Shown here piece by piece: positions 1 through 64,000 of a stretch of DNA of 64,000 nucleotides; positions within the stretch are counted from its first letter, which is position 1; every line of letters begins with the position of its first letter. Position numbers and translations under genes: made by a program. Source of the stretch: Caulobacter sp. FWC2 (GTDB taxonomy: Bacteria > Pseudomonadota > Alphaproteobacteria > Caulobacterales > Caulobacteraceae). The stretch covers positions 4,278,001 to 4,342,000 of the forward strand of contig NZ_PEBF01000001.1 in NCBI RefSeq assembly GCF_002742625.1, written 5' to 3'. The notes beneath the pieces are model-generated. The model worked only from the letters and a program-made list of their open reading frames with translations, ran no database searches and had not been told where the DNA came from.

Positions 1-255
1 GACATTGACCGCCGTCCACACCAGCAAGGCCGCGCTGAAGCCGCCGATGAAGGCCCACGAGCCGCCGACCGCCGCCACCTTGTCGGCCAGCCGGTCCCAG
101 AACGAGCGGTCGTCATTGACCAGGATCGCGTTCAGGCCGGTCGGCGCCTCAGCGCAGATCAGGTCGATGACGCTCCTCTGGACCTCGTTCAGCTGCCCAT
201 AGGGGACAGACAGAAGTTCGCGGGACAGCTGGTCGAGGCGTTCGTCGATATTCAT
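1..255 (-). CDS. DUF1003 family membrane protein (3' end cut by window edge)
   Basis: The gene starts with ATG at 253-255 and runs off the left edge, so only its first 85 residues are visible. A soluble N-terminal stretch is followed by FWDRLADKVA and GGSWAFIGGF leading into a membrane segment that ends WTAVNV. This arrangement of an (R/D)-x-AD motif, then G-S-W-x-F-I, then a hydrophobic helix with a W and N at its end is typical of the DUF1003 inner membrane family, whose function is unknown. No obvious Shine-Dalgarno sequence precedes the start. The missing half should hold a second transmembrane helix. Confidence 0.75.
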   Translation of the reverse strand, partial: MNIDERLDQLSRELLSVPYGQLNEVQRSVIDLICAEAPTGLNAILVNDDRSFWDRLADKVAAVGGSWAFIGGFSAALLVWTAVNV

Positions 256-419
256 GGGCGGACTCTTGGGCGGGTGATGGCCGGATCATCGGCTGGGCCG
301 GCGTGCGACGCCAACTTAAGCGTCATGTCCCGGCGATTGACAGGCCCGCCTTGTTGAGGCGACGCTCAATCAGGTCGGGTGGGGCCGACTTCAAGTCAAC
401 CGATCGATGGAGACGACCG

Positions 420-599
420 ATGGCCCATAAGTTCGTGATCAAGAAGAACAAGGCGGGCGAGTTCGTCGCCTACTTCACCTACAACAGCGAAACCATCTTC
501 TGGACGGAAGGCTATGCGTCCAAGGCCTCGGCCAAGAACGCGATCGAGTCGATCCTGAAGAACGGCCCGGGCGCCGAGATCGACGACCAGACGGACTGA
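420..599 (+). CDS. YegP/DUF1508 family small protein
   Basis: This 59-residue protein is one DUF1508 unit: KFVIKKNKAGEF, then a beta-rich middle with WTEGYASKASAKNAIES. YegP-like proteins carry one or two of these units; their role is not established and they are cytoplasmic. The start at 420 is chosen over an upstream in-frame start because the family begins at this point and a GGAGAC motif sits just before it. A family A palindromic repeat begins directly after the stop codon. Confidence 0.85.
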   Translation: MAHKFVIKKNKAGEFVAYFTYNSETIFWTEGYASKASAKNAIESILKNGPGAEIDDQTD

Positions 600-601
600 T
601 A

Positions 602-722
602 GATGCTCCCCCGCGATGCGGGGGAGATGTCGCGGAGCGACTGAGGGGGCCTTCACCGCGTAGGCCCAGTTCGCCCCCTCCGGCCCTCTGGGCCACCTCC
701 CCCGCAGCGCGGGGGGGGATCT
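602..722 (+). repeat. Family A palindromic intergenic repeat, copy A1
   Basis: A GC-rich element of about 120 bp. It opens with the hairpin CTCCCCCGC-GAT-GCGGGGGAG at 606-626 and closes with a CCTCCCCCGC...GCGGGGG hairpin near 696-718. It is nearly the reverse complement of copy A4 (60458-60577) and matches A2 (25058-25214) in the same orientation. A 14-codon frame from 603 to 644 encodes MLPRDAGEMSRSD plus stop and is conserved in A2 and A4. Confidence 0.85.
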
Positions 723-795
723 TTCAGAGACACCTTGACCCTTCCCGCTCCTGGCCTTCTGATCATTGATAACAATGATACGGGAGGGAGCCGTC

Positions 796-1596
796 ATGCC
801 GGCCAACGGGCGCAAGAGCATCTTCATCACCGGGGCCGCCAGCGGGATCGGCCTGGCCTGCGCCAAGCGCTTCGCCAGCGCCGGCTGGTTCATCGGGCTG
901 TCGGACATCGACAAGACCGGGCTGAAGGCCGCCCTGCTGGCCATCGGACCGGACAACGGCTCCATCCATCCGCTGGACGTCCGCGACCGCGACGGCTGGG
1001 CCAACGCCCTGGGCGAATTCGGGCGGGAGACGGGCGGCAAGGCGGACGTGCTGCTCAACAACGCCGGGGTCGCGCGGTTCGGGGTGCTGGAGGATCTGTC
1101 CGACGCCGACTGCGACATCCAGATCGACGTCAACATCAAGGGCGTGATCAACGGCGCCCGCGCGGGCCTGCCGCTGCTGCAGGCGGCCGGCGGACGGCTG
1201 ATCAATATCGCCTCGTGCGCCGGGCTCTACGGCTCGCCGAAGCTGGCGGTCTATTCGGCCACCAAGTTCGCGGTGCGCGGCCTGTCCGAAGCCCTCGACG
1301 TCGAATACGCCCGCCACGGGGTCAGCGTCGCCTGCGTCATGCCGTGGTTCGTCGAGACGCCGATCCTGAACGCCGGGGCCTCAGGCTCAAACGAGCACAT
1401 GGCCGACGCCCTGCGGGCGGGCGGGATGGAGGTCTATCCCGTGGAGGACGCCGCCCAGGCGGTCTGGGACGCGGCGCACGGCAAGCTGCTGCACTACTTC
1501 GTGGGCAAGCGGGCGAAGCAGATGCGCTTCGCCACCAGCCACATGCCGAATGCGGTCAGGAAGCAGCTCCGCTCCCGGCCCCTACTGTCGTCTTGA
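796..1596 (+). CDS. SDR family NAD(P)-dependent oxidoreductase
   Basis: This is a 266-residue classical short-chain dehydrogenase/reductase. The nucleotide-binding motif TGAASGIG lies at residues 12-19, NNAG at 88-91, and the catalytic Ser140, Tyr153 and Lys157 fall in a YSATK context. It should reduce or oxidise a carbonyl or alcohol using NAD(P); the substrate cannot be read from sequence. The start at 796 is preferred over an in-frame ATG at 766 because GGGAGGGAG lies six bases upstream of it and the family starts close to the first beta strand. The last 41 bases overlap the end of the convergent SleB-type gene. Confidence 0.88.
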   Translation: MPANGRKSIFITGAASGIGLACAKRFASAGWFIGLSDIDKTGLKAALLAIGPDNGSIHPLDVRDRDGWANALGEFGRETGGKADVLLNNAGVARFGVLEDLSDADCDIQIDVNIKGVINGARAGLPLLQAAGGRLINIASCAGLYGSPKLAVYSATKFAVRGLSEALDVEYARHGVSVACVMPWFVETPILNAGASGSNEHMADALRAGGMEVYPVEDAAQAVWDAAHGKLLHYFVGKRAKQMRFATSHMPNAVRKQLRSRPLLSS

Positions 1597-2737
1597 GGCC
1601 TTCCAGCGGCGCGCGGTCGGACGAGACCGGGATCGCCTTGGTCGACGCCGGAGCCTTGGCCGACGTCGCCGAGGCCGGCGTCGTCTTGGCGGCCGTGGCG
1701 ATCGGGGCCGAAGCCGGCTCGGTCACCGCCGCGCCGATCGGGCCGCCCATGCCCGGAGCGTTCGTCGAGGCGGGCTCGACGCGACCCAGGGCGCTAGCGG
1801 CGTAGACTACCGGCGGACGACCGTCAGCCGTCAGGCTGGCGATCTCGGACGGCGCGATGTCGTCGGCGCTCGGCAGGCGCGAGGGCGCGTAGTTGGAGAC
1901 GCCGCCGCGACCGAAGCGATAGAAGATGTGCATGCCGACCTGGGCGACGCGCAACAGGCGCGGACCCCAGCCGGGCGAGACATTGGTCGTGTGGAAGTGC
2001 GTGGCCGAGCCGACCTCGCTGGGCATGGCGCCCGCCAGGGTGCGCGAGGCGATCTTGCGGGCCCGGGCCCAGGCGCCGACGTCGCGGGCGCGGCGCATCG
2101 AGCCGTCGCAGGCGAAGCTGAACTGGCAGCCGGTGCGGTTGACCGCGCCCTGGAAGACCACGCCGCAGATCGACTTCGGGAAGGCCGGATGGCGCACGCG
2201 GTTCATCACCACCTGGGCCACGGCCGCCTGGCCGCTGGGGGTCTCGCCCCGGGCTTCGTAGTAGACGGCGTCGGCCAGGCATTCGAGCTCGCGCGAGCTC
2301 TCCAGGGCGTTGCCCAGCTGGAACGGGGTGCTGCCGCCGACATTGAAGGCGGAGCCGAAGCTGGCGCGCAGCATCAGCGGACCGGTGCGGCCGCTCTGGC
2401 CGGGCATCAGGCCCGAGCCGGCGCCTTCGAGGCGGGCGGCCAGTTGCTGGGTCTGACGGTCGCTGCGTTCGACGGCGGCGAAGAGATAGGGATCATGACG
2501 CTTGGCCACGGCGAGGGCGCCGGGGTCCATACGCGTAGAAGCGCTGAGCATCGCCGCGTCGGAGAAGTTCCCCGAAGCGCCTTCCGCCAATCGGGCGACG
2601 CGGGCATGGGTTGAGGCCGATTGAGCCAGACCACCCAGAAGGTAAACACCGCCCAGAGCCAGACCCGTGATGGATCCGACCAATACGGCGCCGACCAGCC
2701 CGCGCGCATCCGCGCGCGTCTGCGACTTGATATACAA
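1556..2737 (-). CDS. SleB/CwlJ-type cell wall hydrolase, membrane anchored
   Basis: This 393-residue protein has an N-terminal membrane anchor (about residues 14-37), a linker, and a Hydrolase_2 (SleB) domain from about residue 150 to 255. The motif LADAVYYEARGE places the likely catalytic glutamate at residue 161; the domain also contains VVMNRVRHPAFP and the GCQFSF and HFHT blocks of the family. These enzymes cleave peptidoglycan glycan strands. The C-terminal tail of about 100 residues is rich in Ala, Pro and Thr and looks disordered. The start is a TTG at 2735-2737 with AGGA about nine bases upstream. The 3' end overlaps the convergent SDR gene by 41 bp. Confidence 0.85.
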   Translation of the reverse strand: MYIKSQTRADARGLVGAVLVGSITGLALGGVYLLGGLAQSASTHARVARLAEGASGNFSDAAMLSASTRMDPGALAVAKRHDPYLFAAVERSDRQTQQLAARLEGAGSGLMPGQSGRTGPLMLRASFGSAFNVGGSTPFQLGNALESSRELECLADAVYYEARGETPSGQAAVAQVVMNRVRHPAFPKSICGVVFQGAVNRTGCQFSFACDGSMRRARDVGAWARARKIASRTLAGAMPSEVGSATHFHTTNVSPGWGPRLLRVAQVGMHIFYRFGRGGVSNYAPSRLPSADDIAPSEIASLTADGRPPVVYAASALGRVEPASTNAPGMGGPIGAAVTEPASAPIATAAKTTPASATSAKAPASTKAIPVSSDRAPLEGLKTTVGAGSGAAS

Positions 2738-3196
2738 AACTCGTGTCCTGCGCGGCGAGGGCGCTCGGGCCCCCCGACAAAAACCGCCCCGAAACCCCCG
2801 GTAAATCCACTGCGGGGAACGCTTCGAAGCGGAGACCCGGCCGTATCACGATGTGGCCAAGGTCCTGCTTGTAGCGGCTTATGACGTATCCGTGACCGAC
2901 TCGCAAGCACTTGCTGCGCTGCAACATGCCCGCTGCGCCCAGAAGTCGCACAGTTGAAAGGTTAACGCGTTGAATCATCGCGAAAAGCTGGACGATCAAG
3001 AGCGTCGTTTTTTTGGGGACCGAAACGCCGCGCCGCACCTGTGTTCGCCGATTTCTGAACCGTCTTCGGCGGCGCCGCATCGTTACTCGACGACGACATA
3101 AACCTTAATATTCGGGGCGAACGAAGACTCTGAACACGGAGCTTCGAAGGTGCGTGGCGGCGTTGAAGACGGGGGCTTCTCGCCGCCTCACCCAAC
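2738..3196. other. Intergenic stretch, no convincing gene
   Basis: This region lies upstream of the SleB-type gene and contains its promoter. Open frames across it overlap the SleB gene or have arginine-rich, low-complexity translations, so I do not call a gene. A run of seven T bases near 3008 and AT-richer stretches near 2955-2990 and 3095-3115 stand out from the surrounding GC, but I cannot define a promoter with confidence. Confidence 0.5.
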
Positions 3197-3312
3197 CCGT
3201 CATCCCGCGCCTTGTGCGCGGGACCCATGGCTCAGCTTTCATGTGGGAACTTAGCTGAGCACTTCACTTGCGGCGGACAGATGGGTCCCGCGCACAAGGC
3301 GCGGGATGACGG
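3197..3312. repeat. Family B inverted repeat, copy B1 (perfect 32-nt arms)
   Basis: The left arm 3197-3228 and right arm 3281-3312 are exact reverse complements over 32 nt, around a 52-bp centre. Each arm contains a smaller hairpin, CCCGCGC-CTTGT-GCGCGGG. The design matches copy B2 at 23819-23912, whose arms share the TCATCCC...GGGACCCA core. The element could form a cruciform or long RNA stem at the 3' side of the HAAS-domain gene. Confidence 0.9.
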
Positions 3313-3355
3313 TTGAGAGAGCGTGGGGATAGCAGCCAAGTGCGCGAACCGCCCC

Positions 3356-4324
3356 CTACTTCCCCCTGACCAGGCGCCGCCCGTCGACGAACAGCTTGAT
3401 CAGATAGACGCCCGCCGCGACGACCATCATGACCTTGAACGTCAGATCGACGGTCCGCTGCAGATGGGCCAGATTTTCGCCCGGCGCATCGGGCAGCATC
3501 AGGGTGATCAGCGGCTGGGCCGGCCACAGGATGGCCACCAGGGCCAGGCCGCCCAGCGAACAGATCAGCTCCAGGCTGGCGCGCGGCCGCACCCAGCCCG
3601 GCTTGACCACCAAGATCAGGGACGAGAGGGCCTGCACCACCGATAAGGCCAGGATCGGCCAGTACAGCGTCGTCAGCACCGGGCTCAGCGCGATGCCGAC
3701 GTCGCCGCCGTCATGGACGAGGGCGCCCATCGGGAACGGCAGCAGCCGGGTCCACCAGGCGATGAACAGCAGTGTGACGATCAGCTCGAACAGCCCTTCG
3801 AAGCGGCTCTTCACGAACAGCCCCTTGCCTTGCGGGATGTGCGGCAGGTCGCTGGCCTTCCACTGGCTGAAGTCGCCCAGCTTGATCCAGCCGCGCTCGA
3901 CCGCCGCGCCGACCAGGGTGGCGCAGCCGATCAGGGTCAGCGCCGAGGCGATGAAGTCGTTGATCACGCCGCTGATCGTGTGCGGCCCGCCGTGGCCGGT
4001 GACCAGCAGGATCCCCGCCGGGACGATCGCGGCGATCGCGGCGATGGCCAGCAGCACCTTCACGCCGAATTCCCAGAACGGATACAGCTCCGGCCCGATC
4101 AGGGCGGTGCGCGGGCCATAGCGGCCGGCCACGGCGATCGGGTGGCCGATGTCGCGCAGCAGCGCCTCGATCTCGCGCTTGTCGAGCGGACGGCGAAGAA
4201 CCGCCTCCTGCTCCTCGACGCGGTTCATGATCAGGTCGCGCAGCTCGGCGATGATGTCCTGGCGCTGGTCCTTGGGTAGCAGAGCGGCCACGGCCGCCAG
4301 ATAACGATCGATCAGATCGCTCAT
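3356..4324 (-). CDS. HAAS-domain polytopic membrane protein paired with PadR
   Basis: The 322-residue protein opens with a helical soluble domain (MSDLIDRYLAAVAALLPKDQ, then IIAELRDLI and LRDIGHP) typical of HAAS/DUF1700-like domains encoded next to PadR regulators. About six hydrophobic helices follow to the C-terminus. In such pairs the membrane protein is thought to be the target or signalling partner of PadR, but its activity is unknown. The start at 4324 is supported by AAGGGGA upstream; the reading frame remains open further upstream into the PadR gene. Only 32 bp separate it from the PadR gene, so one operon is likely. Confidence 0.75.
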   Translation of the reverse strand: MSDLIDRYLAAVAALLPKDQRQDIIAELRDLIMNRVEEQEAVLRRPLDKREIEALLRDIGHPIAVAGRYGPRTALIGPELYPFWEFGVKVLLAIAAIAAIVPAGILLVTGHGGPHTISGVINDFIASALTLIGCATLVGAAVERGWIKLGDFSQWKASDLPHIPQGKGLFVKSRFEGLFELIVTLLFIAWWTRLLPFPMGALVHDGGDVGIALSPVLTTLYWPILALSVVQALSSLILVVKPGWVRPRASLELICSLGGLALVAILWPAQPLITLMLPDAPGENLAHLQRTVDLTFKVMMVVAAGVYLIKLFVDGRRLVRGK

Positions 4325-4356
4325 GGTCTTGTCCCCTTGAGAGTGAGAAGCCGGCT

Positions 4357-4686
4357 TCACAGCAGCGGCTCGAGGGCGGCGTTGATCGCGCGCCATTCGT
4401 CGGCGAGGCGGGCCAGCACGCGCCTTCCCTCATCCGACAGTCGGTAGAAACGCTTCTTGCGCTTGTCTTCCTCGCGCCATTCGCTGGCCAGCAGCCCCTG
4501 GGTCTCCAGCCGACGCAGCATCGGATAGAGCGCGCCTTCGTCGATCTCCACGCCCACGCCCGAAAGCGCCTGGCGAAGGCTGTAGCCGTAACGCTCCTCC
4601 CGCAGCTGGGCGAGGACGGCCAGGATCAGGCTCCCCCGCCTCAGCTCCTGGCGGAGCGATTCAAAGATGTCGGTATCGGTGGGCAT
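4357..4686 (-). CDS. PadR family transcriptional regulator
   Basis: This 109-residue protein matches the PadR winged-helix family. LRRGSLILAVLAQL is followed by RYGYSLRQAL, then DEGALYPMLRRLETQGLL, the wing-helix region with the conserved ALYPxLxRLE, and a C-terminal dimerisation helix. PadR proteins are repressors that release DNA on binding small molecules or on stress. It precedes and probably co-transcribes with the HAAS-domain membrane protein. The start chosen is ATG at 4684-4686; another in-frame start at 4716 would place the coding region inside the operator-like cluster. Regulation is probably autogenous through the inverted repeats at 4718-4738. Confidence 0.88.
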   Translation of the reverse strand: MPTDTDIFESLRQELRRGSLILAVLAQLREERYGYSLRQALSGVGVEIDEGALYPMLRRLETQGLLASEWREEDKRKKRFYRLSDEGRRVLARLADEWRAINAALEPLL

Positions 4687-4717
4687 TGAGTGTGCGTCGC
4701 ATAGTGTGTGGCACATG

Positions 4718-4738
4718 GTGTGCGATACACACTGTGTG
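4718..4738. promoter_or_regulatory. Putative PadR operator (overlapping GTGTG/CACAC inverted repeats)
   Basis: GTGTG-CGATA-CACAC at 4718-4732 overlaps CACAC-T-GTGTG at 4728-4738, immediately upstream of the PadR start. Further GTGTG copies lie at 4705-4710. The palindromic arrangement next to a PadR gene suggests an autoregulatory binding site; this is inference from position and symmetry. Confidence 0.5.
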
Positions 4739-4820
4739 ACATACAGTATAAGCGGGAGTCAACCTCACGGAACGCCGGTCACGCTCGCGCTTTCTCTCCG
4801 GCGAACGAGACGGAGGTTCC

Positions 4821-5198
4821 ATGCTGGGAGATCGCGACGCGCAGGCGACCGTGGCGGTGAAGGACCTGAAGGTCGCGCGGCCGTTCTACGAGGAGATCCT
4901 GGGCCTGACGCCCCTGCCCAGCGACACGCCCTCGGTGCAGGGCTTCAAGGCGGGCGCCTCGGTGGTGCTGGTCTACGAGTCCGACTTCGCCGGAAGCAAC
5001 AAGGCCACGGTCCTGACCTGGTCGCTGGGCGAGGCGTTCGAGGACGCAGTCCAGGCGCTGAAGGCCAAGGGTATTGTGTTCGAAAGGTACGACCTGCCGG
5101 GCATGAGCCGCGACGGCGACGTCCATGTGTCCGGCGGGATGCGGGTGGTCTGGTTCAAGGATCCGGACGGCAACATCCTTAGCCTCGGCAACTACTGA
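4821..5198 (+). CDS. VOC superfamily (glyoxalase/bleomycin resistance-like) protein
   Basis: This 125-residue protein has the two beta-alpha-beta-beta-beta halves of a vicinal oxygen chelate fold: DLKVARPFYEEILGL in the first half, and GIVFERYD followed by the C-terminal VVWFKDPDGNILSLGNY. Members are metal-dependent lyases, dioxygenases or drug-binding proteins, and the sequence does not say which. GGAGG lies just before the ATG. It is divergent from the PadR gene, and the shared upstream region holds the operator-like repeats, so PadR may also affect it. The frameshifted DUF1810 gene starts eight bases downstream. Confidence 0.82.
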   Translation: MLGDRDAQATVAVKDLKVARPFYEEILGLTPLPSDTPSVQGFKAGASVVLVYESDFAGSNKATVLTWSLGEAFEDAVQALKAKGIVFERYDLPGMSRDGDVHVSGGMRVVWFKDPDGNILSLGNY

Positions 5199-5206
5199 GC
5201 TCCGCT

Positions 5207-5628
5207 ATGACGGACCTCGGCCGCTTCGTCGAAGCCCAGACCGCCGTCTATGACACCGCCCTGGCCGAGTTGAAGCGCGGCCGGAAGGCCAGCCACTGGA
5301 TGTGGTTCGTGTTCCCGCAGATCGCCGGCCTGGGCCACAGCCCGACCGCCAGCTTCTACGCCATCGCCGATCTCGACGAGGCCCGCGCCTATCTGGCTCA
5401 CCCCGTGCTGGGGCGCGCCTGATCGAGGCGGTCGAGGCCATCCTGGCCCTGCCCGGCCGCGACGCCCACGCCGTGTTCGGATCGCCCGACGACCTGAAGC
5501 TGTGCTCGTCCCTGACCTTGTTCCACGCCGCCGCCCCGCACGAGCCGAGCTTCCAGCAGGCGCTCGACAAGTACTTCCCCGGCGCGCCCGACCCGCTGAC
5601 GTTGGAACGACTGCAAAAACATCTCTGA
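5207..5628 (+). pseudogene. DUF1810 family protein, broken by a single-base frameshift
   Basis: The first frame (5207-5422) encodes the N-terminal half of a DUF1810 protein, with RFVEAQ and KASHWMWFVFPQIAGLGHS, and ends YLAHPVLGRA-stop. The family continues immediately in another frame (LIEAVEAILAL, then FGSPDDLKLCSSLTLF, to 5628). Restoring one G in the G run at 5410-5413 would join the two as ...HPVLGARLIEAVEA... into one protein of about 140 residues, the normal family length. It is therefore either a recent inactivating deletion or a sequencing error. The function of the family is unknown. Confidence 0.88.
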
Positions 5629-5774
5629 GTTGACACTCGAAGAAATTCGCGTCAGCTTCGAAACCGTACCGGGGGCGTAAATTCTGATGTGTCGACGGAC
5701 GCACGACGTCCGCGCGCGCGCCTCTTCCCGCATGCCTCTTTGTCTTGTCGCGTAGGCCTTCAACCGGGGCGCAC

Positions 5775-6098
5775 ATGTCGCTGAAGCCGATCGCCGACTA
5801 TGCCGAATACGGCCTGCTGATCTGGCTGGCCGTGATCGCGGGGGTGTTGCTGCTGAAGGGCTTCTCCGGGGGCGACATCCGGGGGCTGATCGTCAATCGC
5901 AAGACCGGCGGCGTCTCGCCCGCGCGCGTGCAGGCCCTGGGCGTCGTGGTCGCCTTCGCCGGCTGGTACGCGACCCTGGGACTGCAGGCGATCTCGGCCC
6001 ACGCCGACAAGCTGCCCGAACTTCCGACCGAGGCGCTCTCGATCCTGGCCGCCAGCCTCGGCGTGCACATCGGCGGCAAGTTCTACGAACGCACCTGA
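5775..6098 (+). CDS. Small membrane protein with S-x2-R-x-Q module, first of a pair
   Basis: The product is 107 residues with hydrophobic segments near residues 12-28, 53-72 and 86-100. Its second half has S48-x2-R51-x-Q53 at the start of a membrane helix, then a Pro-containing linker and LGVHIGGKF at residues 95-103. The next gene has the same arrangement (S85-x2-R88-x-Q90 and GISGGSFIISK), so the two appear to be related partners. I do not recognise a named family. The start is placed at 5775, where the hydrophobic protein begins; an earlier in-frame start at 5745 lacks better support. It heads a four-gene same-strand cluster to 8498. Confidence 0.65.
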   Translation: MSLKPIADYAEYGLLIWLAVIAGVLLLKGFSGGDIRGLIVNRKTGGVSPARVQALGVVVAFAGWYATLGLQAISAHADKLPELPTEALSILAASLGVHIGGKFYERT

Positions 6099-6110
6099 GG
6101 GGGAAGCATC

Positions 6111-6581
6111 ATGATCAACACGCCCTGGGGCCTCTTGGCCTACATCGTCGGCATCGGCGTCGTCGCCATCATCCTGGGCTTCGCGGCCGTGGTCGCCTGG
6201 CGGCTGGCCACCAAGCGCGGCGAGCTGGACGGACTGATCGCCGAGATCCCGTCGGAGACGGCGCTGAAGGCGGCCCTGGTCGCGGCCGTCACCGCCGCCG
6301 GCGGCCAGGCGCCGACCGCCGACGCCGTGGCCGCCGCCGTCCGCCGCGTGCCGGTCAAGGCCAGCCTGTCGCGCTTCCAGTTCCTGATCTTCACCTTCGT
6401 GGTAGCCGGGCTGTTCCTGCTGCTGTCGATCGAGGCCGGGGCCTTCGTCGAGGTGCCGCCGACCGTGCTGGGCCTGATCGGCATCAGCGGCGGCAGCTTC
6501 ATCATCTCCAAGGGCATCTCCAGCAACAGCAGCGGCGGCACGGGCGGCCAGGCCAACCCCGGCGACACGACCCAGACCTGA
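6111..6581 (+). CDS. Membrane protein with S-x2-R-x-Q / GISGG module, second of a pair
   Basis: This 156-residue protein starts 12 bp after the previous gene. An N-terminal membrane helix (about 8-31) is followed by a charged helical region (residues 35-84). Then come S85-x2-R88-x-Q90, a second membrane helix, the linker VEVPPTVL, and GISGGSFIISKG at 124-135. The tail of about 20 residues is rich in Ser, Gly, Asn and Thr. Short phage and bacterial membrane proteins with a similar R-x-Q...GIS-G-(S/T)-(Y/F)...K pattern exist, but their role is not established. A GGAGGAGA site just after its stop leads into the secreted nuclease gene. Confidence 0.65.
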   Translation: MINTPWGLLAYIVGIGVVAIILGFAAVVAWRLATKRGELDGLIAEIPSETALKAALVAAVTAAGGQAPTADAVAAAVRRVPVKASLSRFQFLIFTFVVAGLFLLLSIEAGAFVEVPPTVLGLIGISGGSFIISKGISSNSSGGTGGQANPGDTTQT

Positions 6582-6604
6582 TCCCTCGAAGGGAGGAGAC
6601 CGAC

Positions 6605-7507
6605 ATGATCCGCTCGCTCTTGGGCGCCGCGATCCTGGCGCTGGCGCCCGCCCTCGCCCTGACCCTCACCCTGGCCCCAAGCGCCGCGCGGGCCCAGGCC
6701 ACGCCGCCGGGTACGCCGCAGAAGGGCGCCCGGGCCGATCCGGCCCCTGCGGCCTGCCTGGCCCGCTTCGCCCAGGTCGGCCTGCCCCGGCATCGCGGCG
6801 ACGACGAACTGGCCAAGCAGATCCTGATCTGCCGCGACGGCTACGCCGTGTCGTTCAACAAGGAGACGCGCAATCCCGACTGGGTGATCGAGCGGCTGTC
6901 GCCCGCCGCCCTGACCGGAACCGCCAAGCGCGCCGACAACTTCCGCGCCGATCCAGACGCCAAGGGCTTCAGCCCGACGCCGCAGGACTATACCGACCCG
7001 GCCAATCCCCGCGACCGCGGCCACCAGGCCCCGGCGGCCGACTTCAAGTCCAGCCAGCCCCTGACCGACGACAGCTTCTATATGAGCAACATGTCGCCGC
7101 AGGTGGGAGCCGGCTTCAACCGCGCCCAGTGGCGGTTCCTGGAGGAGGACGTGCGCGCGGCCGTGCTGTGCGGCGGCCACCAGGACGTGATCGTGATCAC
7201 CGGCCCGATCTACGGCTCCAGCGCGCTGTGGATCGGCAAGGGCCCGTACAAGATCCTGTCGCCGGCCGCCTATTTCAAGGTGCTGTACGACACGCAGCGC
7301 GGCCGGGCGATCGGCTTCCGCCTCGACAACAAGGCCTACAAGAAGACGCCGTCCGACAAGTTCATCGTCCCGATCAGCCAGCTCGAGGTCGAGACTGGCC
7401 TGGACTTCCTGACCGCCCTCCCCCGCCGCGACCAGAACATCCTGGAAAGCAGCAAGGGCAGCTTCTGGGGCCATGGGCAGGGCTGCGCGAACGCGGTGAA
7501 GGACTGA
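6605..7507 (+). CDS. Secreted DNA/RNA non-specific endonuclease (NUC1 / beta-beta-alpha-metal)
   Basis: The 300-residue product has a Sec signal peptide of about 30 residues ending SAARA-QA. The catalytic motif DRGH falls at residues 137-140, with His140 as general base, followed by SNMSPQ (161-166), N172 and W-x3-E near 176-180, the usual Mg-binding and active-site elements of Serratia-type nucleases. It should degrade DNA and RNA outside the cytoplasm. GGGAGGAGACCGAC precedes the ATG. It lies between the membrane pair and the unrecognised 314-residue gene on the same strand. No dedicated inhibitor is evident. It could serve nutrition, competition or release of nucleic acids; the sequence does not decide. 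Confidence 0.88.
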   Translation: MIRSLLGAAILALAPALALTLTLAPSAARAQATPPGTPQKGARADPAPAACLARFAQVGLPRHRGDDELAKQILICRDGYAVSFNKETRNPDWVIERLSPAALTGTAKRADNFRADPDAKGFSPTPQDYTDPANPRDRGHQAPAADFKSSQPLTDDSFYMSNMSPQVGAGFNRAQWRFLEEDVRAAVLCGGHQDVIVITGPIYGSSALWIGKGPYKILSPAAYFKVLYDTQRGRAIGFRLDNKAYKKTPSDKFIVPISQLEVETGLDFLTALPRRDQNILESSKGSFWGHGQGCANAVKD

Positions 7508-7553
7508 CCCTTCCTGAACGGACAGAAACGCGCCGACGGCGCGGGAGACGACC

Positions 7554-8498
7554 ATGATCCAGTTCGACATCAGCGTCAGCGGCGCGCCCCAGGTGAAGGG
7601 CAGCAAGTGGACCGCCAAGGTCCAGGGCTCGACCGAGCCGGCCTTCCTGGTGGGCCAGACCGTGGCGTTCCAGGACGGCGATGGACAGCATCGCGGCCTC
7701 CATCAGCCCAGCCTGAGCAAGCTGCCCAAGCTCTATTACGATCGTGAGGCGGCGGCGGCCTCGATCGGCCTCTGGGCGCACTTCATGTGGCCAACGGTCA
7801 CCGCGGAGGGCGGCGGGCATCATCTGGTGCTCAACACCTATGACCGGGCCCGCTTCACCTTCGGCTTCTACCAACTGGCGGCGCACACGCCCAAGGACAA
7901 CCTCATCCTGCTGTTCCGGGCTCTACTGAAGCTGCCCAAGGCGGCGGACTATTTCCCCGACCTGCATCTGCTCGACGGCAAGGTCTGGCGGACGGAAAAC
8001 GGGACCTCCTATTCGCTCGAGACCGAGACCCAGGTCCATCGCCCCAACGGCAAGGTCGAGACCCAGCTGGTCGGGTTCATGAGCTATCTCAACCCCGACA
8101 CCACCACGGCGGGCGAGGCCGAGGCCCGCAACGGCGCCAAGCTGATGCACTGGCTGCTGAACGACCCTCTGGCGATCGACGCCTCGGTCAAGGTCGCCTC
8201 AGGCATCATGCGCCGCAAGGTCCAGGCCGCGGCCAGCCGTTACGGCCTGGTCGGCAAGGACCCCCGGCTGGCCATCTGGACGTCCGACATCACCCACCAG
8301 GGCCGGGGCGTGGACAAGATCCCCGCCGCCCTGGCCAAACCCACCCTGGCGGCGCAGCTGACCGCCCTGTCGGTCATCGGCTCCGACACCTATCCGGCGC
8401 GCTGCACGACCGTCGCCGCCAAGATCGCCCAGTTGCACACGGAGGCGGTGTTCGACGGCGTCACCCTCGGCGACGCCCAGCTGCCGCTGAGGGACTAG
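7554..8498 (+). CDS. Unrecognised 314-residue protein, possibly lysozyme-like
   Basis: No signal peptide or membrane helix is visible. The N-terminal 40 residues look beta-rich (FDISVSGAPQVKGSKWTAKV). The centre contains AEGGGHHLVLNTYDRARF and then TFGFYQLAAHTPKDN at about residues 102-116. A glutamate (E85) followed by T-x-G-x-x-Q recalls lysozyme and chitosanase active-site regions, but this is weak inference and I do not assign a function. It starts 46 bp after the nuclease gene and is probably co-transcribed. Base composition and codon use resemble the neighbours. A substrate-binding or effector role alongside the nuclease is conceivable. Confidence 0.6.
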   Translation: MIQFDISVSGAPQVKGSKWTAKVQGSTEPAFLVGQTVAFQDGDGQHRGLHQPSLSKLPKLYYDREAAAASIGLWAHFMWPTVTAEGGGHHLVLNTYDRARFTFGFYQLAAHTPKDNLILLFRALLKLPKAADYFPDLHLLDGKVWRTENGTSYSLETETQVHRPNGKVETQLVGFMSYLNPDTTTAGEAEARNGAKLMHWLLNDPLAIDASVKVASGIMRRKVQAAASRYGLVGKDPRLAIWTSDITHQGRGVDKIPAALAKPTLAAQLTALSVIGSDTYPARCTTVAAKIAQLHTEAVFDGVTLGDAQLPLRD

Positions 8499-8624
8499 GG
8501 AGGGACGAGGCTTGCGGCCTGGGGTGCTGACTTGGTTGCGCGAGGAGCCGACGTTGAGCTCACTCCAAAAACCTGAAGTTCGCCCGTGCGGCGGCGCTAA
8601 TTGGCGTGGGCGCCGTCTGAACGG

Positions 8625-8906
8625 CTAAGAACGAACATCGCTGGACGACGACTGTGACGGCTGCGGGCCGCGCCACAGGTTGCGCCCGCCGATGAAGATG
8701 AGGACGCCGACCACGATCGGTATCCCCGCGACGACCGCCGCAATGACCAGCAGGCCGCCGGCGGAGCTCGGGTCGCTCTTGCCGGTCATGACCACGAAGC
8801 CGGCGGTGCATAGGCCGCACAAGCCAACGATCAGCCCGCCTACAGCCATCAACAGCGCCCCGAACAGTTTGGCGACCGGGCGTCCGCCGCCGCTCTCGTC
8901 CGTCAT
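8625..8906 (-). CDS. Small two-helix membrane protein
   Basis: The 93-residue product has two hydrophobic helices (about residues 14-40 and 50-72) joined by a short polar loop, and a Ser/Gln-rich C-terminal tail. Its ATG overlaps the stop codon of the radical SAM gene in an ATGA arrangement, so it is probably translationally coupled to it. I do not recognise a family. The start at 8906 fits the overlap and gives a polar N-terminus before the first helix. It may anchor or assist the upstream lipid-related enzymes. Confidence 0.65.
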   Translation of the reverse strand: MTDESGGGRPVAKLFGALLMAVGGLIVGLCGLCTAGFVVMTGKSDPSSAGGLLVIAAVVAGIPIVVGVLIFIGGRNLWRGPQPSQSSSSDVRS

Positions 8907-10348
8907 TCGGCCAGCTCCCCGCGACCGCGCCGCAGCGCTCCGTTCCCGGGCGCGCCGGGTCGATAGAAGGTGTTGTAGGTGTCGAACGGAATGATCCGCC
9001 CGTCCGGCTCGACGAAGTGGACGCACGAGCGCTTCACCGTGCCGAGGTCGAAATTGTAGCGGTCCAGGAACTGCGAGATCACCACGCGGAACGTGTTTTC
9101 GTATGATAGGTCCTTGGGAACCGCCGCCTCAGGCAGGCAGCAAAGCAGGCTGGCCAGCTTCTCGGAGGTGTCCACCTGCGCCGTCGACAGCGACATCAGC
9201 TCGAACATCCCTCGCCGCAGCTCCGGATAGGCCTCGAAGGTCACGGTATTGGGCACTGCTGCGACGAACAGCTCTCGTGGCAGCATGGCCGTGACAGGCA
9301 TGACCTCGGCGCCGTTGCGCAGGCCGTAGCCGATACAGATCTGGTCTGGATTGCAGGGTAGCGGGATCAGGTCCTCCAGCGCAAAAACCCCCGCCTCAGC
9401 GATCCTCCGCCGGATCTGGGTCAGAACGATGCGGTCGCGTCGGGGCTCGAAGCCGTCGTTGCGGCCGGCGTCCTGGATCGGCTGGAAGGTGACGCCGCGA
9501 ACGCAACGCCACGCCAAGGCGTGGCGCACGATGTCGGGGATCTCCTCATCATTGAGACCCTTCTTCAGGGTCACGACCAAGGTGGTGGAGATGTTGTTGC
9601 GTTCCAGCGCCTCCAGCGCCTCCTGGCGCACCCGAGTCAGGTCGGCGCCGCGCAAGGCCATCAGCGGCTCGCGCTTTAGACTGTCGAACTGCAGATAGAC
9701 CTCGAAACGAGGCATGAACTTCGCCAGGCGCTCGGCGAAGCCTGGCTCGCGAGCGATGCGCAGGCCATTGGTGTTGATCATCAGGTGGCGGATCGGTCGC
9801 CGCCGCGCCGCCTCCAGAATCTCGAAGAACTGAGGGTGCAGAGTCGGCTCGCCGCCCGAGATCTGTACGAGGTCCGGCTCGCCCTCGGACTCTACCAGGA
9901 TGTCCAGCATCCGCTCGATCTCAGCCAACGGGCGGTGGGCCTCGCGCTTGACCGAGGAGTCGGCGAAGCAAACCGGGCACGATAGATTGCAGGCCTCGTT
10001 CACCTCGATGATCGCCAAGCACGAGTGCTGCTCGTGATCGGGACATAGGCCGCAGTCGTAGGGACAGCCATGGTCGGTGCGGGTCTGCGCGTTCAGCGGC
10101 CGATCGCCAGGCTTCAGCCAGTCCTGCTGCGATTTCCAGTACGACAGGTCGTCGGCGATCAGGGTCTTCTGCACGCCGTGCTCGCGACAGCGCTTGAGGA
10201 GGAAGACCTCGTTATCCTCGGCGATGATCTTGGCCGGGACCAGGGCCAGGCAGTCTTCACACAGACTGGTGGTCTGGCCCAGAAACAGATACGGCGCCGA
10301 CTTGCGCACGCTCGCGACGCCGCTCGCGCTGGTCGTAGATCCATCCAT
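8903..10348 (-). CDS. Radical SAM protein resembling tetraether / membrane-spanning lipid synthases (Tes/MJ0619-like)
   Basis: This 481-residue enzyme has three cysteine regions in order. The first is C30-x2-C33 with C54-x2-H57. The second is C95-x3-C99-x2-C102 in GCPYDCGLCPDH. The third is the radical SAM cluster C120-x3-C124-x2-C127 in ACNLSCPVCFAD, followed by QISGGEPTLHPQF and INTNG. This order matches the archaeal Tes (MJ0619) family, which joins lipid chains by radical carbon-carbon coupling; bacterial relatives have been proposed to make membrane-spanning lipids. The neighbouring Lgt-like gene also points to lipid chemistry. The start at 10348 lies 92 bases inside the end of the Lgt-like gene; later GTG codons are possible starts. 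Confidence 0.75.
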   Translation of the reverse strand: MDGSTTSASGVASVRKSAPYLFLGQTTSLCEDCLALVPAKIIAEDNEVFLLKRCREHGVQKTLIADDLSYWKSQQDWLKPGDRPLNAQTRTDHGCPYDCGLCPDHEQHSCLAIIEVNEACNLSCPVCFADSSVKREAHRPLAEIERMLDILVESEGEPDLVQISGGEPTLHPQFFEILEAARRRPIRHLMINTNGLRIAREPGFAERLAKFMPRFEVYLQFDSLKREPLMALRGADLTRVRQEALEALERNNISTTLVVTLKKGLNDEEIPDIVRHALAWRCVRGVTFQPIQDAGRNDGFEPRRDRIVLTQIRRRIAEAGVFALEDLIPLPCNPDQICIGYGLRNGAEVMPVTAMLPRELFVAAVPNTVTFEAYPELRRGMFELMSLSTAQVDTSEKLASLLCCLPEAAVPKDLSYENTFRVVISQFLDRYNFDLGTVKRSCVHFVEPDGRIIPFDTYNTFYRPGAPGNGALRRGRGELAE

Positions 10349-11024
10349 AAGCCAGCAACCCTAAGCACAACAGATGGAAGAGATTAAACGGCCCGATCAA
10401 CTTGGGATAGGGCTTGAGGAACTCCCAGACGAACCTTTGCGCGCCGTAGGCCATGCACAGCGCGTAGAACCCGCGCCGCATCGCCCAGTCGGCGCGCACG
10501 GCCAGACCGCTGAGATAGGCGGCCAGAAAAAGCGCCATCGACAAGCTCTCGTACAGCTGCACGGGATGGCGCGAGACCTGGTCGCCTAGGTCCACGCCCC
10601 AGGGCAGACGCGTCGGCGAGCCATAGGTGCCGTCTGCGATCCCGGCGAAGAAGCAGCCCAGCCGCCCGACAACGACGCCTAGGGCGAAGGGGCCGGTGAA
10701 GACCCCGCCCGTCGAGCGTTTCACCCCTTTCACCGCCTTATAGATCTCCACCGCGACGATGGCGCCGACCAGCGCTCCGACGACGCTGTGCGACAGGGAC
10801 GGATTGGGGCCTCGCAGGCTGTTCAGCGAACCCGCCATCCAGGCGCCCGGCAAGGCGCCCATTGCCAGGGCGACAAAGTAGCCGCCGCCCACACGGCCGG
10901 CCACGCTCTCGGCCAACGCCTTCAGGCGCCAGCGATACAGAACCACGCTCAGCGCCAACCCGCTCAGCCATCCGCTGAGATCGAACGCGACATGGGCGAA
11001 GGGCGAGGTCGAGACCGAAATCAT
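10257..11024 (-). CDS. Prolipoprotein diacylglyceryl transferase (Lgt)-like membrane protein
   Basis: The product is 255 residues and polytopic. It keeps the Lgt core in altered form: GVVVGRLGCFFAGI, then DGTYGSPT, LPWGVD, and RHPVQLYES near the middle. Canonical Lgt has G-R-x-G-N-F-x-N-G; here the asparagines are replaced (GRLGCFFAGI), and the HGG motif of Lgt is not obvious. Lgt transfers diacylglyceryl from phosphatidylglycerol to lipoproteins, so this divergent member may handle a different glycerolipid reaction. A true housekeeping lgt is expected elsewhere. The start at 11024 fits the family; an upstream in-frame GTG at 11069 is possible. It overlaps the radical SAM gene by 92 bp. Confidence 0.72.
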   Translation of the reverse strand: MISVSTSPFAHVAFDLSGWLSGLALSVVLYRWRLKALAESVAGRVGGGYFVALAMGALPGAWMAGSLNSLRGPNPSLSHSVVGALVGAIVAVEIYKAVKGVKRSTGGVFTGPFALGVVVGRLGCFFAGIADGTYGSPTRLPWGVDLGDQVSRHPVQLYESLSMALFLAAYLSGLAVRADWAMRRGFYALCMAYGAQRFVWEFLKPYPKLIGPFNLFHLLCLGLLAYGWIYDQRERRRERAQVGAVSVSGPDHQSV

Positions 11025-11197
11025 GCAGCGACATGGCCACGTCCGATGCTCTTTCGCAATTTGGAGCACGAGCGCTGGCTACAAATAGGTCCGGAGCCAT
11101 TCCGCGACGAGTCACGAGCCCCCTCCCGCCACTCTGCTGCCACTCCCCGTCAGCAGGCCCTCTAGCCGTGAGCCTCGCGGGTCCCTAACTTGGGGCC

Positions 11198-13456
<2,259 letters not shown>

Positions 13457-13467
13457 GCGACCGCCCC

Positions 13468-13513
13468 TCCCCCCCTTTGGGGGAGGGGGACCGGCGAAGC
13501 CGGTGGAGGGGGT
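13468..13513. repeat. Short GC-rich palindromic element between convergent genes
   Basis: CCCTCCCCC, a short centre with TTT, and GGGGGAGGGGG form a hairpin, followed by a second one, ACCGGC-GAA-GCCGGT. The element sits between uvrB and the convergent secreted-protein gene. It resembles the compound palindrome at 22604-22726 and may act as a transcription barrier. No T tract follows. Confidence 0.6.
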
Positions 13514-13523
13514 AAGCGCCCGC

Positions 13524-13970
13524 CTACCAGCCCTTCATCGTGTCGTAGTTGTCGCTGAAGATGATGTTGTAGACGATCCACTTCGCGCCATTGTCATAGG
13601 CCTGGAAGCGCATGAACAACGGCGCGCTCTCCAGCCGCGCCATATAGACCGCCACGACGAAGCCATCCGCCGGCCTGCTCGTCCCTACCAGCTGCCAGTC
13701 CCGCAGCGCCCCATAGTAGCGCAGGCCGTTCTCGGTCCCGGCGACGGCCTGCTCAAGCTCCGCCTGCTTCTTGCTCATCAGGGTGCCGGCGAAGGCCTGC
13801 GTGTAAGCCTCGGATACCTTGCCGGCCTTCAGCGACGTCATGAACGCATCGACCTTGGCCTGAACCGCAGCCGGCGGCGCGTCGGCGGCCTCGGCCGCCC
13901 GCGCGGCGACGGGCGCCATGCAGAGAACAGCGGCCGCGATCGCGGCGGCGGGGGAAACAAGACGAAACAT
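13524..13970 (-). CDS. Secreted protein of unknown function (small DUF, possible NTF2-like fold)
   Basis: The 148-residue product begins with a Sec signal peptide (MFRLVSPAAAIAAAVLCMAP, cleavage near ARA-AE). The mature part has an N-terminal helix pair (VQAKVDAFMTSLKAGK) and a beta-rich C-terminal half including LRDWQLVGTSRP, VAVYMARLES and WIVYNIIFSD. That layout resembles small DUF3887/NTF2-like secreted domains, but I do not recognise a specific family. GAGGGCG lies upstream of the chosen ATG; longer in-frame extensions would remove the signal peptide from the N-terminus. It is convergent with uvrB. Confidence 0.72.
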   Translation of the reverse strand: MFRLVSPAAAIAAAVLCMAPVAARAAEAADAPPAAVQAKVDAFMTSLKAGKVSEAYTQAFAGTLMSKKQAELEQAVAGTENGLRYYGALRDWQLVGTSRPADGFVVAVYMARLESAPLFMRFQAYDNGAKWIVYNIIFSDNYDTMKGW

Positions 13971-14122
13971 GGATAGCGCCCTCGACTGAAGGCTCAGCTT
14001 AGGCGGCTTCGGGGGAGAGACGCAATCTTCGGAAGAGTCGACGCGACCGCCGACCCCTTCGGCGCTGGGGGTTAGGGGCGACCTAGCCCGCACGCCCGCG
14101 CTAACCGTCCCTCCGCCGGTGG

Positions 14123-15916
14123 CTAAAACTCATCCCAACCGGGATCCTGCTGCGACGCGCGACCTCCGCCCATGGCAGCGGCGACCCTGGCTTGCTGCCG
14201 CGCGACCGGGTTTTGGCCGGGGCGATCTCGTCCCGGCTGGGCCACCTGCGGTCGCCGCCCGCCGCGAGCGCTGGTCTCGAACTGGGCCACCAGCTGCGCG
14301 AGTTCCCGCGAGCCCGCCTTCAGATTGGCCGCGGCGGCAGTGGCTTCCTCGACCATGGCGGCGTTCTGCTGCGTGACCTGGTCCATCTGGTTGACGGCGG
14401 TGTTGACCTCGTGAAGGCCCGTGGCCTGCTCCTGCGAGGACTTGGCGATCTCCGAGATCAACCCATCGATCTGGGCCACCTTCTCCACGATGCCGGTGAG
14501 GACGCGCCCCGTCTCGCCGACAAGCTTCACGCCGCGTTCGACCTGGGCGCTGGAGGTGGCGATCAAGGCCTTGATCTCCTTGGCGGCGTCGGCCGAGCGT
14601 TGGGCCAGGGCGCGCACTTCCTGAGCGACAACCGCGAACCCGCGACCGGCGTCCCCCGCCCGCGCGGCTTCGACGCCGGCGTTGAGGGCCAGCAGGTTGG
14701 TCTGGAAGGCGATCTCGTCGATGACGCCGATGATCTGCGTGATCTGCCGTGAGGAGCTGTCGATTTCCCCCATCGCGGCGACAGCCTCGCCAACGACCTG
14801 GCCGGATGTCACCGCGTCCGCGCGCGCCGAGGAGGCGGCGACCGAGGCTTGCTTGGCGCCCTCGGCGCTGCGCCGCACCGTGGCGGTGATCTCGTCGAGC
14901 GCGGCGGCGGTCTCTTCCAGGCTTGCGGCCTGCTGCTCCGTGCGGCGTGACAGGTCGTCGGACGCCGCCGCGATCTCCTCCGCCCCGCTGCTGACGCCAT
15001 CGGTCGACCCCGACACGGCGGTCATGGTCTCATCCAACATGCCCATGGCGGTGTTGAAGTCGTGGCGAACCTTTTCGAAGGCCGGGTCGATGGCCGCCTC
15101 GATCCGGTGCTTCAGATTGTTGCTCGCCAACTGCTCGAGTCCCTTGGCGACTTCCTCGACGGCGCGGACGCGGGGCGTGACGTCGGTCGCGAACTTGACC
15201 ACCTTGATGACGCGCTTCTTGGCGTCGAAGATCGGGTTGTAGGACGCCTGGATCCAGACCTCACGGCCGCCCTTGCCGATGCGCTTGAACTCGGCGGCGA
15301 CGAACTCACCATTGTTCAGCGTCTTCCAGAAGTCCTGGTATTCGGCCGACCGAGCCAGCGCCGGCTCGACGAACATACGATGGTGCTGGCCCTGAACCTC
15401 CGAAAGGGCATAGCCCAGAGCCTTCAGGAAGTTCTCGTTCGCGGTGACGACCTGTCCATCGGGCGTGAACTCGATCACCGCCTGTGCGCGTGAAATCGCC
15501 TCGATCTTTCCTTCGAACTCGGCGTTGCGCAGCTTCTCGGCCGTGATCACCGTCGCGACCTTGACCACCTTGGTCACGACGCCCTTCCCGTTCCGAACGG
15601 GATTGTAGGAAGCCTGAATCCAGACCTCCGCGCCGCCCTTGCCGATACGCAGGTACTCCCGCGCATCGAACTCTCCACGCCCGAGCTTGGCCCAGAAGGC
15701 CGTGTACTCCGCGCTGCGCGCATAGTCGGGCTCGACGAACAGGCTGTGATGCCGCCCTTTGATCTCGGACAAGGCGTAGCCCATGGCGGCGCAGAAATTC
15801 TCGTTCGCGGTGAGGATCTTGCCGGCGGTGTCGAACTCGATGATGGCCAGCGCCCGTCCGATCGCGGCGAGCGTTTGCGAAGATTCCGCGCCGGAAGAAG
15901 TTTGAATGCCGAACAT
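14123..15916 (-). CDS. Soluble methyl-accepting chemotaxis protein with two PAS domains
   Basis: The 597-residue protein has no membrane helix. Two similar PAS domains (about residues 10-115 and 130-240) each contain FxxANENFxxAxGYxLSE, HH-(S/R)-(L/M)-FVEP and a [14 protein letters not shown] block, as in redox- or haem-sensing PAS receptors. A HAMP-like linker and the MCP signalling coiled coil follow, with the conserved tip [20 protein letters not shown]. The C-terminal residues GWDEF resemble the x-W-x-x-F tether that recruits CheR and CheB in chemoreceptors. GGAGAG precedes the ATG. A cheW gene lies 39 kb away at 54658. The domain order is that of BdlA-type cytoplasmic receptors. Confidence 0.93.
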
Positions 15917-16139
15917 GCTGCTCTCCGGGAGAGGGCGCGGCATCGCCTTGGCGTTGCTCGGCCTTCAAAGGTGGAAAATCTGCTAACTTTAATTTCCGCC
16001 GACCTTCGTACGCGCCCAGAATTAAGGTGATATTTATCCCAATTCGCCGCAATTGTTCCATAAGTGCAGATTCGTAGGCTCAGTTTGCAGCATAGGGCCT
16101 TTTGTCGCACATTCGGAACACGGATCAGCTTTAACGATT

Positions 16140-16155
16140 ATTGTAAAAACACAAT
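16140..16155. promoter_or_regulatory. Small inverted repeat in an AT-rich divergent promoter
   Basis: ATTGT-AAAAAC-ACAAT lies 14 bp before the AraC-type regulator, in an unusually AT-rich 250-bp region shared with the divergent chemoreceptor gene. It may be part of the promoter or a binding site for the adjacent regulator. Only symmetry and position support this. Confidence 0.3.
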
Positions 16156-16168
16156 CCGGAATTGAGCT

Positions 16169-17158
16169 TTGAGCGATCTTCCACTTCTTGATCACGCCCT
16201 GCCACTGGCCTCGCATCTGATCCTGCGGACGACCGATCGCGACAGCTTGGCCGAGACCCTGAGCGACAAGTATGGCGCGGCGCTCACCAGCGCCGGTCAG
16301 GAGGACTCGCCCTTCTTCGCCCAGGCCAACCGCGTACAGGTGGGTGGCGTGACCCTGCACTACTGCCGCTATGACACGCCCGTCGATATCGCGTTCTCCG
16401 ATATGGCCGGCGTCAGGCAATTGCTGTGCCTGACGAGCCAGGGGCGGATTTCATCCGGCGGCAGGCAGGCTCAAATCAATGCCGACGCGACGACGATCCT
16501 ACCGCCGGACTCGTCGTTCCTGGCGTCCTACGGCGCTGGCTATCAGCATATCGTCACGCAGTTCGACGTCGAAGCGCTGCGCCGGAAGGCAGAGGCTATC
16601 GTCGGCTATCCGCAACACGGTCCGTTCGTCCTGCCCGTCCTGCAGGCGCTCGCGACCTCGACGCGCGTTCGCTCCCGGCAGATCTCCTTCGCCCTCGCGC
16701 GGATGCTGGCGACGGAGGCGGATATCGACATGCCGCTTATCGAGATGGGCCAGGCGCTGAGCAGCGCCTTCCTGTTGGAAAATCTCTCCGGCTTCGCCGA
16801 TCGTCTCGCCGAGGAGCCGAAAAGCCCCTCGATCGCGGCCGTGAAGGTGCTTGAGGACTATATCCAGGCAAACTGGAACCGTCCGCTGACCGTCGAGGAC
16901 ATCGCCGCCGCCTGCGGGGTCAGCGTCAGGAGCGTCTTCGCCCGCTTCAAGCAGCACCGAGGGATCGCGCCGCTGACCTATCTGCGCGAGCTTCGCCTCG
17001 ATCGCGCGCGTCACCTGCTGCTCCACGATCAAGACAACTCCGTCATCTCCATCGCCATGACCTGCGGCTTCTCCAGCTTCGGGCATTTCGCCCGCCGGTA
17101 TCGGGAGCGGTTCGGCGAACTGCCCTCGACGACCCGCGCGCGCGGGCGGCCGGCCTAG
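16169..17158 (+). CDS. AraC family transcriptional regulator
   Basis: This 329-residue protein has an N-terminal AraC-binding/cupin-like domain (residues about 15-190, with VGGVTLHYCRYDTPVDI) and a C-terminal pair of helix-turn-helix motifs from about residue 222. The markers are LTVEDIAAACGVSVRSVFARF and ISIAMTCGFSSFGHFARRYRERFG. It resembles regulators of aromatic or xenobiotic catabolism with an AraC_binding_2 domain. The start is a TTG, with a weak GGA upstream, in the AT-rich region shared with the divergent chemoreceptor. A perfect 17-bp tandem duplication begins at its stop codon. Confidence 0.88.
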   Translation: MSDLPLLDHALPLASHLILRTTDRDSLAETLSDKYGAALTSAGQEDSPFFAQANRVQVGGVTLHYCRYDTPVDIAFSDMAGVRQLLCLTSQGRISSGGRQAQINADATTILPPDSSFLASYGAGYQHIVTQFDVEALRRKAEAIVGYPQHGPFVLPVLQALATSTRVRSRQISFALARMLATEADIDMPLIEMGQALSSAFLLENLSGFADRLAEEPKSPSIAAVKVLEDYIQANWNRPLTVEDIAAACGVSVRSVFARFKQHRGIAPLTYLRELRLDRARHLLLHDQDNSVISIAMTCGFSSFGHFARRYRERFGELPSTTRARGRPA

Positions 17159-17191
17159 GAGAAGGCGTTTCCGGGGAGAAGGCGTTTCCGG
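17158..17191 (+). repeat. Perfect 17-bp tandem duplication
   Basis: GGAGAAGGCGTTTCCGG occurs twice head to tail at 17158-17174 and 17175-17191. It overlaps the last base of the AraC-type gene and fills half of the gap to the convergent nitronate monooxygenase-like gene. It looks like a recent slippage duplication. Confidence 0.95.
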
Positions 17192-17223
17192 TTGGCGACC
17201 GAACGCGGCCAACCGGATGATCG

Positions 17224-18231
<1,008 letters not shown>

Positions 18232-18267
18232 CTATGCCGGAGTGACCTTAGGGGCAGGCAAGAGGGA

Positions 18268-18651
18268 TCAGCGCCGCCCGATCCGCGCCAGCGCGTTGGC
18301 CCGGAGGATGGTGCGGTCAATGATGCATTCCTCGCCGTCCACCTTGCCCTGCTGGCCGTATTGCGTCTCGTCATAGTAGGGCAGGCACGCGGCGTCGCGG
18401 TCCTTGATCCAGGCGCGCTGCTCGTCGCGCAGGGCGAGCCTCTGGGCAGGCTTCAGCCGGGCCATCAGCGCCTTGTAGACGCGGTTGAGCCGGGCGTCCT
18501 CGGCGACGCGCGAGCCGGCGAAGCACTGCACCTGCTCCATGGTCGCCCCGCCCCGCCGGTCGCAGAGTTCGCGGGTGGTTTCGCCGTGCGCTTGGGAGGC
18601 GACGGGCGCGGCCAGCAGCAGCAGAGAGGCGATGGCGAGGACGCGGATCAT
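18268..18651 (-). CDS. Secreted LprI-like (DUF1311) protein, first of two
   Basis: This 127-residue protein has a Sec signal peptide (MIRVLAIASLLLLAAPVASQA) and a lysozyme-inhibitor LprI-type N-terminal domain. The cysteine-containing helices include VQCFAGSRVAEDARLNRVYKAL and LRDEQRAWIKDRDAAC. The hallmark is (D/E)-x-x-LN-x-x-Y and QRAWIxxRDxxC, as in DUF1311. These are periplasmic; in some bacteria related proteins inhibit lysozyme. The start at 18651 gives a normal signal peptide. A second member lies 85 bp upstream on the same strand. Confidence 0.82.
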   Translation of the reverse strand: MIRVLAIASLLLLAAPVASQAHGETTRELCDRRGGATMEQVQCFAGSRVAEDARLNRVYKALMARLKPAQRLALRDEQRAWIKDRDAACLPYYDETQYGQQGKVDGEECIIDRTILRANALARIGRR

Positions 18652-18736
18652 CGGGGCAAGCTCCACCTAGGGAGCACCACCGTAGCCAGAGAACAGCGAT
18701 CCGCAAACCTTGCCGACGGACGTCACATCCGCCGGA

Positions 18737-19144
18737 TCAGGGCGCTAACAGGGCTTCCAGCGCCTGGGCCCGGCGGGCGGTGTGCTTGAGCTCGCAGGAC
18801 GCGGCGTAGAACGGGGAGATTGTGCCGCCGGACAAGGCCCGGACGGTGGCGCAGTCGGCGTCGCGGAAGGCGATCCAGGCGCGCTGGGCCTTGAGCAGGG
18901 CGGCCTTGGCGTCGGGGTTCTGGGCCAGGCCGGCCATGTCCGCCGTGTAGGCCCGGTTCAGGCGCGCGTCCTGGACCTTGAGCTCGGCCAGGGCGCATTT
19001 GACGAGACCCGGCGTGTTCTGGCCGTCCGGCGAGTTCAGGCAGCGGTCGTAGCCGAGGCTGTAGCGGGGCTCGTCACCCGCCGCCGCCGCCGAAACCGGC
19101 GCGGCCATCAGTAGCGCCGCGATGATCAGTCCCGTCCGCCCCAT
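18737..19144 (-). CDS. Secreted LprI-like (DUF1311) protein, second of two
   Basis: The 135-residue product has a signal peptide (MGRTGLIIAALLMAAPVSAAAA) and the same domain as its neighbour: LKVQDARLNRAYTADMAGL followed by LLKAQRAWIAFRDADCATV. Four cysteines are spaced as in the family. GGGAGAGG precedes the ATG. Two adjacent members that differ strongly in sequence suggest an old duplication or separate ligands, perhaps periplasmic protection against different lysozymes. It starts 16 bp after the accA stop, so all three minus-strand genes could be co-transcribed. Confidence 0.82.
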   Translation of the reverse strand: MGRTGLIIAALLMAAPVSAAAAGDEPRYSLGYDRCLNSPDGQNTPGLVKCALAELKVQDARLNRAYTADMAGLAQNPDAKAALLKAQRAWIAFRDADCATVRALSGGTISPFYAASCELKHTARRAQALEALLAP

Positions 19145-19160
19145 GGCCGCCTCTCCCTCG

Positions 19161-20123
19161 CTATTGCAGGCCGGCGCGGCCGATGGCGTAGAAGCGCTCG
19201 GCGCGCTGGGTCTTCAGCTGGGCGGCGCTCATGTGCGCCATGGCCTTCAGCTCTTCCTCGACCGCGTCGCCGACGGCCTGGATGGCGACGTCCGCGTTCG
19301 AGTGGGCGCCGCCGGCGGGCTCGTCGACGATGCGGTCGACGATGCCCAGCTTGATCAGGTCCTGGGCGGTGATGCGCATGTTGGTCGCCGCGTCCTTGGC
19401 CCGGGCGCCGTCGCGCCACAGGATCGAGGCCGCGCCTTCCGGCGAGATCACCGAATAGATCGAGTGCTCCAGGATCAGCACGCGGTTGGCGCCAGCCAGG
19501 GCGATGGCCCCGCCGCTGCCGCCTTCGCCGACGATGGTGGCGACCATCGGCGTGCCCAGGGTCAAGCAGCGCTCGGTCGAGCGGGCGATGGCCTCGGCCT
19601 GGCCGCGCTCCTCGGCGCCCAGGCCCGGATAGGCGCCGGCGGTGTCGACAAAGGTGATGACCGGCAGGCTGAAGCGCTCGGCCATGTCCATCAGGCGCAC
19701 GGCCTTGCGATAGCCCTCGGGGCGAGCCATGCCGAAATTGTGCTTCAGGCGCGTGGTCGTATCGTGGCCCTTCTCGTGGCCCATGACCACAACCGGCTGG
19801 CCCCGGAAGCGGCCGAGGCCCCCGACAATGGCCTGGTCGTCGGCGAACTTGCGGTCGCCGCGCAGCTCGACGAACTCGTCGATCAGGCCCGCGACATAGT
19901 CGCGCAGGTGCGGCCGCTGCGGGTGCCGGGCGACCATGGTCTTCTGCCAGGCGTCGAGATTGGCGTAGGCCTCCTTGCGAAGCGTCTGCGCACGGTCGCG
20001 CAGCGCCTGGATCTCGAGGTCGAACGCGCCTGGTCCAGCGGTCTCGGAGAGCTTGCTCAGCTCCTCGATCTTGCTTTCCAGATCAGCGATTGGGCGTTCG
20101 AAATCGAGATAATGGGCGGCCAT
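19161..20123 (-). CDS. accA: AccA, acetyl-CoA carboxylase carboxyltransferase subunit alpha
   Basis: The 320-residue protein is the alpha subunit of the carboxyltransferase that makes malonyl-CoA for fatty acid synthesis, pairing with AccD. The N-terminal LDFERPIADLESKIEEL helix and the crotonase-type core are present: DDQAIVGGLGRF, PVITFVDTAGAYPG, the oxyanion-hole stretch IVGEGGSGGAIALA, and ISPEGAASILWRD. Length and order are normal. The promoter region upstream holds a perfect DnaA box and a 19-bp palindrome. Confidence 0.97.
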   Translation of the reverse strand: MAAHYLDFERPIADLESKIEELSKLSETAGPGAFDLEIQALRDRAQTLRKEAYANLDAWQKTMVARHPQRPHLRDYVAGLIDEFVELRGDRKFADDQAIVGGLGRFRGQPVVVMGHEKGHDTTTRLKHNFGMARPEGYRKAVRLMDMAERFSLPVITFVDTAGAYPGLGAEERGQAEAIARSTERCLTLGTPMVATIVGEGGSGGAIALAGANRVLILEHSIYSVISPEGAASILWRDGARAKDAATNMRITAQDLIKLGIVDRIVDEPAGGAHSNADVAIQAVGDAVEEELKAMAHMSAAQLKTQRAERFYAIGRAGLQ

Positions 20124-20230
20124 GGACTCTTAAACGTCGCCGTTGATGAAAGGGTGCGAACCTAGTGGCGGAATGCCCGGAGGGAAAGAGGCCAGATTCC
20201 GGCGAGGAACCGCCGCGAATCCGACGTGTT

Positions 20231-20239
20231 TTATCCACA
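20231..20239 (+). promoter_or_regulatory. Perfect DnaA-box sequence
   Basis: TTATCCACA, the consensus DnaA box, lies about 108 bp upstream of the accA start and in the shared divergent region with the small gene at 20410. One isolated box can occur by chance in a 64-kb window, but its location in a promoter region makes DnaA-linked regulation possible. Confidence 0.45.
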
Positions 20240-20263
20240 GGCTGACTAGTGCGGTTCACAGGT

Positions 20264-20282
20264 GAGTCTCGAATCGAGACTC
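20264..20282. promoter_or_regulatory. Perfect 9-bp inverted repeat with 1-bp spacer
   Basis: GAGTCTCGA-A-TCGAGACTC lies between the divergent accA and the small gene at 20410. The flanks TTCACAGG and CCTGGTGAA extend the symmetry with a bulge. The short spacer suits a dimeric DNA-binding protein better than an RNA hairpin. The protein that would bind it is unknown. Confidence 0.5.
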
Positions 20283-20409
20283 TCTCCCCTGGTGAATCGC
20301 GACATAGAGTCCTATGTTCATATGTAGCAGGTCGCGGAAGACGACTTGCGCCCCGCGGCCCCCGCCATCGAACGTGCGCGGCCCCGCCTGTAGAGAGTGC
20401 GTAGCGCCC

Positions 20410-20610
20410 ATGCAGGTGTTCACCTTTTTCTGTGTCGAATCCGACGGCTCTGTGCCGCGTTTCGACGTCACGCCCTGCGCCGACGACTCGGCGGCGCGCG
20501 CGAGAGCTTTCGAGCTACTCGACATGCACCACCGCTGTGACTTCGTGGAAGTCTGGCGCGGATCGCAGCGGGTGTTCGACGTCAGCCCCCTGCGCGCGGT
20601 GGCCGCCTAG
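20410..20610 (+). CDS. Small hypothetical protein (DUF6894-like)
   Basis: The 66-residue product begins MQVFTFFCVESDGSVPRFD, followed by a helix (AARARAFELLDMHHRCDFVEVW) and a short beta strand ending SPLRAVAA. The F-x-F...DG...D start and the following helix resemble the DUF6894 family of small alphaproteobacterial proteins, which have no known function. The start at 20410 gives the family-like N-terminus; a longer in-frame extension upstream is low-complexity. No strong Shine-Dalgarno sequence is visible. Confidence 0.55.
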   Translation: MQVFTFFCVESDGSVPRFDVTPCADDSAARARAFELLDMHHRCDFVEVWRGSQRVFDVSPLRAVAA

Positions 20611-20725
20611 GTCTCCCCAGATCAAATTCTTGGAGCGATGAATTATTGCATCGCAACTTGAGCGCGCCTAAGCTTCACGTCCGGTAGGGATCCAAAACGG
20701 ACCCCGCTTACCGGAAGGCCGCTTC

Positions 20726-22114
20726 ATGGACGCTATCGTCCGCCCCGCGCCGCTTATTCCCCCCGCCCCGAAGGTCCACGCCAAGCCGCTGGGCCTCACC
20801 CCGCTGGGACAGCTGCGCGTGGCCTGGGAAATGGGCCGCAGCCTGATCGGGGCCTATTGCGAAGAGGACTATGAGAGCCTCGCCGCGCCCTACATGTTCA
20901 TGGGCCAGCCGGGCCTGTTCCTGAACGACCCCGCCGGCGTCCGCCACGTGCTGACCTCCCCGAAATACGCCCGCCCCGTGAAGGCCGCCCGCTCGCTGAA
21001 GCCGCTGGTCGGCGAGGGCGTGCTGATGTCCGAGGGCGAGACCTGGCGGCGGCAGCGCAAGAGCCTCGCGCCCGTCTTCACCCCGGCCGCGATCGGCGGC
21101 CTGCTGCCCCACTTCGTCGCCGCCGGCGCGGGTCTCGCGGAAGGGCTGGAGGGCCGTGACCGCGCCAACCTGGCCCAGGACTTCCACCGCGCCACCTTGG
21201 ACGCGGTGCTGCGGGCCCTGTTTTCGCGCCGCGCCGACACGGAAGGCGCCGTGCTGGCGGATCTGGCCCGCCGCTACATGGAGGGGCCGGCCCACTTCAA
21301 CCTGATGGACTTCGTCGCCAAGGGCGCCGACGACCTGCTGTTCATGGACGGCGCGCGCCATCGACTGGGCCGGCGCTGGTTCACGGCGGTCGACGCCCTG
21401 ATCGAGGAGCGGCGGGCCGCGCCGCATCTGGACGTCCGCGACCTGCTCGACCGCCTGCTGGCCGCGCGGAACGAGGACGGCTCGCCCCTGCCCGACCAGG
21501 AGATCCGCGACCAGTGCAGCTCGATGCTGGCGGCCGGTTTCGAGACCACCTCGCGGCTGCTGTTCTGGGCGACCTATCTGCTGGCCCTGGATCCAGTCAC
21601 CCAAGACCGCGTCCGCGCCGAGGTGCTGGCCTTCCCGGCCGAGCGAGTGGCCAGCCTGGACGACCTGAAGCATTGGCCGCTGCTGCGCTCGGTGCTGTTC
21701 GAGACCCTGCGGCTCTATCCGACCGCGCCGCTCATCGCCCGCCAGGCGCTGGAGGCCGACGTGGTCTCGGGCTGCGACGTCGTCCCCGGCTGCATGGTCA
21801 CCATCAGCCCGTGGGTGGTGCACCGGCACCGCAGGCTGTGGGACGCCCCGACCGCCTTCAAGCCCGAGCGGTTCATCGACCAGGCCCACCCGTGGGGCCT
21901 GGAGGCCTTCCTGCCGTTCGGAGCCGGACCGCGCGTCTGTATCGGCGCGGGCTTCGCCCTGGCCGAGGCGCAGATCGTGCTGGCCAGCGTCCTGGCGCGG
22001 TTCAAGGTGTCGATGGCCAGCGACCGACCCGTCCTGCCCCGCGCCTCGATCACCCTGGGGCCGGACCACGAGCCGGACTTCCGCCTGGAGCGGATCGTAC
22101 AAGCCCGGCCTTGA
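20726..22114 (+). CDS. Cytochrome P450
   Basis: This 462-residue protein has the P450 signatures in order: the I-helix oxygen-activation motif AGFETTSR, the K-helix E-x-x-R in FETLRLYPTAP, the PERF-type FKPERF, and the haem loop FGAGPRVCIG at residues 398-407 with the axial ligand Cys405. It would hydroxylate a hydrophobic substrate using electrons from a ferredoxin, and no redox partner is adjacent. It is soluble in appearance, without a membrane anchor. The sequence looks like bacterial P450s that resemble fatty-acid or steroid hydroxylases, but the substrate cannot be assigned. An OsmC gene follows 54 bp later. Confidence 0.95.
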   Translation: MDAIVRPAPLIPPAPKVHAKPLGLTPLGQLRVAWEMGRSLIGAYCEEDYESLAAPYMFMGQPGLFLNDPAGVRHVLTSPKYARPVKAARSLKPLVGEGVLMSEGETWRRQRKSLAPVFTPAAIGGLLPHFVAAGAGLAEGLEGRDRANLAQDFHRATLDAVLRALFSRRADTEGAVLADLARRYMEGPAHFNLMDFVAKGADDLLFMDGARHRLGRRWFTAVDALIEERRAAPHLDVRDLLDRLLAARNEDGSPLPDQEIRDQCSSMLAAGFETTSRLLFWATYLLALDPVTQDRVRAEVLAFPAERVASLDDLKHWPLLRSVLFETLRLYPTAPLIARQALEADVVSGCDVVPGCMVTISPWVVHRHRRLWDAPTAFKPERFIDQAHPWGLEAFLPFGAGPRVCIGAGFALAEAQIVLASVLARFKVSMASDRPVLPRASITLGPDHEPDFRLERIVQARP

Positions 22115-22168
22115 TCGGCGGGGCAGGAAGCGCCAGCTTCCGACCACCGCTCTGCAAGGATCCCCACC

Positions 22169-22597
22169 ATGACCGAAGTCGCCCAGACCCGCCCGTTCGC
22201 CACCGCCACGGACAGCGGCACGGGGGCCTTGCAGACCTTCGTCACCGCCGGCCCCTCGACCATTGTCGCGGATGTCTCGGCGGCTCAGGGCGGCCTGGAC
22301 CTCGGTCCCGACCCGCACGAGCTGGTCGCCGCGGGCCTTGCGGCCTGCACCACCATGACCCTACGCCTCTACGCCAATCGCAAGAACTGGGAGGTCAGCG
22401 GCCTGCACGTCGAGGTGTTCTCGCACTACGACGCCGACAAGACCCCGCCGGAGCGCTTCGAGCGGGTGATCAGCCTGGAGGGCAACCTCAACGAAGAACA
22501 GCGCGAGCGCCTGTTCGAGATCGCCGAGAAGTGCCCCATCCACAAGCTGCTGACGGCCGGCGCGCGGGTGGTGACGACGGTGGCGGATCAGGACTGA
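22169..22597 (+). CDS. OsmC family protein
   Basis: The 142-residue protein carries the two redox cysteines of the OsmC/Ohr family in LAACTTMTLRLYANRK and EKCPIHKLL. A PHELVAAGLAAC motif precedes the first cysteine. Members reduce organic or fatty-acid hydroperoxides in the cytoplasm. The YhfA/OsmC subfamily sequence PIHKLL fits better than Ohr. It lies just after the P450 on the same strand, with a GC-rich compound palindrome after its stop. A peroxide-protection role next to an oxygenase is plausible but not shown. Confidence 0.88.
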   Translation: MTEVAQTRPFATATDSGTGALQTFVTAGPSTIVADVSAAQGGLDLGPDPHELVAAGLAACTTMTLRLYANRKNWEVSGLHVEVFSHYDADKTPPERFERVISLEGNLNEEQRERLFEIAEKCPIHKLLTAGARVVTTVADQD

Positions 22598-22603
22598 TTG
22601 CTT

Positions 22604-22726
22604 CTCCCTTCCCCCTTGATGGGGGAAGGGTCGGGGATGGGGGTGATGCTGAGCCGGATGCCGCGTCCGGCATCAGCCGCCGTAGTCACCCCCACCCCTG
22701 CCCCTCCCCCATCAAGGGGGAGGGAA
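22604..22726. repeat. Compound GC-rich palindrome between convergent genes
   Basis: A left hairpin, CCCTTCCCCC-TTGAT-GGGGGAAGGG, and a right hairpin, CCCTCCCCC-ATCAA-GGGGGAGGG, are themselves inverted copies of each other. A central hairpin GCCGGA...TCCGGC lies between. The element separates the OsmC gene from the convergent HpcH/HpaI-type gene. It is not identical to families A or B but shares their design and resembles the shorter element at 13468. Confidence 0.85.
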
Positions 22727-22736
22727 CGCGCTTTAT

Positions 22737-23786
22737 CTAAAACCCGTACAGCGCCTTGTACTCCGGATCCTTGCCCGCGATCTGACGAGCGCAATCCACC
22801 ATCACCTTGGCCTGCTTCCACGTCGCGTCGTCCTGCATCTTGCCGTCGATCATCGCCACGCCCGTGCCGTCGGGCATGGCCTCCAGGATCTTGCGCGCGA
22901 AGGCCACCTCGGCCGGATCCGGGCTGAACACCCGCTTGGCGACCTCGATCTGGCTGGGATGCAGGCTCCAGGCCCCGGCGCAGCCCATCAGGAAGGCGTT
23001 GCGGAACTGCTGCTCGCAGGCGACCGGATCGTCGATCGCCCCGAACGGGCCGTAGAACGGCTTGATGCCATGGGCCGCGCAGGCGTCGACCATCTTGGCG
23101 AAGGTGTAGTGCCACAGGTCCTGCTGCACCGAGGCGCGGACTGAACCATCCGTATGCGGATCCTCGATGACGCGGTAGCCGGGATGGCCCCCGCCGACCC
23201 GCGTCGTCTTCATCGCCCGGCTGGCCGCGAGGTCGGCCGGACCCAGCGAAATCCCCTGCATCCGAGGGCTGGCGGCGGCGATGGCTTCGACATTCATCAC
23301 CCCCTCGGCCGTCTCCAGGATGGCGTGCAGCAGGATCGGCCGCGTGACGCCGTGCTTGGCCTCCAGCGAGGCCAGCAACTGGTCCATGTAGAAGATATCC
23401 CACGGCCCCTCGACCTTGGGGACCATGATCACGTCGATCTTGTCGCCGGCCTTCTCGACGATGGTGCTGATCTCGTCCAGGTGCCAGGGCGAGTTCAGGC
23501 AGTTGATCCGCGTCCAGAAGCCGACGCCCAGGGCCTTGAAGTCGACTTCGCGCGACATCGCCACCAGGCCTGCCAGGGCCGCGCCCTTGGCGTCGGCGGG
23601 GATGGCGTCTTCCAGATTGGCCAGGATGACGTCGACGGTGGGAGCGATCTCGGGGATCTTGGCCCGGACCTTGTCCAGGTGCGGCGGCACGAAGTGGATC
23701 ATCCGCTCCACGCGGGCCGGCAACTCGCGATAGGGCGCGGGCGCGCCGATCGCCAAGGGTTTGAAAAAGCCGCGTGCGGTTTTCAT
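22737..23786 (-). CDS. HpcH/HpaI aldolase / citrate lyase family protein (CoA ester lyase)
   Basis: The 349-residue protein is a TIM-barrel member of the HpcH/HpaI and CitE superfamily. Recognisable segments are [69 protein letters not shown] and [12 protein letters not shown], with [15 protein letters not shown] near the end. These resemble L-malyl-CoA/beta-methylmalyl-CoA lyases and citramalyl-CoA lyases, which cleave CoA esters with Mg. The substrate is unresolved. The ATG at 23784-23786 begins MKTARGFF; an earlier GTG in frame extends into the family B repeat and is less likely. Confidence 0.85.
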
Positions 23787-23818
23787 CTGATCGCTCTTCC
23801 CTATCGCTCTCCCCTCCA

Positions 23819-23912
23819 CCGCTCATCCCCGCGAAAGCGGGGACCCAAGCAGAGCTAGCCGAGCGTGAGCCTGACATTCAGCTTGGGTCCCCGCTTTCGC
23901 GGGGATGAGCGG
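23819..23912. repeat. Family B inverted repeat, copy B2 (perfect 32-nt arms)
   Basis: The arms 23819-23850 and 23881-23912 are exact reverse complements over 32 nt around a 30-bp centre. Each arm holds the smaller hairpin CCCCGC-GAAA-GCGGGG. The TCATCCC...GGGACCCA core is shared with B1 and B3. The element lies upstream of the HpcH/HpaI-type gene, between it and the MscS gene. Confidence 0.92.
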
Positions 23913-23983
23913 AATGGGGGTACGCTTTTCGCGCTCGCGAAAGACACTGCTGCGATGCAGCATGTCCGTCAAGATTATCGCTG

Positions 23984-25012
23984 TTAAGTCTTGGCCGGCG
24001 GCGGCGGCGGCGGCTTGGGCATCTCGTCCGGATCCTCGCGCTCGAGGTCGGCGGCGGCGTCGTTGCTGGAGCCGGGCTTGGCCACCTTGGCGGCCTTGCG
24101 GCGGCGGGCGGCGGGTTCCAGCTTGAGGCTGGTCAGGGCGTCCTCGCCCTCCTCGCCGAACAGGCCCCGCACCCGGATGTCGCGCTGCGGATAGGGGATC
24201 TCGATCCCCGCCCCGCGCAGGGCGTCGTCGATCAGCCAGGTATAGGCCGCGTAGATCGCCGCCGGCCGACGCACGGCCTCGACGGTCGGCCAGACCACCA
24301 GCTCGAACTTCAGGCTGCTCTCGCCATAGCCGACCAGCCAGACCTGGGCCCGGCGCACGGCGTCGTCGGGCGAGGTGTAGGGCGCGGCCTTGGCGGCCTT
24401 CAGCACCGCCTCGCGCACCTTGTTCTTGTCCGACCCGAAGGCGGTCACGAACGGCACGCGCAGGCGGCGGTTGGTGTTGCGCAGGGTCCAGTTGATCACC
24501 TGGTCGTTCACCAGCACCGAGTTGGGCACGATGATGTCGGTGCTGTCGTTGGTGCGGATGCGGGTGGCGCGCGGGCCGATCTCGTGGACCACGCCGCGTC
24601 CGCCATTGGGCAGCTCGACGAAGTCGCCCACCGCCACCAGCCGTTCGAACACCAGGCTGACGCCCGAGGCGAAGTCCTTGATGATACCCTGCAGGCCCAG
24701 GCCGACGCCGACACCGACCGCGCCCGCGAACACGGCCAGGGAGGTCAGGTCCAGACCCATGGTCGACAGGCCGGCCGTGACCCCGATGATCACCAGGCCA
24801 TAGGTCAGCACCTTCTCGACGATATAGAGCGAGGCCGCGTCGCCAGCCGCCCGCTCGCGCAGCCGCCGCAAGCCCGCCGAACTCAGCCGCGCGGCGAACA
24901 GCGCCACCGCCACGATCAGCACCCCGGCCGCGAGCCCGCCGACCGTGACCGAAGCCTTGCCCAGCTTCAGGAGTTCGAAGGAATCAAGCGTGCGGAGCGG
25001 GTTGGCGGCCAT
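23984..25012 (-). CDS. MscS-family mechanosensitive ion channel
   Basis: The 342-residue protein has an N-terminal hydrophobic segment (about residues 20-44), a second (about 65-83), and the Gly/Ala-rich pore helix FAGAVGVGVGLGLQGIIKDFASG. It continues with the MscS beta domain (GDFVELPNGGRGVVHEIGPRATRIRT, DIIVPNSVLVNDQVINW) and the alpha/beta domain. The C-terminal 60 residues are charged and then Pro-rich, ending in a run of prolines. It should open on membrane tension during osmotic downshock. The length is near that of E. coli MscS plus the extra tail. Confidence 0.93.
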   Translation of the reverse strand: MAANPLRTLDSFELLKLGKASVTVGGLAAGVLIVAVALFAARLSSAGLRRLRERAAGDAASLYIVEKVLTYGLVIIGVTAGLSTMGLDLTSLAVFAGAVGVGVGLGLQGIIKDFASGVSLVFERLVAVGDFVELPNGGRGVVHEIGPRATRIRTNDSTDIIVPNSVLVNDQVINWTLRNTNRRLRVPFVTAFGSDKNKVREAVLKAAKAAPYTSPDDAVRRAQVWLVGYGESSLKFELVVWPTVEAVRRPAAIYAAYTWLIDDALRGAGIEIPYPQRDIRVRGLFGEEGEDALTSLKLEPAARRRKAAKVAKPGSSNDAAADLEREDPDEMPKPPPPPPAKT

Positions 25013-25057
25013 GGGGCGGAGTGTGGGCGGATAGGACGGGGCGGATCAAGCATAAGG

Positions 25058-25214
25058 ATGCTCCCCCGTGATACGGGGGAGCTGTTGCGGAGCGACTGAG
25101 GGGGCCTTCACGGCCTAAGCCCAGCTAGCCCCCTCCGGCCCGGAGTTTATCCTCGGGCGCGCGCTTCGCGCGACCCGGGGAGGCCACCTCCCCCGCAGCG
25201 CGGGGGAGGATCTT
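25058..25214 (+). repeat. Family A palindromic repeat, copy A2
   Basis: Same orientation as A1. It begins with the hairpin CTCCCCCGT-GATAC-GGGGGAG and ends with CCTCCCCCGC-AGC-GCGGGGGAGG. An additional segment of about 40 bp, containing the hairpin GGGCGCGCGCTTCGCGCGACCC, is inserted in its right half. The 14-codon frame 25058-25099 reads MLPRDTGELLRSD plus stop. Confidence 0.85.
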
Positions 25215-25215
25215 G

Positions 25216-26370
<1,155 letters not shown>

Positions 26371-26399
26371 CTAGGCTTACAACGCCGGAGGAAGACCCC

Positions 26400-26882
26400 A
26401 TGCCCAAGATCAGCCCGTTCCTGTGGTTCGACCACCAGGCCGAGGACGCGGCCAAGCTCTATGTCTCACTGTTCCCCAACTCCAGGATCAACCACATCGC
26501 CCGCTATCCCGGCGACGGTCCGAACGGCATCGGGGAAGGCAAGGTGATGGTGGTCCAGTTCGAGCTGGACGGCCAGAAGGTCGTCGCCATGAACGCGGGC
26601 CCGACCTTCAAGCTGAACGAGGCCTTCTCGTTCGTTATCGACTGCGACGGCCAGGCCGAGGTCGACCACTACTGGAACGCCCTCACGGCCGACGGCGGCC
26701 AGGAAAGCCAGTGCGGCTGGCTGAAGGACCGATTCGGCCTGTCGTGGCAGGTGACGCCCAGACAGCTGATCGAGGCCAACACCAGTTCGGACCGCGCGGC
26801 CGCCGGTCGGGCGTTCCAGGCGATGATGACGATGAAGAAGATCGACGTCGCGGCGATCCAGCGGGCGTTCAGGGGGGAATGA
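26400..26882 (+). CDS. PhnB-like VOC protein (3-demethylubiquinone methyltransferase-like fold)
   Basis: This 160-residue protein begins ISPFLWFDHQAEDAAKLYVS and continues with a FELDGQKVVAMNAGP stretch, SFVIDCDGQAEVDHYWNAL, and CGWLKDRFGLSWQVTP. These are the conserved blocks of the PhnB/glyoxalase-like 3-dmu-9_3-mt family. Despite the name, such proteins are not proven methyltransferases; the fold is vicinal oxygen chelate. CGGAGGAAG precedes the ATG. It is divergent from the aldo/keto reductase. Confidence 0.88.
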   Translation: MPKISPFLWFDHQAEDAAKLYVSLFPNSRINHIARYPGDGPNGIGEGKVMVVQFELDGQKVVAMNAGPTFKLNEAFSFVIDCDGQAEVDHYWNALTADGGQESQCGWLKDRFGLSWQVTPRQLIEANTSSDRAAAGRAFQAMMTMKKIDVAAIQRAFRGE

Positions 26883-26888
26883 GGGCCC

Positions 26889-27027
26889 AGCGCCCCCTCC
26901 GTCTCGCTGCGTATCCGCAGCGATCCACCTCCCCCGTTTCACGGGTGAGGAGAAGACGCTCCCTCTCCTCCCTCGCCCGCGGGGGAGGTGGCGCGACGCG
27001 AATACGCGTCGTGACGGAGGGGGCGCT
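26889..27027. repeat. Family A-related palindromic element, copy A5
   Basis: The outer arms AGCGCCCCCTCCGTC (26889-26903) and GACGGAGGGGGCGCT (27013-27027) are exact reverse complements over 15 nt. Inner hairpins include GCTGCG-TAT-CCGCAGC and GACGCG-AATA-CGCGTC. The CCACCTCCCCCG and GGGGGAGGTGG blocks match those of A1 to A4, but the conserved mini reading frame is absent. It fills the gap between convergent genes. Confidence 0.8.
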
Positions 27028-27036
27028 CCTCGCCTC

Positions 27037-27732
27037 CTAAGCCGCCAGCTTCATCAGGCTGCCCGGGGGCATATCCTGGCGGATCTGTCCGTCCAGGTCC
27101 TCGGTCATCTGGTCGAGCTCCTTGAGGCCGTCCTCGGCGTCCTTGACCTCGTCGGAGCGCTCGAACTTGCCCGGCTGGGTCAGGATCCCCTTGGTCTTGG
27201 CGGTCTGCAGTTCGTCCTTCAGGGCCTTGCTGAGTGAGCGGACCGACTTGATGAAGTCCATGTCGCCACTGGCCTCGCCCTTGGCCTCGTCTTCCAGGTC
27301 CTTGCGGGCGGCGGCCTGCTGGTCGGGCGTCAGCGAAGCGTCCGGAGCGGCGGCGAAGTCGGCCTTGAACATCTCGCCGGCGTCCTTGGCCGCCTTGCCG
27401 TAGTCCTTGACGGCGCCCTGCAGCTCCTTGGCCACGGCGGCCAGCGCCTTGGCCATGGCCTTGGGGTCGTTGGCGTAGAGCTTCTTCAGCAGCTTCATCT
27501 TCTCGATGACGCGATTCAGCTTCTCGCGGGCGCGGCCCTTGGCGTCGCCGATCTGGGTCTTGCGGTTGGTCCGCATGTCGCTTTTCAGGCGGTCGAGCGC
27601 CTCGGCCTCAGGGCTCTTGGCCGCCACGGGGGCGTCCTTGGACGCTTGCGGAGACGTCGCCCCGACCAGCCCCATCGTCTTGCCATAGGCGGCCAGGACC
27701 ATCGGTCCCGCCTGCCCCGCCGTCGTCACCAT
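27037..27732 (-). CDS. Coiled-coil hypothetical protein
   Basis: The 231-residue product is highly charged and mostly helical. A short N-terminal segment (MVTTAGQAGPMVLAAYGKTM) is followed by long Lys/Asp/Glu/Ala-rich helices such as REKLNRVIEKMKLLKKLYAN and AVAKELQGAVKDYGKAAKD. The C-terminal acidic helices contain VKDAEDGLKELDQM. I do not recognise a family and see no signal peptide or membrane helix. ATG at 27730-27732 is chosen; a GTG at 27747 with GGAGAA upstream is also possible. It lies 65 bp after the small PhnA gene on the same strand. Confidence 0.65.
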   Translation of the reverse strand: MVTTAGQAGPMVLAAYGKTMGLVGATSPQASKDAPVAAKSPEAEALDRLKSDMRTNRKTQIGDAKGRAREKLNRVIEKMKLLKKLYANDPKAMAKALAAVAKELQGAVKDYGKAAKDAGEMFKADFAAAPDASLTPDQQAAARKDLEDEAKGEASGDMDFIKSVRSLSKALKDELQTAKTKGILTQPGKFERSDEVKDAEDGLKELDQMTEDLDGQIRQDMPPGSLMKLAA

Positions 27733-27797
27733 GGCTTTCAGCCTCACCCGGCGGTTCTCCGCCCGTTCGACGGAGACCCTAGCGCGGGAGGGTTAAG

Positions 27798-28019
27798 CTA
27801 GGCCTTCTTCACGAACTCGGTGCGCAGGACCAGTCCCCGGACCTTGTCGACATTGGCCTCGATCTCCTCGGGATCGCCGGTCAGGCGGATCTTCTTGACC
27901 ACCGTGCCGCGCTTCAGGGTCACGCCGCCCGAACCCTTGACCTTGAGGTCCTTGATCAGGGTGACGGTGTCGCCTTCGGCCAGCAGGGTTCCGTTGGAGT
28001 CGCGGGTCTCTTCCGACAT
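27798..28019 (-). CDS. PhnA domain protein (YjdM-like, short form)
   Basis: The 73-residue protein is the C-terminal PhnA domain alone: DSNGTLLAEGDTVTLIKDLK, GSGGVTLKRGTVVKKIRL and GLVLRTEFVKKA. Full-length YjdM/PhnA adds an N-terminal zinc ribbon, which is absent here; the short form is common in alphaproteobacteria. Despite the name there is no firm link to phosphonate metabolism. The start at 28019 gives the typical domain beginning. Confidence 0.85.
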   Translation of the reverse strand: MSEETRDSNGTLLAEGDTVTLIKDLKVKGSGGVTLKRGTVVKKIRLTGDPEEIEANVDKVRGLVLRTEFVKKA

Positions 28020-28103
28020 GGTGAGCCTTTCGATAGGGGCGGCCAGAGAAGGCAAACCCGTAGATTTCGTGGGGGCTTTCCTAAGGGCTGGACCGCCCGC
28101 CCG

Positions 28104-29030
28104 TCAATGTGGCGTCTTCTTCCGCCCCAGCGGATGCTTGGTCTGGACGACGTGCTGCAGGTGCTCGCCGGCTACGTGGGTGTAGATCTGGGTGGTGGCG
28201 ATATCGGCGTGGCCGAGCAGGGTCTGGATGACCCGCAGATCCGCGCCGCCTTCCAGCAGGTGGGTGGCGAAGGCGTGGCGCAGGACGTGCGGGCTGACCT
28301 TCTCGCGGTCGATGCCGGCGGCGATGGCGGCGTCCTCCAGCAGTTGCCCGACGCGGCGGGCGGTCAGGCGGCCGGACGCGCCGCGCGAGGGGAAGAGCCA
28401 GGGGCTGTCTTTCGCGGCCTTGGGAAAGAAGGCCGGACGCTCGACGAGATAGGCCTTCACCGCCGTCCGCGCGGCGTCGTTCAACGGGGCCAGCCGCTCC
28501 TTGCCGCCCTTGCCCTTGACGATCAGATAGGCCGGATCCCGCGCCAGAGCCGACAGCGGCAGGGCCAGCAGCTCGGAGATCCGCAGGCCCGAGGCGTAGA
28601 TCAGCTCGATGATGCAGGACAGGCGCAGACCTTGCGCGCCGTCTTTCGCGATCGCAGCGGCCAGCAGGCGCTCGATCTCCTCGCGCTCCAGCACCTTGGG
28701 CAGGGGCCGGCCGGCCTTGGGCGCGGCGACCCGGCGGGACGGGTCATCGGTCCGCCAGGTCTCGCCCAGCACGAAGCGGTAGAACTGTCGCACGGCCGAG
28801 CGGCGGCGGGCGGCGGTGGCCGGCGACAGGCCCCGCGCGCCGAGGTCCTGGAAATAGGCCTCGATGGTCTCGGCGTCGGCGTCGTCCAGGTCATGACCCG
28901 AGCGGGCGAGATAGGCCCGGGCGTCCTCCAGGTCCTTGCCGTAGGCGGTCAGGGTGTTGCGGGCCGCGGCGCGCTCGACGGCCATCATCTCCAGGAAGGC
29001 GTCGACCCAGCCCGGGCCCTTACTGCTCAT
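28104..29030 (-). CDS. xerD: XerD-type site-specific tyrosine recombinase
   Basis: The 308-residue protein has an N-terminal SAM-like DNA-binding domain (WVDAFLEMMAVERAAARNTL) and a C-terminal catalytic domain. The catalytic residues appear in ASGLRISELLAL (Arg), KGKGGKER (Lys), SPHVLRHAFATHLL (His, Arg), LGHADI (His) and TTQIYTHV (Tyr). XerD with XerC resolves chromosome dimers at dif. The length, order and neighbours (accA nearby, aroK upstream) indicate the housekeeping enzyme, not a phage integrase. Its start overlaps the stop of the next gene upstream by 4 bp (ATGA). Confidence 0.92.
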   Translation of the reverse strand: MSSKGPGWVDAFLEMMAVERAAARNTLTAYGKDLEDARAYLARSGHDLDDADAETIEAYFQDLGARGLSPATAARRRSAVRQFYRFVLGETWRTDDPSRRVAAPKAGRPLPKVLEREEIERLLAAAIAKDGAQGLRLSCIIELIYASGLRISELLALPLSALARDPAYLIVKGKGGKERLAPLNDAARTAVKAYLVERPAFFPKAAKDSPWLFPSRGASGRLTARRVGQLLEDAAIAAGIDREKVSPHVLRHAFATHLLEGGADLRVIQTLLGHADIATTQIYTHVAGEHLQHVVQTKHPLGRKKTPH

Positions 29031-30523
29031 TTTGTGAAGGCGAGCGACAGCAGCCCCTCGACGACGATGGCGCGGGCGTCGGCGGTCAGGCCGGCGCGGT
29101 TCAGGGCGTGGGCGATGCGGGCGCGATCCACCGGCTGCGGCCCGGTCACTCCGGCGTCCAGCGCGATCGACAGGGCCAGCAGGCCCGCCTCGCCCTTGCG
29201 CTTGGCCCCGGCGGCGTCCTCCAGCACGATCACCCGCGCGGACGAAGCGGCCGGCTTGCCGAGATCGAAATTGGCGAACTGCGTGCGGGCGTCGGGGTCC
29301 ATCGCCCCGCCCAGGCTGGCCAGCAGCACGGCGGCGGGCTGAGCCGGCGACTTCGGACCGCCCGACGCGCCTCGCGCCACCAGATTACCCAGCACCTGGT
29401 TGTCGACCTTGCCGGACGCGGCGGCGATCAGGGCGTCGAGAATGGCGAGATCGGCCGGGCCGGCGCCGGGGATGCTGTCCTGGACCAGATGGCCCCGGAT
29501 GGTCCGGGCGCTGGCGACGTCGCCGGCCGCGACGGCGGCGCGGGCCATCAGCACCGGGTCCTGCAAGGGCGCGCCGGCGGCGGCCAGGGCGGCGATCGAG
29601 GCGGCCGAGGCGTGGGCGGCCTCGACGAAGGCCGGCACGGTCTTGGCCTGGCGCAGGAACGCGATGTCCGAGGCCTCCTGCGCCGTCAGGTCTGCACCGG
29701 GCGCGACGCCGGCCAGGTCGCCACCGGCGGGCTTCAGCACGGGCTTCAGCGCCGGCGAGGCCGAAGCGATGGCCGCCGCTGATTGCAGGTCGAGGTTCAG
29801 GCGGCGCGACAGGGCGTAGTTGACCCCGTTCTTCAGACTGGCCGCGCCCGGCGCCGTTCCGCCCAGGGCCGCGCCCATCAGCCGGGCGTAGTCCGTATCC
29901 TTGGTGGCGTTCTGGGCCAGTTGGAAGGTCAGCTGGGCGGCGTCCGCCTGGCCGGCCTTCAGCTGGCAGAAGGCCCGCAGGCGCAGCCAATAGGCGGCGC
30001 CGCGATCGACGGTCAGGGCGTCCTGTGTCCGGCAGGCCTTGTCGTCGTCGCCGGTGATCAGGGCCGCCTCGGCGGTGGCCAGCGACAGCTGCGCGCTGCC
30101 CGCCGCGCCGGTCGCGCGGTCCAGGATGGCGTTGGCGCCCTTGGCCTCGCCCAGCGCCACCAGGGCCATGGCCCGCGCGGCGCCCATGTCGACATTGTCG
30201 CCGACTCCGGCCGGACCGTTGGCGCCGGTCGACAACATGCGCTTGGCCAGGCTGGCGAAGGCGGGCGACAGCGGCTTGTTCCCGGCCAGCTTCGGCACGA
30301 CGTCGCGCATGATATCGGGCGCGGTGTCCTTCCACAGATCACCGGGAAGGCCGGTGTCGGCCACGGGGCTGGAGAAGTAGTCGGGCGCGGCCAGGCTCTT
30401 GACCTTGACCTCCTCCTGGGCCGCCGCGAAGGCCGGCGTGAGCAGGAGCGCGGAGAGCGCGACGGCGCCGAGAGTCTTTGGCGTATGACGCTTCGAAAGG
30501 ACCATGGACCGGTTATGACGCAT
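29027..30523 (-). CDS. Secreted helical-repeat protein of unknown function
   Basis: This 498-residue protein begins with a long signal sequence (SKRHTPKTLGAVALSALLLTPAFAAAQ) and continues as alanine-rich helical hairpins reminiscent of TPR/SEL1-like repeats: RAMALVALGEAKGANAILDRA, LSLATAEAALITGDDDKACR, and LRLRAFCQLKAGQADAAQL. It is probably periplasmic or outer-membrane associated. I do not recognise a named family. ATG at 30521-30523 with GAGAACG upstream is taken; an in-frame ATG at 30505 is close. Its 3' end is coupled to xerD by a 4-bp overlap, and it is divergent from aroK, 60 bp away. Confidence 0.75.
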   Translation of the reverse strand: MRHNRSMVLSKRHTPKTLGAVALSALLLTPAFAAAQEEVKVKSLAAPDYFSSPVADTGLPGDLWKDTAPDIMRDVVPKLAGNKPLSPAFASLAKRMLSTGANGPAGVGDNVDMGAARAMALVALGEAKGANAILDRATGAAGSAQLSLATAEAALITGDDDKACRTQDALTVDRGAAYWLRLRAFCQLKAGQADAAQLTFQLAQNATKDTDYARLMGAALGGTAPGAASLKNGVNYALSRRLNLDLQSAAAIASASPALKPVLKPAGGDLAGVAPGADLTAQEASDIAFLRQAKTVPAFVEAAHASAASIAALAAAGAPLQDPVLMARAAVAAGDVASARTIRGHLVQDSIPGAGPADLAILDALIAAASGKVDNQVLGNLVARGASGGPKSPAQPAAVLLASLGGAMDPDARTQFANFDLGKPAASSARVIVLEDAAGAKRKGEAGLLALSIALDAGVTGPQPVDRARIAHALNRAGLTADARAIVVEGLLSLAFTK

Positions 30524-30583
30524 CGCGACGTTCTCGCAAACTTGGCGGTTTGGCCAAGCCTCGTGTAAACCCGCGACCGCATC

Positions 30584-31147
30584 ATGACCGCCATCGTCCT
30601 TTCCCCCGAAGAACTCGCCGCCCTGCGCCAGCGGACCATCGTGCTGGTGGGCCTGATGGGCGTGGGCAAGTCCAGCGTCGGACGACGCCTGGCGACCGTG
30701 CTGGACCTGCCGTTCCGCGACGCCGACAACGAGGTCGAGGCCGCCGCCGGCCGCTCGGTCTCCGAGATCTTCGCCGAACTGGGCGAGGCCGCCTTCCGCG
30801 ATGGCGAGCGCCGGGTGATCGGTCGCCTGCTGGACGAGCCGCCGCACGTGCTGGCCACCGGCGGCGGCGCCTTCGTCAGCCCCGAGACCCGCGAGCTGAT
30901 CAACGCCAAGGCCGTCTCGGTCTGGCTGAAGGCCGATGTCGAGCTGCTGGCCCGCCGCGTCTCGCGCAAGGACAACCGCCCGCTGGTGCGCGGCAAGGAT
31001 CCGGTGGTGGTCCTGACCGAACTGGCGAAGGCGCGCAATCCCGCCTATGCCGAGGCTCAGGTGCACGTCGAGACCGGCGACACCCCGCACGGGGTGGCGG
31101 TCGACGCCATCCTGACCGCGCTGCTGGCCCACACGTCCGCCCAATAG
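30584..31147 (+). CDS. aroK: AroK, shikimate kinase
   Basis: The 187-residue protein phosphorylates shikimate at the 3-position in aromatic amino acid biosynthesis. A P-loop GLMGVGKSS lies at residues 23-31. [11 protein letters not shown] provides the shikimate-binding aspartate, and ATGGGAF and the lid segment [11 protein letters not shown] follow. The length is normal. aroB begins 10 bp after the stop, so the two form the aroKB unit common in proteobacteria. It is divergent from the secreted helical-repeat gene. Confidence 0.96.
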
Positions 31148-31157
31148 GAGTATCGCC

Positions 31158-32270
31158 ATGATCCGCACCGTTTCCGTGGGCCTGGGCGATCGCGCCTATG
31201 ACGTCGTCATCGGTCCGGGCCTGATCGACAAGGCGGGCGAGCGGATCGCTCCGGTGCTGGGCAAACGCAAGCGCGTGGCCATCGTCACCGACGCCAATGT
31301 CGGCGAGCATCACGGCGAGCGGCTGGCGGTGTCGCTGGAAAAGGCCGGCGTCGCGGTCGACGTCATCACCATCCCGCCCGGCGAGGAGAGCAAGAGCTTC
31401 GAGGGCCTGGCCGATCTCTCCGACCGCCTGCTGGCGCTCGGCCTGGAGCGCGGCGACCAGATCGTGGCCTTCGGCGGCGGCGTGGTCGGCGACCTGGCCG
31501 GCTTCGCGGCGGCGATCTACAAGCGCGGTATCGACTTCGTGCAGGTCCCCACGACCCTGCTGGCCCAGGTCGACAGCTCGGTCGGCGGCAAGACCGCCAT
31601 CGACACGCCGCGCGGCAAGAACCTGATCGGCGCCTTCCACCAGCCGCGCCTCGTGCTGGCCGACCTCGACGTGCTGGCCACCCTGCCCGCCCGCGAACTG
31701 GCTTGTGGTTACGCCGAGATCGTCAAGTACGGCCTGCTGGGCGACTTCGCCTTCTTCGAGTGGCTGGAGGCCAATGTCGGCAAGGTGCTGGAGCGCGATG
31801 TCGACGCCCTGGTCCGCGCCGTCGGCCGCTCGGTCGAGATGAAGGCGCAGATCGTCGAGGAGGACGAAAAGGAAGCCGGCCGCCGCGCCCTGCTGAACCT
31901 GGGCCACACCTTCGGCCACGCGATCGAGGCCGAGATGGGCTTTGGCGACGCGCTGAAGCACGGCGAGGCCGTCGGCGTCGGCATGGCCCAGGCGTTCCGG
32001 TTCTCGGCCAAGCTGGGTCTCTGCCCCAGCCAGGACGCGGTCCGCGCCGAAGCCGCGATCAAGGCGGCGGGGCTGCCCACGACCATGATCGAGGTCCGCC
32101 CCGACCCGTTCAACGCCGACGCGCTCGTCGCCCACTGCGGCCAGGACAAGAAAGCCGAGGGCGGCGCGCTGACCTTCGTCCTGGTGCGCGGCATCGGGGA
32201 AGCGTTCGTGGCCAAGGACGTGGACCGGGCGGCGCTGAAAGCGTTCCTGATCGAGGAAGGCGCGGTCTAG
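31158..32270 (+). CDS. aroB: AroB, 3-dehydroquinate synthase
   Basis: The 370-residue enzyme converts DAHP to 3-dehydroquinate in the shikimate pathway, using NAD and a divalent metal. Visible motifs are [50 protein letters not shown], the metal-binding [19 protein letters not shown] and HGEAVGVGM. The gene begins with TAGGAG just before the ATG and forms an operon with aroK. A family A repeat follows its stop, and the next gene starts inside the end of that repeat region. Confidence 0.97.
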
Positions 32271-32276
32271 TCTAGC

Positions 32277-32400
32277 GTCTCCTCCCCCGCGTCGCGGGGG
32301 AGGTGTCGGCGGAGCCGACGGAGGGGGCGCACGCGGCCGACCTCCAGCTCGCCCCCTCCGGCCCTCCGGGCCACCTCCCCCGTTTTACGGTGGAGGAGAA
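32277..32400 (+). repeat. Family A-related palindromic element, copy A3
   Basis: It contains the hairpin CCTCCCCCGCG-T-CGCGGGGGAGG (32282-32304) and inverted arms GGAGGGGGCG (32321-32330) and CGCCCCCTCC (32351-32360). It also has the GGCCCTCCGGGCC block seen in A1 and ends CCTCCCCC...GGTGGAGG. Its last bases, GGAGGAGA (32393-32400), act as the ribosome binding site of the gene starting at 32410. The mini reading frame of A1, A2 and A4 is not kept. Confidence 0.8.
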
Positions 32401-32409
32401 AGGATCGAC

Positions 32410-33696
32410 ATGCTCACCGCCCTGCTCGGCCTCGCGCCCATCGTCATCGCCCTGCTGGCCCTGTCAGCGATCTTCTCGGCCGCCGAGACGTCGATGACGG
32501 GGGCCAGCCGTTCGCGGATGCACCAGCTGGAGCGCGAGGGCGACGCGCCGGCGCGGCGGGTCAACAAGCTGCTGTCCGACCAGGAGACGATGATCGGGGC
32601 GGTGCTGCTGGGCAACAACCTGATCAACATTCTGGCCTCGGCCCTGGCGACCCAGGTGCTGACCCGCCTGATCCCCGGCCCCTGGGGCGTGGCCGTGGCC
32701 ACCGCCGCCATGACCGTACTGGTTCTGGTGTTCGCTGAGGTGCTGCCCAAGACCGTGGCCATCGTCCGTCCGGACGACACCGCCCGAGCCCTGTCGGGCC
32801 CGACCCTCTTCATCGTCCGGGCGTTCGGCCCGGTCATCTACGTGATCCAGTGGATCGTCCGCCGCGCCCTGCGGGTGTTCGGGGTCAAGCTGGACATGGC
32901 CGTCGACGTACTGGCCGCTCACGAGGAGATCCGCGGCGCGGTCGACTACCACCATTCCGAAGGCCTCGTTGAGACCGACGACCGGCGGATGCTGGGCGGG
33001 GTGCTGGACCTGTCGGACATGGACGTCTCGGAGATCATGGTCCACCGCAAGTCGATGGTGCTGCTGGACGCCGACCAGCCCGCTCGGGAGCTGGTGGACG
33101 AGGTGCTGGAGGCTCAGCACACCCGCATCCCGCTCTATCGCGACGAGCCCGACAACATCATCGGCGTGCTGCACGCCCGCGACCTGCTGAAGGCCCTGGC
33201 TCAATCGCCGACCGGGGTCGAGGGCCTGGACATCGCCGCCATCCTGCGCGAGCCGTGGTTCATCCCCGACACCACCAACCTGAAGGACCAGCTCAACGCC
33301 TTCCTCAAGCGCAAGAGCCACTTCGCCCTGGTCGTCGACGAGTACGGCGCCCTGCAGGGCCTGGTGACGCTGGAGGACATCCTCGAGGAGATCGTCGGCG
33401 AGATCGACGACGAGCACGACACCGCGCTGGAAGGCGTGCGCCGCCAGCAGGACGGCTCGGTCTATGTCGATGGCCACGTCACGGTGCGCGACCTGAACCG
33501 CGCCATGGACTGGCGCCTGCCCGAAGGCGACGCCGTCACCATCGCCGGCCTAGTTATCCACGAAGCCCAGATGATCCCGGAGCCGGGCCAGACCTTCATC
33601 TTCCACCACCACCGCTTCCAGGTCTTCCGCCGACAGAGAAACCAGATCACCGCCCTGCGGATCAGCGCCCCTCTGGACGAAGACGCCGAACTCTGA
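32410..33696 (+). CDS. DUF21/CBS/CorC-domain membrane protein (HlyC/CorC, CNNM-like)
   Basis: The 428-residue protein has a DUF21 membrane domain (about residues 1-190, with FSAAETSMTGASRSRM and LLGNNLINILASALAT). A CBS pair follows (about 205-325, with VSEIMVHRKSMVLLD and HFALVVDEYGALQGLVTLED), and then a C-terminal CorC_HlyC domain (about 345-428). The CNNM/CorC family is linked to magnesium and cobalt homeostasis. GGAGGAGAAAGG precedes the ATG and lies at the end of repeat A3. It is the last gene before the HWE kinase on the same strand. Confidence 0.92.
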   Translation: MLTALLGLAPIVIALLALSAIFSAAETSMTGASRSRMHQLEREGDAPARRVNKLLSDQETMIGAVLLGNNLINILASALATQVLTRLIPGPWGVAVATAAMTVLVLVFAEVLPKTVAIVRPDDTARALSGPTLFIVRAFGPVIYVIQWIVRRALRVFGVKLDMAVDVLAAHEEIRGAVDYHHSEGLVETDDRRMLGGVLDLSDMDVSEIMVHRKSMVLLDADQPARELVDEVLEAQHTRIPLYRDEPDNIIGVLHARDLLKALAQSPTGVEGLDIAAILREPWFIPDTTNLKDQLNAFLKRKSHFALVVDEYGALQGLVTLEDILEEIVGEIDDEHDTALEGVRRQQDGSVYVDGHVTVRDLNRAMDWRLPEGDAVTIAGLVIHEAQMIPEPGQTFIFHHHRFQVFRRQRNQITALRISAPLDEDAEL

Positions 33697-33805
33697 ACCT
33701 CTAAGGTCAAGGTCGCCCCTTTCGATATTTGGGAACCGGATCGAAAGGGGCGCGTTTTGGCTCCTTACCGACCCGGGGGGCGGTCTGGGGTCTAGGGGGC
33801 GTGTT

Positions 33806-35404
33806 TTGGCCAGCTCGATGGCTGAGAGCAGGTTTCGCGAGGGCGACGAGCCGGATGCGCGCACGCGTCTGGTCGAGCTTGAAGCCGCCCTCGCCGATGA
33901 AATTCGCAAGTCCGAGACCCTGGCTCAGGTTGGAGAGGCCATAGCGTCCAGCGTCGATATCGACGCCTGCGTCCAGGTCGCTCTCGATGGCGCCCGCGAA
34001 ATCAGCGGCGCATCATTCGGCGCGTTCTTCTACAACGTCGTCGAGCCGGACGGAGAGTCCTACGCCCTCTACCGCCTGTCGGGCGCGCCACGCGAAGCGT
34101 TCGCCGACTTCCCCAAGGTGCGCCGAACCGAAGTCTTCGCGCCCACCTTCGACAATCTGGGCGTGGTGCTGTCGGACGACATCACCCAGGACCCGCGCTA
34201 TGGCCGCAACGCCCCGCGCAAGGGGATGCCCGAAGGCCACCTGCCCGTGCGCAGCTACCTGGCCATTCCGGTCGCGACGCGGCGGGGCGAGGTACTGGGC
34301 GGCCTGTTCTTTGGTCACCCCGAGGCCAGGCGCTTCACGCCGCGCGATGCGGCGCTGCTGACCGGCCTGGGCGCCCAGGTGGCGGCCACCATCGAGTCGC
34401 TCAAGCTCACGAGCGCCGCCGTGGCCGAGCTGGCCCAGCGCCGCCGGGCCGAGGAGCGGCTGAAGTTCGCGCTGGAAAGCGGCCGCATGGGCTCGTGGGA
34501 CCTGGACGTGGCGACCAAGACCTATGAGGCCTCGGATCTCTGCAAGCTCAACTACGGCCGCCAGCCGGATGAGAGTCTCACCTTCGCCGACCTGATCGAG
34601 ACCATCCATCCCGATGATCGCCCGCGCATCCTGGCGGCGATCGAGAACGCCATCCGGAACGGGGCCGAGTACGACGTCGAATACCGCGTGGTGCACCGGA
34701 CCGGCGAACTGCGCTGGCTGCAGGCCCGGGGCCGCGCCGCCGCGAGCGCCGACGACGGCGGCGTGCGGCGCCTGGCCGGCGTCTCGCTGGACATCACCGA
34801 GCGCAAGCGCGCCGAGGAACGCCAGAAGCTGCTGGTCAACGAGCTGAACCACCGGGTCAAGAACAGCCTGGCGACCGTGCAGTCGATCGCCGCCCAGACC
34901 CTGCGTTCGGTCGCCTCGCCGGAGTTCTTCCGCGACGCCTTCGAGACCCGGCTGATCGCCCTGTCGCACACCCACGACCTGCTGACCCGCGAAAGCTGGG
35001 CCGGGGCCAGCCTGCGCGAAGTGTTCGACGTCGAGCTGCACGCCATGGCCGGCGAGGACCGCGTCAGCTTCACCTATCCCGGCGATGTCCGCCTGAACCC
35101 GAAGGCCGCGGTGGCCTTAGGCATGGGCATCCACGAACTGGCCACCAACGCGGCCAAGTACGGCGCCCTCTCGACCCCGGACGGCCACGTGGCCGTGGAC
35201 TGGACCATTGAGGACGGCGTTTTGCGTCTCACCTGGACCGAAAGCCGCGGTCCGTCCGTCGCCCCGCCGGACCGTCGCGGCTTTGGCGTCCGCCTTCTGG
35301 AGCGCGGTCTTGCGGCCGAGCTATCCGGCGGGGTCGAGCTGACCTATGATGCCGCCGGTCTCGTCTGTCTAATGGCGTTGCCGCTGCGCGCGCTGGAGCC
35401 CTAG
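33806..35404 (+). CDS. HWE-family sensor histidine kinase (GAF-PAS)
   Basis: The 532-residue cytoplasmic kinase has a GAF domain (about 45-205, LAIPVATRRGEVLGGLFFGH), a PAS/PAC domain (about 215-335, ending LDITERKRAEERQK) and an HWE kinase core. The phospho-acceptor is His349 in ELNHRVKNSLATVQSIAAQT. The G1 region contains WTESRGP, the W-x-E hallmark of the HWE group, and FGVRLLERGLA lies near the end. The start is a TTG at 33806 with AGGGGGC upstream; an ATG at 33818 is an alternative. The response regulator gene begins four bases after the stop, and the two likely form a pair. Confidence 0.92.
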   Translation: MASSMAESRFREGDEPDARTRLVELEAALADEIRKSETLAQVGEAIASSVDIDACVQVALDGAREISGASFGAFFYNVVEPDGESYALYRLSGAPREAFADFPKVRRTEVFAPTFDNLGVVLSDDITQDPRYGRNAPRKGMPEGHLPVRSYLAIPVATRRGEVLGGLFFGHPEARRFTPRDAALLTGLGAQVAATIESLKLTSAAVAELAQRRRAEERLKFALESGRMGSWDLDVATKTYEASDLCKLNYGRQPDESLTFADLIETIHPDDRPRILAAIENAIRNGAEYDVEYRVVHRTGELRWLQARGRAAASADDGGVRRLAGVSLDITERKRAEERQKLLVNELNHRVKNSLATVQSIAAQTLRSVASPEFFRDAFETRLIALSHTHDLLTRESWAGASLREVFDVELHAMAGEDRVSFTYPGDVRLNPKAAVALGMGIHELATNAAKYGALSTPDGHVAVDWTIEDGVLRLTWTESRGPSVAPPDRRGFGVRLLERGLAAELSGGVELTYDAAGLVCLMALPLRALEP

Positions 35405-35407
35405 AAC

Positions 35408-35776
35408 ATGAAGACTCTGAACTCCCTGAAGGTCCTGGTCGTCGAGGACGAGGCGCTGGTCTCGATGCTGGTCGAGGACATGCTGACCGATCTCGGCTGC
35501 ACGATCGTCGGCCCTGCGGCCGAGATCGAGGAGGCCCTGCGCCTGGCGGGATCGGCCGACATCGACGCGGCCCTGCTGGACGTCAATCTGGGCGGCCGGC
35601 CGATCTTCCCGGTCGCCGACGCCCTGAAGGCGCGCGGCGTGCCCTTCGCCTTCGCCAGCGGCTATGGCGAGGCGGGCCTGACCGAAGACCACCGCGGCGC
35701 CACCGTGCTGCAGAAACCCTTCCGCGAGGCCGACCTGCGCCGCGTGCTGGAAACCCTGGTCGGGCAGATCGCGTAA
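35408..35776 (+). CDS. Single-domain response regulator
   Basis: This 122-residue protein is a receiver domain only. The acidic pair Glu13-Asp14 and the phosphoacceptor Asp58 in LLDVNLGG are present, with Ser84 in FASGYGE and Lys103 in LQKPF completing the site. There is no output domain, so it probably relays phosphate or acts through protein contacts, as with other HWE-partner regulators. It starts three bases after the kinase stop. A bidirectional terminator follows at 35829-35858. Confidence 0.93.
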   Translation: MKTLNSLKVLVVEDEALVSMLVEDMLTDLGCTIVGPAAEIEEALRLAGSADIDAALLDVNLGGRPIFPVADALKARGVPFAFASGYGEAGLTEDHRGATVLQKPFREADLRRVLETLVGQIA

Positions 35777-35828
35777 GGCTGAAGAAGCCGGCCCTCGCGA
35801 CGCGGGGGCGGATCTAGAGATAAAGAAA

Positions 35829-35864
35829 AAGGAGCGCCGGATCACTCCGGCGCTCCTTCTTTTT
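35829..35864. terminator. Bidirectional Rho-independent terminator
   Basis: AAGGAGCGCCGGA-TCAC-TCCGGCGCTCCTT forms a perfect 13-bp stem (35829-35841 and 35846-35858). A-rich sequence lies on its left and CTTTTT on its right, so it can end both the response regulator transcript and the convergent TonB receptor transcript. Confidence 0.92.
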
Positions 35865-35910
35865 GGCCTATCGACCGGTCGGCGAACCGACCGGTCGAGA
35901 CACCATCAGC

Positions 35911-38907
35911 TTACCACTTCTTCGTGACGGCCACGAAGATGCGGCGACCGATCATGTCGTAGTTGCCGATCTGGGCGGTGCCCGTACGGGTCTGACCCGA
36001 CGAGGCGGCCGGCGGCCGCTCGTCGAAGGCGTTGTTGACGCCGATCTGGGTCGACATGTCGCCGAAGTCCTTCTTCACCGAGAACGTGTGGTACGACATG
36101 AACTCGGAGTGGATCTTGTAGTAGGCGCAGGCATTCACGGCGGCGGCGCAGTTGGTGGTCACGCCGTTGGCGAGATCCGTGTACTTCGTCACCGGGAACA
36201 CGTCGCCCAGGTTGCCCGGCTGACTGACGTCCGAACCCTTGCCGATCATGTTGACGCCCCAATAGAGCGTCCAATCGTCCTTCTTCCAGCTGGCCGACAG
36301 GTTACCCGAGAAGCCCGGACCGTCGTAGCTGTAGGTGGTGCCCAGATAGTCCAGCGGCGTCGCGCCACCCAGCAGGGTGGTGACGTTCTTGGTCATCCAG
36401 GTGAACTGCGAGTTCACCGACAGCTTGCCGCCGAACAGCGACTGACCGTAGTGGGTGGTCAGGTCGATGCCGTGGTTCACCTGGGTGGCGACGTTCACGT
36501 AGCTGTTCTGCACCGTCAGGACGTAATATTTCGACGGATCACGCGTGAACAGCGAGCAGAAGGGGTTCGTCGGGAAGTCCGCCGAATTATAGCACTGCTT
36601 CAGGATGTTCGCCGCGCCGAACTGGCGGACTTCGTTGTCGATGTTGATCGTGAAGTAGTCGACCGCGACGTTCAGGTCCGCGAACTTCGGCGACCAGACG
36701 AAGCCGAAGGTGTTGGTCGCGGCCGTCTCGGCCTTCAGGTTACCCTGGCCTCCGGTCGAGTAGACCGTGGCGCTGGAGCCGCCCAGGGCGTTGTACGTGG
36801 TCGGGATGCCTTGCGCGGCGCAGTTGGTGCGGATCGTCTGCGTGGCCGTGGACGAGTTGCCCAGGTCGTAGCAGGGGTCGATCGCGCTCTGGCCCGAGTA
36901 GCCGATCTGGTTGCCCAGATACAGTTCATACAGCGACGGGGCGCGGAACGAAGTGCCGTGCGTGAAGCGCAGCGTCACCGACGGCAGGACCTGCCAGTTG
37001 GCGCCGACCTTCCACGTGGCGTCAGAGCCGTAGCTGTCATAGTCCGAGTAGCGGCCCGACAGGTTGACGTCGAAACGCTCCATCAGGAACTGGTCGCGGA
37101 CCAGCGGCAGGTTCAGCTCGCCGAAGACTTCCTTCGAGCTGTCCGAACCCTTGGTCTGACCGGCCGAGCTGTAGAGCGCCATGTTGCGGTTGGCGGCCTG
37201 GTAGCCCGGCTTGTCGTTGATGCGCTCCTTGCGGACCTGGAAGCCGAAGGCGCCGGCGACGGGGCCGGTCGGCAGGCTGAACAGGTCGCCCGAGATCGAG
37301 CCTTCGACATAGGCGTGCGAGTACTCGGTCGTGCCCGTCTCGTTGAAGAACAGGAAGTCGCGCTCGGCCTGGGTGAACTGGCCCTGCAGGATGCGGGTCG
37401 AGGTCCACGGGATGCCGTTCGGCAGGGCCGAGCAGTTGAAGTTCGAGAAGTTGCCGCCGACCGGGTTGTTGGTGCAGGCGACGTTCGGGCTGTTCAGGGC
37501 GACGAGGCGGTCCAGATAGACGCGCGGGCCGAAGTCATAGGTCGCGTCCGACTTCGAATACTGGCCGAAGATGTCCCAGTCCCAGCCGCCGTTCCAGTCG
37601 ATCGAGCCGCGCAGGCCCGCGACGGCGCGGTAGTACTTCACGTCCTGGTGGCCGTTCGACTCATAGGCCGTGACAGTCACGGCGTTCTGGCCGAGCGTGT
37701 TGTTCGGGTTCGAAGCCGGCAGGTAGTTCGGGGCGCCGTTGATCGTGTTGCGCTGGGCGAACGACTGGAACAGTTGGGCCGCGCCGATCTGGGCCGACTT
37801 GCGCTCACTGAACATCAGCTCGGTATAGGCTTCGACGTTCGGCGTGATCTGGTAGCCGCCGTTGAAGGTCACGGTCGAGCGGATTTCCGGCGAAACCGTG
37901 CTCGAGCGATCGTACAGCGGGGTCGTGGTCGGCGCGTAGGCGTAGGTGCCCGGATAGCCGATGCGGTTGAAGCGCGCGAAGCCGGCGATCGTCGAGTTGT
38001 TGCCCTGAGCCTCGGTCGGATAGGCAACGCCCGGGGTCGTCGGAACCAGGTTGACCGAGCCGGTGACCAGCTGGACGTAGCCATTGGTCAGGTTGTTGCA
38101 CTTGAACTGGCCCGTGACCGAGTCGAGGTAGTCCTTGCGGGCGCCGGTCTTCGGGTCGAACAGGTAGTCGGCGGCGCAGGACGTGTCCTTGCGGTCCGAA
38201 CGACGCAGGATCTCCTGGCGGAAATACTCGCCCGAGACGTTGAAGTAGCCCTTGTCGAAGGTCTTACCCCAGGCGGCGGTGGCGCGGTACGACTTGCCGC
38301 CGTGGTCCAGCGGGTTGCTGCCGTAGAGCTTGACCTCGCCGCCGTCCATCTTGGTGCGGGTGATGATGTTGACAACGCCGGCGACGGCGTCCGAACCGTA
38401 GACCGACGAGGCGCCGTCCTTCAGGATCTCGACGCGTTCAACGATCGATTCCGGAACGGTGCCCAGGTCGAACGGGCCCACTTGGCCGCGCACGCCGGCC
38501 GGACCGGCGCGACGGCCGTTCAGCAGGACCAGGGTGCGGTTGGCGCCGAGGCCGCGCAGCGAGATGGTGCTGACGCCCGGACCGCCGGTGACGTTGTAGC
38601 CGGTGTACTGGTTGTTGATCTGGGCCGTGCCGGCCGCGAGGGTCGAGTTCTGCAGAACGGCCGACAGGGTCGCCGAGCCTTCCATTTCCGCGCGCTCGGC
38701 CGTCAGCACCTGGATCGGCGCGGCGGCGGTGAATTCCGAACGACGGATGCGCGAACCGGTGACGGTGATCGCTTCGACTTCCTGCGCGTCTTGAGCGGCG
38801 GGAGCTTCAGCCGGGGCCGGAGCGGTCTGGGCATTGGCGATGGCGGCCAGCGACAGGACGCCGGTGATGACCGTCGTTCCCAGCAGCAGAGTCTTAGTCA
38901 ACTTCAA
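35911..38907 (-). CDS. TonB-dependent receptor (large, plug-barrel)
   Basis: The product is about 998 residues. A signal peptide (KLTKTLLLGTTVITGVLSL, cleavage after ANA-Q) leads into a plug domain with EAITVTGSRIRR, ISLRGLGANRTLVLLNGRR and VERVEILKDGASSVYGSDAVAGVVNI. A beta barrel follows, ending in FVAVTKKW with the terminal aromatic residue expected for outer-membrane proteins. Such receptors import chelates, sugars or other large nutrients with TonB energy; the ligand is unknown. The start used is a TTG at 38905-38907 with GGGGGAT spaced correctly upstream; a TTG at 38920-38922 is an alternative. It is the first of two receptors. Confidence 0.9.
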   Translation of the reverse strand: MKLTKTLLLGTTVITGVLSLAAIANAQTAPAPAEAPAAQDAQEVEAITVTGSRIRRSEFTAAAPIQVLTAERAEMEGSATLSAVLQNSTLAAGTAQINNQYTGYNVTGGPGVSTISLRGLGANRTLVLLNGRRAGPAGVRGQVGPFDLGTVPESIVERVEILKDGASSVYGSDAVAGVVNIITRTKMDGGEVKLYGSNPLDHGGKSYRATAAWGKTFDKGYFNVSGEYFRQEILRRSDRKDTSCAADYLFDPKTGARKDYLDSVTGQFKCNNLTNGYVQLVTGSVNLVPTTPGVAYPTEAQGNNSTIAGFARFNRIGYPGTYAYAPTTTPLYDRSSTVSPEIRSTVTFNGGYQITPNVEAYTELMFSERKSAQIGAAQLFQSFAQRNTINGAPNYLPASNPNNTLGQNAVTVTAYESNGHQDVKYYRAVAGLRGSIDWNGGWDWDIFGQYSKSDATYDFGPRVYLDRLVALNSPNVACTNNPVGGNFSNFNCSALPNGIPWTSTRILQGQFTQAERDFLFFNETGTTEYSHAYVEGSISGDLFSLPTGPVAGAFGFQVRKERINDKPGYQAANRNMALYSSAGQTKGSDSSKEVFGELNLPLVRDQFLMERFDVNLSGRYSDYDSYGSDATWKVGANWQVLPSVTLRFTHGTSFRAPSLYELYLGNQIGYSGQSAIDPCYDLGNSSTATQTIRTNCAAQGIPTTYNALGGSSATVYSTGGQGNLKAETAATNTFGFVWSPKFADLNVAVDYFTINIDNEVRQFGAANILKQCYNSADFPTNPFCSLFTRDPSKYYVLTVQNSYVNVATQVNHGIDLTTHYGQSLFGGKLSVNSQFTWMTKNVTTLLGGATPLDYLGTTYSYDGPGFSGNLSASWKKDDWTLYWGVNMIGKGSDVSQPGNLGDVFPVTKYTDLANGVTTNCAAAVNACAYYKIHSEFMSYHTFSVKKDFGDMSTQIGVNNAFDERPPAASSGQTRTGTAQIGNYDMIGRRIFVAVTKKW

Positions 38908-39383
38908 CAGGTAATCCCCCAAGGGCGGTACTAAAGGTGTCCCGACGGTCCTTGGCGAAAAACGCCCCCTGAACGTCGGGGCGCGCCCTGTAGCAGCTTG
39001 GTTCGGAAGCCCAACATTACGGAAAGTAAATCTGCCTGTATTTAGGCATAACGTGGCTATATGAACACGCTTTTGACCAAAATCGGGGATCTTCGTTCGC
39101 TCAACGCCGCTATAACGGCATTATTTTCCAGTTTTCGAATGAGCGGAATTCACCCAACAGAAATCGATATTTTCAAAAAATCTTGCGCGCCCCACAGAAT
39201 GCCGGGCCGTTCGTTGCACAAATTTCAGGCAGACGACCAATCCAGGTCGCGCGGCCCGCAGGAATGGGGCGGGAGGGACCAGAAAGCCGTTCGCTGGGGA
39301 CGATCTCGCAGGTTGCTGCGGAAACCCAGGCCCCAGCCACCGATCAGACACCGCCGCGGCGGCGTCTGGACCCCATACAAGAA
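38908..39383. other. Intergenic region between two TonB receptor genes
   Basis: This stretch holds the promoter of the first receptor and otherwise no gene I can support. The right part of the first 200 bp (about 38995-39190) is AT-rich compared with the rest of the window. The single long open frame (39061-39477) runs through a terminator hairpin and has no family resemblance. A small RNA would fit here but is not shown. Confidence 0.5.
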
Positions 39384-39417
39384 AAGGCTCCCGCCTCGCG
39401 ACGGGAGCCTTCTTTTT
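39384..39417. terminator. Terminator after the second TonB receptor
   Basis: AAGGCTCCCG (39384-39393) and CGGGAGCCTT (39402-39411) form a 10-bp stem. CTTTTT follows on the plus strand and an A-rich run (AAGAAAAGG) lies to its left. On the minus strand it lies about 60 bp beyond the stop of the receptor gene, and it could work in both directions. Confidence 0.85.
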
Positions 39418-39473
39418 GGTCTTGATACCAGGTCCTCGGCCCCGGCTCCGAAAAGCCTGGTCCGAGCGCTGGC

Positions 39474-42400
39474 TTAGAACTTGGCGTTGGCCGAGAACTG
39501 CCAGGTGCGACCAGCCGAGCTGTAGATCGTGCCGTCGCGCTCGTCTTCGAAGCGCTTGTCGGCCACGTTGTTGACGTTGAAGCGCAGCTGGAGCTTCTCG
39601 GTCACGTCATAGCCGAAGAACAGGCTGTAGACCGCGTAGCCCTTGCGGTTGAGGTACGCGTTGTTCTCGATCGTGGCCGGCGTGGCGCCGCTGAAGCGGA
39701 TCGTGTCGCTGACAGTGCTGATGTTCACGCTGGTCGAGAACTTCTTCAGGCTGTAGGCGACGGTCGTGTTGCTCTGCCAGCGGGGAACCGAGGCGCCCGT
39801 GTTGTTGCTCGGGTTGAAGGAGCCCAGATAGTACTCGTTGTCGGCGGCCAGGCCCGTGGCGCTGAAGGTCGACTCCAGGGTCCGGAAGACGTTGCTGTTG
39901 ACCGACACGCGGCCCCAGTCGCCGTCTTGGCCGATCAGTTGCGCAAGGTTCTTGCGATAGCTGATGACGGCGTTGACCGAGCGGATGGTGGTCTGACCCA
40001 GGTTCAGATAGGTCGAGCTCCAGCCGTCCTTCATCGCGAACTTCAACGTCGACGTCGGTTCAGTGCCCGAGGCGTAACGCGCGAAGGATTCGCAGGTGTT
40101 GGTGCCGAACTGGGCCTTGTTGTCCGGATAGACGGCCGAGTCGTAGCAGTAGGCCGACAGCTGATCCAGCGACACGCGGCTCAGCTGGTCCTTCAGCTGG
40201 ATGTCGGCATAGTCGAACGACATCCGCAGACCCGGGACGAAGCGCGGCTCAAGCACGACGCCTGCGGTCCAGCTTTCGCCACGCTCGGGCTTCAGGCCCA
40301 TATTGCCGAAGCGGGCGCCCAGCAGCGACAGCGACGGCGGAGTATAGCTGTTCAGGAAGTTCAGGGCGTCGGCGTCGTTGGTCGCGTAGCCGGCGGCCTT
40401 GACGGCGGCGACACAGTTGGCCTTGCGGTTGGCCGGGTTCGAACCCCCGCCGATGTTGGCCGTCGAGCAGGGATCCGCAGGCGTCGTGAACGCCGGCTGG
40501 CCGCCGAGGAACAGTTCCACGCCGTCCGGCTGGCGGATCGAGCGGGTCACGTTACCGCGGAACGAGATGTCCTTGATCGGCTGGAAGGTGCCGGCCAGCG
40601 ACCAGATCTTGGCGGTTTCGCCGTCATAGGTCGGGTTGATGGTCTTGCCCAGCGCGTTGACGAAGGTCGGCGCATTACCGCTTTGCTTCGACCAGCGCAC
40701 CGCCGGGTTGATTTCCAGGCGCTTGGCGAACGGCAGGCTGAAGTCGCCGCCCAGCAGCGGGATGTTCAGTTCGACGCCGTACTCTTCGGCGGTCGTCTCG
40801 TAGTCGGTGCGCGCGATAGCGGCCGACCGCGTGCGGCCATATTGCGAGACATTGTCGACCCAGTAGTCGTTGTTGGTCGTCCGGCGCTCGCCCGAGAGGG
40901 CCGCGCCGACAGCGCCGGCCGGCAGGTTGAACAGGTCGCCGCTGATCGAACCTTGCAGGAAGGTCTGGGTGTTCTCGAACGCGTAGAACTGCTGGGCGGT
41001 CACGTAGGCCTTGGCCGCGGCCGACATGTTGCCATAGCCGAACGGATTCAGCGGCTGGCAGCTGTCGATCATCGACTGGGTGACAACCGGGGTGAACGAC
41101 TGCTTGGCGATCATGCCGTTCGCCTGGGGTTGATCGACCAGATTGGCGGACAAGCCGGACGTGGACTTGCCCAGATAGGCGCTGGGGTTGGTCTTGGCGC
41201 GGCAGACGATGGCGCCGCTGGCGTCCAGCGTGGTGTCGATGGCGAGGTTGTACTCGAGGTCGCGCAGGCCGGTGAAGTCGACGCGGCCGCTCGAACGGCC
41301 CCAGGTGTAAGAGGCGTCCCAGGTCCAGTTGCGGCCCAGCAGGTCGAAGTCGCCCTTCAGGCCGTTCACCAGGTTGCTGGTGTCGGTCTTACCCCACAGC
41401 GGGTTGTCGCCCACGATGTCCTGGTTGGTCCGCGACAGGAGGAAGTTGCCGGCGGTGTTGACGGCGCCGGAGTCGCGCAGCACCTGACGCGAGGTCGCGC
41501 TCAGATACGGGTTGTTGATGCTGACATACAGACCCGACGTCTCAACGCCCGTGCCGGTCACGTTGTTCGTCGAGACCGCGTTGCGCGGCAGGCGCGTCGA
41601 GACGGACGAGAAGATGTTCTGGCTGTAGTAGACCAGGTGGTCGGTGACGTCGAAGGTGGCGAACAGCGTGCCGACCTTACGCTTTTGCGCGTTCTGGATC
41701 AGGCTGTAGCGGCTGCTGTCGTAGCCCTTGGTGCCCGGCGCGGCGCTGATCGTGCCTTGATCGTTCGGGCCGATGTTGGCGAACGACCAGTTCACGGCTT
41801 CGCCGTTGTCGTTGAAGCGGACCGGACGGGCGATGAACGGGAACAGGTCGCGGGTGGCCGGGTCGGAGTTGGCGACGCGCGGCATGTTCGCATACAGCGA
41901 GCCGACGATCAGGTTGATGTCGGTGTTGGGGTTCTTGGCCAGGTATTCCCGCAACGTCGGCAGCTTGCTCTGCAGAACGTTGAGGGCCAGCGTGTTCAAC
42001 TGGGTCGTCGTCAGGCCGGTCGGCGCCGTGACGCCGTACTTGGCGAACACCTGGGCCGCAGTGATGCTCGACGGCAGCGAGGCCGGGGCGAAGTTCGGGA
42101 ACGCGCCCGCGGCGAGGGTGGCCGTGTAGATGCCGTTGCCGGTCGGAATACCGGGCGCCAGTTGCAGGTTCGAGGTGATCAGGCCCGCGCCGGACACGCA
42201 GGCGGTGACGCCCACGATGCTCTGCGGGCACGCGCTCGTGCCCGAGGTCGGGGCGAAGGCGACGCCCGACGGCCACTGCATGCCCGTACGGGCGTTATAG
42301 GTGTAGGCCGTCGACGGAATGCCGTCGTCCGAAGTGCGCAGGAACGCGCCGTTGTTGAGGTTGGCCACGTCGATGGCCGTGGTCGGCGAGAAGTTCGGGT

Positions 42401-43160
42401 TGCGCTTGGAACCGTTGAAGGCGTTGGTCACCGAGGTGGCCGTATCGATGATCCATGGACGCTCGTCGGCATAGAGGGCGTCGGTCTTGGTATACTCGAA
42501 CGACACGACGAGGTTGGCGCGGTCGTTGAGCAGGTTCGAACCGTAGATGGCGTTGAAGCTGTAGCGGTTGGCGTCGCCCTTGTCGGTCGTACGGAACGCG
42601 ACGCGGCCCTCGGCGCCGACGTAGCGGTCCTTGATGATGTAGTTGATGACGCCGGCGATGGCGTCGGAACCGTAAGCGGCCGCGCCGCCGACGGTCAGGG
42701 TGTCGACGTGGTCGATCATCTGGGCCGGGATGACGCTGACATCGACTTGCGAACCGGCGTAGTTACCCGACACGAACAGGGTGGAGGCGTTGCTCGACAC
42801 CATGCGACGGCTGTTGACCAGCGTCAGGGTGCGCTGCGGGCCGAGGTTCAGAAGGTCGGCATAGGCCACGCCGAGGCTCGAGGTCTGGCCGCCGTTGCTG
42901 CCGTACGGGCTGGCGCCCGAGCCGACCTGCGGCTGGCTCAGCACGATGTCGTAGGCGTTGTTGAAGCCGCGCTGGATGATTTCTTCCTTGGTGACCTGCA
43001 CCCCGGGAACCGTCCCGTCGAACTGCGGACGCTTGATCCGCGAACCCGTGACCACGATCTCTGACACCGCGCCGGACGTGCTCGGAGCAGCCTCCTGGCC
43101 GTAAGCAACGCTACCGACGACAGCGCTGAGCGCCACACCCGCGAGCAAAGCAATCTTCAT
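39474..43160 (-). CDS. TonB-dependent receptor, unusually long
   Basis: The protein is 1228 residues. A signal peptide (MKIALLAGVALSAVVGSVAYGQ) is followed by a plug with SEIVVTGSRIKRPQFDGTVPG, NLGPQRTLTLVNSRRMVSS and GGAAAYGSDAIAGVINYIIKD. A long barrel with large extracellular loops follows, and the protein ends FSANAKF with a terminal Phe. The loops contain several Cys pairs. Its ligand is unknown. AGGGGCG lies before the ATG at 43158-43160. The reading frame stays open far upstream of that ATG, but the extension overlaps cdd and lacks a signal sequence. A terminator lies beyond its stop at 39384-39411. Confidence 0.92.
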   Translation of the reverse strand: MKIALLAGVALSAVVGSVAYGQEAAPSTSGAVSEIVVTGSRIKRPQFDGTVPGVQVTKEEIIQRGFNNAYDIVLSQPQVGSGASPYGSNGGQTSSLGVAYADLLNLGPQRTLTLVNSRRMVSSNASTLFVSGNYAGSQVDVSVIPAQMIDHVDTLTVGGAAAYGSDAIAGVINYIIKDRYVGAEGRVAFRTTDKGDANRYSFNAIYGSNLLNDRANLVVSFEYTKTDALYADERPWIIDTATSVTNAFNGSKRNPNFSPTTAIDVANLNNGAFLRTSDDGIPSTAYTYNARTGMQWPSGVAFAPTSGTSACPQSIVGVTACVSGAGLITSNLQLAPGIPTGNGIYTATLAAGAFPNFAPASLPSSITAAQVFAKYGVTAPTGLTTTQLNTLALNVLQSKLPTLREYLAKNPNTDINLIVGSLYANMPRVANSDPATRDLFPFIARPVRFNDNGEAVNWSFANIGPNDQGTISAAPGTKGYDSSRYSLIQNAQKRKVGTLFATFDVTDHLVYYSQNIFSSVSTRLPRNAVSTNNVTGTGVETSGLYVSINNPYLSATSRQVLRDSGAVNTAGNFLLSRTNQDIVGDNPLWGKTDTSNLVNGLKGDFDLLGRNWTWDASYTWGRSSGRVDFTGLRDLEYNLAIDTTLDASGAIVCRAKTNPSAYLGKSTSGLSANLVDQPQANGMIAKQSFTPVVTQSMIDSCQPLNPFGYGNMSAAAKAYVTAQQFYAFENTQTFLQGSISGDLFNLPAGAVGAALSGERRTTNNDYWVDNVSQYGRTRSAAIARTDYETTAEEYGVELNIPLLGGDFSLPFAKRLEINPAVRWSKQSGNAPTFVNALGKTINPTYDGETAKIWSLAGTFQPIKDISFRGNVTRSIRQPDGVELFLGGQPAFTTPADPCSTANIGGGSNPANRKANCVAAVKAAGYATNDADALNFLNSYTPPSLSLLGARFGNMGLKPERGESWTAGVVLEPRFVPGLRMSFDYADIQLKDQLSRVSLDQLSAYCYDSAVYPDNKAQFGTNTCESFARYASGTEPTSTLKFAMKDGWSSTYLNLGQTTIRSVNAVISYRKNLAQLIGQDGDWGRVSVNSNVFRTLESTFSATGLAADNEYYLGSFNPSNNTGASVPRWQSNTTVAYSLKKFSTSVNISTVSDTIRFSGATPATIENNAYLNRKGYAVYSLFFGYDVTEKLQLRFNVNNVADKRFEDERDGTIYSSAGRTWQFSANAKF

Positions 43161-43411
43161 TTCTGGAACGCCCCTGAAAACCGGAATTCTCGCCCCCCGG
43201 GCGAAAACTGAGGCGAAAGGCGATCGCACAGCCCTGCGCGAATTTGGAGTTAAATATGGCGAAAAGGTGCTCGTTCGGTGACTTGTGTTACTTTTCGGCA
43301 ATCCCCGCCCAAGAAAAGTCCCGTTTTCCGGCCCCTCGTCCAGCCAACCTTGAAAAATCGTCCGCCCCAATGCCTTTTTTCCGGAGGGCAAGCTCCACCG
43401 GTGGCGTCGTT

Positions 43412-43858
43412 CTAGGTCTCCAGGTCCCGCGGCCCGAATGAGTGCGGTAACAGTCCCCAGAAAGGCGTACGTTCGGTCGTTTCGCCGCCTTGGACCGAGA
43501 CGATCTCGCAGGTCCGACCCGCAAACTCGGCGATCCGCTGGCGACAGGCGCCGCACGGCTGGACCACGGCGCCGGAGCCGGCCGCGATCAGCACCTTGTC
43601 GATCTTCCGCGAGCCCCCGGCCGTGATCATCGCGCCGATCGCCGTCTGTTCCGCGCACGTGCCCACCGGATAGGCAGCGTTCTCGACATTGACGCCGTAG
43701 TGAACACGGCCCTCGTCGTCTATCACCGCCGCGGCCACCGTGAAGTTCGAATAGCGGGCATAGGACCGCGACAGCAGGTCCGGCAGGATCCGAGCGGCGT
43801 CCTGTTCGAGAGATTCGGAGCTTTGGATTCCGGGGGGCGTGGAAATGTCGGCGCTCAT
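43412..43858 (-). CDS. cdd: Cdd, cytidine deaminase
   Basis: The 148-residue protein deaminates cytidine and deoxycytidine to uridines for pyrimidine salvage. Zinc ligands are visible as CAE (Cys68, catalytic Glu70) in GTCAEQTAIGAM and PCGAC (Cys102, Cys105). VAAAVIDDEGRVHYGVNVENA precedes them. The small size indicates the tetrameric form. The C-terminus (FWGLLPHSFGPRDLE) contains the LLP-x-x-F motif typical of the family. Its 3' end faces the upstream region of the second TonB receptor, both on the minus strand and 251 bp apart. Confidence 0.93.
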   Translation of the reverse strand: MSADISTPPGIQSSESLEQDAARILPDLLSRSYARYSNFTVAAAVIDDEGRVHYGVNVENAAYPVGTCAEQTAIGAMITAGGSRKIDKVLIAAGSGAVVQPCGACRQRIAEFAGRTCEIVSVQGGETTERTPFWGLLPHSFGPRDLET

Positions 43859-43946
43859 GCGGATTCTGGCCTTCCGGCAGGATCGCGCCGGGAAGAGAGG
43901 CAATCAGCCGCACAGGCTTCAGGCAAGCAAAAAAGTAAGAGCCGTC

Positions 43947-44219
43947 TTACGCTTCGCCGGGCGCCTTGGCGACGATCGACAGGGCGTGGACAGGCCCCGC
44001 CAACTCTTCGGCCAACACCTTCATGACCATGCGCTGGCGCATCACCCGGGCCTTGCCGGCAAAGGCCTCGGCCTCGATTCGCAGATTGAAGTGGCTCTCG
44101 CCCGAACCGGTGTGGCCCGCGTGGCCGTGATGGCGGTCGCTGTCGTCGACCAATTCCAGCAGCGACGGCGAAAAAGCCGCGTTCAGCTTGCGAAGGAGGG
44201 TGTCTGTGACGTCGCCCAT
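43947..44219 (-). CDS. bolA: BolA family protein
   Basis: The 90-residue protein has the BolA fold: an N-terminal helix (TDTLLRKLNAAF), a loop rich in His (SDRHHGHAGHTG), then GESHFNLRIEAEAF and the helix RVMRQRMVMKVLAEELAGPVHALSIVA. The histidine-rich loop may join glutaredoxin in binding a [2Fe-2S] cluster, as is known for BolA-Grx complexes. It is divergent from the J-domain gene, with 58 bp between. In many alphaproteobacteria BolA, a J-domain protein and CobS/CobT are neighbours. Confidence 0.9.
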   Translation of the reverse strand: MGDVTDTLLRKLNAAFSPSLLELVDDSDRHHGHAGHTGSGESHFNLRIEAEAFAGKARVMRQRMVMKVLAEELAGPVHALSIVAKAPGEA

Positions 44220-44277
44220 GTCAGTCTCTTGCTTGTCAATCCTTGAACGGAAATAGCGTGGGCTTACTCTAGACGCC

Positions 44278-44934
44278 ATGAGCCGGCAGTTCGAATACCG
44301 TCCCAAATTCACCGACATCCGCGTCCGCCCTCCCAAGAAGGGCGAGGACGACGTGGTCAACGACGTCCTGGGCCTGAAGCCCGGCGAGAAGCGCTGCGAT
44401 CATCCCGACTGTCGTCTGGCGGGATCGACCAAGGCGCCGAAGTCGCGCGACCTGCCGAACCAGCACTACTGGTTCTGTCAGCAGCACGCGGCCGAGTACA
44501 ACAAGAACTGGAATTTCTACGCCGGCATGAGCGAGGCGCAGATCCGCGCCGCCCAGGAGGCCGAACGCCAGACCGGCGGCCGTCCGACCTGGAGCTTCAA
44601 GGCCGACGCCAACTCTCGGGAAGCCGCCGCCGCCGCCGCCCGCGACGCCCGCGCCTTCGCCGACCCGTTCGGCATCTTCCGCGCCCAGCAGCGCAAGGCC
44701 GAGTCGGCGCGCGACGCCGCCGAGCGCAGCCTGGGCAAGCTGGAACGCCAGGCCCTGGCCGACCTCGACCTGGAAGCCGGCGCCGACAGCGCGACGATCA
44801 AGGCCAAGTACAAGGAACTGCTCAAGCGCTGCCACCCCGACGTCAATGGCGGCGACCGCAGCGCCGAGCACAAGCTCCAGCGGGTCATCAAGGCCTACAA
44901 GACCCTGCAGAAGTCGGGAATGGTGAAGGCTTAG
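44278..44934 (+). CDS. J-domain protein with an N-terminal Cys/His zinc-like motif
   Basis: The 218-residue protein has a C-terminal J domain (about 157-215) with HPD at residues 186-188 in CHPDVNGGD, so it should stimulate a DnaK-type chaperone. Before it lies a charged helical stretch. The N-terminal part holds C40-DHPD-C45 and C67-QQ-H70, spaced like a zinc-binding site. This layout is the alphaproteobacterial J protein found near CobS/CobT and BolA; a specific client is unknown. The start at 44278 is 58 bp from the divergent bolA. Confidence 0.9.
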   Translation: MSRQFEYRPKFTDIRVRPPKKGEDDVVNDVLGLKPGEKRCDHPDCRLAGSTKAPKSRDLPNQHYWFCQQHAAEYNKNWNFYAGMSEAQIRAAQEAERQTGGRPTWSFKADANSREAAAAAARDARAFADPFGIFRAQQRKAESARDAAERSLGKLERQALADLDLEAGADSATIKAKYKELLKRCHPDVNGGDRSAEHKLQRVIKAYKTLQKSGMVKA

Positions 44935-45117
44935 GCGACCTCCCCCAGCAGGGGCCGCGCCCCAAGGCTGGACGAGAAGGCCGGAGCCCGGGTCGAGATC
45001 GTTCTGTTGCGATTATAGTCCAGAACGTGGATCTTCCTCGCGATCCTCCGGTTGGCGCGGCCCGACGGGGGCAACATGAGACGCGCCGTGAAAGCCAGGC
45101 GTCGTGCGGAGCCATTG

Positions 45118-45873
45118 ATGCGCCTGATACGCAACGTCATGATTTTGTGCGCGGTTCTCCTGACGGCGGCCTGTGGCCCCCAGGCGCCCGCCCCCCAGCC
45201 TAAAGAGAAGAAGGTCGTCGCGAGCGCCGCCGCGCCCGCATCCACCGCCAACGCCGCGAGCCCCGCCGCCGAGTCCGGCGAAGAGGAAGAACACGACGAT
45301 GGCCGGCCTACGGATGAGCAGGGAATGTACGGCTTCTATGGTGAAGTCATGCCCTATCCCCCGCCCATGGGCATAAACGGCGAGACCACGCATTTCGAGC
45401 CGACGTCCACCACGGCGATCGGCTTTACGGGGCCCGTGGTGTTCAGCGGCATCCCCAAGGAGGGCGAACCCACCCAATGGCTGCATATGCAGGCGGCGAA
45501 TGGCCTCGCCTATGATCTTCAGATTGTCGATGGCGGCGGCGTCGAAGCCATTGGAAAGCTCGACTGGAGCAAAATCATGATGCAGCCGGTCGGGATGGAG
45601 GATTACCTAAACGAAAAGGCCGATGACCGAGTCACGGTTGTTTTCGTCTACAAGGTCATGAACGAGCAAGTACCGCCAAAGGCTTTTAATGGCGGACTAT
45701 GTAAGAAGAAGACGGGATATATTGCTCTAACCGCGAGCCATGCGGTCAACTATATCACTGTCGCCGCCTTTAGTCCGGGGCCGTGGCCCCCAAAGGACGA
45801 TTCGACCCTTTGCGGCGCCTTTGCCTACGGCATGACGGAAAAGGACGCCGGGCTCCAAAACGGCATGCGTTGA
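45118..45873 (+). CDS. Putative lipoprotein, lower GC than neighbours
   Basis: The 251-residue product has a lipoprotein signal with the lipobox LTAAC after ILCAVL. A Pro/Ala/Ser and acidic linker (about residues 20-65) follows, then a globular domain containing GMYGFYGEVMPYPP and TEFEP-type beta strands (THFEPTSTTAIGFTG). The C-terminal half includes KVMNEQVPPKAFNGG and a Cys pair. I do not recognise a family. The second half uses more AT-rich codons than flanking genes, which may indicate transfer. The start at 45118 is chosen because it places the signal peptide at the N-terminus; GGAG lies upstream. Confidence 0.68.
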   Translation: MRLIRNVMILCAVLLTAACGPQAPAPQPKEKKVVASAAAPASTANAASPAAESGEEEEHDDGRPTDEQGMYGFYGEVMPYPPPMGINGETTHFEPTSTTAIGFTGPVVFSGIPKEGEPTQWLHMQAANGLAYDLQIVDGGGVEAIGKLDWSKIMMQPVGMEDYLNEKADDRVTVVFVYKVMNEQVPPKAFNGGLCKKKTGYIALTASHAVNYITVAAFSPGPWPPKDDSTLCGAFAYGMTEKDAGLQNGMR

Positions 45874-46028
45874 GTCCGCTTCGCGGCCTGGCGCACGGCT
45901 GTGGCGCGCTCGACCGCTCATGCTGTCTGGCCGCTCGAGGCGGAGGCGAACAAGCGCTCGCTCTTGCGAAGCAGACCCCGCATGAGCCATGTTCACGGCC
46001 GCCTTGGGGCGCGAGGGAAGAGTAGTCC

Positions 46029-46469
46029 ATGACCGTTAGCGACCCAGATTGGCGCGCGCCGGTCGATCCGCCGACGCCGGTGACCCCGGTTCCGTTCGGC
46101 AAGCCCTGGAGCATCTGGGCCTGGGGCGGCCTGATCTCAAGCGCGGGCCTGGCCCTGGCCGTGGCGCCGCGTCCGGTGCTGACCCTGCTGCACGCCCCTG
46201 TCGAGACCGCGTCCCTCCCCTGGGTGCGATTCGTCGGCCTCGTCCTGCTCGCCTACGCCATGGGCTATCATGTCGCCGGCTGGACCGGGCAGCGCACCTA
46301 TATGCGAGCCTCGGTGGTGCTGCGGGTGTTCTCGGTGGTCGTAATCGGCGCCTTCGTCCTGCTGGACTGGCTGCCCAAGGCCTGGCTGGCGGTAGGCCTG
46401 GCCGACTTCGCCGGCGCGGTGTGGACGACGCTGGAACTGCGCTGGCGACCGAAGCCGAAGGCGGCGTAG
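46029..46469 (+). CDS. Four-helix membrane protein, unknown function
   Basis: The 146-residue protein has a Pro-rich N-terminus and about four membrane helices: WAWGGLISSAGLALAVA, WVRFVGLVLLAYAMGYHVAG, ASVVLRVFSVVVIGAFVLLD and WLAVGLADFAGAVWTTLEL. It ends with a basic tail. I do not recognise a family. It lies in the block that separates the J-domain gene from cobS. An in-frame start with weak ribosome binding site is used. Confidence 0.65.
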   Translation: MTVSDPDWRAPVDPPTPVTPVPFGKPWSIWAWGGLISSAGLALAVAPRPVLTLLHAPVETASLPWVRFVGLVLLAYAMGYHVAGWTGQRTYMRASVVLRVFSVVVIGAFVLLDWLPKAWLAVGLADFAGAVWTTLELRWRPKPKAA

Positions 46470-46555
46470 GCGCGCCGCGCGCCTGGCATTAAAAATCCTT
46501 CAGTTGTGGTGATCGGCGCGGGACGCCATGGCTGCGCTATTCGAGGGGTGACGTC

Positions 46556-48094
46556 TTGCGTATTGTGTTCCTGCTTCTGGCGCTGCTCGGCGCCCCGTCC
46601 TTGGCGGCCGCCGACTCGAACTTCAAGCGCATCAATCCGCCGGGGCCGTACGCGGTCGGCCTGCGCGTCGTCGAGCAATATGACTTCGCCCGAGGCTATC
46701 GCGGGGCCACTGATCCGCTGACGGGCAAGCCCGTGACCGGCGAGCGGGCGCGGCCGATCCAGACCCTGATCTGGTATCCGGCGGCCAAGGGCTCGGGCCG
46801 CGGCGTGACGGTCGAGGACTACGTCAAGCTCGGCGCCACCGCCGACGACTTCGAACGCCCGCCCGCCGAGCGCGCGGCGCTGGAGGCCAAGTTCGTCCGC
46901 GCCCGCGTCGCAGTGCTGTCGCCGGAGCGAGCCAAGGCCGAGCTGGCCGCGCCGATGCGGGCCCGGCGCGACGCCACGGCCGCGGCGGGCAAGTTCCCGG
47001 TCGTGATCTACGCGCCCAGCTTCAACGCCGAGGCCTATGAGAACGCCGACCTCTGCGAATATCTGGCCAGCCAGGGCTATCTGGTCATCGCCAGCCCCAG
47101 CTTCGGCCAGGCCTCGCGCGGCATGACGACCGAGCTGGAGGGCGTCGAGACCCAGGTCGGCGATATCGAATTCCTGATCGGCTACGCCCACGGCCTGCCC
47201 CAGGCCGACATGAGTCGCCTGGCCGTGGCCGGCTACAGCTGGGGCGGCCTGGCCAATGTCATGGCCGCCGCCAAGGACAGCCGCATCGGCGCCCTGGTCG
47301 CGCTGGACGGCTCGGTGCGCTACTGGCCCGAGACCATCAAGCAGTCGCGGTTCCTGACCCCCGCGCGCGTCACCGCGCCCATGCTGTACGTCGCCGCCGC
47401 GCCCAAGCCGGTCGAGGAACAGGCGGTCGACGTGAACAAGGACACCAGCTTCCTCGCCAAGATGAAGTACGCCGACCTCTACAAGGTCACCCTCTATCCG
47501 TACGTCCATTCCAACTTCTCGGTGATGTTCGACCAGCGGCTGGCCGCCGAGTACGGCGACTACGACAAGGACGAGCTGTCGGTCGCCAACGGCTGGGTCG
47601 AGACCTATGTCCGCCGTTTCCTGGACGCCTATCTCAAGGGCGACGCCGCCGGCCGCGCCTTCCTGGACACCCCGGTCGCCAAGACCGGCGCGCCGCGCCA
47701 CCTGCTGGCCCTCGACGTCGCCAAGGCCCAGGGCGCGCCGCCGACCCAGGCCGCCTTCGCCGCCGAGCTGAACCGCGTCGGCTTCGACAAGGCCCAGGCC
47801 ACCTATCAGGCGTTCAGGAGCCGCGACGGCGACTTCGCCATCGACGAGACCGAGATGAACCGCTGGGGCTATCAGCTGCTGGGCAACGGCGACACCCGCG
47901 CGGCCGTGGCGATCCTGAAGTTGAACCAGGAACTGCACGCCGACAGCTGGAACGCGTCCGACAGCCTGGGCGAAGCCTACGCCGCCGCCGGCGACAAGAC
48001 GCGCGCCATCGCGGCCTATCGCCAGTCGCTCGTGCTGAATCCCAAGAACACCAATGGTGTCACGCAGCTGAAGGCTCTGGGCGCGACGCCCTGA
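46556..48094 (+). CDS. Secreted alpha/beta hydrolase with C-terminal TPR-like tail
   Basis: The 512-residue product has a signal peptide (MRIVFLLLALLGAPSLAAAD) and an alpha/beta hydrolase domain: TLIWYPAAKGSG, FPVVIYAPSFNAEAYENADL, and the nucleophile elbow AGYSWGG. The C-terminal 80 residues form TPR-like helices (RAAVAILKLNQELHADSWNASDSLGEAY..., RAIAAYRQSLVLNPKN). It resembles dienelactone hydrolase-like secreted enzymes; the substrate is unknown. The start is a TTG with GAGGGG upstream. Its last 35 bases overlap the end of the convergent PAP2 gene. Confidence 0.82.
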   Translation: MRIVFLLLALLGAPSLAAADSNFKRINPPGPYAVGLRVVEQYDFARGYRGATDPLTGKPVTGERARPIQTLIWYPAAKGSGRGVTVEDYVKLGATADDFERPPAERAALEAKFVRARVAVLSPERAKAELAAPMRARRDATAAAGKFPVVIYAPSFNAEAYENADLCEYLASQGYLVIASPSFGQASRGMTTELEGVETQVGDIEFLIGYAHGLPQADMSRLAVAGYSWGGLANVMAAAKDSRIGALVALDGSVRYWPETIKQSRFLTPARVTAPMLYVAAAPKPVEEQAVDVNKDTSFLAKMKYADLYKVTLYPYVHSNFSVMFDQRLAAEYGDYDKDELSVANGWVETYVRRFLDAYLKGDAAGRAFLDTPVAKTGAPRHLLALDVAKAQGAPPTQAAFAAELNRVGFDKAQATYQAFRSRDGDFAIDETEMNRWGYQLLGNGDTRAAVAILKLNQELHADSWNASDSLGEAYAAAGDKTRAIAAYRQSLVLNPKNTNGVTQLKALGATP

Positions 48095-48785
48095 GCCCGA
48101 ACCGCCGCTGCACGAAGAAGGCCGCCAGCCAGCAGGCCATGGCCCAGGCCGCGCCCATGCACCATCCGGCCAGGACGTCGCTGGCCCAGTGGACGCCCAG
48201 ATAGACACGGCTGAGGCCGACCAGCAGGCTGACCAGCACGGCCGCGCCGATCGCCAGAACCTTGACCCGCCGCCGGTCGGCGAAGCGCGCGGCCAGCACG
48301 CCCAGGGTCAGGAACACCACGGCCGACAGCATGGCGTGGCCCGACGGGAAGCTGGCATTGACCGCCTCGACCGCGCGATAGACCAGATCCGGCCGCTCCC
48401 GCCCGAAGATCAGCTTCAGCGTCTGGCTGATCGCCAGTCCTCCGCCGGCGCCCGCGAGCAGCAGCAGCCCCTCGCTCCAGCGGCGCAGGGACGCCAGCAG
48501 GGCGAAGGCCAGCAGGATGATCAGGCCCAGCACCGTCACCGAGCCCAAGGCGGTGATGTCGGCGGCGGCGATGTGCAGCCATCCGGGTCCGACCAGTTCA
48601 TGCGGCTGGCCATCGACGCGCAGGGCCTCCAGCACCGAAAGATCCAGCGCCCGGGTTTCGCCCTCCGCCACTTCATCGGCGATCGATAGGAAGCCCCAGG
48701 CGCCCAGCGCGGCCACCAGCAGAGCCGAGGTGGCGCCCAGCTCGCGGCGCGCGGCGGACAGCAAGGCGGCAAAGTCGATACGCAT
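48060..48785 (-). CDS. PAP2-superfamily phosphatase (membrane-bound)
   Basis: The 241-residue protein has five or six membrane helices and the three-part PAP2 signature: KLIFGRERPD, then PSGHAML, then SRVYLGVHWASDVLAG with the catalytic histidine. It probably dephosphorylates lipid phosphates such as undecaprenyl pyrophosphate or phosphatidic acid. The start used is ATG 48783-48785; an in-frame GTG at 48809 would add eight residues. It overlaps the convergent hydrolase gene by 35 bp. Confidence 0.9.
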   Translation of the reverse strand: MRIDFAALLSAARRELGATSALLVAALGAWGFLSIADEVAEGETRALDLSVLEALRVDGQPHELVGPGWLHIAAADITALGSVTVLGLIILLAFALLASLRRWSEGLLLLAGAGGGLAISQTLKLIFGRERPDLVYRAVEAVNASFPSGHAMLSAVVFLTLGVLAARFADRRRVKVLAIGAAVLVSLLVGLSRVYLGVHWASDVLAGWCMGAAWAMACWLAAFFVQRRFGLRASRPEPSAA

Positions 48786-48921
48786 CAAACGGATAGCTCC
48801 TAACAACACCTTGGCGTCATAACATTTCCCAAATGAAACATGAACTTAAGCTGAGTGGAGCCGTTCATGCCGGGACTAGGTCGAGCAGCCTAGGCTGTTC
48901 TCACCTTCAAGGAGACCCGAT

Positions 48922-49308
48922 ATGAAACGTCTTATCACCGCTTCGCTCGCCGTTCTGATGCTGGCCGGCGGCGCCAGCGCCGCCTCGGCGCAGGACTATC
49001 GCCGCGACCACAATAACAATGGCCGCTATGACGCCCGCGACCGCTCCTACGAGCAAGGCCGCCACGATCAGGCCCGCGCCGAGGACCGTCGTGACCGCCG
49101 CGACGACCGCCGTGAGTACCGCCGCTGGGCCAAGGGCCAACGTCTGGACCAACGCTATCGCGGCAACACCTACTATGTCAGCGACTACCGCGCCCGCGGT
49201 CTGCGCCAGCCGCCGCGCGGCTATCGCTGGCAGCGCGTGAACGACCAATACGTCCTGGCCGCCGTCGCCACGGGCCTGATCGCCTCGGTGATCATCGCCA
49301 ACCGCTAA
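48922..49308 (+). CDS. RcnB-like small secreted protein
   Basis: The 128-residue product has a signal peptide (KRLITASLAVLMLAGGASAA) and a strongly basic, acidic and Tyr-rich middle (EDRRDRRDDRREYRRW). The RcnB-type C-terminal domain follows: YYVSDYRARGLRQPPRGYRW, VNDQYVLAAVATGLIASVI. RcnB is a periplasmic protein linked to nickel and cobalt efflux in E. coli; other members have unknown roles. Its position just before cobS (cobaltochelatase) is suggestive but may be coincidence. Confidence 0.85.
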   Translation: MKRLITASLAVLMLAGGASAASAQDYRRDHNNNGRYDARDRSYEQGRHDQARAEDRRDRRDDRREYRRWAKGQRLDQRYRGNTYYVSDYRARGLRQPPRGYRWQRVNDQYVLAAVATGLIASVIIANR

Positions 49309-49323
49309 AAAAATGGGTCTCGA

Positions 49324-49348
49324 GGGGGCGTCGCGTGGCGGCGCCCCC
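49324..49348. terminator. GC-rich hairpin after the RcnB-like gene
   Basis: GGGGGCG (49324-49330) and CGCCCCC (49342-49348) form a 7-bp stem soon after the stop codon at 49308. No T tract follows, so it is a weak terminator candidate, 37 bp before cobS. Confidence 0.4.
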
Positions 49349-49384
49349 TTCCCCTACCCTACGTCATGGCGGTAATCGGGTGAC

Positions 49385-50395
49385 ATGCCCGAGTTCGCCG
49401 ACACCAGCTCCGCCGCCGATCCGCTGATCACCCTGGTCCCCGACAAGTGGGTGACGCTCCGCGACGCGTTCGGCGTGGACAGCGACATGAAGGTTCCGGC
49501 CTTCTCGCACCGCGACCCGCACGTCCCCGAGATCGACACGGCCTACAAGTTCGATCCGCAGACGACGAAGGCCATCTGCGCCGGCTTCGCCAAGGATCGC
49601 CGCGTGATGGTCCAGGGCTATCACGGCACCGGCAAGTCGACCCACATCGAGCAGATCGCCGCGCGCCTGAACTGGCCGCTGGTCCGCGTGAACCTGGACA
49701 GCCACGTCTCGCGCATCGACTTGGTCGGCAAGGACGCGATCGTCCTGAAGGAAGGCAAGCAGGTCACCGAATTCCGCGAAGGGATCCTGCCCTGGGCCCT
49801 GCAGCGCCCGATCGCCCTGGTGTTCGACGAATATGACGCCGGCCGTCCGGACGTGATGTTCGTGATTCAGCGGGTGCTGGAAGCCGGCGGCAAGCTGACG
49901 CTGCTGGACCAGAACCGCGTCATCCGCGCCAATCCGTATTTCCGGCTGTTCTCGACGACCAACACCATCGGTCTGGGCGACACCACGGGCCTCTATCACG
50001 GCACCCAGCAGATCAACCAAGGACAGATGGACCGCTGGTCGATCGTGACGACGCTCAACTACCTGGAGCACGACGTCGAGGCCGCCATCGTGCTGGCCAA
50101 GAACCCGTCGTACGACACCGCCGAAGGCAAGCGCACCCTGGCCGCCATGGTCCGCGTCGCCGACATGACCCGCAACGCCTTCATGAACGGCGACATCTCG
50201 ACCGTCATGAGCCCGCGCACGGTGATCACCTGGGCCCAGAACGCCGAGATCTTCGACAACGACGTGGCCCTGGCCTTCCGCCTGACCTTCCTGAACAAGT
50301 GCGACGAACTGGAACGCCCCACGGTGGCCGAGTTCTTCCAGCGCGCGTTCGGCACGGATCTCCCGGAAAGCGCGGCGCGGGTGAAGGTGGCCTGA
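49385..50395 (+). CDS. cobS: CobS, cobaltochelatase subunit (AAA+)
   Basis: The 336-residue protein is the AAA+ ATPase of the aerobic cobaltochelatase that inserts Co into hydrogenobyrinic acid a,c-diamide in cobalamin synthesis. The Walker A motif GYHGTGKST lies at residues 78-86; a Walker B-like LVFDEYDAG and the sensor region [18 protein letters not shown] follow. It normally works with CobT, and CobT is not the next gene here; a secreted protein starts one base after its stop. In many relatives CobS follows directly after the BolA/J-domain pair, which here lies 4.4 kb upstream. Confidence 0.95.
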
Positions 50396-50396
50396 C

Positions 50397-51416
50397 GTGA
50401 ATCTCCGATTCGCAGCGATGCTTATGCTCGCTGCGATCGGAGGTCTTGCTACCAACGCCCGGGCTTGCACGCCGGCCTATAAGCCGCCGCCGTCGGAGAA
50501 GGAGCAGCGCCGGATCAGCGCCGAGTACGCGCGACTGGCCGCCTCGCCGCGATTGGCGGCGCTGGTGGCCAAGGCCACGGACATCTCGGTCGCCCACGTG
50601 GCCAGCCGGTCCCGCGCTCCGCTGACGGACATTCCCAAGGGCTATAGGGACGGCGTGAAGTGGCGCGGCCCCGCACTGCTGCCCGTCCGCTACGTCTTCG
50701 CCGTGGATCGCGTCCTGAAGGGCCGCACCGGCAAGACCCTGGCCGCGAAGCCTCCCATCGAGTTGGCCGAGGATTTCCGGGTCCGGTCCTGGATGGTCAA
50801 GGCCACGGGCGAAGCCGAAGACATGTCCGCGCCAAGGAGCGCGCGCGATTTCTGGCACGACCTGTCGACGCCCTTCGCCCAGAATGAGGGCGGACCGGGC
50901 GATTGCAGCGTCCAATGGTCGTACGGGGTCCGAACCTCATACCTGATCGTACGCGACGCGCAGCAGCGCTTCCTGGCCGCCATTCCGCTAAAGTCGAAGG
51001 ACATCTTGCCAGCCCTGGTAGCGCGCTTAGTCGCCGCGCCTGGCGAGCCTTATCCCTACAGGCCGGATCTCAAGACATATCTTCGCCTGGACGGCTCCCT
51101 GCTGCGCGTCCGCCTGACGGACTGCAGCCGCGAGCCCAAGGCCAGGGTGCTAGAGGTCCTATCCCCCTCCCGAGCGCCAGCCCGTTCGCCCGACAAGGAC
51201 GAGGAGATCTGGCTCTTCAGCATCATACCCGCCATCGACGCCGCCGCCTGCCGGGCGGGCTCCGAGTACATCCTGGACGGGTGGCCCTACTCAGCGCGCT
51301 TGCATCGCATTGACCAGCAGACGGTCACGTTCGAGGATCACTGGATGCAGCTACGTATCGCCGGCGACAAGCGCGTTTCCCTCGACCATCTGCGCGCCCT
51401 GACCGCGAAGCCCTAA
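50397..51416 (+). CDS. Secreted protein of unknown function, tightly linked to cobS
   Basis: The 339-residue product begins with a GTG one base after the cobS stop. A signal peptide (MNLRFAAMLMLAAIGGLATN) ends before Cys24 (ARACTPAYKPPP). The mature part has VAHVASRSRAPLTD near its start, a central region with GDCSVQWSYGVRTSYLIVRD, and a C-terminal part with ILDGWPYSARLHRID. Five or so cysteines could form disulphides. I do not recognise a family. The close linkage suggests co-transcription with cobS, although a periplasmic protein is not an expected partner of cobaltochelatase. Confidence 0.7.
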   Translation: MNLRFAAMLMLAAIGGLATNARACTPAYKPPPSEKEQRRISAEYARLAASPRLAALVAKATDISVAHVASRSRAPLTDIPKGYRDGVKWRGPALLPVRYVFAVDRVLKGRTGKTLAAKPPIELAEDFRVRSWMVKATGEAEDMSAPRSARDFWHDLSTPFAQNEGGPGDCSVQWSYGVRTSYLIVRDAQQRFLAAIPLKSKDILPALVARLVAAPGEPYPYRPDLKTYLRLDGSLLRVRLTDCSREPKARVLEVLSPSRAPARSPDKDEEIWLFSIIPAIDAAACRAGSEYILDGWPYSARLHRIDQQTVTFEDHWMQLRIAGDKRVSLDHLRALTAKP

Positions 51417-51739
51417 GCCGCCCGCGGCGTGATCTTATCCAACTCCGCGCCCATCTTCCGCTTCTGCTCCATTAGGTCGTAGCTATTCTGCAAACGCAGA
51501 AAGAACCCTTCCGACATCCCCCAATAGCGCGAAAGGCGCAGGTCAGTGTCGGCGGTGACGGCGCGCTTTCCGAGCACGATCTCGTTGATCCGTCGTGGCG
51601 GCACGCCAATAGCGCGCGCCAAGGCGTTCTGGCTCATGCCTATAGGCTTGAGAAACTCCTCCAGCAGGATGTCGCCAGCGGTCGGATTGGGCAGCCAATC
51701 TCTAGGATCGATCTCAATGGTAGTCGCAGATTTCGACAT
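51413..51739 (-). CDS. higA: HigA-type antitoxin (HTH Xre family)
   Basis: The 108-residue protein has the HigA helix-turn-helix: PTAGDILLEEFLKPIGMSQN, then ALARAIGVPPRRINEIVLGK, and the conserved TADTDLRLSRYWGMSEGFFL. It should neutralise the adjacent toxin and repress their promoter. The start at 51739 lies inside the end of higB (26-bp overlap); ATG 51748, with GGATGG nearby, is an alternative. The order toxin then antitoxin is typical for higBA. Its stop codon overlaps the end of the convergent secreted-protein gene. Confidence 0.92.
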   Translation of the reverse strand: MSKSATTIEIDPRDWLPNPTAGDILLEEFLKPIGMSQNALARAIGVPPRRINEIVLGKRAVTADTDLRLSRYWGMSEGFFLRLQNSYDLMEQKRKMGAELDKITPRAA

Positions 51740-51995
51740 CGTAGGCATGTCCATCCATCCAGCGGAAACAAATCCGCCATTGATGATTGATCCGGATCGA
51801 GTGTTGCCCCTCGCGGTCTCCCAGCAACGCCTCCAACCGATTGCCGGGCGGCGAGCGCAAGTCCTCCACCAGCTCCGCCGCGTCCAGCGAACGCAGCTTC
51901 CGAAGAGCCGAGGCCTGGATCTCACCAGGCAACCGACGCGAACGCCCACCATCCCAGATGAGCTGGGTTTCGCGACTGGCGAAACTTCGGATCAT
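51714..51995 (-). CDS. higB: HigB-type toxin (RelE/ParE superfamily mRNA endonuclease)
   Basis: This 93-residue protein contains the HigB hallmarks: RSFASRETQLIWDG near the start, RLPGEIQASALRKLRSLDAA, DLRSPPGNRLEALLGDREGQ, and the C-terminal SIRINHQWRICFRW and VEICDYH. It is expected to cleave translated mRNA at the ribosome when not bound by HigA. The ATG at 51993-51995 gives the usual N-terminus; an earlier in-frame TTG exists. A perfect 16-bp palindrome sits just upstream at 52011-52026. Confidence 0.93.
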   Translation of the reverse strand: MIRSFASRETQLIWDGGRSRRLPGEIQASALRKLRSLDAAELVEDLRSPPGNRLEALLGDREGQHSIRINHQWRICFRWMDGHAYDVEICDYH

Positions 51996-52010
51996 TTCGA
52001 GCAACCATAA

Positions 52011-52026
52011 CGCATAACGTTATGCG
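52011..52026. promoter_or_regulatory. Operator of the higBA pair (16-bp perfect palindrome)
   Basis: CGCATAACGTTATGCG is a perfect palindrome starting 16 bp upstream of the higB start. The half-site CATAACG is repeated once more at 52006-52012. This fits binding of the HigA antitoxin dimer for autoregulation. The surrounding 100 bp are AT-rich compared with the rest of the window. Confidence 0.75.
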
Positions 52027-52199
52027 GATCAAACATGGGCAATTATGAAACTACCTCTATGATAGATTAACAATACTATAGCTTGCATATGGTGCGATAG
52101 ACGCAGACGCCCGCTCGCTGCATGATCCGACAAGACTCGCGATCCGGAACCCCCTCCCCTGGCGGCCCGTTCACCTGCGACGCTTCACGGAGACGACCC

Positions 52200-52445
52200 A
52201 TGACCGACCTCACCTACATCATCGTCGAGCACGACGGCGGCTGGGCCTACAAGGTGGGCGACACCTTCTCCGAGACCTTTCCCAGCCATGACGCGGCGCT
52301 GAAGGCGGCCCAGCGCGCGGCCGGCGAGCAACGCGCCCCGGGCGAGACCGAAGGCATCACTTACGAGGACAAGAACGCCGTCTGGCATCAGGAAGTGGCG
52401 TCGGGCGACGACCGGCCCACGACCCACGTCAAGGACAGCCAGTAG
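52200..52445 (+). CDS. DUF2188-like small protein
   Basis: The 81-residue product begins MTDLTYIIVEHDGGWAYKVG, followed by FSETFPSHDAALKAAQRAAGEQ and a beta strand ITYEDKNAVWHQEV. The Y-x-I-V-x-H-D-G-G-W pattern and later helix match DUF2188-type proteins of unknown role. GGAGACGACCC lies directly before the ATG, the same site as before the YegP-type gene at 420. The start at 52200 is chosen over an upstream in-frame start at 52122. Confidence 0.8.
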   Translation: MTDLTYIIVEHDGGWAYKVGDTFSETFPSHDAALKAAQRAAGEQRAPGETEGITYEDKNAVWHQEVASGDDRPTTHVKDSQ

Positions 52446-52576
52446 GCGCGACATCTCGTCACGGGCGCCCGTTTCGGCGGCCGTGACGACCCGGGCCAAG
52501 GCCCCGTTCTGAAATCGGCCCCGATCTTGCGGGATGGAGCTTCCTGAAGCCCATTTTGAGACAAAGGTCGCCGCCG

Positions 52577-53143
52577 ATGTTCGCCAAGAAGAAAGAGACC
52601 GCCGCGCCGCTCGCCGTGGCTCCGCTGGATCAAGGCCGCGCCGCCGCGCCGCAGCCCCAGCCGCAACAGACGCAGGCCGCCCCTGCGCCGGTGCGTCCGA
52701 AGCCGATCTCGATGTTCGGCCAGGGCCTGACCATTCGTGGCGACGTGATCGGCGACATCGAGGTGCATCTCGACTGCGTGGTGCTGGGCGATGTGAAGGT
52801 GGGCAAGCTGATCGTGGGTCCGAACGCCCGCGTCGAGGGTTCGCTCGTCGCTCAGGCGATGGAGATCCACGGCCTGGTGATCGGCACGGTGACGGCCCAG
52901 TCCGTGCGCCTGCACGGCACCGCTCGCGTCGATGGCGACATCACCCACGAGCAACTGGCCATGGAGACCGGCGCCCAGTTCCAGGGCCGCAGCCTGAAGT
53001 TCCGCCGTCCGGCGCCGCCGCAGGCCCAGCCCGTCCAGGCTCAGCCCCCCCAAGCTCAGCCCCAAGCCTACGCGCAGCCGGCCCCGCAACCGGCGACGCC
53101 GCCGTCCGCCTCGCAGATGCCGTACAGCCAGGTCGCCCACTAG
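52577..53143 (+). CDS. Bactofilin
   Basis: The 188-residue protein has a short N-terminal Lys and Pro/Gln region, then a bactofilin beta-helix core (about residues 48-140). The core shows repeated hydrophobic-Gly-Asp motifs: GLTIRGDVIGDIEVHLDCVV, GDVKVGKLIVGPNARVEG, and HGLVIGTVTAQSVRLHGTARVDGDI. The C-terminal 45 residues are rich in Pro, Gln and Ala. Bactofilins are polymerising cytoskeletal proteins; in Caulobacter BacA and BacB recruit cell wall enzymes to the stalk base. The length fits this group. AAAGGT lies upstream of the ATG. Confidence 0.93.
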   Translation: MFAKKKETAAPLAVAPLDQGRAAAPQPQPQQTQAAPAPVRPKPISMFGQGLTIRGDVIGDIEVHLDCVVLGDVKVGKLIVGPNARVEGSLVAQAMEIHGLVIGTVTAQSVRLHGTARVDGDITHEQLAMETGAQFQGRSLKFRRPAPPQAQPVQAQPPQAQPQAYAQPAPQPATPPSASQMPYSQVAH

Positions 53144-53300
53144 AGCCTGTCAGGTCCACCCCATCGACCGTCGCGCCGCCTGTGGCGCGTCGGTCACGCG
53201 GCCACGCTTTCGCGCCAAACCGTCGGAACGCTGACGCTAAGCCAGGCTTTGTATTCTCGTGGGCCGGCGCGAACCGGCCCGGATCGAGGAGCCCAAATCC

Positions 53301-53606
53301 ATGGCCGGAAAGCCGTTGAAGATCGTGCCCACCGTCCCCGGCGTGGCGGAACTCTATGACCTGGGGCGCGGTCCCGAGACCACGGCCCAGCGCGTGAAGC
53401 GCCTGCAGAACGAAGCCCGCCTGCTGGCCCGCGAAGAGATCGAGCGGCTGGATCGCGACCTGCGCCGCCTGGCCGAGCAGGCCAAGACGATCGCTGACGG
53501 TGGCGAGGCCTATCCGGCCGGCATCCGTGACCTGGCGAGCCGCATCGGCGTCGACACGGCCCAGCGCGCCGACATCCTGCGCGCCTTGCTGGAACGCTCG
53601 CAGTAG
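53301..53606 (+). CDS. Small helical hypothetical protein
   Basis: The 101-residue product starts MAGKPLKIVPTVPGVAELYD and continues as basic amphipathic helices, RVKRLQNEARLLAREEIERL and DRDLRRLAEQAKTIA. A compact C-terminal helix pair follows: GIRDLASRIGVDTAQRADIL. GAGGAG precedes the ATG. I do not recognise a family. It is convergent with the small gene at 53623, with 16 bp between. Confidence 0.7.
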   Translation: MAGKPLKIVPTVPGVAELYDLGRGPETTAQRVKRLQNEARLLAREEIERLDRDLRRLAEQAKTIADGGEAYPAGIRDLASRIGVDTAQRADILRALLERSQ

Positions 53607-53622
53607 GGCCTAGGCCCGAATT

Positions 53623-53850
53623 TCAGGCCGCAGCATTGGCCATCTTGCGCAGGCGGCGCGCCAGGTCCTCGGGCCGGTCGGCGATCTGATCGAACAGCGC
53701 CTGCACCTCGGCCTCGCCAAAACCCGCCGCGCGCAAGGTGCGCCAAGCCCCCGCCAGCACGGCCTCGGCGATGTCCAGCCGGTCGTCGGTCAGGCGCAGA
53801 CCGGCGCCGAACGGGCTCTGGAAGACGGAAGTCTGATCGGCGAACGACAT
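53623..53850 (-). CDS. Small hypothetical protein, short acidic-helical
   Basis: The 75-residue protein begins MSFADQTSVFQSPFGAGLRL and then has two or three helices (DIAEAVLAGAWRTLRAAGFG, VQALFDQIADRPEDLARRLR). A perfect AGGAGG lies before the ATG, so expression is likely. I do not recognise a family and see no signal or membrane segment. Confidence 0.7.
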   Translation of the reverse strand: MSFADQTSVFQSPFGAGLRLTDDRLDIAEAVLAGAWRTLRAAGFGEAEVQALFDQIADRPEDLARRLRKMANAAA

Positions 53851-53980
53851 GGGCGACCCTCCTGCGGCGTGCAGTAATGTTCCTTTTTTGTTCCCATTAT
53901 TCGCCGGAGTCGAGTCCTCCAATCCCCAAAACGAAAAAGCCTCGAAGCGGGGAGCCTCGGGCCATCTCCAGATAAGAAAA

Positions 53981-54008
53981 AGCCCCGAGGCGGGGGGGCC
54001 TCGGGGCT
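53981..54008 (-). terminator. Rho-independent terminator (minus strand)
   Basis: AGCCCCGAGGC and GCCTCGGGGCT form an 11-bp stem with a six-G loop; the minus strand continues TTTTTCTTATC. It lies 70 bp beyond the stop of the minus-strand secreted protein at 54079 and would end its transcript. Confidence 0.88.
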
Positions 54009-54078
54009 GGTCGGCGTGTCGGGGCGGACAGCGCCTATCGGATCGCCGGCTCACAACGGCGATCCAATTTCGGGACGT

Positions 54079-54465
54079 TTAGCGGCAGACGGTCCGCTCG
54101 TAGTAGGCGCCGTTCCAGCGGTCGTACTCGCGGGTCGTCCAGCAATCGCGACCACCGCCGCCGTAATACGGCCGGGGGGCGTAGCCGTAGCCATAACGCG
54201 GCGGGGGCGGCGGCGGGGCGTAGTAGCCCTGGTCGTAGTAGCCGCGGTCATAGCGATCATTGCGGTTGCCGTCGGAGATCGCCGCGCCGACCGCCAGGCC
54301 GACGATGCCGGCGGCGACGGCCACGGCGGCCGTGTCGTTGCCGCGGTGGCCGCGATAGTGGCCGTAGCGCGGGTCGGCCGAGGCCGTCGTCGCGGCGGCG
54401 ACCAGAGAGAGCGCGGCGAGGCCGGCGGCGACCCGACCGACCGTGGTGATGATCTTGTTGGCCAT
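54079..54465 (-). CDS. Secreted Gly/Tyr-rich protein with glycine-zipper segment
   Basis: The 128-residue product has a signal peptide (MANKIITTVGRVAAGLAALS, cleavage after ASA). The mature part contains the glycine-zipper-like helix VAVAAGIVGLAVGAAISDG and a low-complexity Tyr, Gly, Pro and Arg-rich tail (YDRGYYDQGYYAPPPPPP). It ends in a Cys-containing motif, CWTTREYDRWNGAYYERTVC. Such small YMGG-type proteins are common in alphaproteobacterial envelopes and have unknown roles. AAAGGAGG precedes the ATG, and a strong terminator follows the stop. Confidence 0.78.
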   Translation of the reverse strand: MANKIITTVGRVAAGLAALSLVAAATTASADPRYGHYRGHRGNDTAAVAVAAGIVGLAVGAAISDGNRNDRYDRGYYDQGYYAPPPPPPRYGYGYAPRPYYGGGGRDCWTTREYDRWNGAYYERTVCR

Positions 54466-54657
54466 GGTGGCCTCCTTTGGGTCTTTCGCTTCCCGGCGGC
54501 GCGGCGCGTCGTCTCAAGCGTCACGTGGACGATCGGACTTCGCGCCTGAACGGCGCCTGAACGGATTATTTCAACGGTCGTCGGAACCGGTTTGTTCACC
54601 TTTTTCCGGGAGTGTGGCGATCAACAGCTTCTCGCGACCTCCACGGAGACCGCCGCA

Positions 54658-55143
54658 ATGACCGTCCAAGTGAACGACACCTTGTCCTACGCCCGGGGTC
54701 AGGCCCTGCAGGTCCTCTCGTTCGAGGTCGGGGCCCAGACCTATTGCGTCCCCGTCAGCGCGGTGCGCGAGATCCGTGGCGTCACGCCGCCGACCCCGCT
54801 GCCGGAGGCTCCGCCCTATGTGCGCGGCGTCATCAACCTGCGTGGCCAGGTCATGCCGGTCATCGACCTGTCGTGGCGCCTGGGCAAGGGCGCGGCCCAG
54901 GACGGCTCGCGCCAGGTGATCATCGTGGTCGAGAACCATGACGACGTCGCCGGCCTGCTGGTCGACGCCGTCTGCGACAGCTTCACCGTCGAAGCCGAGC
55001 ACATCAATGCGCCGCCGTCCCTGGGCGACGGCGAGGACTCCCCGCTGGTCGCGGCCGTGATCACCAGCGGCGAGGGCGACATGACCGTCCTGCTGGCCGT
55101 CAGCCGCATCCTGCCGGAACGCCAGATCGCCCTGGCGGCTTAG
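54658..55143 (+). CDS. cheW: CheW chemotaxis adaptor
   Basis: The 161-residue protein has the CheW SH3-like fold with LQVLSFEVGAQTYCVPVSAV, REIRGVTPPTPLPEAPPYVR and GVINLRGQVMPVIDLSWRLG. CheW bridges chemoreceptors to the CheA kinase. Single cheW genes away from a che cluster are common in Caulobacter relatives, and the soluble receptor at 14123 is another orphan chemotaxis gene here. The start at 54658 matches the family; GGAG lies upstream. Confidence 0.93.
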   Translation: MTVQVNDTLSYARGQALQVLSFEVGAQTYCVPVSAVREIRGVTPPTPLPEAPPYVRGVINLRGQVMPVIDLSWRLGKGAAQDGSRQVIIVVENHDDVAGLLVDAVCDSFTVEAEHINAPPSLGDGEDSPLVAAVITSGEGDMTVLLAVSRILPERQIALAA

Positions 55144-55245
55144 GCTCACGGCCAGCCCACCTGCACGATAAGCGCCCCAGATCGAGGGGCAGGCGCCGCT
55201 CATCGCTGCGTTTGACGAGGCGGTCTCCAGAAAGGGACAACACCG

Positions 55246-55542
55246 ATGTCGAACCCCGTGAAGATCGTGGCCATCCTGACCGCTCGCGCGGGAAAGGCCG
55301 AGGCCTTGCGGGCGCTGCTCGCCGGCATGGTCGCCCCCAGCCGCGCCGAGCCCGGGAACCTGCGCTGGGACATCTGGCAGGACCAGGCGGATGCCGCCCG
55401 CTTCGTGCTGGACGAGCTGTATGTCGACAACGCCGCCGTGGCCGCCCACCGCCAGACGCCTCACTTCCAGGACTATTTCGCGCGCATCAACGACCTGGCC
55501 GAACGCACCGCCCTGGTCGCCGATCCTGTCGAGGTCGCCTGA
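55246..55542 (+). CDS. Antibiotic biosynthesis monooxygenase (ABM) domain protein
   Basis: The 98-residue protein has the ABM dimeric alpha/beta barrel: VKIVAILTARAGKAEALRAL, EPGNLRWDIWQDQADAARFV, and the helix HRQTPHFQDYFARINDL. Proteins of this fold are often quinol monooxygenases such as YgiN, or ligand-binding subunits. No catalytic residue decides the role. It lies between cheW and the alcohol dehydrogenase on the same strand. Confidence 0.88.
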   Translation: MSNPVKIVAILTARAGKAEALRALLAGMVAPSRAEPGNLRWDIWQDQADAARFVLDELYVDNAAVAAHRQTPHFQDYFARINDLAERTALVADPVEVA

Positions 55543-55629
55543 CCCGCGCGCCAAACATTTGTTCGAATAACCTCTTTCGCTGCCCCCTCGCCGAACGCTA
55601 GTCTCCCCAAAAGTCAAAGGGAGACACGC

Positions 55630-56733
55630 ATGAAGGCCGCTGTTCTGCGCGAGGTGGGCAAGCCCCTCGAGATCGAGACCGTGGCCATCGGCAAGCCGGG
55701 CCCGCGCGAGGTGCTGATCCGCACCAAGGCCGCCGGCGTCTGCCACTCCGACCTGCACTTCATCGAGGGCTCCTACAGCCACCCCCTGCCCGCCGTGCTG
55801 GGCCACGAGAGCGCCGGGATCGTCGAGGCGGTCGGCAGCGAGGTGCGGACGGTCAAGGTCGGCGACCACGTCATCACCTGCCTCAACCCCTATTGCGGCC
55901 ACTGCGAGGTCTGCCTGACCGGCCACATGAACCTGTGCATCAGCCCGGAGACCAAGCGCCCCAAGGACGCCGAGCCCCGCCTGTTCAAGGAGGACCTTGG
56001 GGGCGGCGCCAACGGCAAGATGGCCCAGTTCCTGAACCTGTCGTCCTTCGCCGAGATGATGCTGGTCCACGAGCACGCGTGCGTCGCCATCCGCAAGGAC
56101 ATGCCGTTCGACCGCGCCGCCCTGATCGGCTGCTCGGTGATGACCGGGGTCGGGGCGGTGATGCACACCTCCAACGTCCGCCCGGGCGAGACCGTGGCCG
56201 TGATCGGCTGCGGCGGCGTGGGCCTGGCCACCATCAACGGCGCGGCCATCGCCGGCGCGGGCCGGATCATCGCCATCGACCGCGTCGCCTCGAAACTTGA
56301 GCTGGCCAAGACCTTCGGCGCCACCGACGTGATCGACGGCTCGGCCGTCGACGACATCGCCAAGGCCGTGGTCGAGCTGACCGGCGGCGGCGTCCACCAC
56401 AGCTTCGAGGCCATCGGCCTGAAGGCCACGGCGGAAGCGTCGTTCAAGATGCTGCGCCGGGGCGGCACGGCCAATGTGATCGGCATGATCCCGGTGGGGA
56501 CCAAGATCGAGCTGCACGGCGTCGACTTCCTGGGCGAGCGCCGGATCCAGGGCAGCTATATGGGCTCCAACCGCTTCCCGGTCGACATGCCGCGCCTGGT
56601 GGACTTCTACATGCAGGGCCGCCTGAAGCTGGACGAGCTGATCTCGCGCCGGATCAAGCTGGAGGACGTCAACAGCGCCTTCGACGAGCTGAAGCGCGGG
56701 GAACTGGCCCGGTCGGTGATCGTGTTTGAGTGA
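55630..56733 (+). CDS. Zn-dependent alcohol dehydrogenase (medium chain)
   Basis: The 367-residue protein has the catalytic zinc residues Cys38, His59 and Glu60, and the structural zinc cysteines 89, 92, 95 and 103 in YCGHCEVCLTGHMNLC. A Rossmann GCGGVG motif lies near residue 200. It resembles the class III / aryl-alcohol type with an extended insert, oxidising alcohols or hydroxymethyl-thiols with NAD. GGGAGACACGC precedes the ATG. A terminator-like hairpin follows its stop. Confidence 0.93.
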   Translation: MKAAVLREVGKPLEIETVAIGKPGPREVLIRTKAAGVCHSDLHFIEGSYSHPLPAVLGHESAGIVEAVGSEVRTVKVGDHVITCLNPYCGHCEVCLTGHMNLCISPETKRPKDAEPRLFKEDLGGGANGKMAQFLNLSSFAEMMLVHEHACVAIRKDMPFDRAALIGCSVMTGVGAVMHTSNVRPGETVAVIGCGGVGLATINGAAIAGAGRIIAIDRVASKLELAKTFGATDVIDGSAVDDIAKAVVELTGGGVHHSFEAIGLKATAEASFKMLRRGGTANVIGMIPVGTKIELHGVDFLGERRIQGSYMGSNRFPVDMPRLVDFYMQGRLKLDELISRRIKLEDVNSAFDELKRGELARSVIVFE

Positions 56734-56763
56734 GGGGACCTCCCTTTTCATCATTTTAAACCA

Positions 56764-56806
56764 CCGTCATTCCCGCCCTTGTGGCGGGAATGACGGGTGT
56801 TTTTTT
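56764..56806 (+). terminator. Rho-independent terminator, family B-like
   Basis: CCGTCATTCCCGCC-CTTGT-GGCGGGAATGACGG forms a perfect 14-bp stem followed by GTG and seven T bases. It sits 30 bp after the alcohol dehydrogenase stop. Its CCGTCAT-CCCGC start and CTTGT loop look like one arm of repeat B1, suggesting that family B repeats and this terminator share an origin. Confidence 0.88.
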
Positions 56807-56931
56807 GGGAACTCAGCCCGGGTCACCGTCCGGACCCCACGCGCCCGCCCCCGCATCTGGTCTAGTCCAATTGTCATACGGCTGACGAAGAAGCCGTGCT
56901 AACTCCGGCGAACCATCCTCCGGAGCCCGCC

Positions 56932-58986
56932 ATGCCCCAGCTCGACCGCCGTAGTCTGCTCGCCGCGATCGGCGCCATGACCCTGCCGCCGGCCCTGGCC
57001 CGCGCGGCGGCGATCGACGCCGATGTGCGCACCGGTACGATCAAGGACGTCGAGCACGTGGTGATCCTGATGCAGGAGAACCGCGGCTTCGACCACTATT
57101 TCGGGACCATGGCCGGGGTGCGCGGCTTCGGCGACCGCTTCCCGGTTCCGGTGCGCGACACCGCCAAACGCAAGGATGGTTCGGTCTTCGTCCAGAGCTA
57201 TGGCGAGCAGCTGCTGGCGCCCTTCCCGCTGGAAACCACCAAGACCTTCGCCCACATGCGGGTCGAGAGCACGCCGCACAGCTGGACCAACGCCCAGGAC
57301 GCCTGGGACCAGGGCCGCATGGACCGCTGGCCGGACCACAAGCACCCCTGGTCGATGGGCTATTTCGAGCGCGCCGACATCCCGTTCCAGTTCGCCCTGG
57401 CCGAGACCTTCACCCTCTGCGACGCCTATCACTGCGCGACCCAGACCGGCACCAACACCAACCGCCTGTTCCTGTGGACCGGGACCAACGATCCCTCCGG
57501 CACGCAAGGCGGCCCGTCGATCTCGAACTCGCACGACGACTTCGCCGAAAAGGGCGGGGCGGCGGAATCCTACACCTGGACCACCTATCCCGAACGGCTG
57601 CTGAAGGCGGGCGTCTCCTGGCGGATCTACCAGGACATGGCCGACAACTTCACCGACAACCCGCTGGCCGGCTTCAAGGCCTATCGCGACGCCCACAAGG
57701 ACGTTCCGGGTTCGGACAAGCGCCTAAAGGACCTGGCCCTCTCCACCTGGCATCTGGACAAGCTGCGCGAGGACGTCGTCGCCGGCCGCCTGCCCCAGGT
57801 GTCGTGGATCATCGCCCCGGCCGCCGACAGTGAGCACCCGGCCCCGTCCAGCCCGGCCCAGGGCGCCGACTACACCGCCCGGGTCATCGACGCCCTGACC
57901 GCCGATCCCAAGGTCTGGGCGCGGACGGTGCTGATCGTCAACTTCGACGAGAACGACGGCTTCTTCGACCACATGCCGCCGCCGTCGCCGCCGTCCAAGG
58001 ACGCGGACGGCAAGCTGATCGGCGGCTCGACCGTGGACCTGACCGGCATGCACCACACGGTGCGCAACCCGACCGAGGCCAAGTCCGAGCGCGACGACCT
58101 GATGAACCGCCCCTATGGCCTGGGCCCGCGCGTGCCCCTCTACGCCATCTCGCCGTGGAGCCGGGGCGGCTGGGTCGACAGCCAGGTCTTCGACCACACC
58201 TCGGTGATCCGCTTCCTGGAGACGCGCTTCGGGGTGATGGAGCCCAATATCGCGCCCTGGCGGCGGGCGGTGTGCGGCGACCTGACCTCGTGCTTCGACT
58301 TCAAGACCCCGAACCACAAGCCGTTCGCCCCGCTGCCGCCGACCGCCGAAACAGCGGCCCGCGCGGCCAAGCTGAAGGAGATCAAGCCGCCGACGCCGAC
58401 GACCGTGGTCGCGCCGGTCCAGGCCAAGGGGACCCGTCCCTCGCGCGCCCTGCCCTACGCCCTGGCCGTGGATGGTCGGGTGAAGGACGGGGCCATGACC
58501 CTGAGCCTGACCAATTTGGGCGCGCAGGCGGCGGTGCTGCACGTCTATGACCGCCTGCGACTGGACGCGGTTCCGCGCCGCTACACGATCGGTCCGAAGG
58601 CCTCGCTGGCGGACACCTGGCCGGCCGGTCCCCATGATCTGTGGGTGCTGGGTCCGAACGGCTTCCACCAGCGCTTCACCGGCGCCGCGACGGGGGTCGA
58701 GGTCACCGCGCGGGCCAGCGGCGGCGCGATGCGGCTGACCCTGACCAACACCGGCCCCGAACCGCGCATCGTCTCGGTCGAAGGCGGCGCCGAGCCGTGG
58801 CGCGTCAGCCTGGCGGCCGGCGCGACCCAGGCCAAGACCTTCGCCACCAAGCAGGGCTGGTACGACCTGACCGTCCGCGACGCCGCCGATCCGACGTGGC
58901 TGCGGCGGCAGGCGGGACGGATCGAGACCGGCAAGGATTCGATCAGCGATCCGCTGATGGGCGGCGCGGCGCGGCTTTCCGCATAA
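56932..58986 (+). CDS. Phospholipase C of the phosphocholine-specific (PlcH/PlcN) family, Tat-exported
   Basis: The 684-residue protein has a twin-arginine signal (DRRSLLAAIG) and the phosphoesterase family core: HVVILMQENRGFDHYFGTM, MGYFERADIPFQFALAETF, TLCDAYHCATQTGTNTNRLF, and VNFDENDGFFDH. The C-terminal region has two domains of the DUF756 type (about 500-580 and 590-675). It should hydrolyse phosphatidylcholine or sphingomyelin-type lipids outside the cytoplasm. GGAG lies before the ATG at 56932. Its stop is followed by the B3 repeat. Confidence 0.93.
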   Translation: MPQLDRRSLLAAIGAMTLPPALARAAAIDADVRTGTIKDVEHVVILMQENRGFDHYFGTMAGVRGFGDRFPVPVRDTAKRKDGSVFVQSYGEQLLAPFPLETTKTFAHMRVESTPHSWTNAQDAWDQGRMDRWPDHKHPWSMGYFERADIPFQFALAETFTLCDAYHCATQTGTNTNRLFLWTGTNDPSGTQGGPSISNSHDDFAEKGGAAESYTWTTYPERLLKAGVSWRIYQDMADNFTDNPLAGFKAYRDAHKDVPGSDKRLKDLALSTWHLDKLREDVVAGRLPQVSWIIAPAADSEHPAPSSPAQGADYTARVIDALTADPKVWARTVLIVNFDENDGFFDHMPPPSPPSKDADGKLIGGSTVDLTGMHHTVRNPTEAKSERDDLMNRPYGLGPRVPLYAISPWSRGGWVDSQVFDHTSVIRFLETRFGVMEPNIAPWRRAVCGDLTSCFDFKTPNHKPFAPLPPTAETAARAAKLKEIKPPTPTTVVAPVQAKGTRPSRALPYALAVDGRVKDGAMTLSLTNLGAQAAVLHVYDRLRLDAVPRRYTIGPKASLADTWPAGPHDLWVLGPNGFHQRFTGAATGVEVTARASGGAMRLTLTNTGPEPRIVSVEGGAEPWRVSLAAGATQAKTFATKQGWYDLTVRDAADPTWLRRQAGRIETGKDSISDPLMGGAARLSA

Positions 58987-58991
58987 CCATC

Positions 58992-59098
58992 CTTGTCATC
59001 CCGGAAAGCCCGCAGGGCTTGTCCGGGACCCAGGGGCAACTGCAATGCGCCGGCCCCTGGGTCCCGGCTCTCCGCTTCGCTACGGCCGGGATGACAAG
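58992..59098. repeat. Family B palindromic element, copy B3 (nested arms)
   Basis: The outer arms CTTGTCATCCCGG (58992-59004) and CCGGGATGACAAG (59086-59098) pair perfectly over 13 bp. The inner arms CCGGGACCCAGGGG (59023-59036) and CCCCTGGGTCCCGG (59054-59067) pair over 14 bp. Side hairpins, for example AAGCCC-GC-AGGGCTT, lie between them, giving a branched structure. The TCATCCC and GGGACCCA blocks are those of B1 and B2. Confidence 0.9.
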
Positions 59099-59158
59099 CT
59101 GGGTTGGGTTACGCTGATATCGCAAGCTAGGGTGCCGGCGAGCCTCAAGGATTCGCCC

Positions 59159-60451
59159 ATGACCCTCCGCCCCTCCTTCATCGCGCTGTCGCTGGCCCTC
59201 ATCGCCACGCCGACGCTCGCCGCGCCAAAGGCCGACCCGACCAAGGCCGTCGCCAAGATGGTCGCGTCGCCCGCCTTCAAGACGGCGGCCGCCAAGCTCG
59301 ACGCCGACTTCGACCGCACGGTCGCCGACATCGTCACCTTGACGCAGATCCCGGCCCCGCCGTTCAAGGAAGAGGCCCGCGCCAAGGCCTATCTCGAGAT
59401 GCTCAAGGCCCACGGCCTGACGAACGTCGAGATGGACGCCGAGGGCAATGTCATGGGCGTGCGCCCGGGCACGGTGACCAAGGGCAAGGGTCCGTTCGTG
59501 GTCCTGGCCGCCCACCTCGACACCGTCTTTCCCGAAGGCACGGACGTGAAGGTCAGGCGCGAGGGGACCAAGCTGATGGCCCCCGGCATCGGCGACGACA
59601 CCCGCTCGCTGGCCACCCTGCTGGCCTATATGCGCGCCCTGGACGCGGCCAAGATCTCGACCAAGGCCGACATCCTGTTCGTCGGCAATGTCGGCGAGGA
59701 AGGCCCCGGCGACCTGCGCGGCACGCGGTTCCTGTTCAACAAGGGTCCGTACAAGGGCCGGATCAGCGCCTTCTTCTCGATGGACGGCTCGGACCCGTCG
59801 CGGATCGTCGATCGCGGCGTCGGCTCCAAGCGCTATCGCGTGACCTTCAAGGGTCCGGGCGGCCACAGCTACGGCGCGTTCGGCCTCGTGAACCCGATGA
59901 CGGCGATGAGCCAGGCCGTGGTCGACCTCTACGCCGTGCAGGCGCCCAAGGAGCCCAAGGTCACCTATTCGGCCAGCGTCACGGGCGGCGGCACCTCGGT
60001 CAATTCGATCCCCAACAGCGTGTTCATGGAGTTCGACATGCGCTCGGAAAGCGCCGCCGAACTGGCCAAGCTGGACCAGACCTTCATCGGCATCCTGGAC
60101 AAAGCCGTCGCGGGCGAGAACGCCGCCCGCTCCACAGGGGCCGGCAAGATCAGCTACGACGCCAAGGTGATTGGCGAGCGCCCGGCGGGGACGACGCCCC
60201 AGACCTCCGACATCGTGGTGCTGACCGCCGCCGCGATCTCGGCCCTGGGCATGAAGCCCGAGCACCAGGACAGCTCGACCGACAGCAACGTACCGATGAG
60301 CTTAGGGATTCCCGCCGTCACCATCGGCTCGGGCGGCAAGGCGGGTCGCGCCCATGCGCTGGACGAATGGATCGACGTCGAGAAGGCGCCGAGCGTGCAA
60401 GGGATGCAGGTGGGCCTGGCCGCGCTACTGGCCGTGGCGGGGGTGAATTAG
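59159..60451 (+). CDS. Secreted M20/M25/M40 family metallopeptidase
   Basis: The 430-residue protein has a signal peptide (MTLRPSFIALSLALIATPTL) and an M20 dipeptidase-like fold: VVLAAHLDTVFPEGTD with a zinc-binding His and Asp, GIGDDTRSLATLLAYM, NVGEEGPGDLRGTRFL with the catalytic Glu pair, and a dimerisation insert. The zinc His near the end is in RAHALDEWIDVEKAP. It probably cleaves small peptides or amides in the periplasm. AAGGA lies before the ATG at 59159; the earlier in-frame start would run into repeat B3. Confidence 0.92.
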   Translation: MTLRPSFIALSLALIATPTLAAPKADPTKAVAKMVASPAFKTAAAKLDADFDRTVADIVTLTQIPAPPFKEEARAKAYLEMLKAHGLTNVEMDAEGNVMGVRPGTVTKGKGPFVVLAAHLDTVFPEGTDVKVRREGTKLMAPGIGDDTRSLATLLAYMRALDAAKISTKADILFVGNVGEEGPGDLRGTRFLFNKGPYKGRISAFFSMDGSDPSRIVDRGVGSKRYRVTFKGPGGHSYGAFGLVNPMTAMSQAVVDLYAVQAPKEPKVTYSASVTGGGTSVNSIPNSVFMEFDMRSESAAELAKLDQTFIGILDKAVAGENAARSTGAGKISYDAKVIGERPAGTTPQTSDIVVLTAAAISALGMKPEHQDSSTDSNVPMSLGIPAVTIGSGGKAGRAHALDEWIDVEKAPSVQGMQVGLAALLAVAGVN

Positions 60452-60457
60452 CCCGCT

Positions 60458-60577
60458 AGATCCTCCCCCGCGTCGCGGGGGAGGTGGCCCAGAGGGCCGG
60501 AGGGGGCGAGCCGTGCCTACGCGGTGAAGGCCCCCTCAGTCGCTCCGCGACAGCTCCCCCGCATCGCGGGGGAGCAT
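60458..60577 (-). repeat. Family A palindromic repeat, copy A4 (overlaps the end of the EamA gene)
   Basis: It is nearly the reverse complement of A1 over about 120 bp. The 14-codon frame runs 60577 to 60536 and reads MLPRDAGELSRSD plus stop, exactly in frame with the EamA transporter gene, which ends at that stop. The transporter's last residues therefore come from the repeat. Confidence 0.9.
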
Positions 60578-61507
60578 CTTCTTCCGCGTCACCAGCCAGA
60601 TCCCGCCGCACACCAGCGCCAGCGCCGCTGCGTTCTTCCAGGCCAGCACCGGCTCGTGCAGGAACAGCCCCGACAGCAGCACGCCGAACACCGGGATCAG
60701 GAAGCTGAACACCGCCAGCATCCCGACCGGGTTGTGCTTCATCAGCAGGCTCCACAGCGCGAAGGCCGCAGCCGACAGCCCGGCCATATAGGCCAGCAGC
60801 GCCAGTGACCGGACATCGAAGCCGGAGAGGTGGCCGCCCCCGATCTCGCCGATCGCCAGCAGTCCCGCGCCGCCGATGGCCAGCTGCCAGCCGGTCATCA
60901 CCATCGGGTCCAGCTTCTGCGAGAGGGTCTTGCCCCAGATCGAGGCCGCCGCCAGCACGAAGGCGGCGATGACCACGAAGCCCTCGCCCAGCAGGGTGAA
61001 CTCGAAGTCCAGGCCCTTGACGCCCTTTGATCCGCCCAAGTTCACCACCAAGACGCCGGCGAAGCCCAGCAGGCAGCCGGCGGCCTTGCGGACGGTGAGG
61101 CGGTCGTTGGCATAGAGGAGGTGCGCCAGGATCACGCTGAAGAACGCGCCCGTGCCGTTCATGATCGACGACTTCACGCCGCTGGCATGCGCCAGGCCCA
61201 CATAGAAGAACACGTACTGCAGCGTGGTCTGGACGAAGCCCAGACCCACCACCGAGGCGATCCGTTCGCGCGGCAAGGCGATCGAGCGCCGGCCCAGCAC
61301 GGCCAAGACCAGAAGGATCAGACCCGCCCCCAGGAAGCGCCAGCCAGCGAACAGCATCTGCGTGGCCATGTCGGTCTTGGCCACATGCAGCAGGGCGTAA
61401 CCCGCCTTCACCGCCGGAAAGGCGCTGCCCCAGAGCAGACAGCACAACACGGCGATCCCGACGACGAAGCGGCGGTCTTTGAAGAGGTCAACGCGGGAAG
61501 GGGTCAA
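60536..61507 (-). CDS. EamA/DMT family transporter with repeat-derived C-terminus
   Basis: The 323-residue protein has about ten membrane helices and two EamA domains (FVVGIAVLCCLLWGSAFPAV and, in the second half, LLGEGFVVIAAFVLAAASIW). DMT transporters export metabolites and drugs; the substrate is unknown. The last 13 residues, MLPRDAGELSRSD, are encoded by repeat A4, so the natural stop was probably displaced by the repeat. The start is TTG at 61505-61507 with a weak ribosome binding site. It is convergent with the M20 peptidase. Confidence 0.82.
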   Translation of the reverse strand: MTPSRVDLFKDRRFVVGIAVLCCLLWGSAFPAVKAGYALLHVAKTDMATQMLFAGWRFLGAGLILLVLAVLGRRSIALPRERIASVVGLGFVQTTLQYVFFYVGLAHASGVKSSIMNGTGAFFSVILAHLLYANDRLTVRKAAGCLLGFAGVLVVNLGGSKGVKGLDFEFTLLGEGFVVIAAFVLAAASIWGKTLSQKLDPMVMTGWQLAIGGAGLLAIGEIGGGHLSGFDVRSLALLAYMAGLSAAAFALWSLLMKHNPVGMLAVFSFLIPVFGVLLSGLFLHEPVLAWKNAAALALVCGGIWLVTRKKMLPRDAGELSRSD

Positions 61508-61772
61508 GACAGGCTCGCTGCAGGCAAGCGGTGCTTCTAGGCCCTGGGGCGCCTGGCTTCAATCTCGGCAAATGTGCAAATAGTCACTGAGAGACGACGA
61601 AATAACCTCGTTCTTTAGACCGTCGCGTTGACTGATACGGGTGACCTATCGACGCATTAGACAAGTCTTTCCGAAAACCCCTCAAGGTTGTTCACATCTA
61701 TCAATCGTCACTGATATCGATGTTTTACATCGGCGCTTCGGCGTTCCGGCGTCAGTAAGGATTTCGGTCGCC

Positions 61773-63328
<1,556 letters not shown>

Positions 63329-63332
<4 letters not shown>

Positions 63333-64000
63333 CGCAGCGAGGTCTTGGCCTTTTCAATATCCGCCAGGGCCAGTTTCGGGGTGTCGTCGCCGCTGACGGG
63401 TTGGCCGCCTTCGGCCAGCATCCGGTCGATGCGCGACTTCTGCGACTTGAACGAGGCCAGTTCCGAGCCGGCCAGGATCGTGCCCTGCGGGACCTTCGCG
63501 CCGATCGGATTGACCCGCTGGCCCTTCAGCCAGACCTCGTAGTGCAGGTGCGGACCGGACGCCAAACCGGTCGCGCCGACATAGGCGACCACCTGGCCCT
63601 GACGAACGCGCGAGCCGGCGTGGATGCCGGGCGCGTAGCGCGAGATGTGGCCGTAGCCGGTGTCCCACTGGCCCGCGTGGCGGATGCGCAGCCAGTTGCC
63701 ATAGCCGCCCCAGCGCTTGGCCTCCAGCACGACGCCATCGCCGGCGGCCAGAATCGGCGTGCCGGTGCCCGCCCCAAAGTCGACGCCCTGGTGGGCGCGG
63801 GTGTAGCCCAGCACGGGGTGCTTGCGCATGCCGAACACCGAGGTGATCCGCGCGCCGTCCACGGGGGTGCGCAGCAGGAAGCCTTTGATGTTCTTGCCCA
63901 GTTCGTCGAAAAACTGCGGCTTGCCGTCGCTGTCGCGGCGGTCGAAGGCGTAGAACTTCTGGCCCTTGACCTCGGCATATTCCAGGTCGCCAGCCTCGAT
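63329..64000 (-). CDS. M23 family peptidoglycan metallopeptidase (5' part cut by window edge)
   Basis: The visible 223 residues run from the window edge to the stop codon at 63329-63331. The M23 (LytM) domain has the metal ligands in HQGVDFGAGTG and HLHYEVWL, preceded by RITSVFGMRKHPVLGYTR. A region before it (KGQKFYAFDRRDSDG, KNIKGFLLRTPVDG) is the linker typical of large M23 proteins with an N-terminal SH3 or OapA-like part. These enzymes cut peptide crosslinks in the cell wall. The stop overlaps the convergent kinase stop by four bases. Confidence 0.93.

Follow-up and report, generated by a model that had tools for sequence, protein, structure and literature searches.

An Lgt-like protein and a Tes-clan radical SAM enzyme encoded together beside small cysteine-containing membrane proteins: a possible membrane-modification system in bacteria

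The stretch of Caulobacter sp. FWC2 DNA analysed here (64,000 nucleotides, referred to as the window) contains overlapping genes for an Lgt-like protein, a radical SAM protein and a small membrane protein, which raises the question of what the three products might do together. A preliminary description read them as a possible operon for the synthesis of membrane-spanning lipids and regarded the partnership of the first two as under-described. On the latter point our literature searches agree, as they gave no paper on the pair. The results below suggest that the Lgt-like, radical SAM and small proteins may form an undescribed membrane-modification system.

The three genes and the Lgt-like protein

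The ORF coordinates confirm a minus-strand set of three genes (Table 1), in which the Lgt-like and radical SAM genes overlap by 92 bp and the radical SAM and small protein genes by 4 bp. The cysteine and histidine groups first listed for the N-terminal part of the radical SAM protein are likewise all present.

Table 1. Positions in the window of the three genes and of the motifs discussed in the text
Feature	Position	Strand	Basis or conservation
Lgt-like integral membrane protein, 255 aa, gene 1 of 3	10257..11024	-	Pfam LGT, 63 bits
GRLGC stretch, R121 (= Lgt Arg143) to C124 (= Asn146)	10653..10664	-	Family alignment
Codon of R197 (= Lgt Arg239, essential)	10434..10436	-	79/79
Radical SAM protein (Tes-clan), 481 aa, gene 2 of 3	8903..10348	-	
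Rubredoxin-type site C30-x2-C33-x20-C54-x2-H57	10178..10261	-	Spacing as in GDGT-MAS
N-terminal auxiliary cluster motif C95-x3-C99-x2-C102	10043..10066	-	Aligns with MJ0619 C73, C77, C80
Radical SAM CX3CX2C motif, C120-x3-C124-x2-C127	9968..9991	-	Invariant in A1 and A2
C332 in family-specific P[LV]PC	9353..9355	-	46/46 core, 0/6 Tes-scoring, 0/13 TrsS-scoring
C403-C404 in family-specific [LM]CCLP	9137..9142	-	45/46 core, 0/6 Tes-scoring, 0/13 TrsS-scoring
C-terminal region, C442 kept, D456 at the Tes Cys468 place	8981..9025	-	Alignment
Small two-helix membrane protein, 93 aa, gene 3 of 3, candidate client	8625..8906	-	
C33 codon of small protein (GLC-T/S), candidate modified cysteine	8808..8810	-	Cys in 21/21 family members

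The Lgt-like protein is of Lgt ancestry. It matches the LGT domain (PF01790) well above the Pfam cut-off of 24.9 bits and shares the RHPxQxYE stretch with Lgt. The NCBIfam Lgt equivalog models give scores far below their thresholds (best 33.5 vs 428 bits; TIGR00544, 24.5 vs 118.9 bits), and a canonical Lgt is encoded separately in the same genome (G000:C1:4591332-4592147; 243 bits). Arg143 and Arg239 are described as essential in Lgt (PMC4728403), and both are retained in the Lgt-like family: among 79 members encoded by ORFs of fewer than 300 residues, arginine is found at the Arg143 place in 77, and the position matching Arg239 was located by aligning that canonical Lgt to 5AZB. The place of His103, in the HGGL motif, is occupied by V, E, M or A in 72 of the 79, whereas all four canonical Lgt sequences have histidine; the place of Asn146 is an invariant cysteine (79/79), whereas canonical Lgt has asparagine (4/4). 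A near-invariant Lys96 and Glu93 are also new relative to Lgt. The changes in catalytic motifs that had been noticed from the window protein are thus real. Lgt depends on its catalytic His103, which this family does not have, so it is doubtful that diacylglyceryl is transferred in the way established for Lgt. No relative of the Lgt-like protein was found on viral contigs.

The radical SAM protein and the Tes and TrsS families

The radical SAM protein matches PF23545 (65.1 bits, cut-off 27) and PF04055 (81.6 bits, cut-off 29.5) in Pfam, and among solved chains its nearest match in sequence is to MJ0619/GDGT-MAS (E = 4.4e-65). The two are identical at 103 of 305 residues (34%) in the first aligned stretch, a likeness beyond chance. 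The rubredoxin site of GDGT-MAS is given as C9X2C12X20C33X2H36 (PMC9433317), and the window protein has the whole sequence signature used for Tes, that is, the rubredoxin CX2C-X20-CX2H, the N-terminal CX3CX2C and the radical SAM CX3CX2C. Its predicted model has the overall GDGT-MAS fold, with a Tes match of 44.5 vs 19.3 for the best listed peptide maturase. The initial assignment as Tes-like therefore holds in the sense of a Tes-clan protein with a Tes fold in the predicted model, and it is probable that the window protein, like Tes, has a hydrophobic chain as its substrate.

Membership in Tes itself is another matter. Against the NCBIfam Tes model (NF045702), the profile comparison proposed in the preliminary description gives 274.9 bits, short of the 450-bit equivalog cut-off, while six acidobacterial relatives score 550-619 bits. 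The best NCBIfam model for the window protein is TrsS (NF045646; 304.3 bits), proteins of similar length, but this too is under the cut-off, of 490 bits, and 13 relatives score 511-703 bits. A top match to a family with no lipid link had been named as an outcome that would count against a role in lipid synthesis; among solved structures the best match is a lipid enzyme, while TrsS, the best NCBIfam model, has no stated lipid role. In a tree that took in 45 of 86 rows, the window protein lies outside the clade of Tes-scoring proteins with support of 100/99. A sister clade sits in an acyl-carrier/ketoreductase gene cluster.

The C-terminal residues also differ from those of Tes. At the places of Tes C455, C468, Met439 and Tyr459 the window protein has S, D, S and F. 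None of the 46 core members of its family has a cysteine at the C455 or C468 equivalent, the latter place being D in 33, E in 12 and S in one, whereas all six Tes-scoring acidobacterial proteins keep both cysteines. Met439 and Tyr459 are conserved in archaeal Tes, and methionine is found at the 439 place in 19 of the 46 core members (one unparsed). The family has its own conserved cysteines (C332 and C403-C404 in Table 1); residues 386-410, which include C403-C404, have a pLDDT below 50 in the AlphaFold model, which leaves a C-terminal cluster putative. The curated cut-offs, the tree and the C-terminal residues together rule out membership of the window protein in Tes or TrsS.

The Lgt-paired radical SAM proteins may not all form one clade, since two label changes are needed on the tree, from L182 and from L016/L017, and these are long or weakly placed. 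As TrsS can be a selenoprotein, L182 was also examined for an internal TGA; its frame has no internal stop and the only TGA is terminal.

Pairing of the two genes across bacteria

The Lgt-like gene is on the same strand as the radical SAM gene in 76 of 80 named loci, within about 350 bp in 70 of them and at 1.1-3.2 kb in the other six, and the remaining four loci are truncated by the end of a contig. In the sampled genomes, an Lgt-like gene lies near all radical SAM genes of the window type in 385 Alphaproteobacteria (6/6), 398 Pseudomonadota (12/12) and 199 Acidobacteriota (12/12). In 173 Bacteroidota genomes an Lgt-like gene occurs in all 15 that have the radical SAM gene, within 1.3 kb in 14, and one genome (G1224) has an Lgt-like gene with no radical SAM gene nearby. 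In the reverse direction, eight of the 385 alphaproteobacterial genomes have an Lgt-like match at E <= 1e-9: four are intact and paired, three are ordinary Lgt and one (G385) is broken and stands alone. The reverse search overlooked the divergent Lgt-like genes of two more genomes in this set that have the radical SAM gene (G260 and G430). Distances among the Lgt-like proteins and among the radical SAM proteins correlate (r 0.95, 76 loci), of which species history may be part of the cause.

The pair is found in Pseudomonadota, Bacillota, Bacteroidota, Cyanobacteriota/Melainabacteria, Acidobacteriota and Planctomycetota. The conserved neighbourhood that the preliminary description proposed to look for thus exists, and the lack of such pairing, which it had named as a refuting outcome, is itself refuted. 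The pairing is not particular to an aerobic alphaproteobacterium. The pairing counts rule out a chance or taxon-limited operon. No Lgt-like gene was found, in the stretches examined, near the six Tes-scoring proteins, the 13 TrsS-scoring proteins or other unpaired relatives. A neighbourhood common to TrsS is ruled out for L203 and L204, which have a class I methyltransferase gene and neither an Lgt-like gene nor a short helix-cysteine ORF; the other TrsS-scoring loci were compared over about 1.5 kb or less per side.

These neighbourhoods bear on the original reading of a membrane-spanning lipid synthase, in which the radical SAM enzyme would couple lipid tails in the manner of Tes or Mss, the Lgt-like protein would present a glycerolipid and the small protein would serve as an anchor. 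Mss, the bacterial membrane-spanning lipid synthase, is described as a Tes-like enzyme working on bacterial lipids (PMC13274423), and the likeness drawn here is to that description, not to the sequence. The fold and N-terminal motifs are shared with Tes, but the window family forms its own clade below the Tes cut-off and is without the C455 and C468 equivalents. Its genes almost always adjoin an Lgt-like gene and occur with small cysteine proteins, whereas all six Tes-scoring acidobacterial proteins are without an Lgt-like gene in the stretches examined. This reading, which we find unsupported as an identification and consider unlikely, also leaves unexplained why the small proteins conserve a cysteine. 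To our knowledge, there is no report of membrane-spanning lipids for Caulobacter, Bradyrhizobium, Paenibacillus or Tenacibaculum.

Small membrane proteins and their possible modification

The small protein of the window has predicted helices at residues 14-32 and 52-70 and belongs to a family of 21 proteins, itself included; C33 is invariant, while the adjacent C30 is not conserved. There is no meaningful second copy in its genome (next best E 0.2). Ten of the small proteins were compared with Pfam and NCBIfam and all stayed below the curated cut-offs, so homology between client types would be putative, and their sequences differ much between phyla.

What recurs is a motif in which a helix running from in to out has a cysteine in its outer half, within a lipobox-like context. 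Small helix-bearing ORFs with this motif are enriched near the pair (84/102, vs 3/38 in distant flanks and 6/34 on the opposite strand; Fisher tests on these mechanically called short ORFs ignore relatedness among loci), and so are those with any cysteine within or just after a helix (94/102, vs 19/38 and 18/34). The context of the cysteine is only lipobox-like, and the search rule itself asked for the small residues of the motif; the count of motif composition leaves out 13 Bradyrhizobium loci. At loci outside those used to set the rule, the motif is found in 18/21 ORFs and at 14/26 loci, several of which are related to rule-setting loci; these 26 exclude L142, L139 (which resembles L138) and L116-L130, which are second copies of named loci. 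At the loci of unpaired relatives the same motif occurs in 3/14 ORFs and at 3/38 loci. By a positive-inside count, 61 of the 84 motif ORFs would have the cysteine outside, nine the reverse, and 14 are undecided. More than one non-overlapping motif ORF is present at 16 of the 80 loci, with a maximum of four, and there is none at 19 of the 80 (13 of the 63 with both flanks) or at 12 of the 26 test loci. Some of the loci without a motif probably have an ORF missed by the helix threshold or by short flanks, and others may be without a client.

The small membrane protein, with its invariant cysteine, is thus probably a client rather than an accessory. We infer, tentatively and at somewhat short of an even chance, that the locus encodes a dedicated system in which the Lgt-like and Tes-clan radical SAM enzymes modify small membrane proteins. 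The clients would be the small proteins, with between one and three helices, whose genes adjoin those of both enzymes, and modification on the motif cysteine would probably be lipidation. The Lgt-like protein may bind a phosphatidylglycerol-like lipid and join a lipid moiety to the internal cysteine without signal peptide cleavage; the candidate cysteine lies inside a helix, whereas that modified by Lgt follows a cleaved signal peptide. Hydrogen abstraction by the radical SAM enzyme would take place on a saturated hydrocarbon chain and would alter the lipid, perhaps through a new C-C or C-S bond or a branch, either before it is attached or afterwards. In line with this reading are the conserved pairing, the enriched motif ORFs, the retained Lgt arginines, the Tes fold of the predicted model and the acyl-carrier/ketoreductase surroundings of the sister clade. 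ICMT-family methyltransferases, whose family is named for action on lipidated cysteine, are also encoded at the divergent paired loci L024 and L161, but bacterial members of that family are varied and match PEMT too. A further point against such a system is that lipidation has no obvious need of radical SAM chemistry.

The same cysteine could be the site of a change to the small protein itself, such as a thioether, a crosslink or another peptide change at or near it, made by the radical SAM enzyme, with the Lgt-like protein as a scaffold or acting through its own invariant Cys124. Radical SAM enzymes work in the cytoplasm, whereas the client cysteine is predicted to be outside, and in fold the enzyme matches Tes much better than any listed peptide maturase; we regard peptide modification as improbable. 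Returning to lipidation, a stronger version, which we put forward as doubtful, is that in at least six phyla an Lgt paralogue and a Tes-clan radical SAM enzyme together place a lipid on an internal cysteine of small helix proteins and remodel that lipid, an undescribed route of membrane-protein modification that would leave a helix carrying a covalent, radical-modified and possibly bilayer-spanning lipid.

If the small proteins are clients, the known forms of protein lipidation would gain a new one, or else the cysteine would be modified in some other way. The system occurs in easily grown organisms (Caulobacter, Bradyrhizobium and relatives of Paenibacillus), in which its steps are open to mass spectrometry. 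It also bears on the sources of branched tetraethers, which have been suggested from bacterial Tes homologues recognised in environmental genomes by a 30% identity rule (PMC11868695). With 34% identity to MJ0619, the window radical SAM family would probably pass this rule, and some such assignments may be wrong because a family that passes it is a separate clade with another gene neighbourhood.

It has further to be considered that the two enzymes make an unusual free lipid that does not span the membrane, the small proteins being structural or sensory subunits with a metal-binding or redox cysteine. Both enzyme families are linked to lipids, and the wide divergence of the small proteins between phyla would fit, as would the ICMT/PEMT-type methyltransferase genes that adjoin L024 and L161. 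For a metal site, however, a single cysteine per helix, placed in its outer half and lacking a second conserved metal ligand, would be unusual, and we consider a free lipid product quite unlikely.

Pairing of the Lgt-like and radical SAM genes

The coordinates of the three-gene operon and the cysteine pattern of its radical SAM protein, as given in the preliminary description, are both correct, and a search of 8400-11250 gave no match to a sigma-70-type promoter. A full-length, normal Lgt is coded at another place in the genome, and the Lgt-like gene is therefore a paralogue and not the housekeeping enzyme. Close to the operon lie a pair of adjacent genes for small membrane proteins, neither of which scores over a Pfam cut-off (5745-6581, plus strand), a DNA/RNA non-specific endonuclease with a hydrophobic N-terminus (6605-7507, plus strand; PF01223, 138 bits) and, adjoining it, a 314-residue protein (7554-8498) for which Pfam and NCBIfam scans gave no match.

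The preliminary description had proposed searching for a conserved Lgt-like/radical SAM neighbourhood, and one was found. Genome contigs gave 570 confirmed candidates. Among the best 80 of these, which are the named loci and are skewed to close relatives, 76 have a same-strand Lgt-like gene (70 within about 350 bp and six at 1.1-3.2 kb), and at the other four a contig end lies some 330 bases or less from the start of the radical SAM gene. Sources of these loci include Caulobacteraceae, Sphingomonas, Novosphingobium, Bradyrhizobium, Reyranella, Dechloromonas, Methylococcus, Paenibacillus, Aeribacillus, cyanobacteria, melainabacteria, Aquimarina, Tenacibaculum, planctomycetes and an acidobacterium. 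In genome samples searched at E <= 1e-20 to the window protein, the radical SAM gene was present in 6/385 Alphaproteobacteria and 12/398 Pseudomonadota genomes, each time with the Lgt-like gene; within the window's genus it is patchy (G000, the window's own genome, G007 and G014 among 37 members). Some clan member was found at this cut-off in 115/199 Acidobacteriota genomes, and all 12 of the window type (at least 51% identity) have an Lgt-like gene, one of them at 2.5 kb. Of 173 Bacteroidota genomes, 15 contain a radical SAM gene at E <= 1e-60, and all 15 also have an Lgt-like gene (14 within 1.3 kb, one on another contig); conversely, 16 of 17 genomes with the Lgt-like gene have the radical SAM gene, that of G1303 being under the search cut-off, and G1224 is the sole one without. 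No Lgt-like gene was found near six Tes-scoring, 13 TrsS-scoring or four ~700-residue relatives in the sequence covered, which reaches 1-2 kb to either side of most of them and ~5 kb for some. Lgt-like and radical SAM protein distances have a correlation of 0.95 over 76 loci. That the pair is a conserved system is near certain. A lone, broken Lgt-like copy was also seen in an alphaproteobacterial genome without a radical SAM search match (L207:472-1069).

Bacterial Tes homologues, including those of Proteobacteria, are among the published material in PMC8941075. Such an Lgt-like partner in an aerobic alphaproteobacterium had been thought under-described, and our searches of an open-access library showed no paper on the pair or its small proteins; subscription papers were mostly outside the search, so absence from the literature is not proven. 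Known enzyme kinds, in varied form, together make up what seems to be an undescribed system.

Coordinates of the operon and of selected related loci
Feature	Location	Remarks
Three overlapping genes: Lgt-like membrane protein, radical SAM protein, 93-residue membrane protein	window, 11024 to 8625	minus strand
Tandem radical SAM genes, sister clade	L202:7008-9817	no Lgt-like gene found; beside acyl-carrier protein, ketoreductase
Tandem radical SAM genes, sister clade	L167:5179-8302	no Lgt-like gene found; beside ketoreductase, class III aminotransferase
Divergent Lgt-paired loci, extra membrane genes	L024:8938-9912; L161:2467-3511	ICMT/PEMT-type methyltransferases in both
Lone Lgt-like gene	L248:5653-6498	G1224; no convincing motif-bearing small ORF evident directly beside
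Candidate clients, cysteine-rich zinc-ribbon or B-box-like stretch ahead of membrane helices	L096:4823-5080; L110:4731-5054; L101:8202-9743	L110 under Pfam cut-off

A cysteine motif in the small membrane proteins

Most of the neighbourhoods that were read have small membrane ORFs with a helix cysteine. Our motif rule takes ORFs of 45-200 residues with a predicted helix, a cysteine between helix residue 9 and five past the helix end, a small residue at most three positions before it and, over the ten positions ahead of that, neither charged nor strongly polar residues. Under this rule, which was fixed only after examples had been seen, 84/102 helix-bearing ORFs within 1.2 kb of the pair fit (82 with overlapping ORFs counted once), against 3/38 in distant same-strand flanks and 6/34 on the opposite strand; counting any cysteine within or just past the helix gives 94/102, 19/38 and 18/34. 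At least one fitting ORF occurs at 61/80 loci (50/63 where both flanks are present), and more than one, non-overlapping, at 16/80. At 26 loci outside the rule-setting 18/21 ORFs and 14/26 loci fit, compared with 3/14 ORFs and 3/38 loci around unpaired relatives. A cysteine-bearing third component probably belongs to the conserved system.

The position of the cysteine varies: it is in helix 1 of 2 in alphaproteobacteria, in helix 2 of 2 in Flavobacteriaceae, in the last helix, close to the C-terminus, in Paenibacillus, and at L096 and L110 in a C-terminal helix after a zinc-ribbon-like stretch. In the family of 21 that includes the window's small protein C33 is invariant and C30 variable. None of 10 small proteins scanned reached Pfam or NCBIfam cut-offs. 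A peptide-modifying system is a possible reading of the operon. By positive charges, 61/84 cysteine helices are oriented inside-to-outside, nine in reverse and 14 undecided. Lgt acts on the outer side of the membrane, the same side as the predicted outer-side cysteine.

Lgt-like residues, the Tes clan and a possible mechanism

The preliminary description had spoken of changed catalytic motifs in the Lgt-like protein, and the alignment bears this out. Arg143, Arg239 and His103 are reported as all essential in Lgt (PMC4728403). Canonical Lgt has Asn146 and the essential His103, whereas the 79 Lgt-like proteins have lost the His103, have a cysteine for Asn146 in 79/79 and retain the equivalents of both arginines (Arg143 77/79, Arg239 79/79), with the neighbouring tyrosine (79/79); Lys96 (78/79) and Glu93 (75/79) are new near-invariant residues. 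Since all three are essential in Lgt, the kept arginines and lost histidine make a lipid-binding site plausible from sequence and use of the known Lgt catalytic route not plausible.

A quick clan tree of 86 proteins and a careful one of 45 both place the proteins that score as Tes or TrsS on one side of a branch (support 99 and 100/99, respectively). The window's family is on the opposite side (20/20 sampled core rows, 100/99), together with some unpaired sister groups. A Tes-like lipid synthase is a possible function. In one sister group, of tandem radical SAM genes, the neighbours are acyl-carrier protein and ketoreductase genes (L202) or ketoreductase and aminotransferase genes (L167), which suggests that substrates on the window-family side are also chain-like; these tandem genes are possibly an undescribed chain-modifying cluster. 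A free-lipid pathway is possible too.

Of the accounts that give each of the three parts a role, the simplest has the small membrane proteins as putative clients, presumed to be modified on the cysteine; we offer it tentatively, as somewhat short of probable. The client cysteine would lie at the membrane depth of a lipobox cysteine, yet inside a helix that gives no hint of signal-peptide cleavage. Attaching a lipid to this cysteine would be the task of the Lgt-like enzyme, and the radical SAM enzyme, with its Tes fold, would act on the lipid chain.

Besides their ICMT-family methyltransferases, the divergent paired loci L024 and L161 have small cysteine-bearing helix ORFs, and L161 a DUF4395 protein. 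Four Acidobacteriota loci (L176, L177, L178, L179) code for proteins of ~630-860 residues with a Tes-like domain and 26-31% identity to the window protein; proteins of this type, which are candidates for an iso-diabolic acid step, are present in many of the sampled Acidobacteriota genomes.
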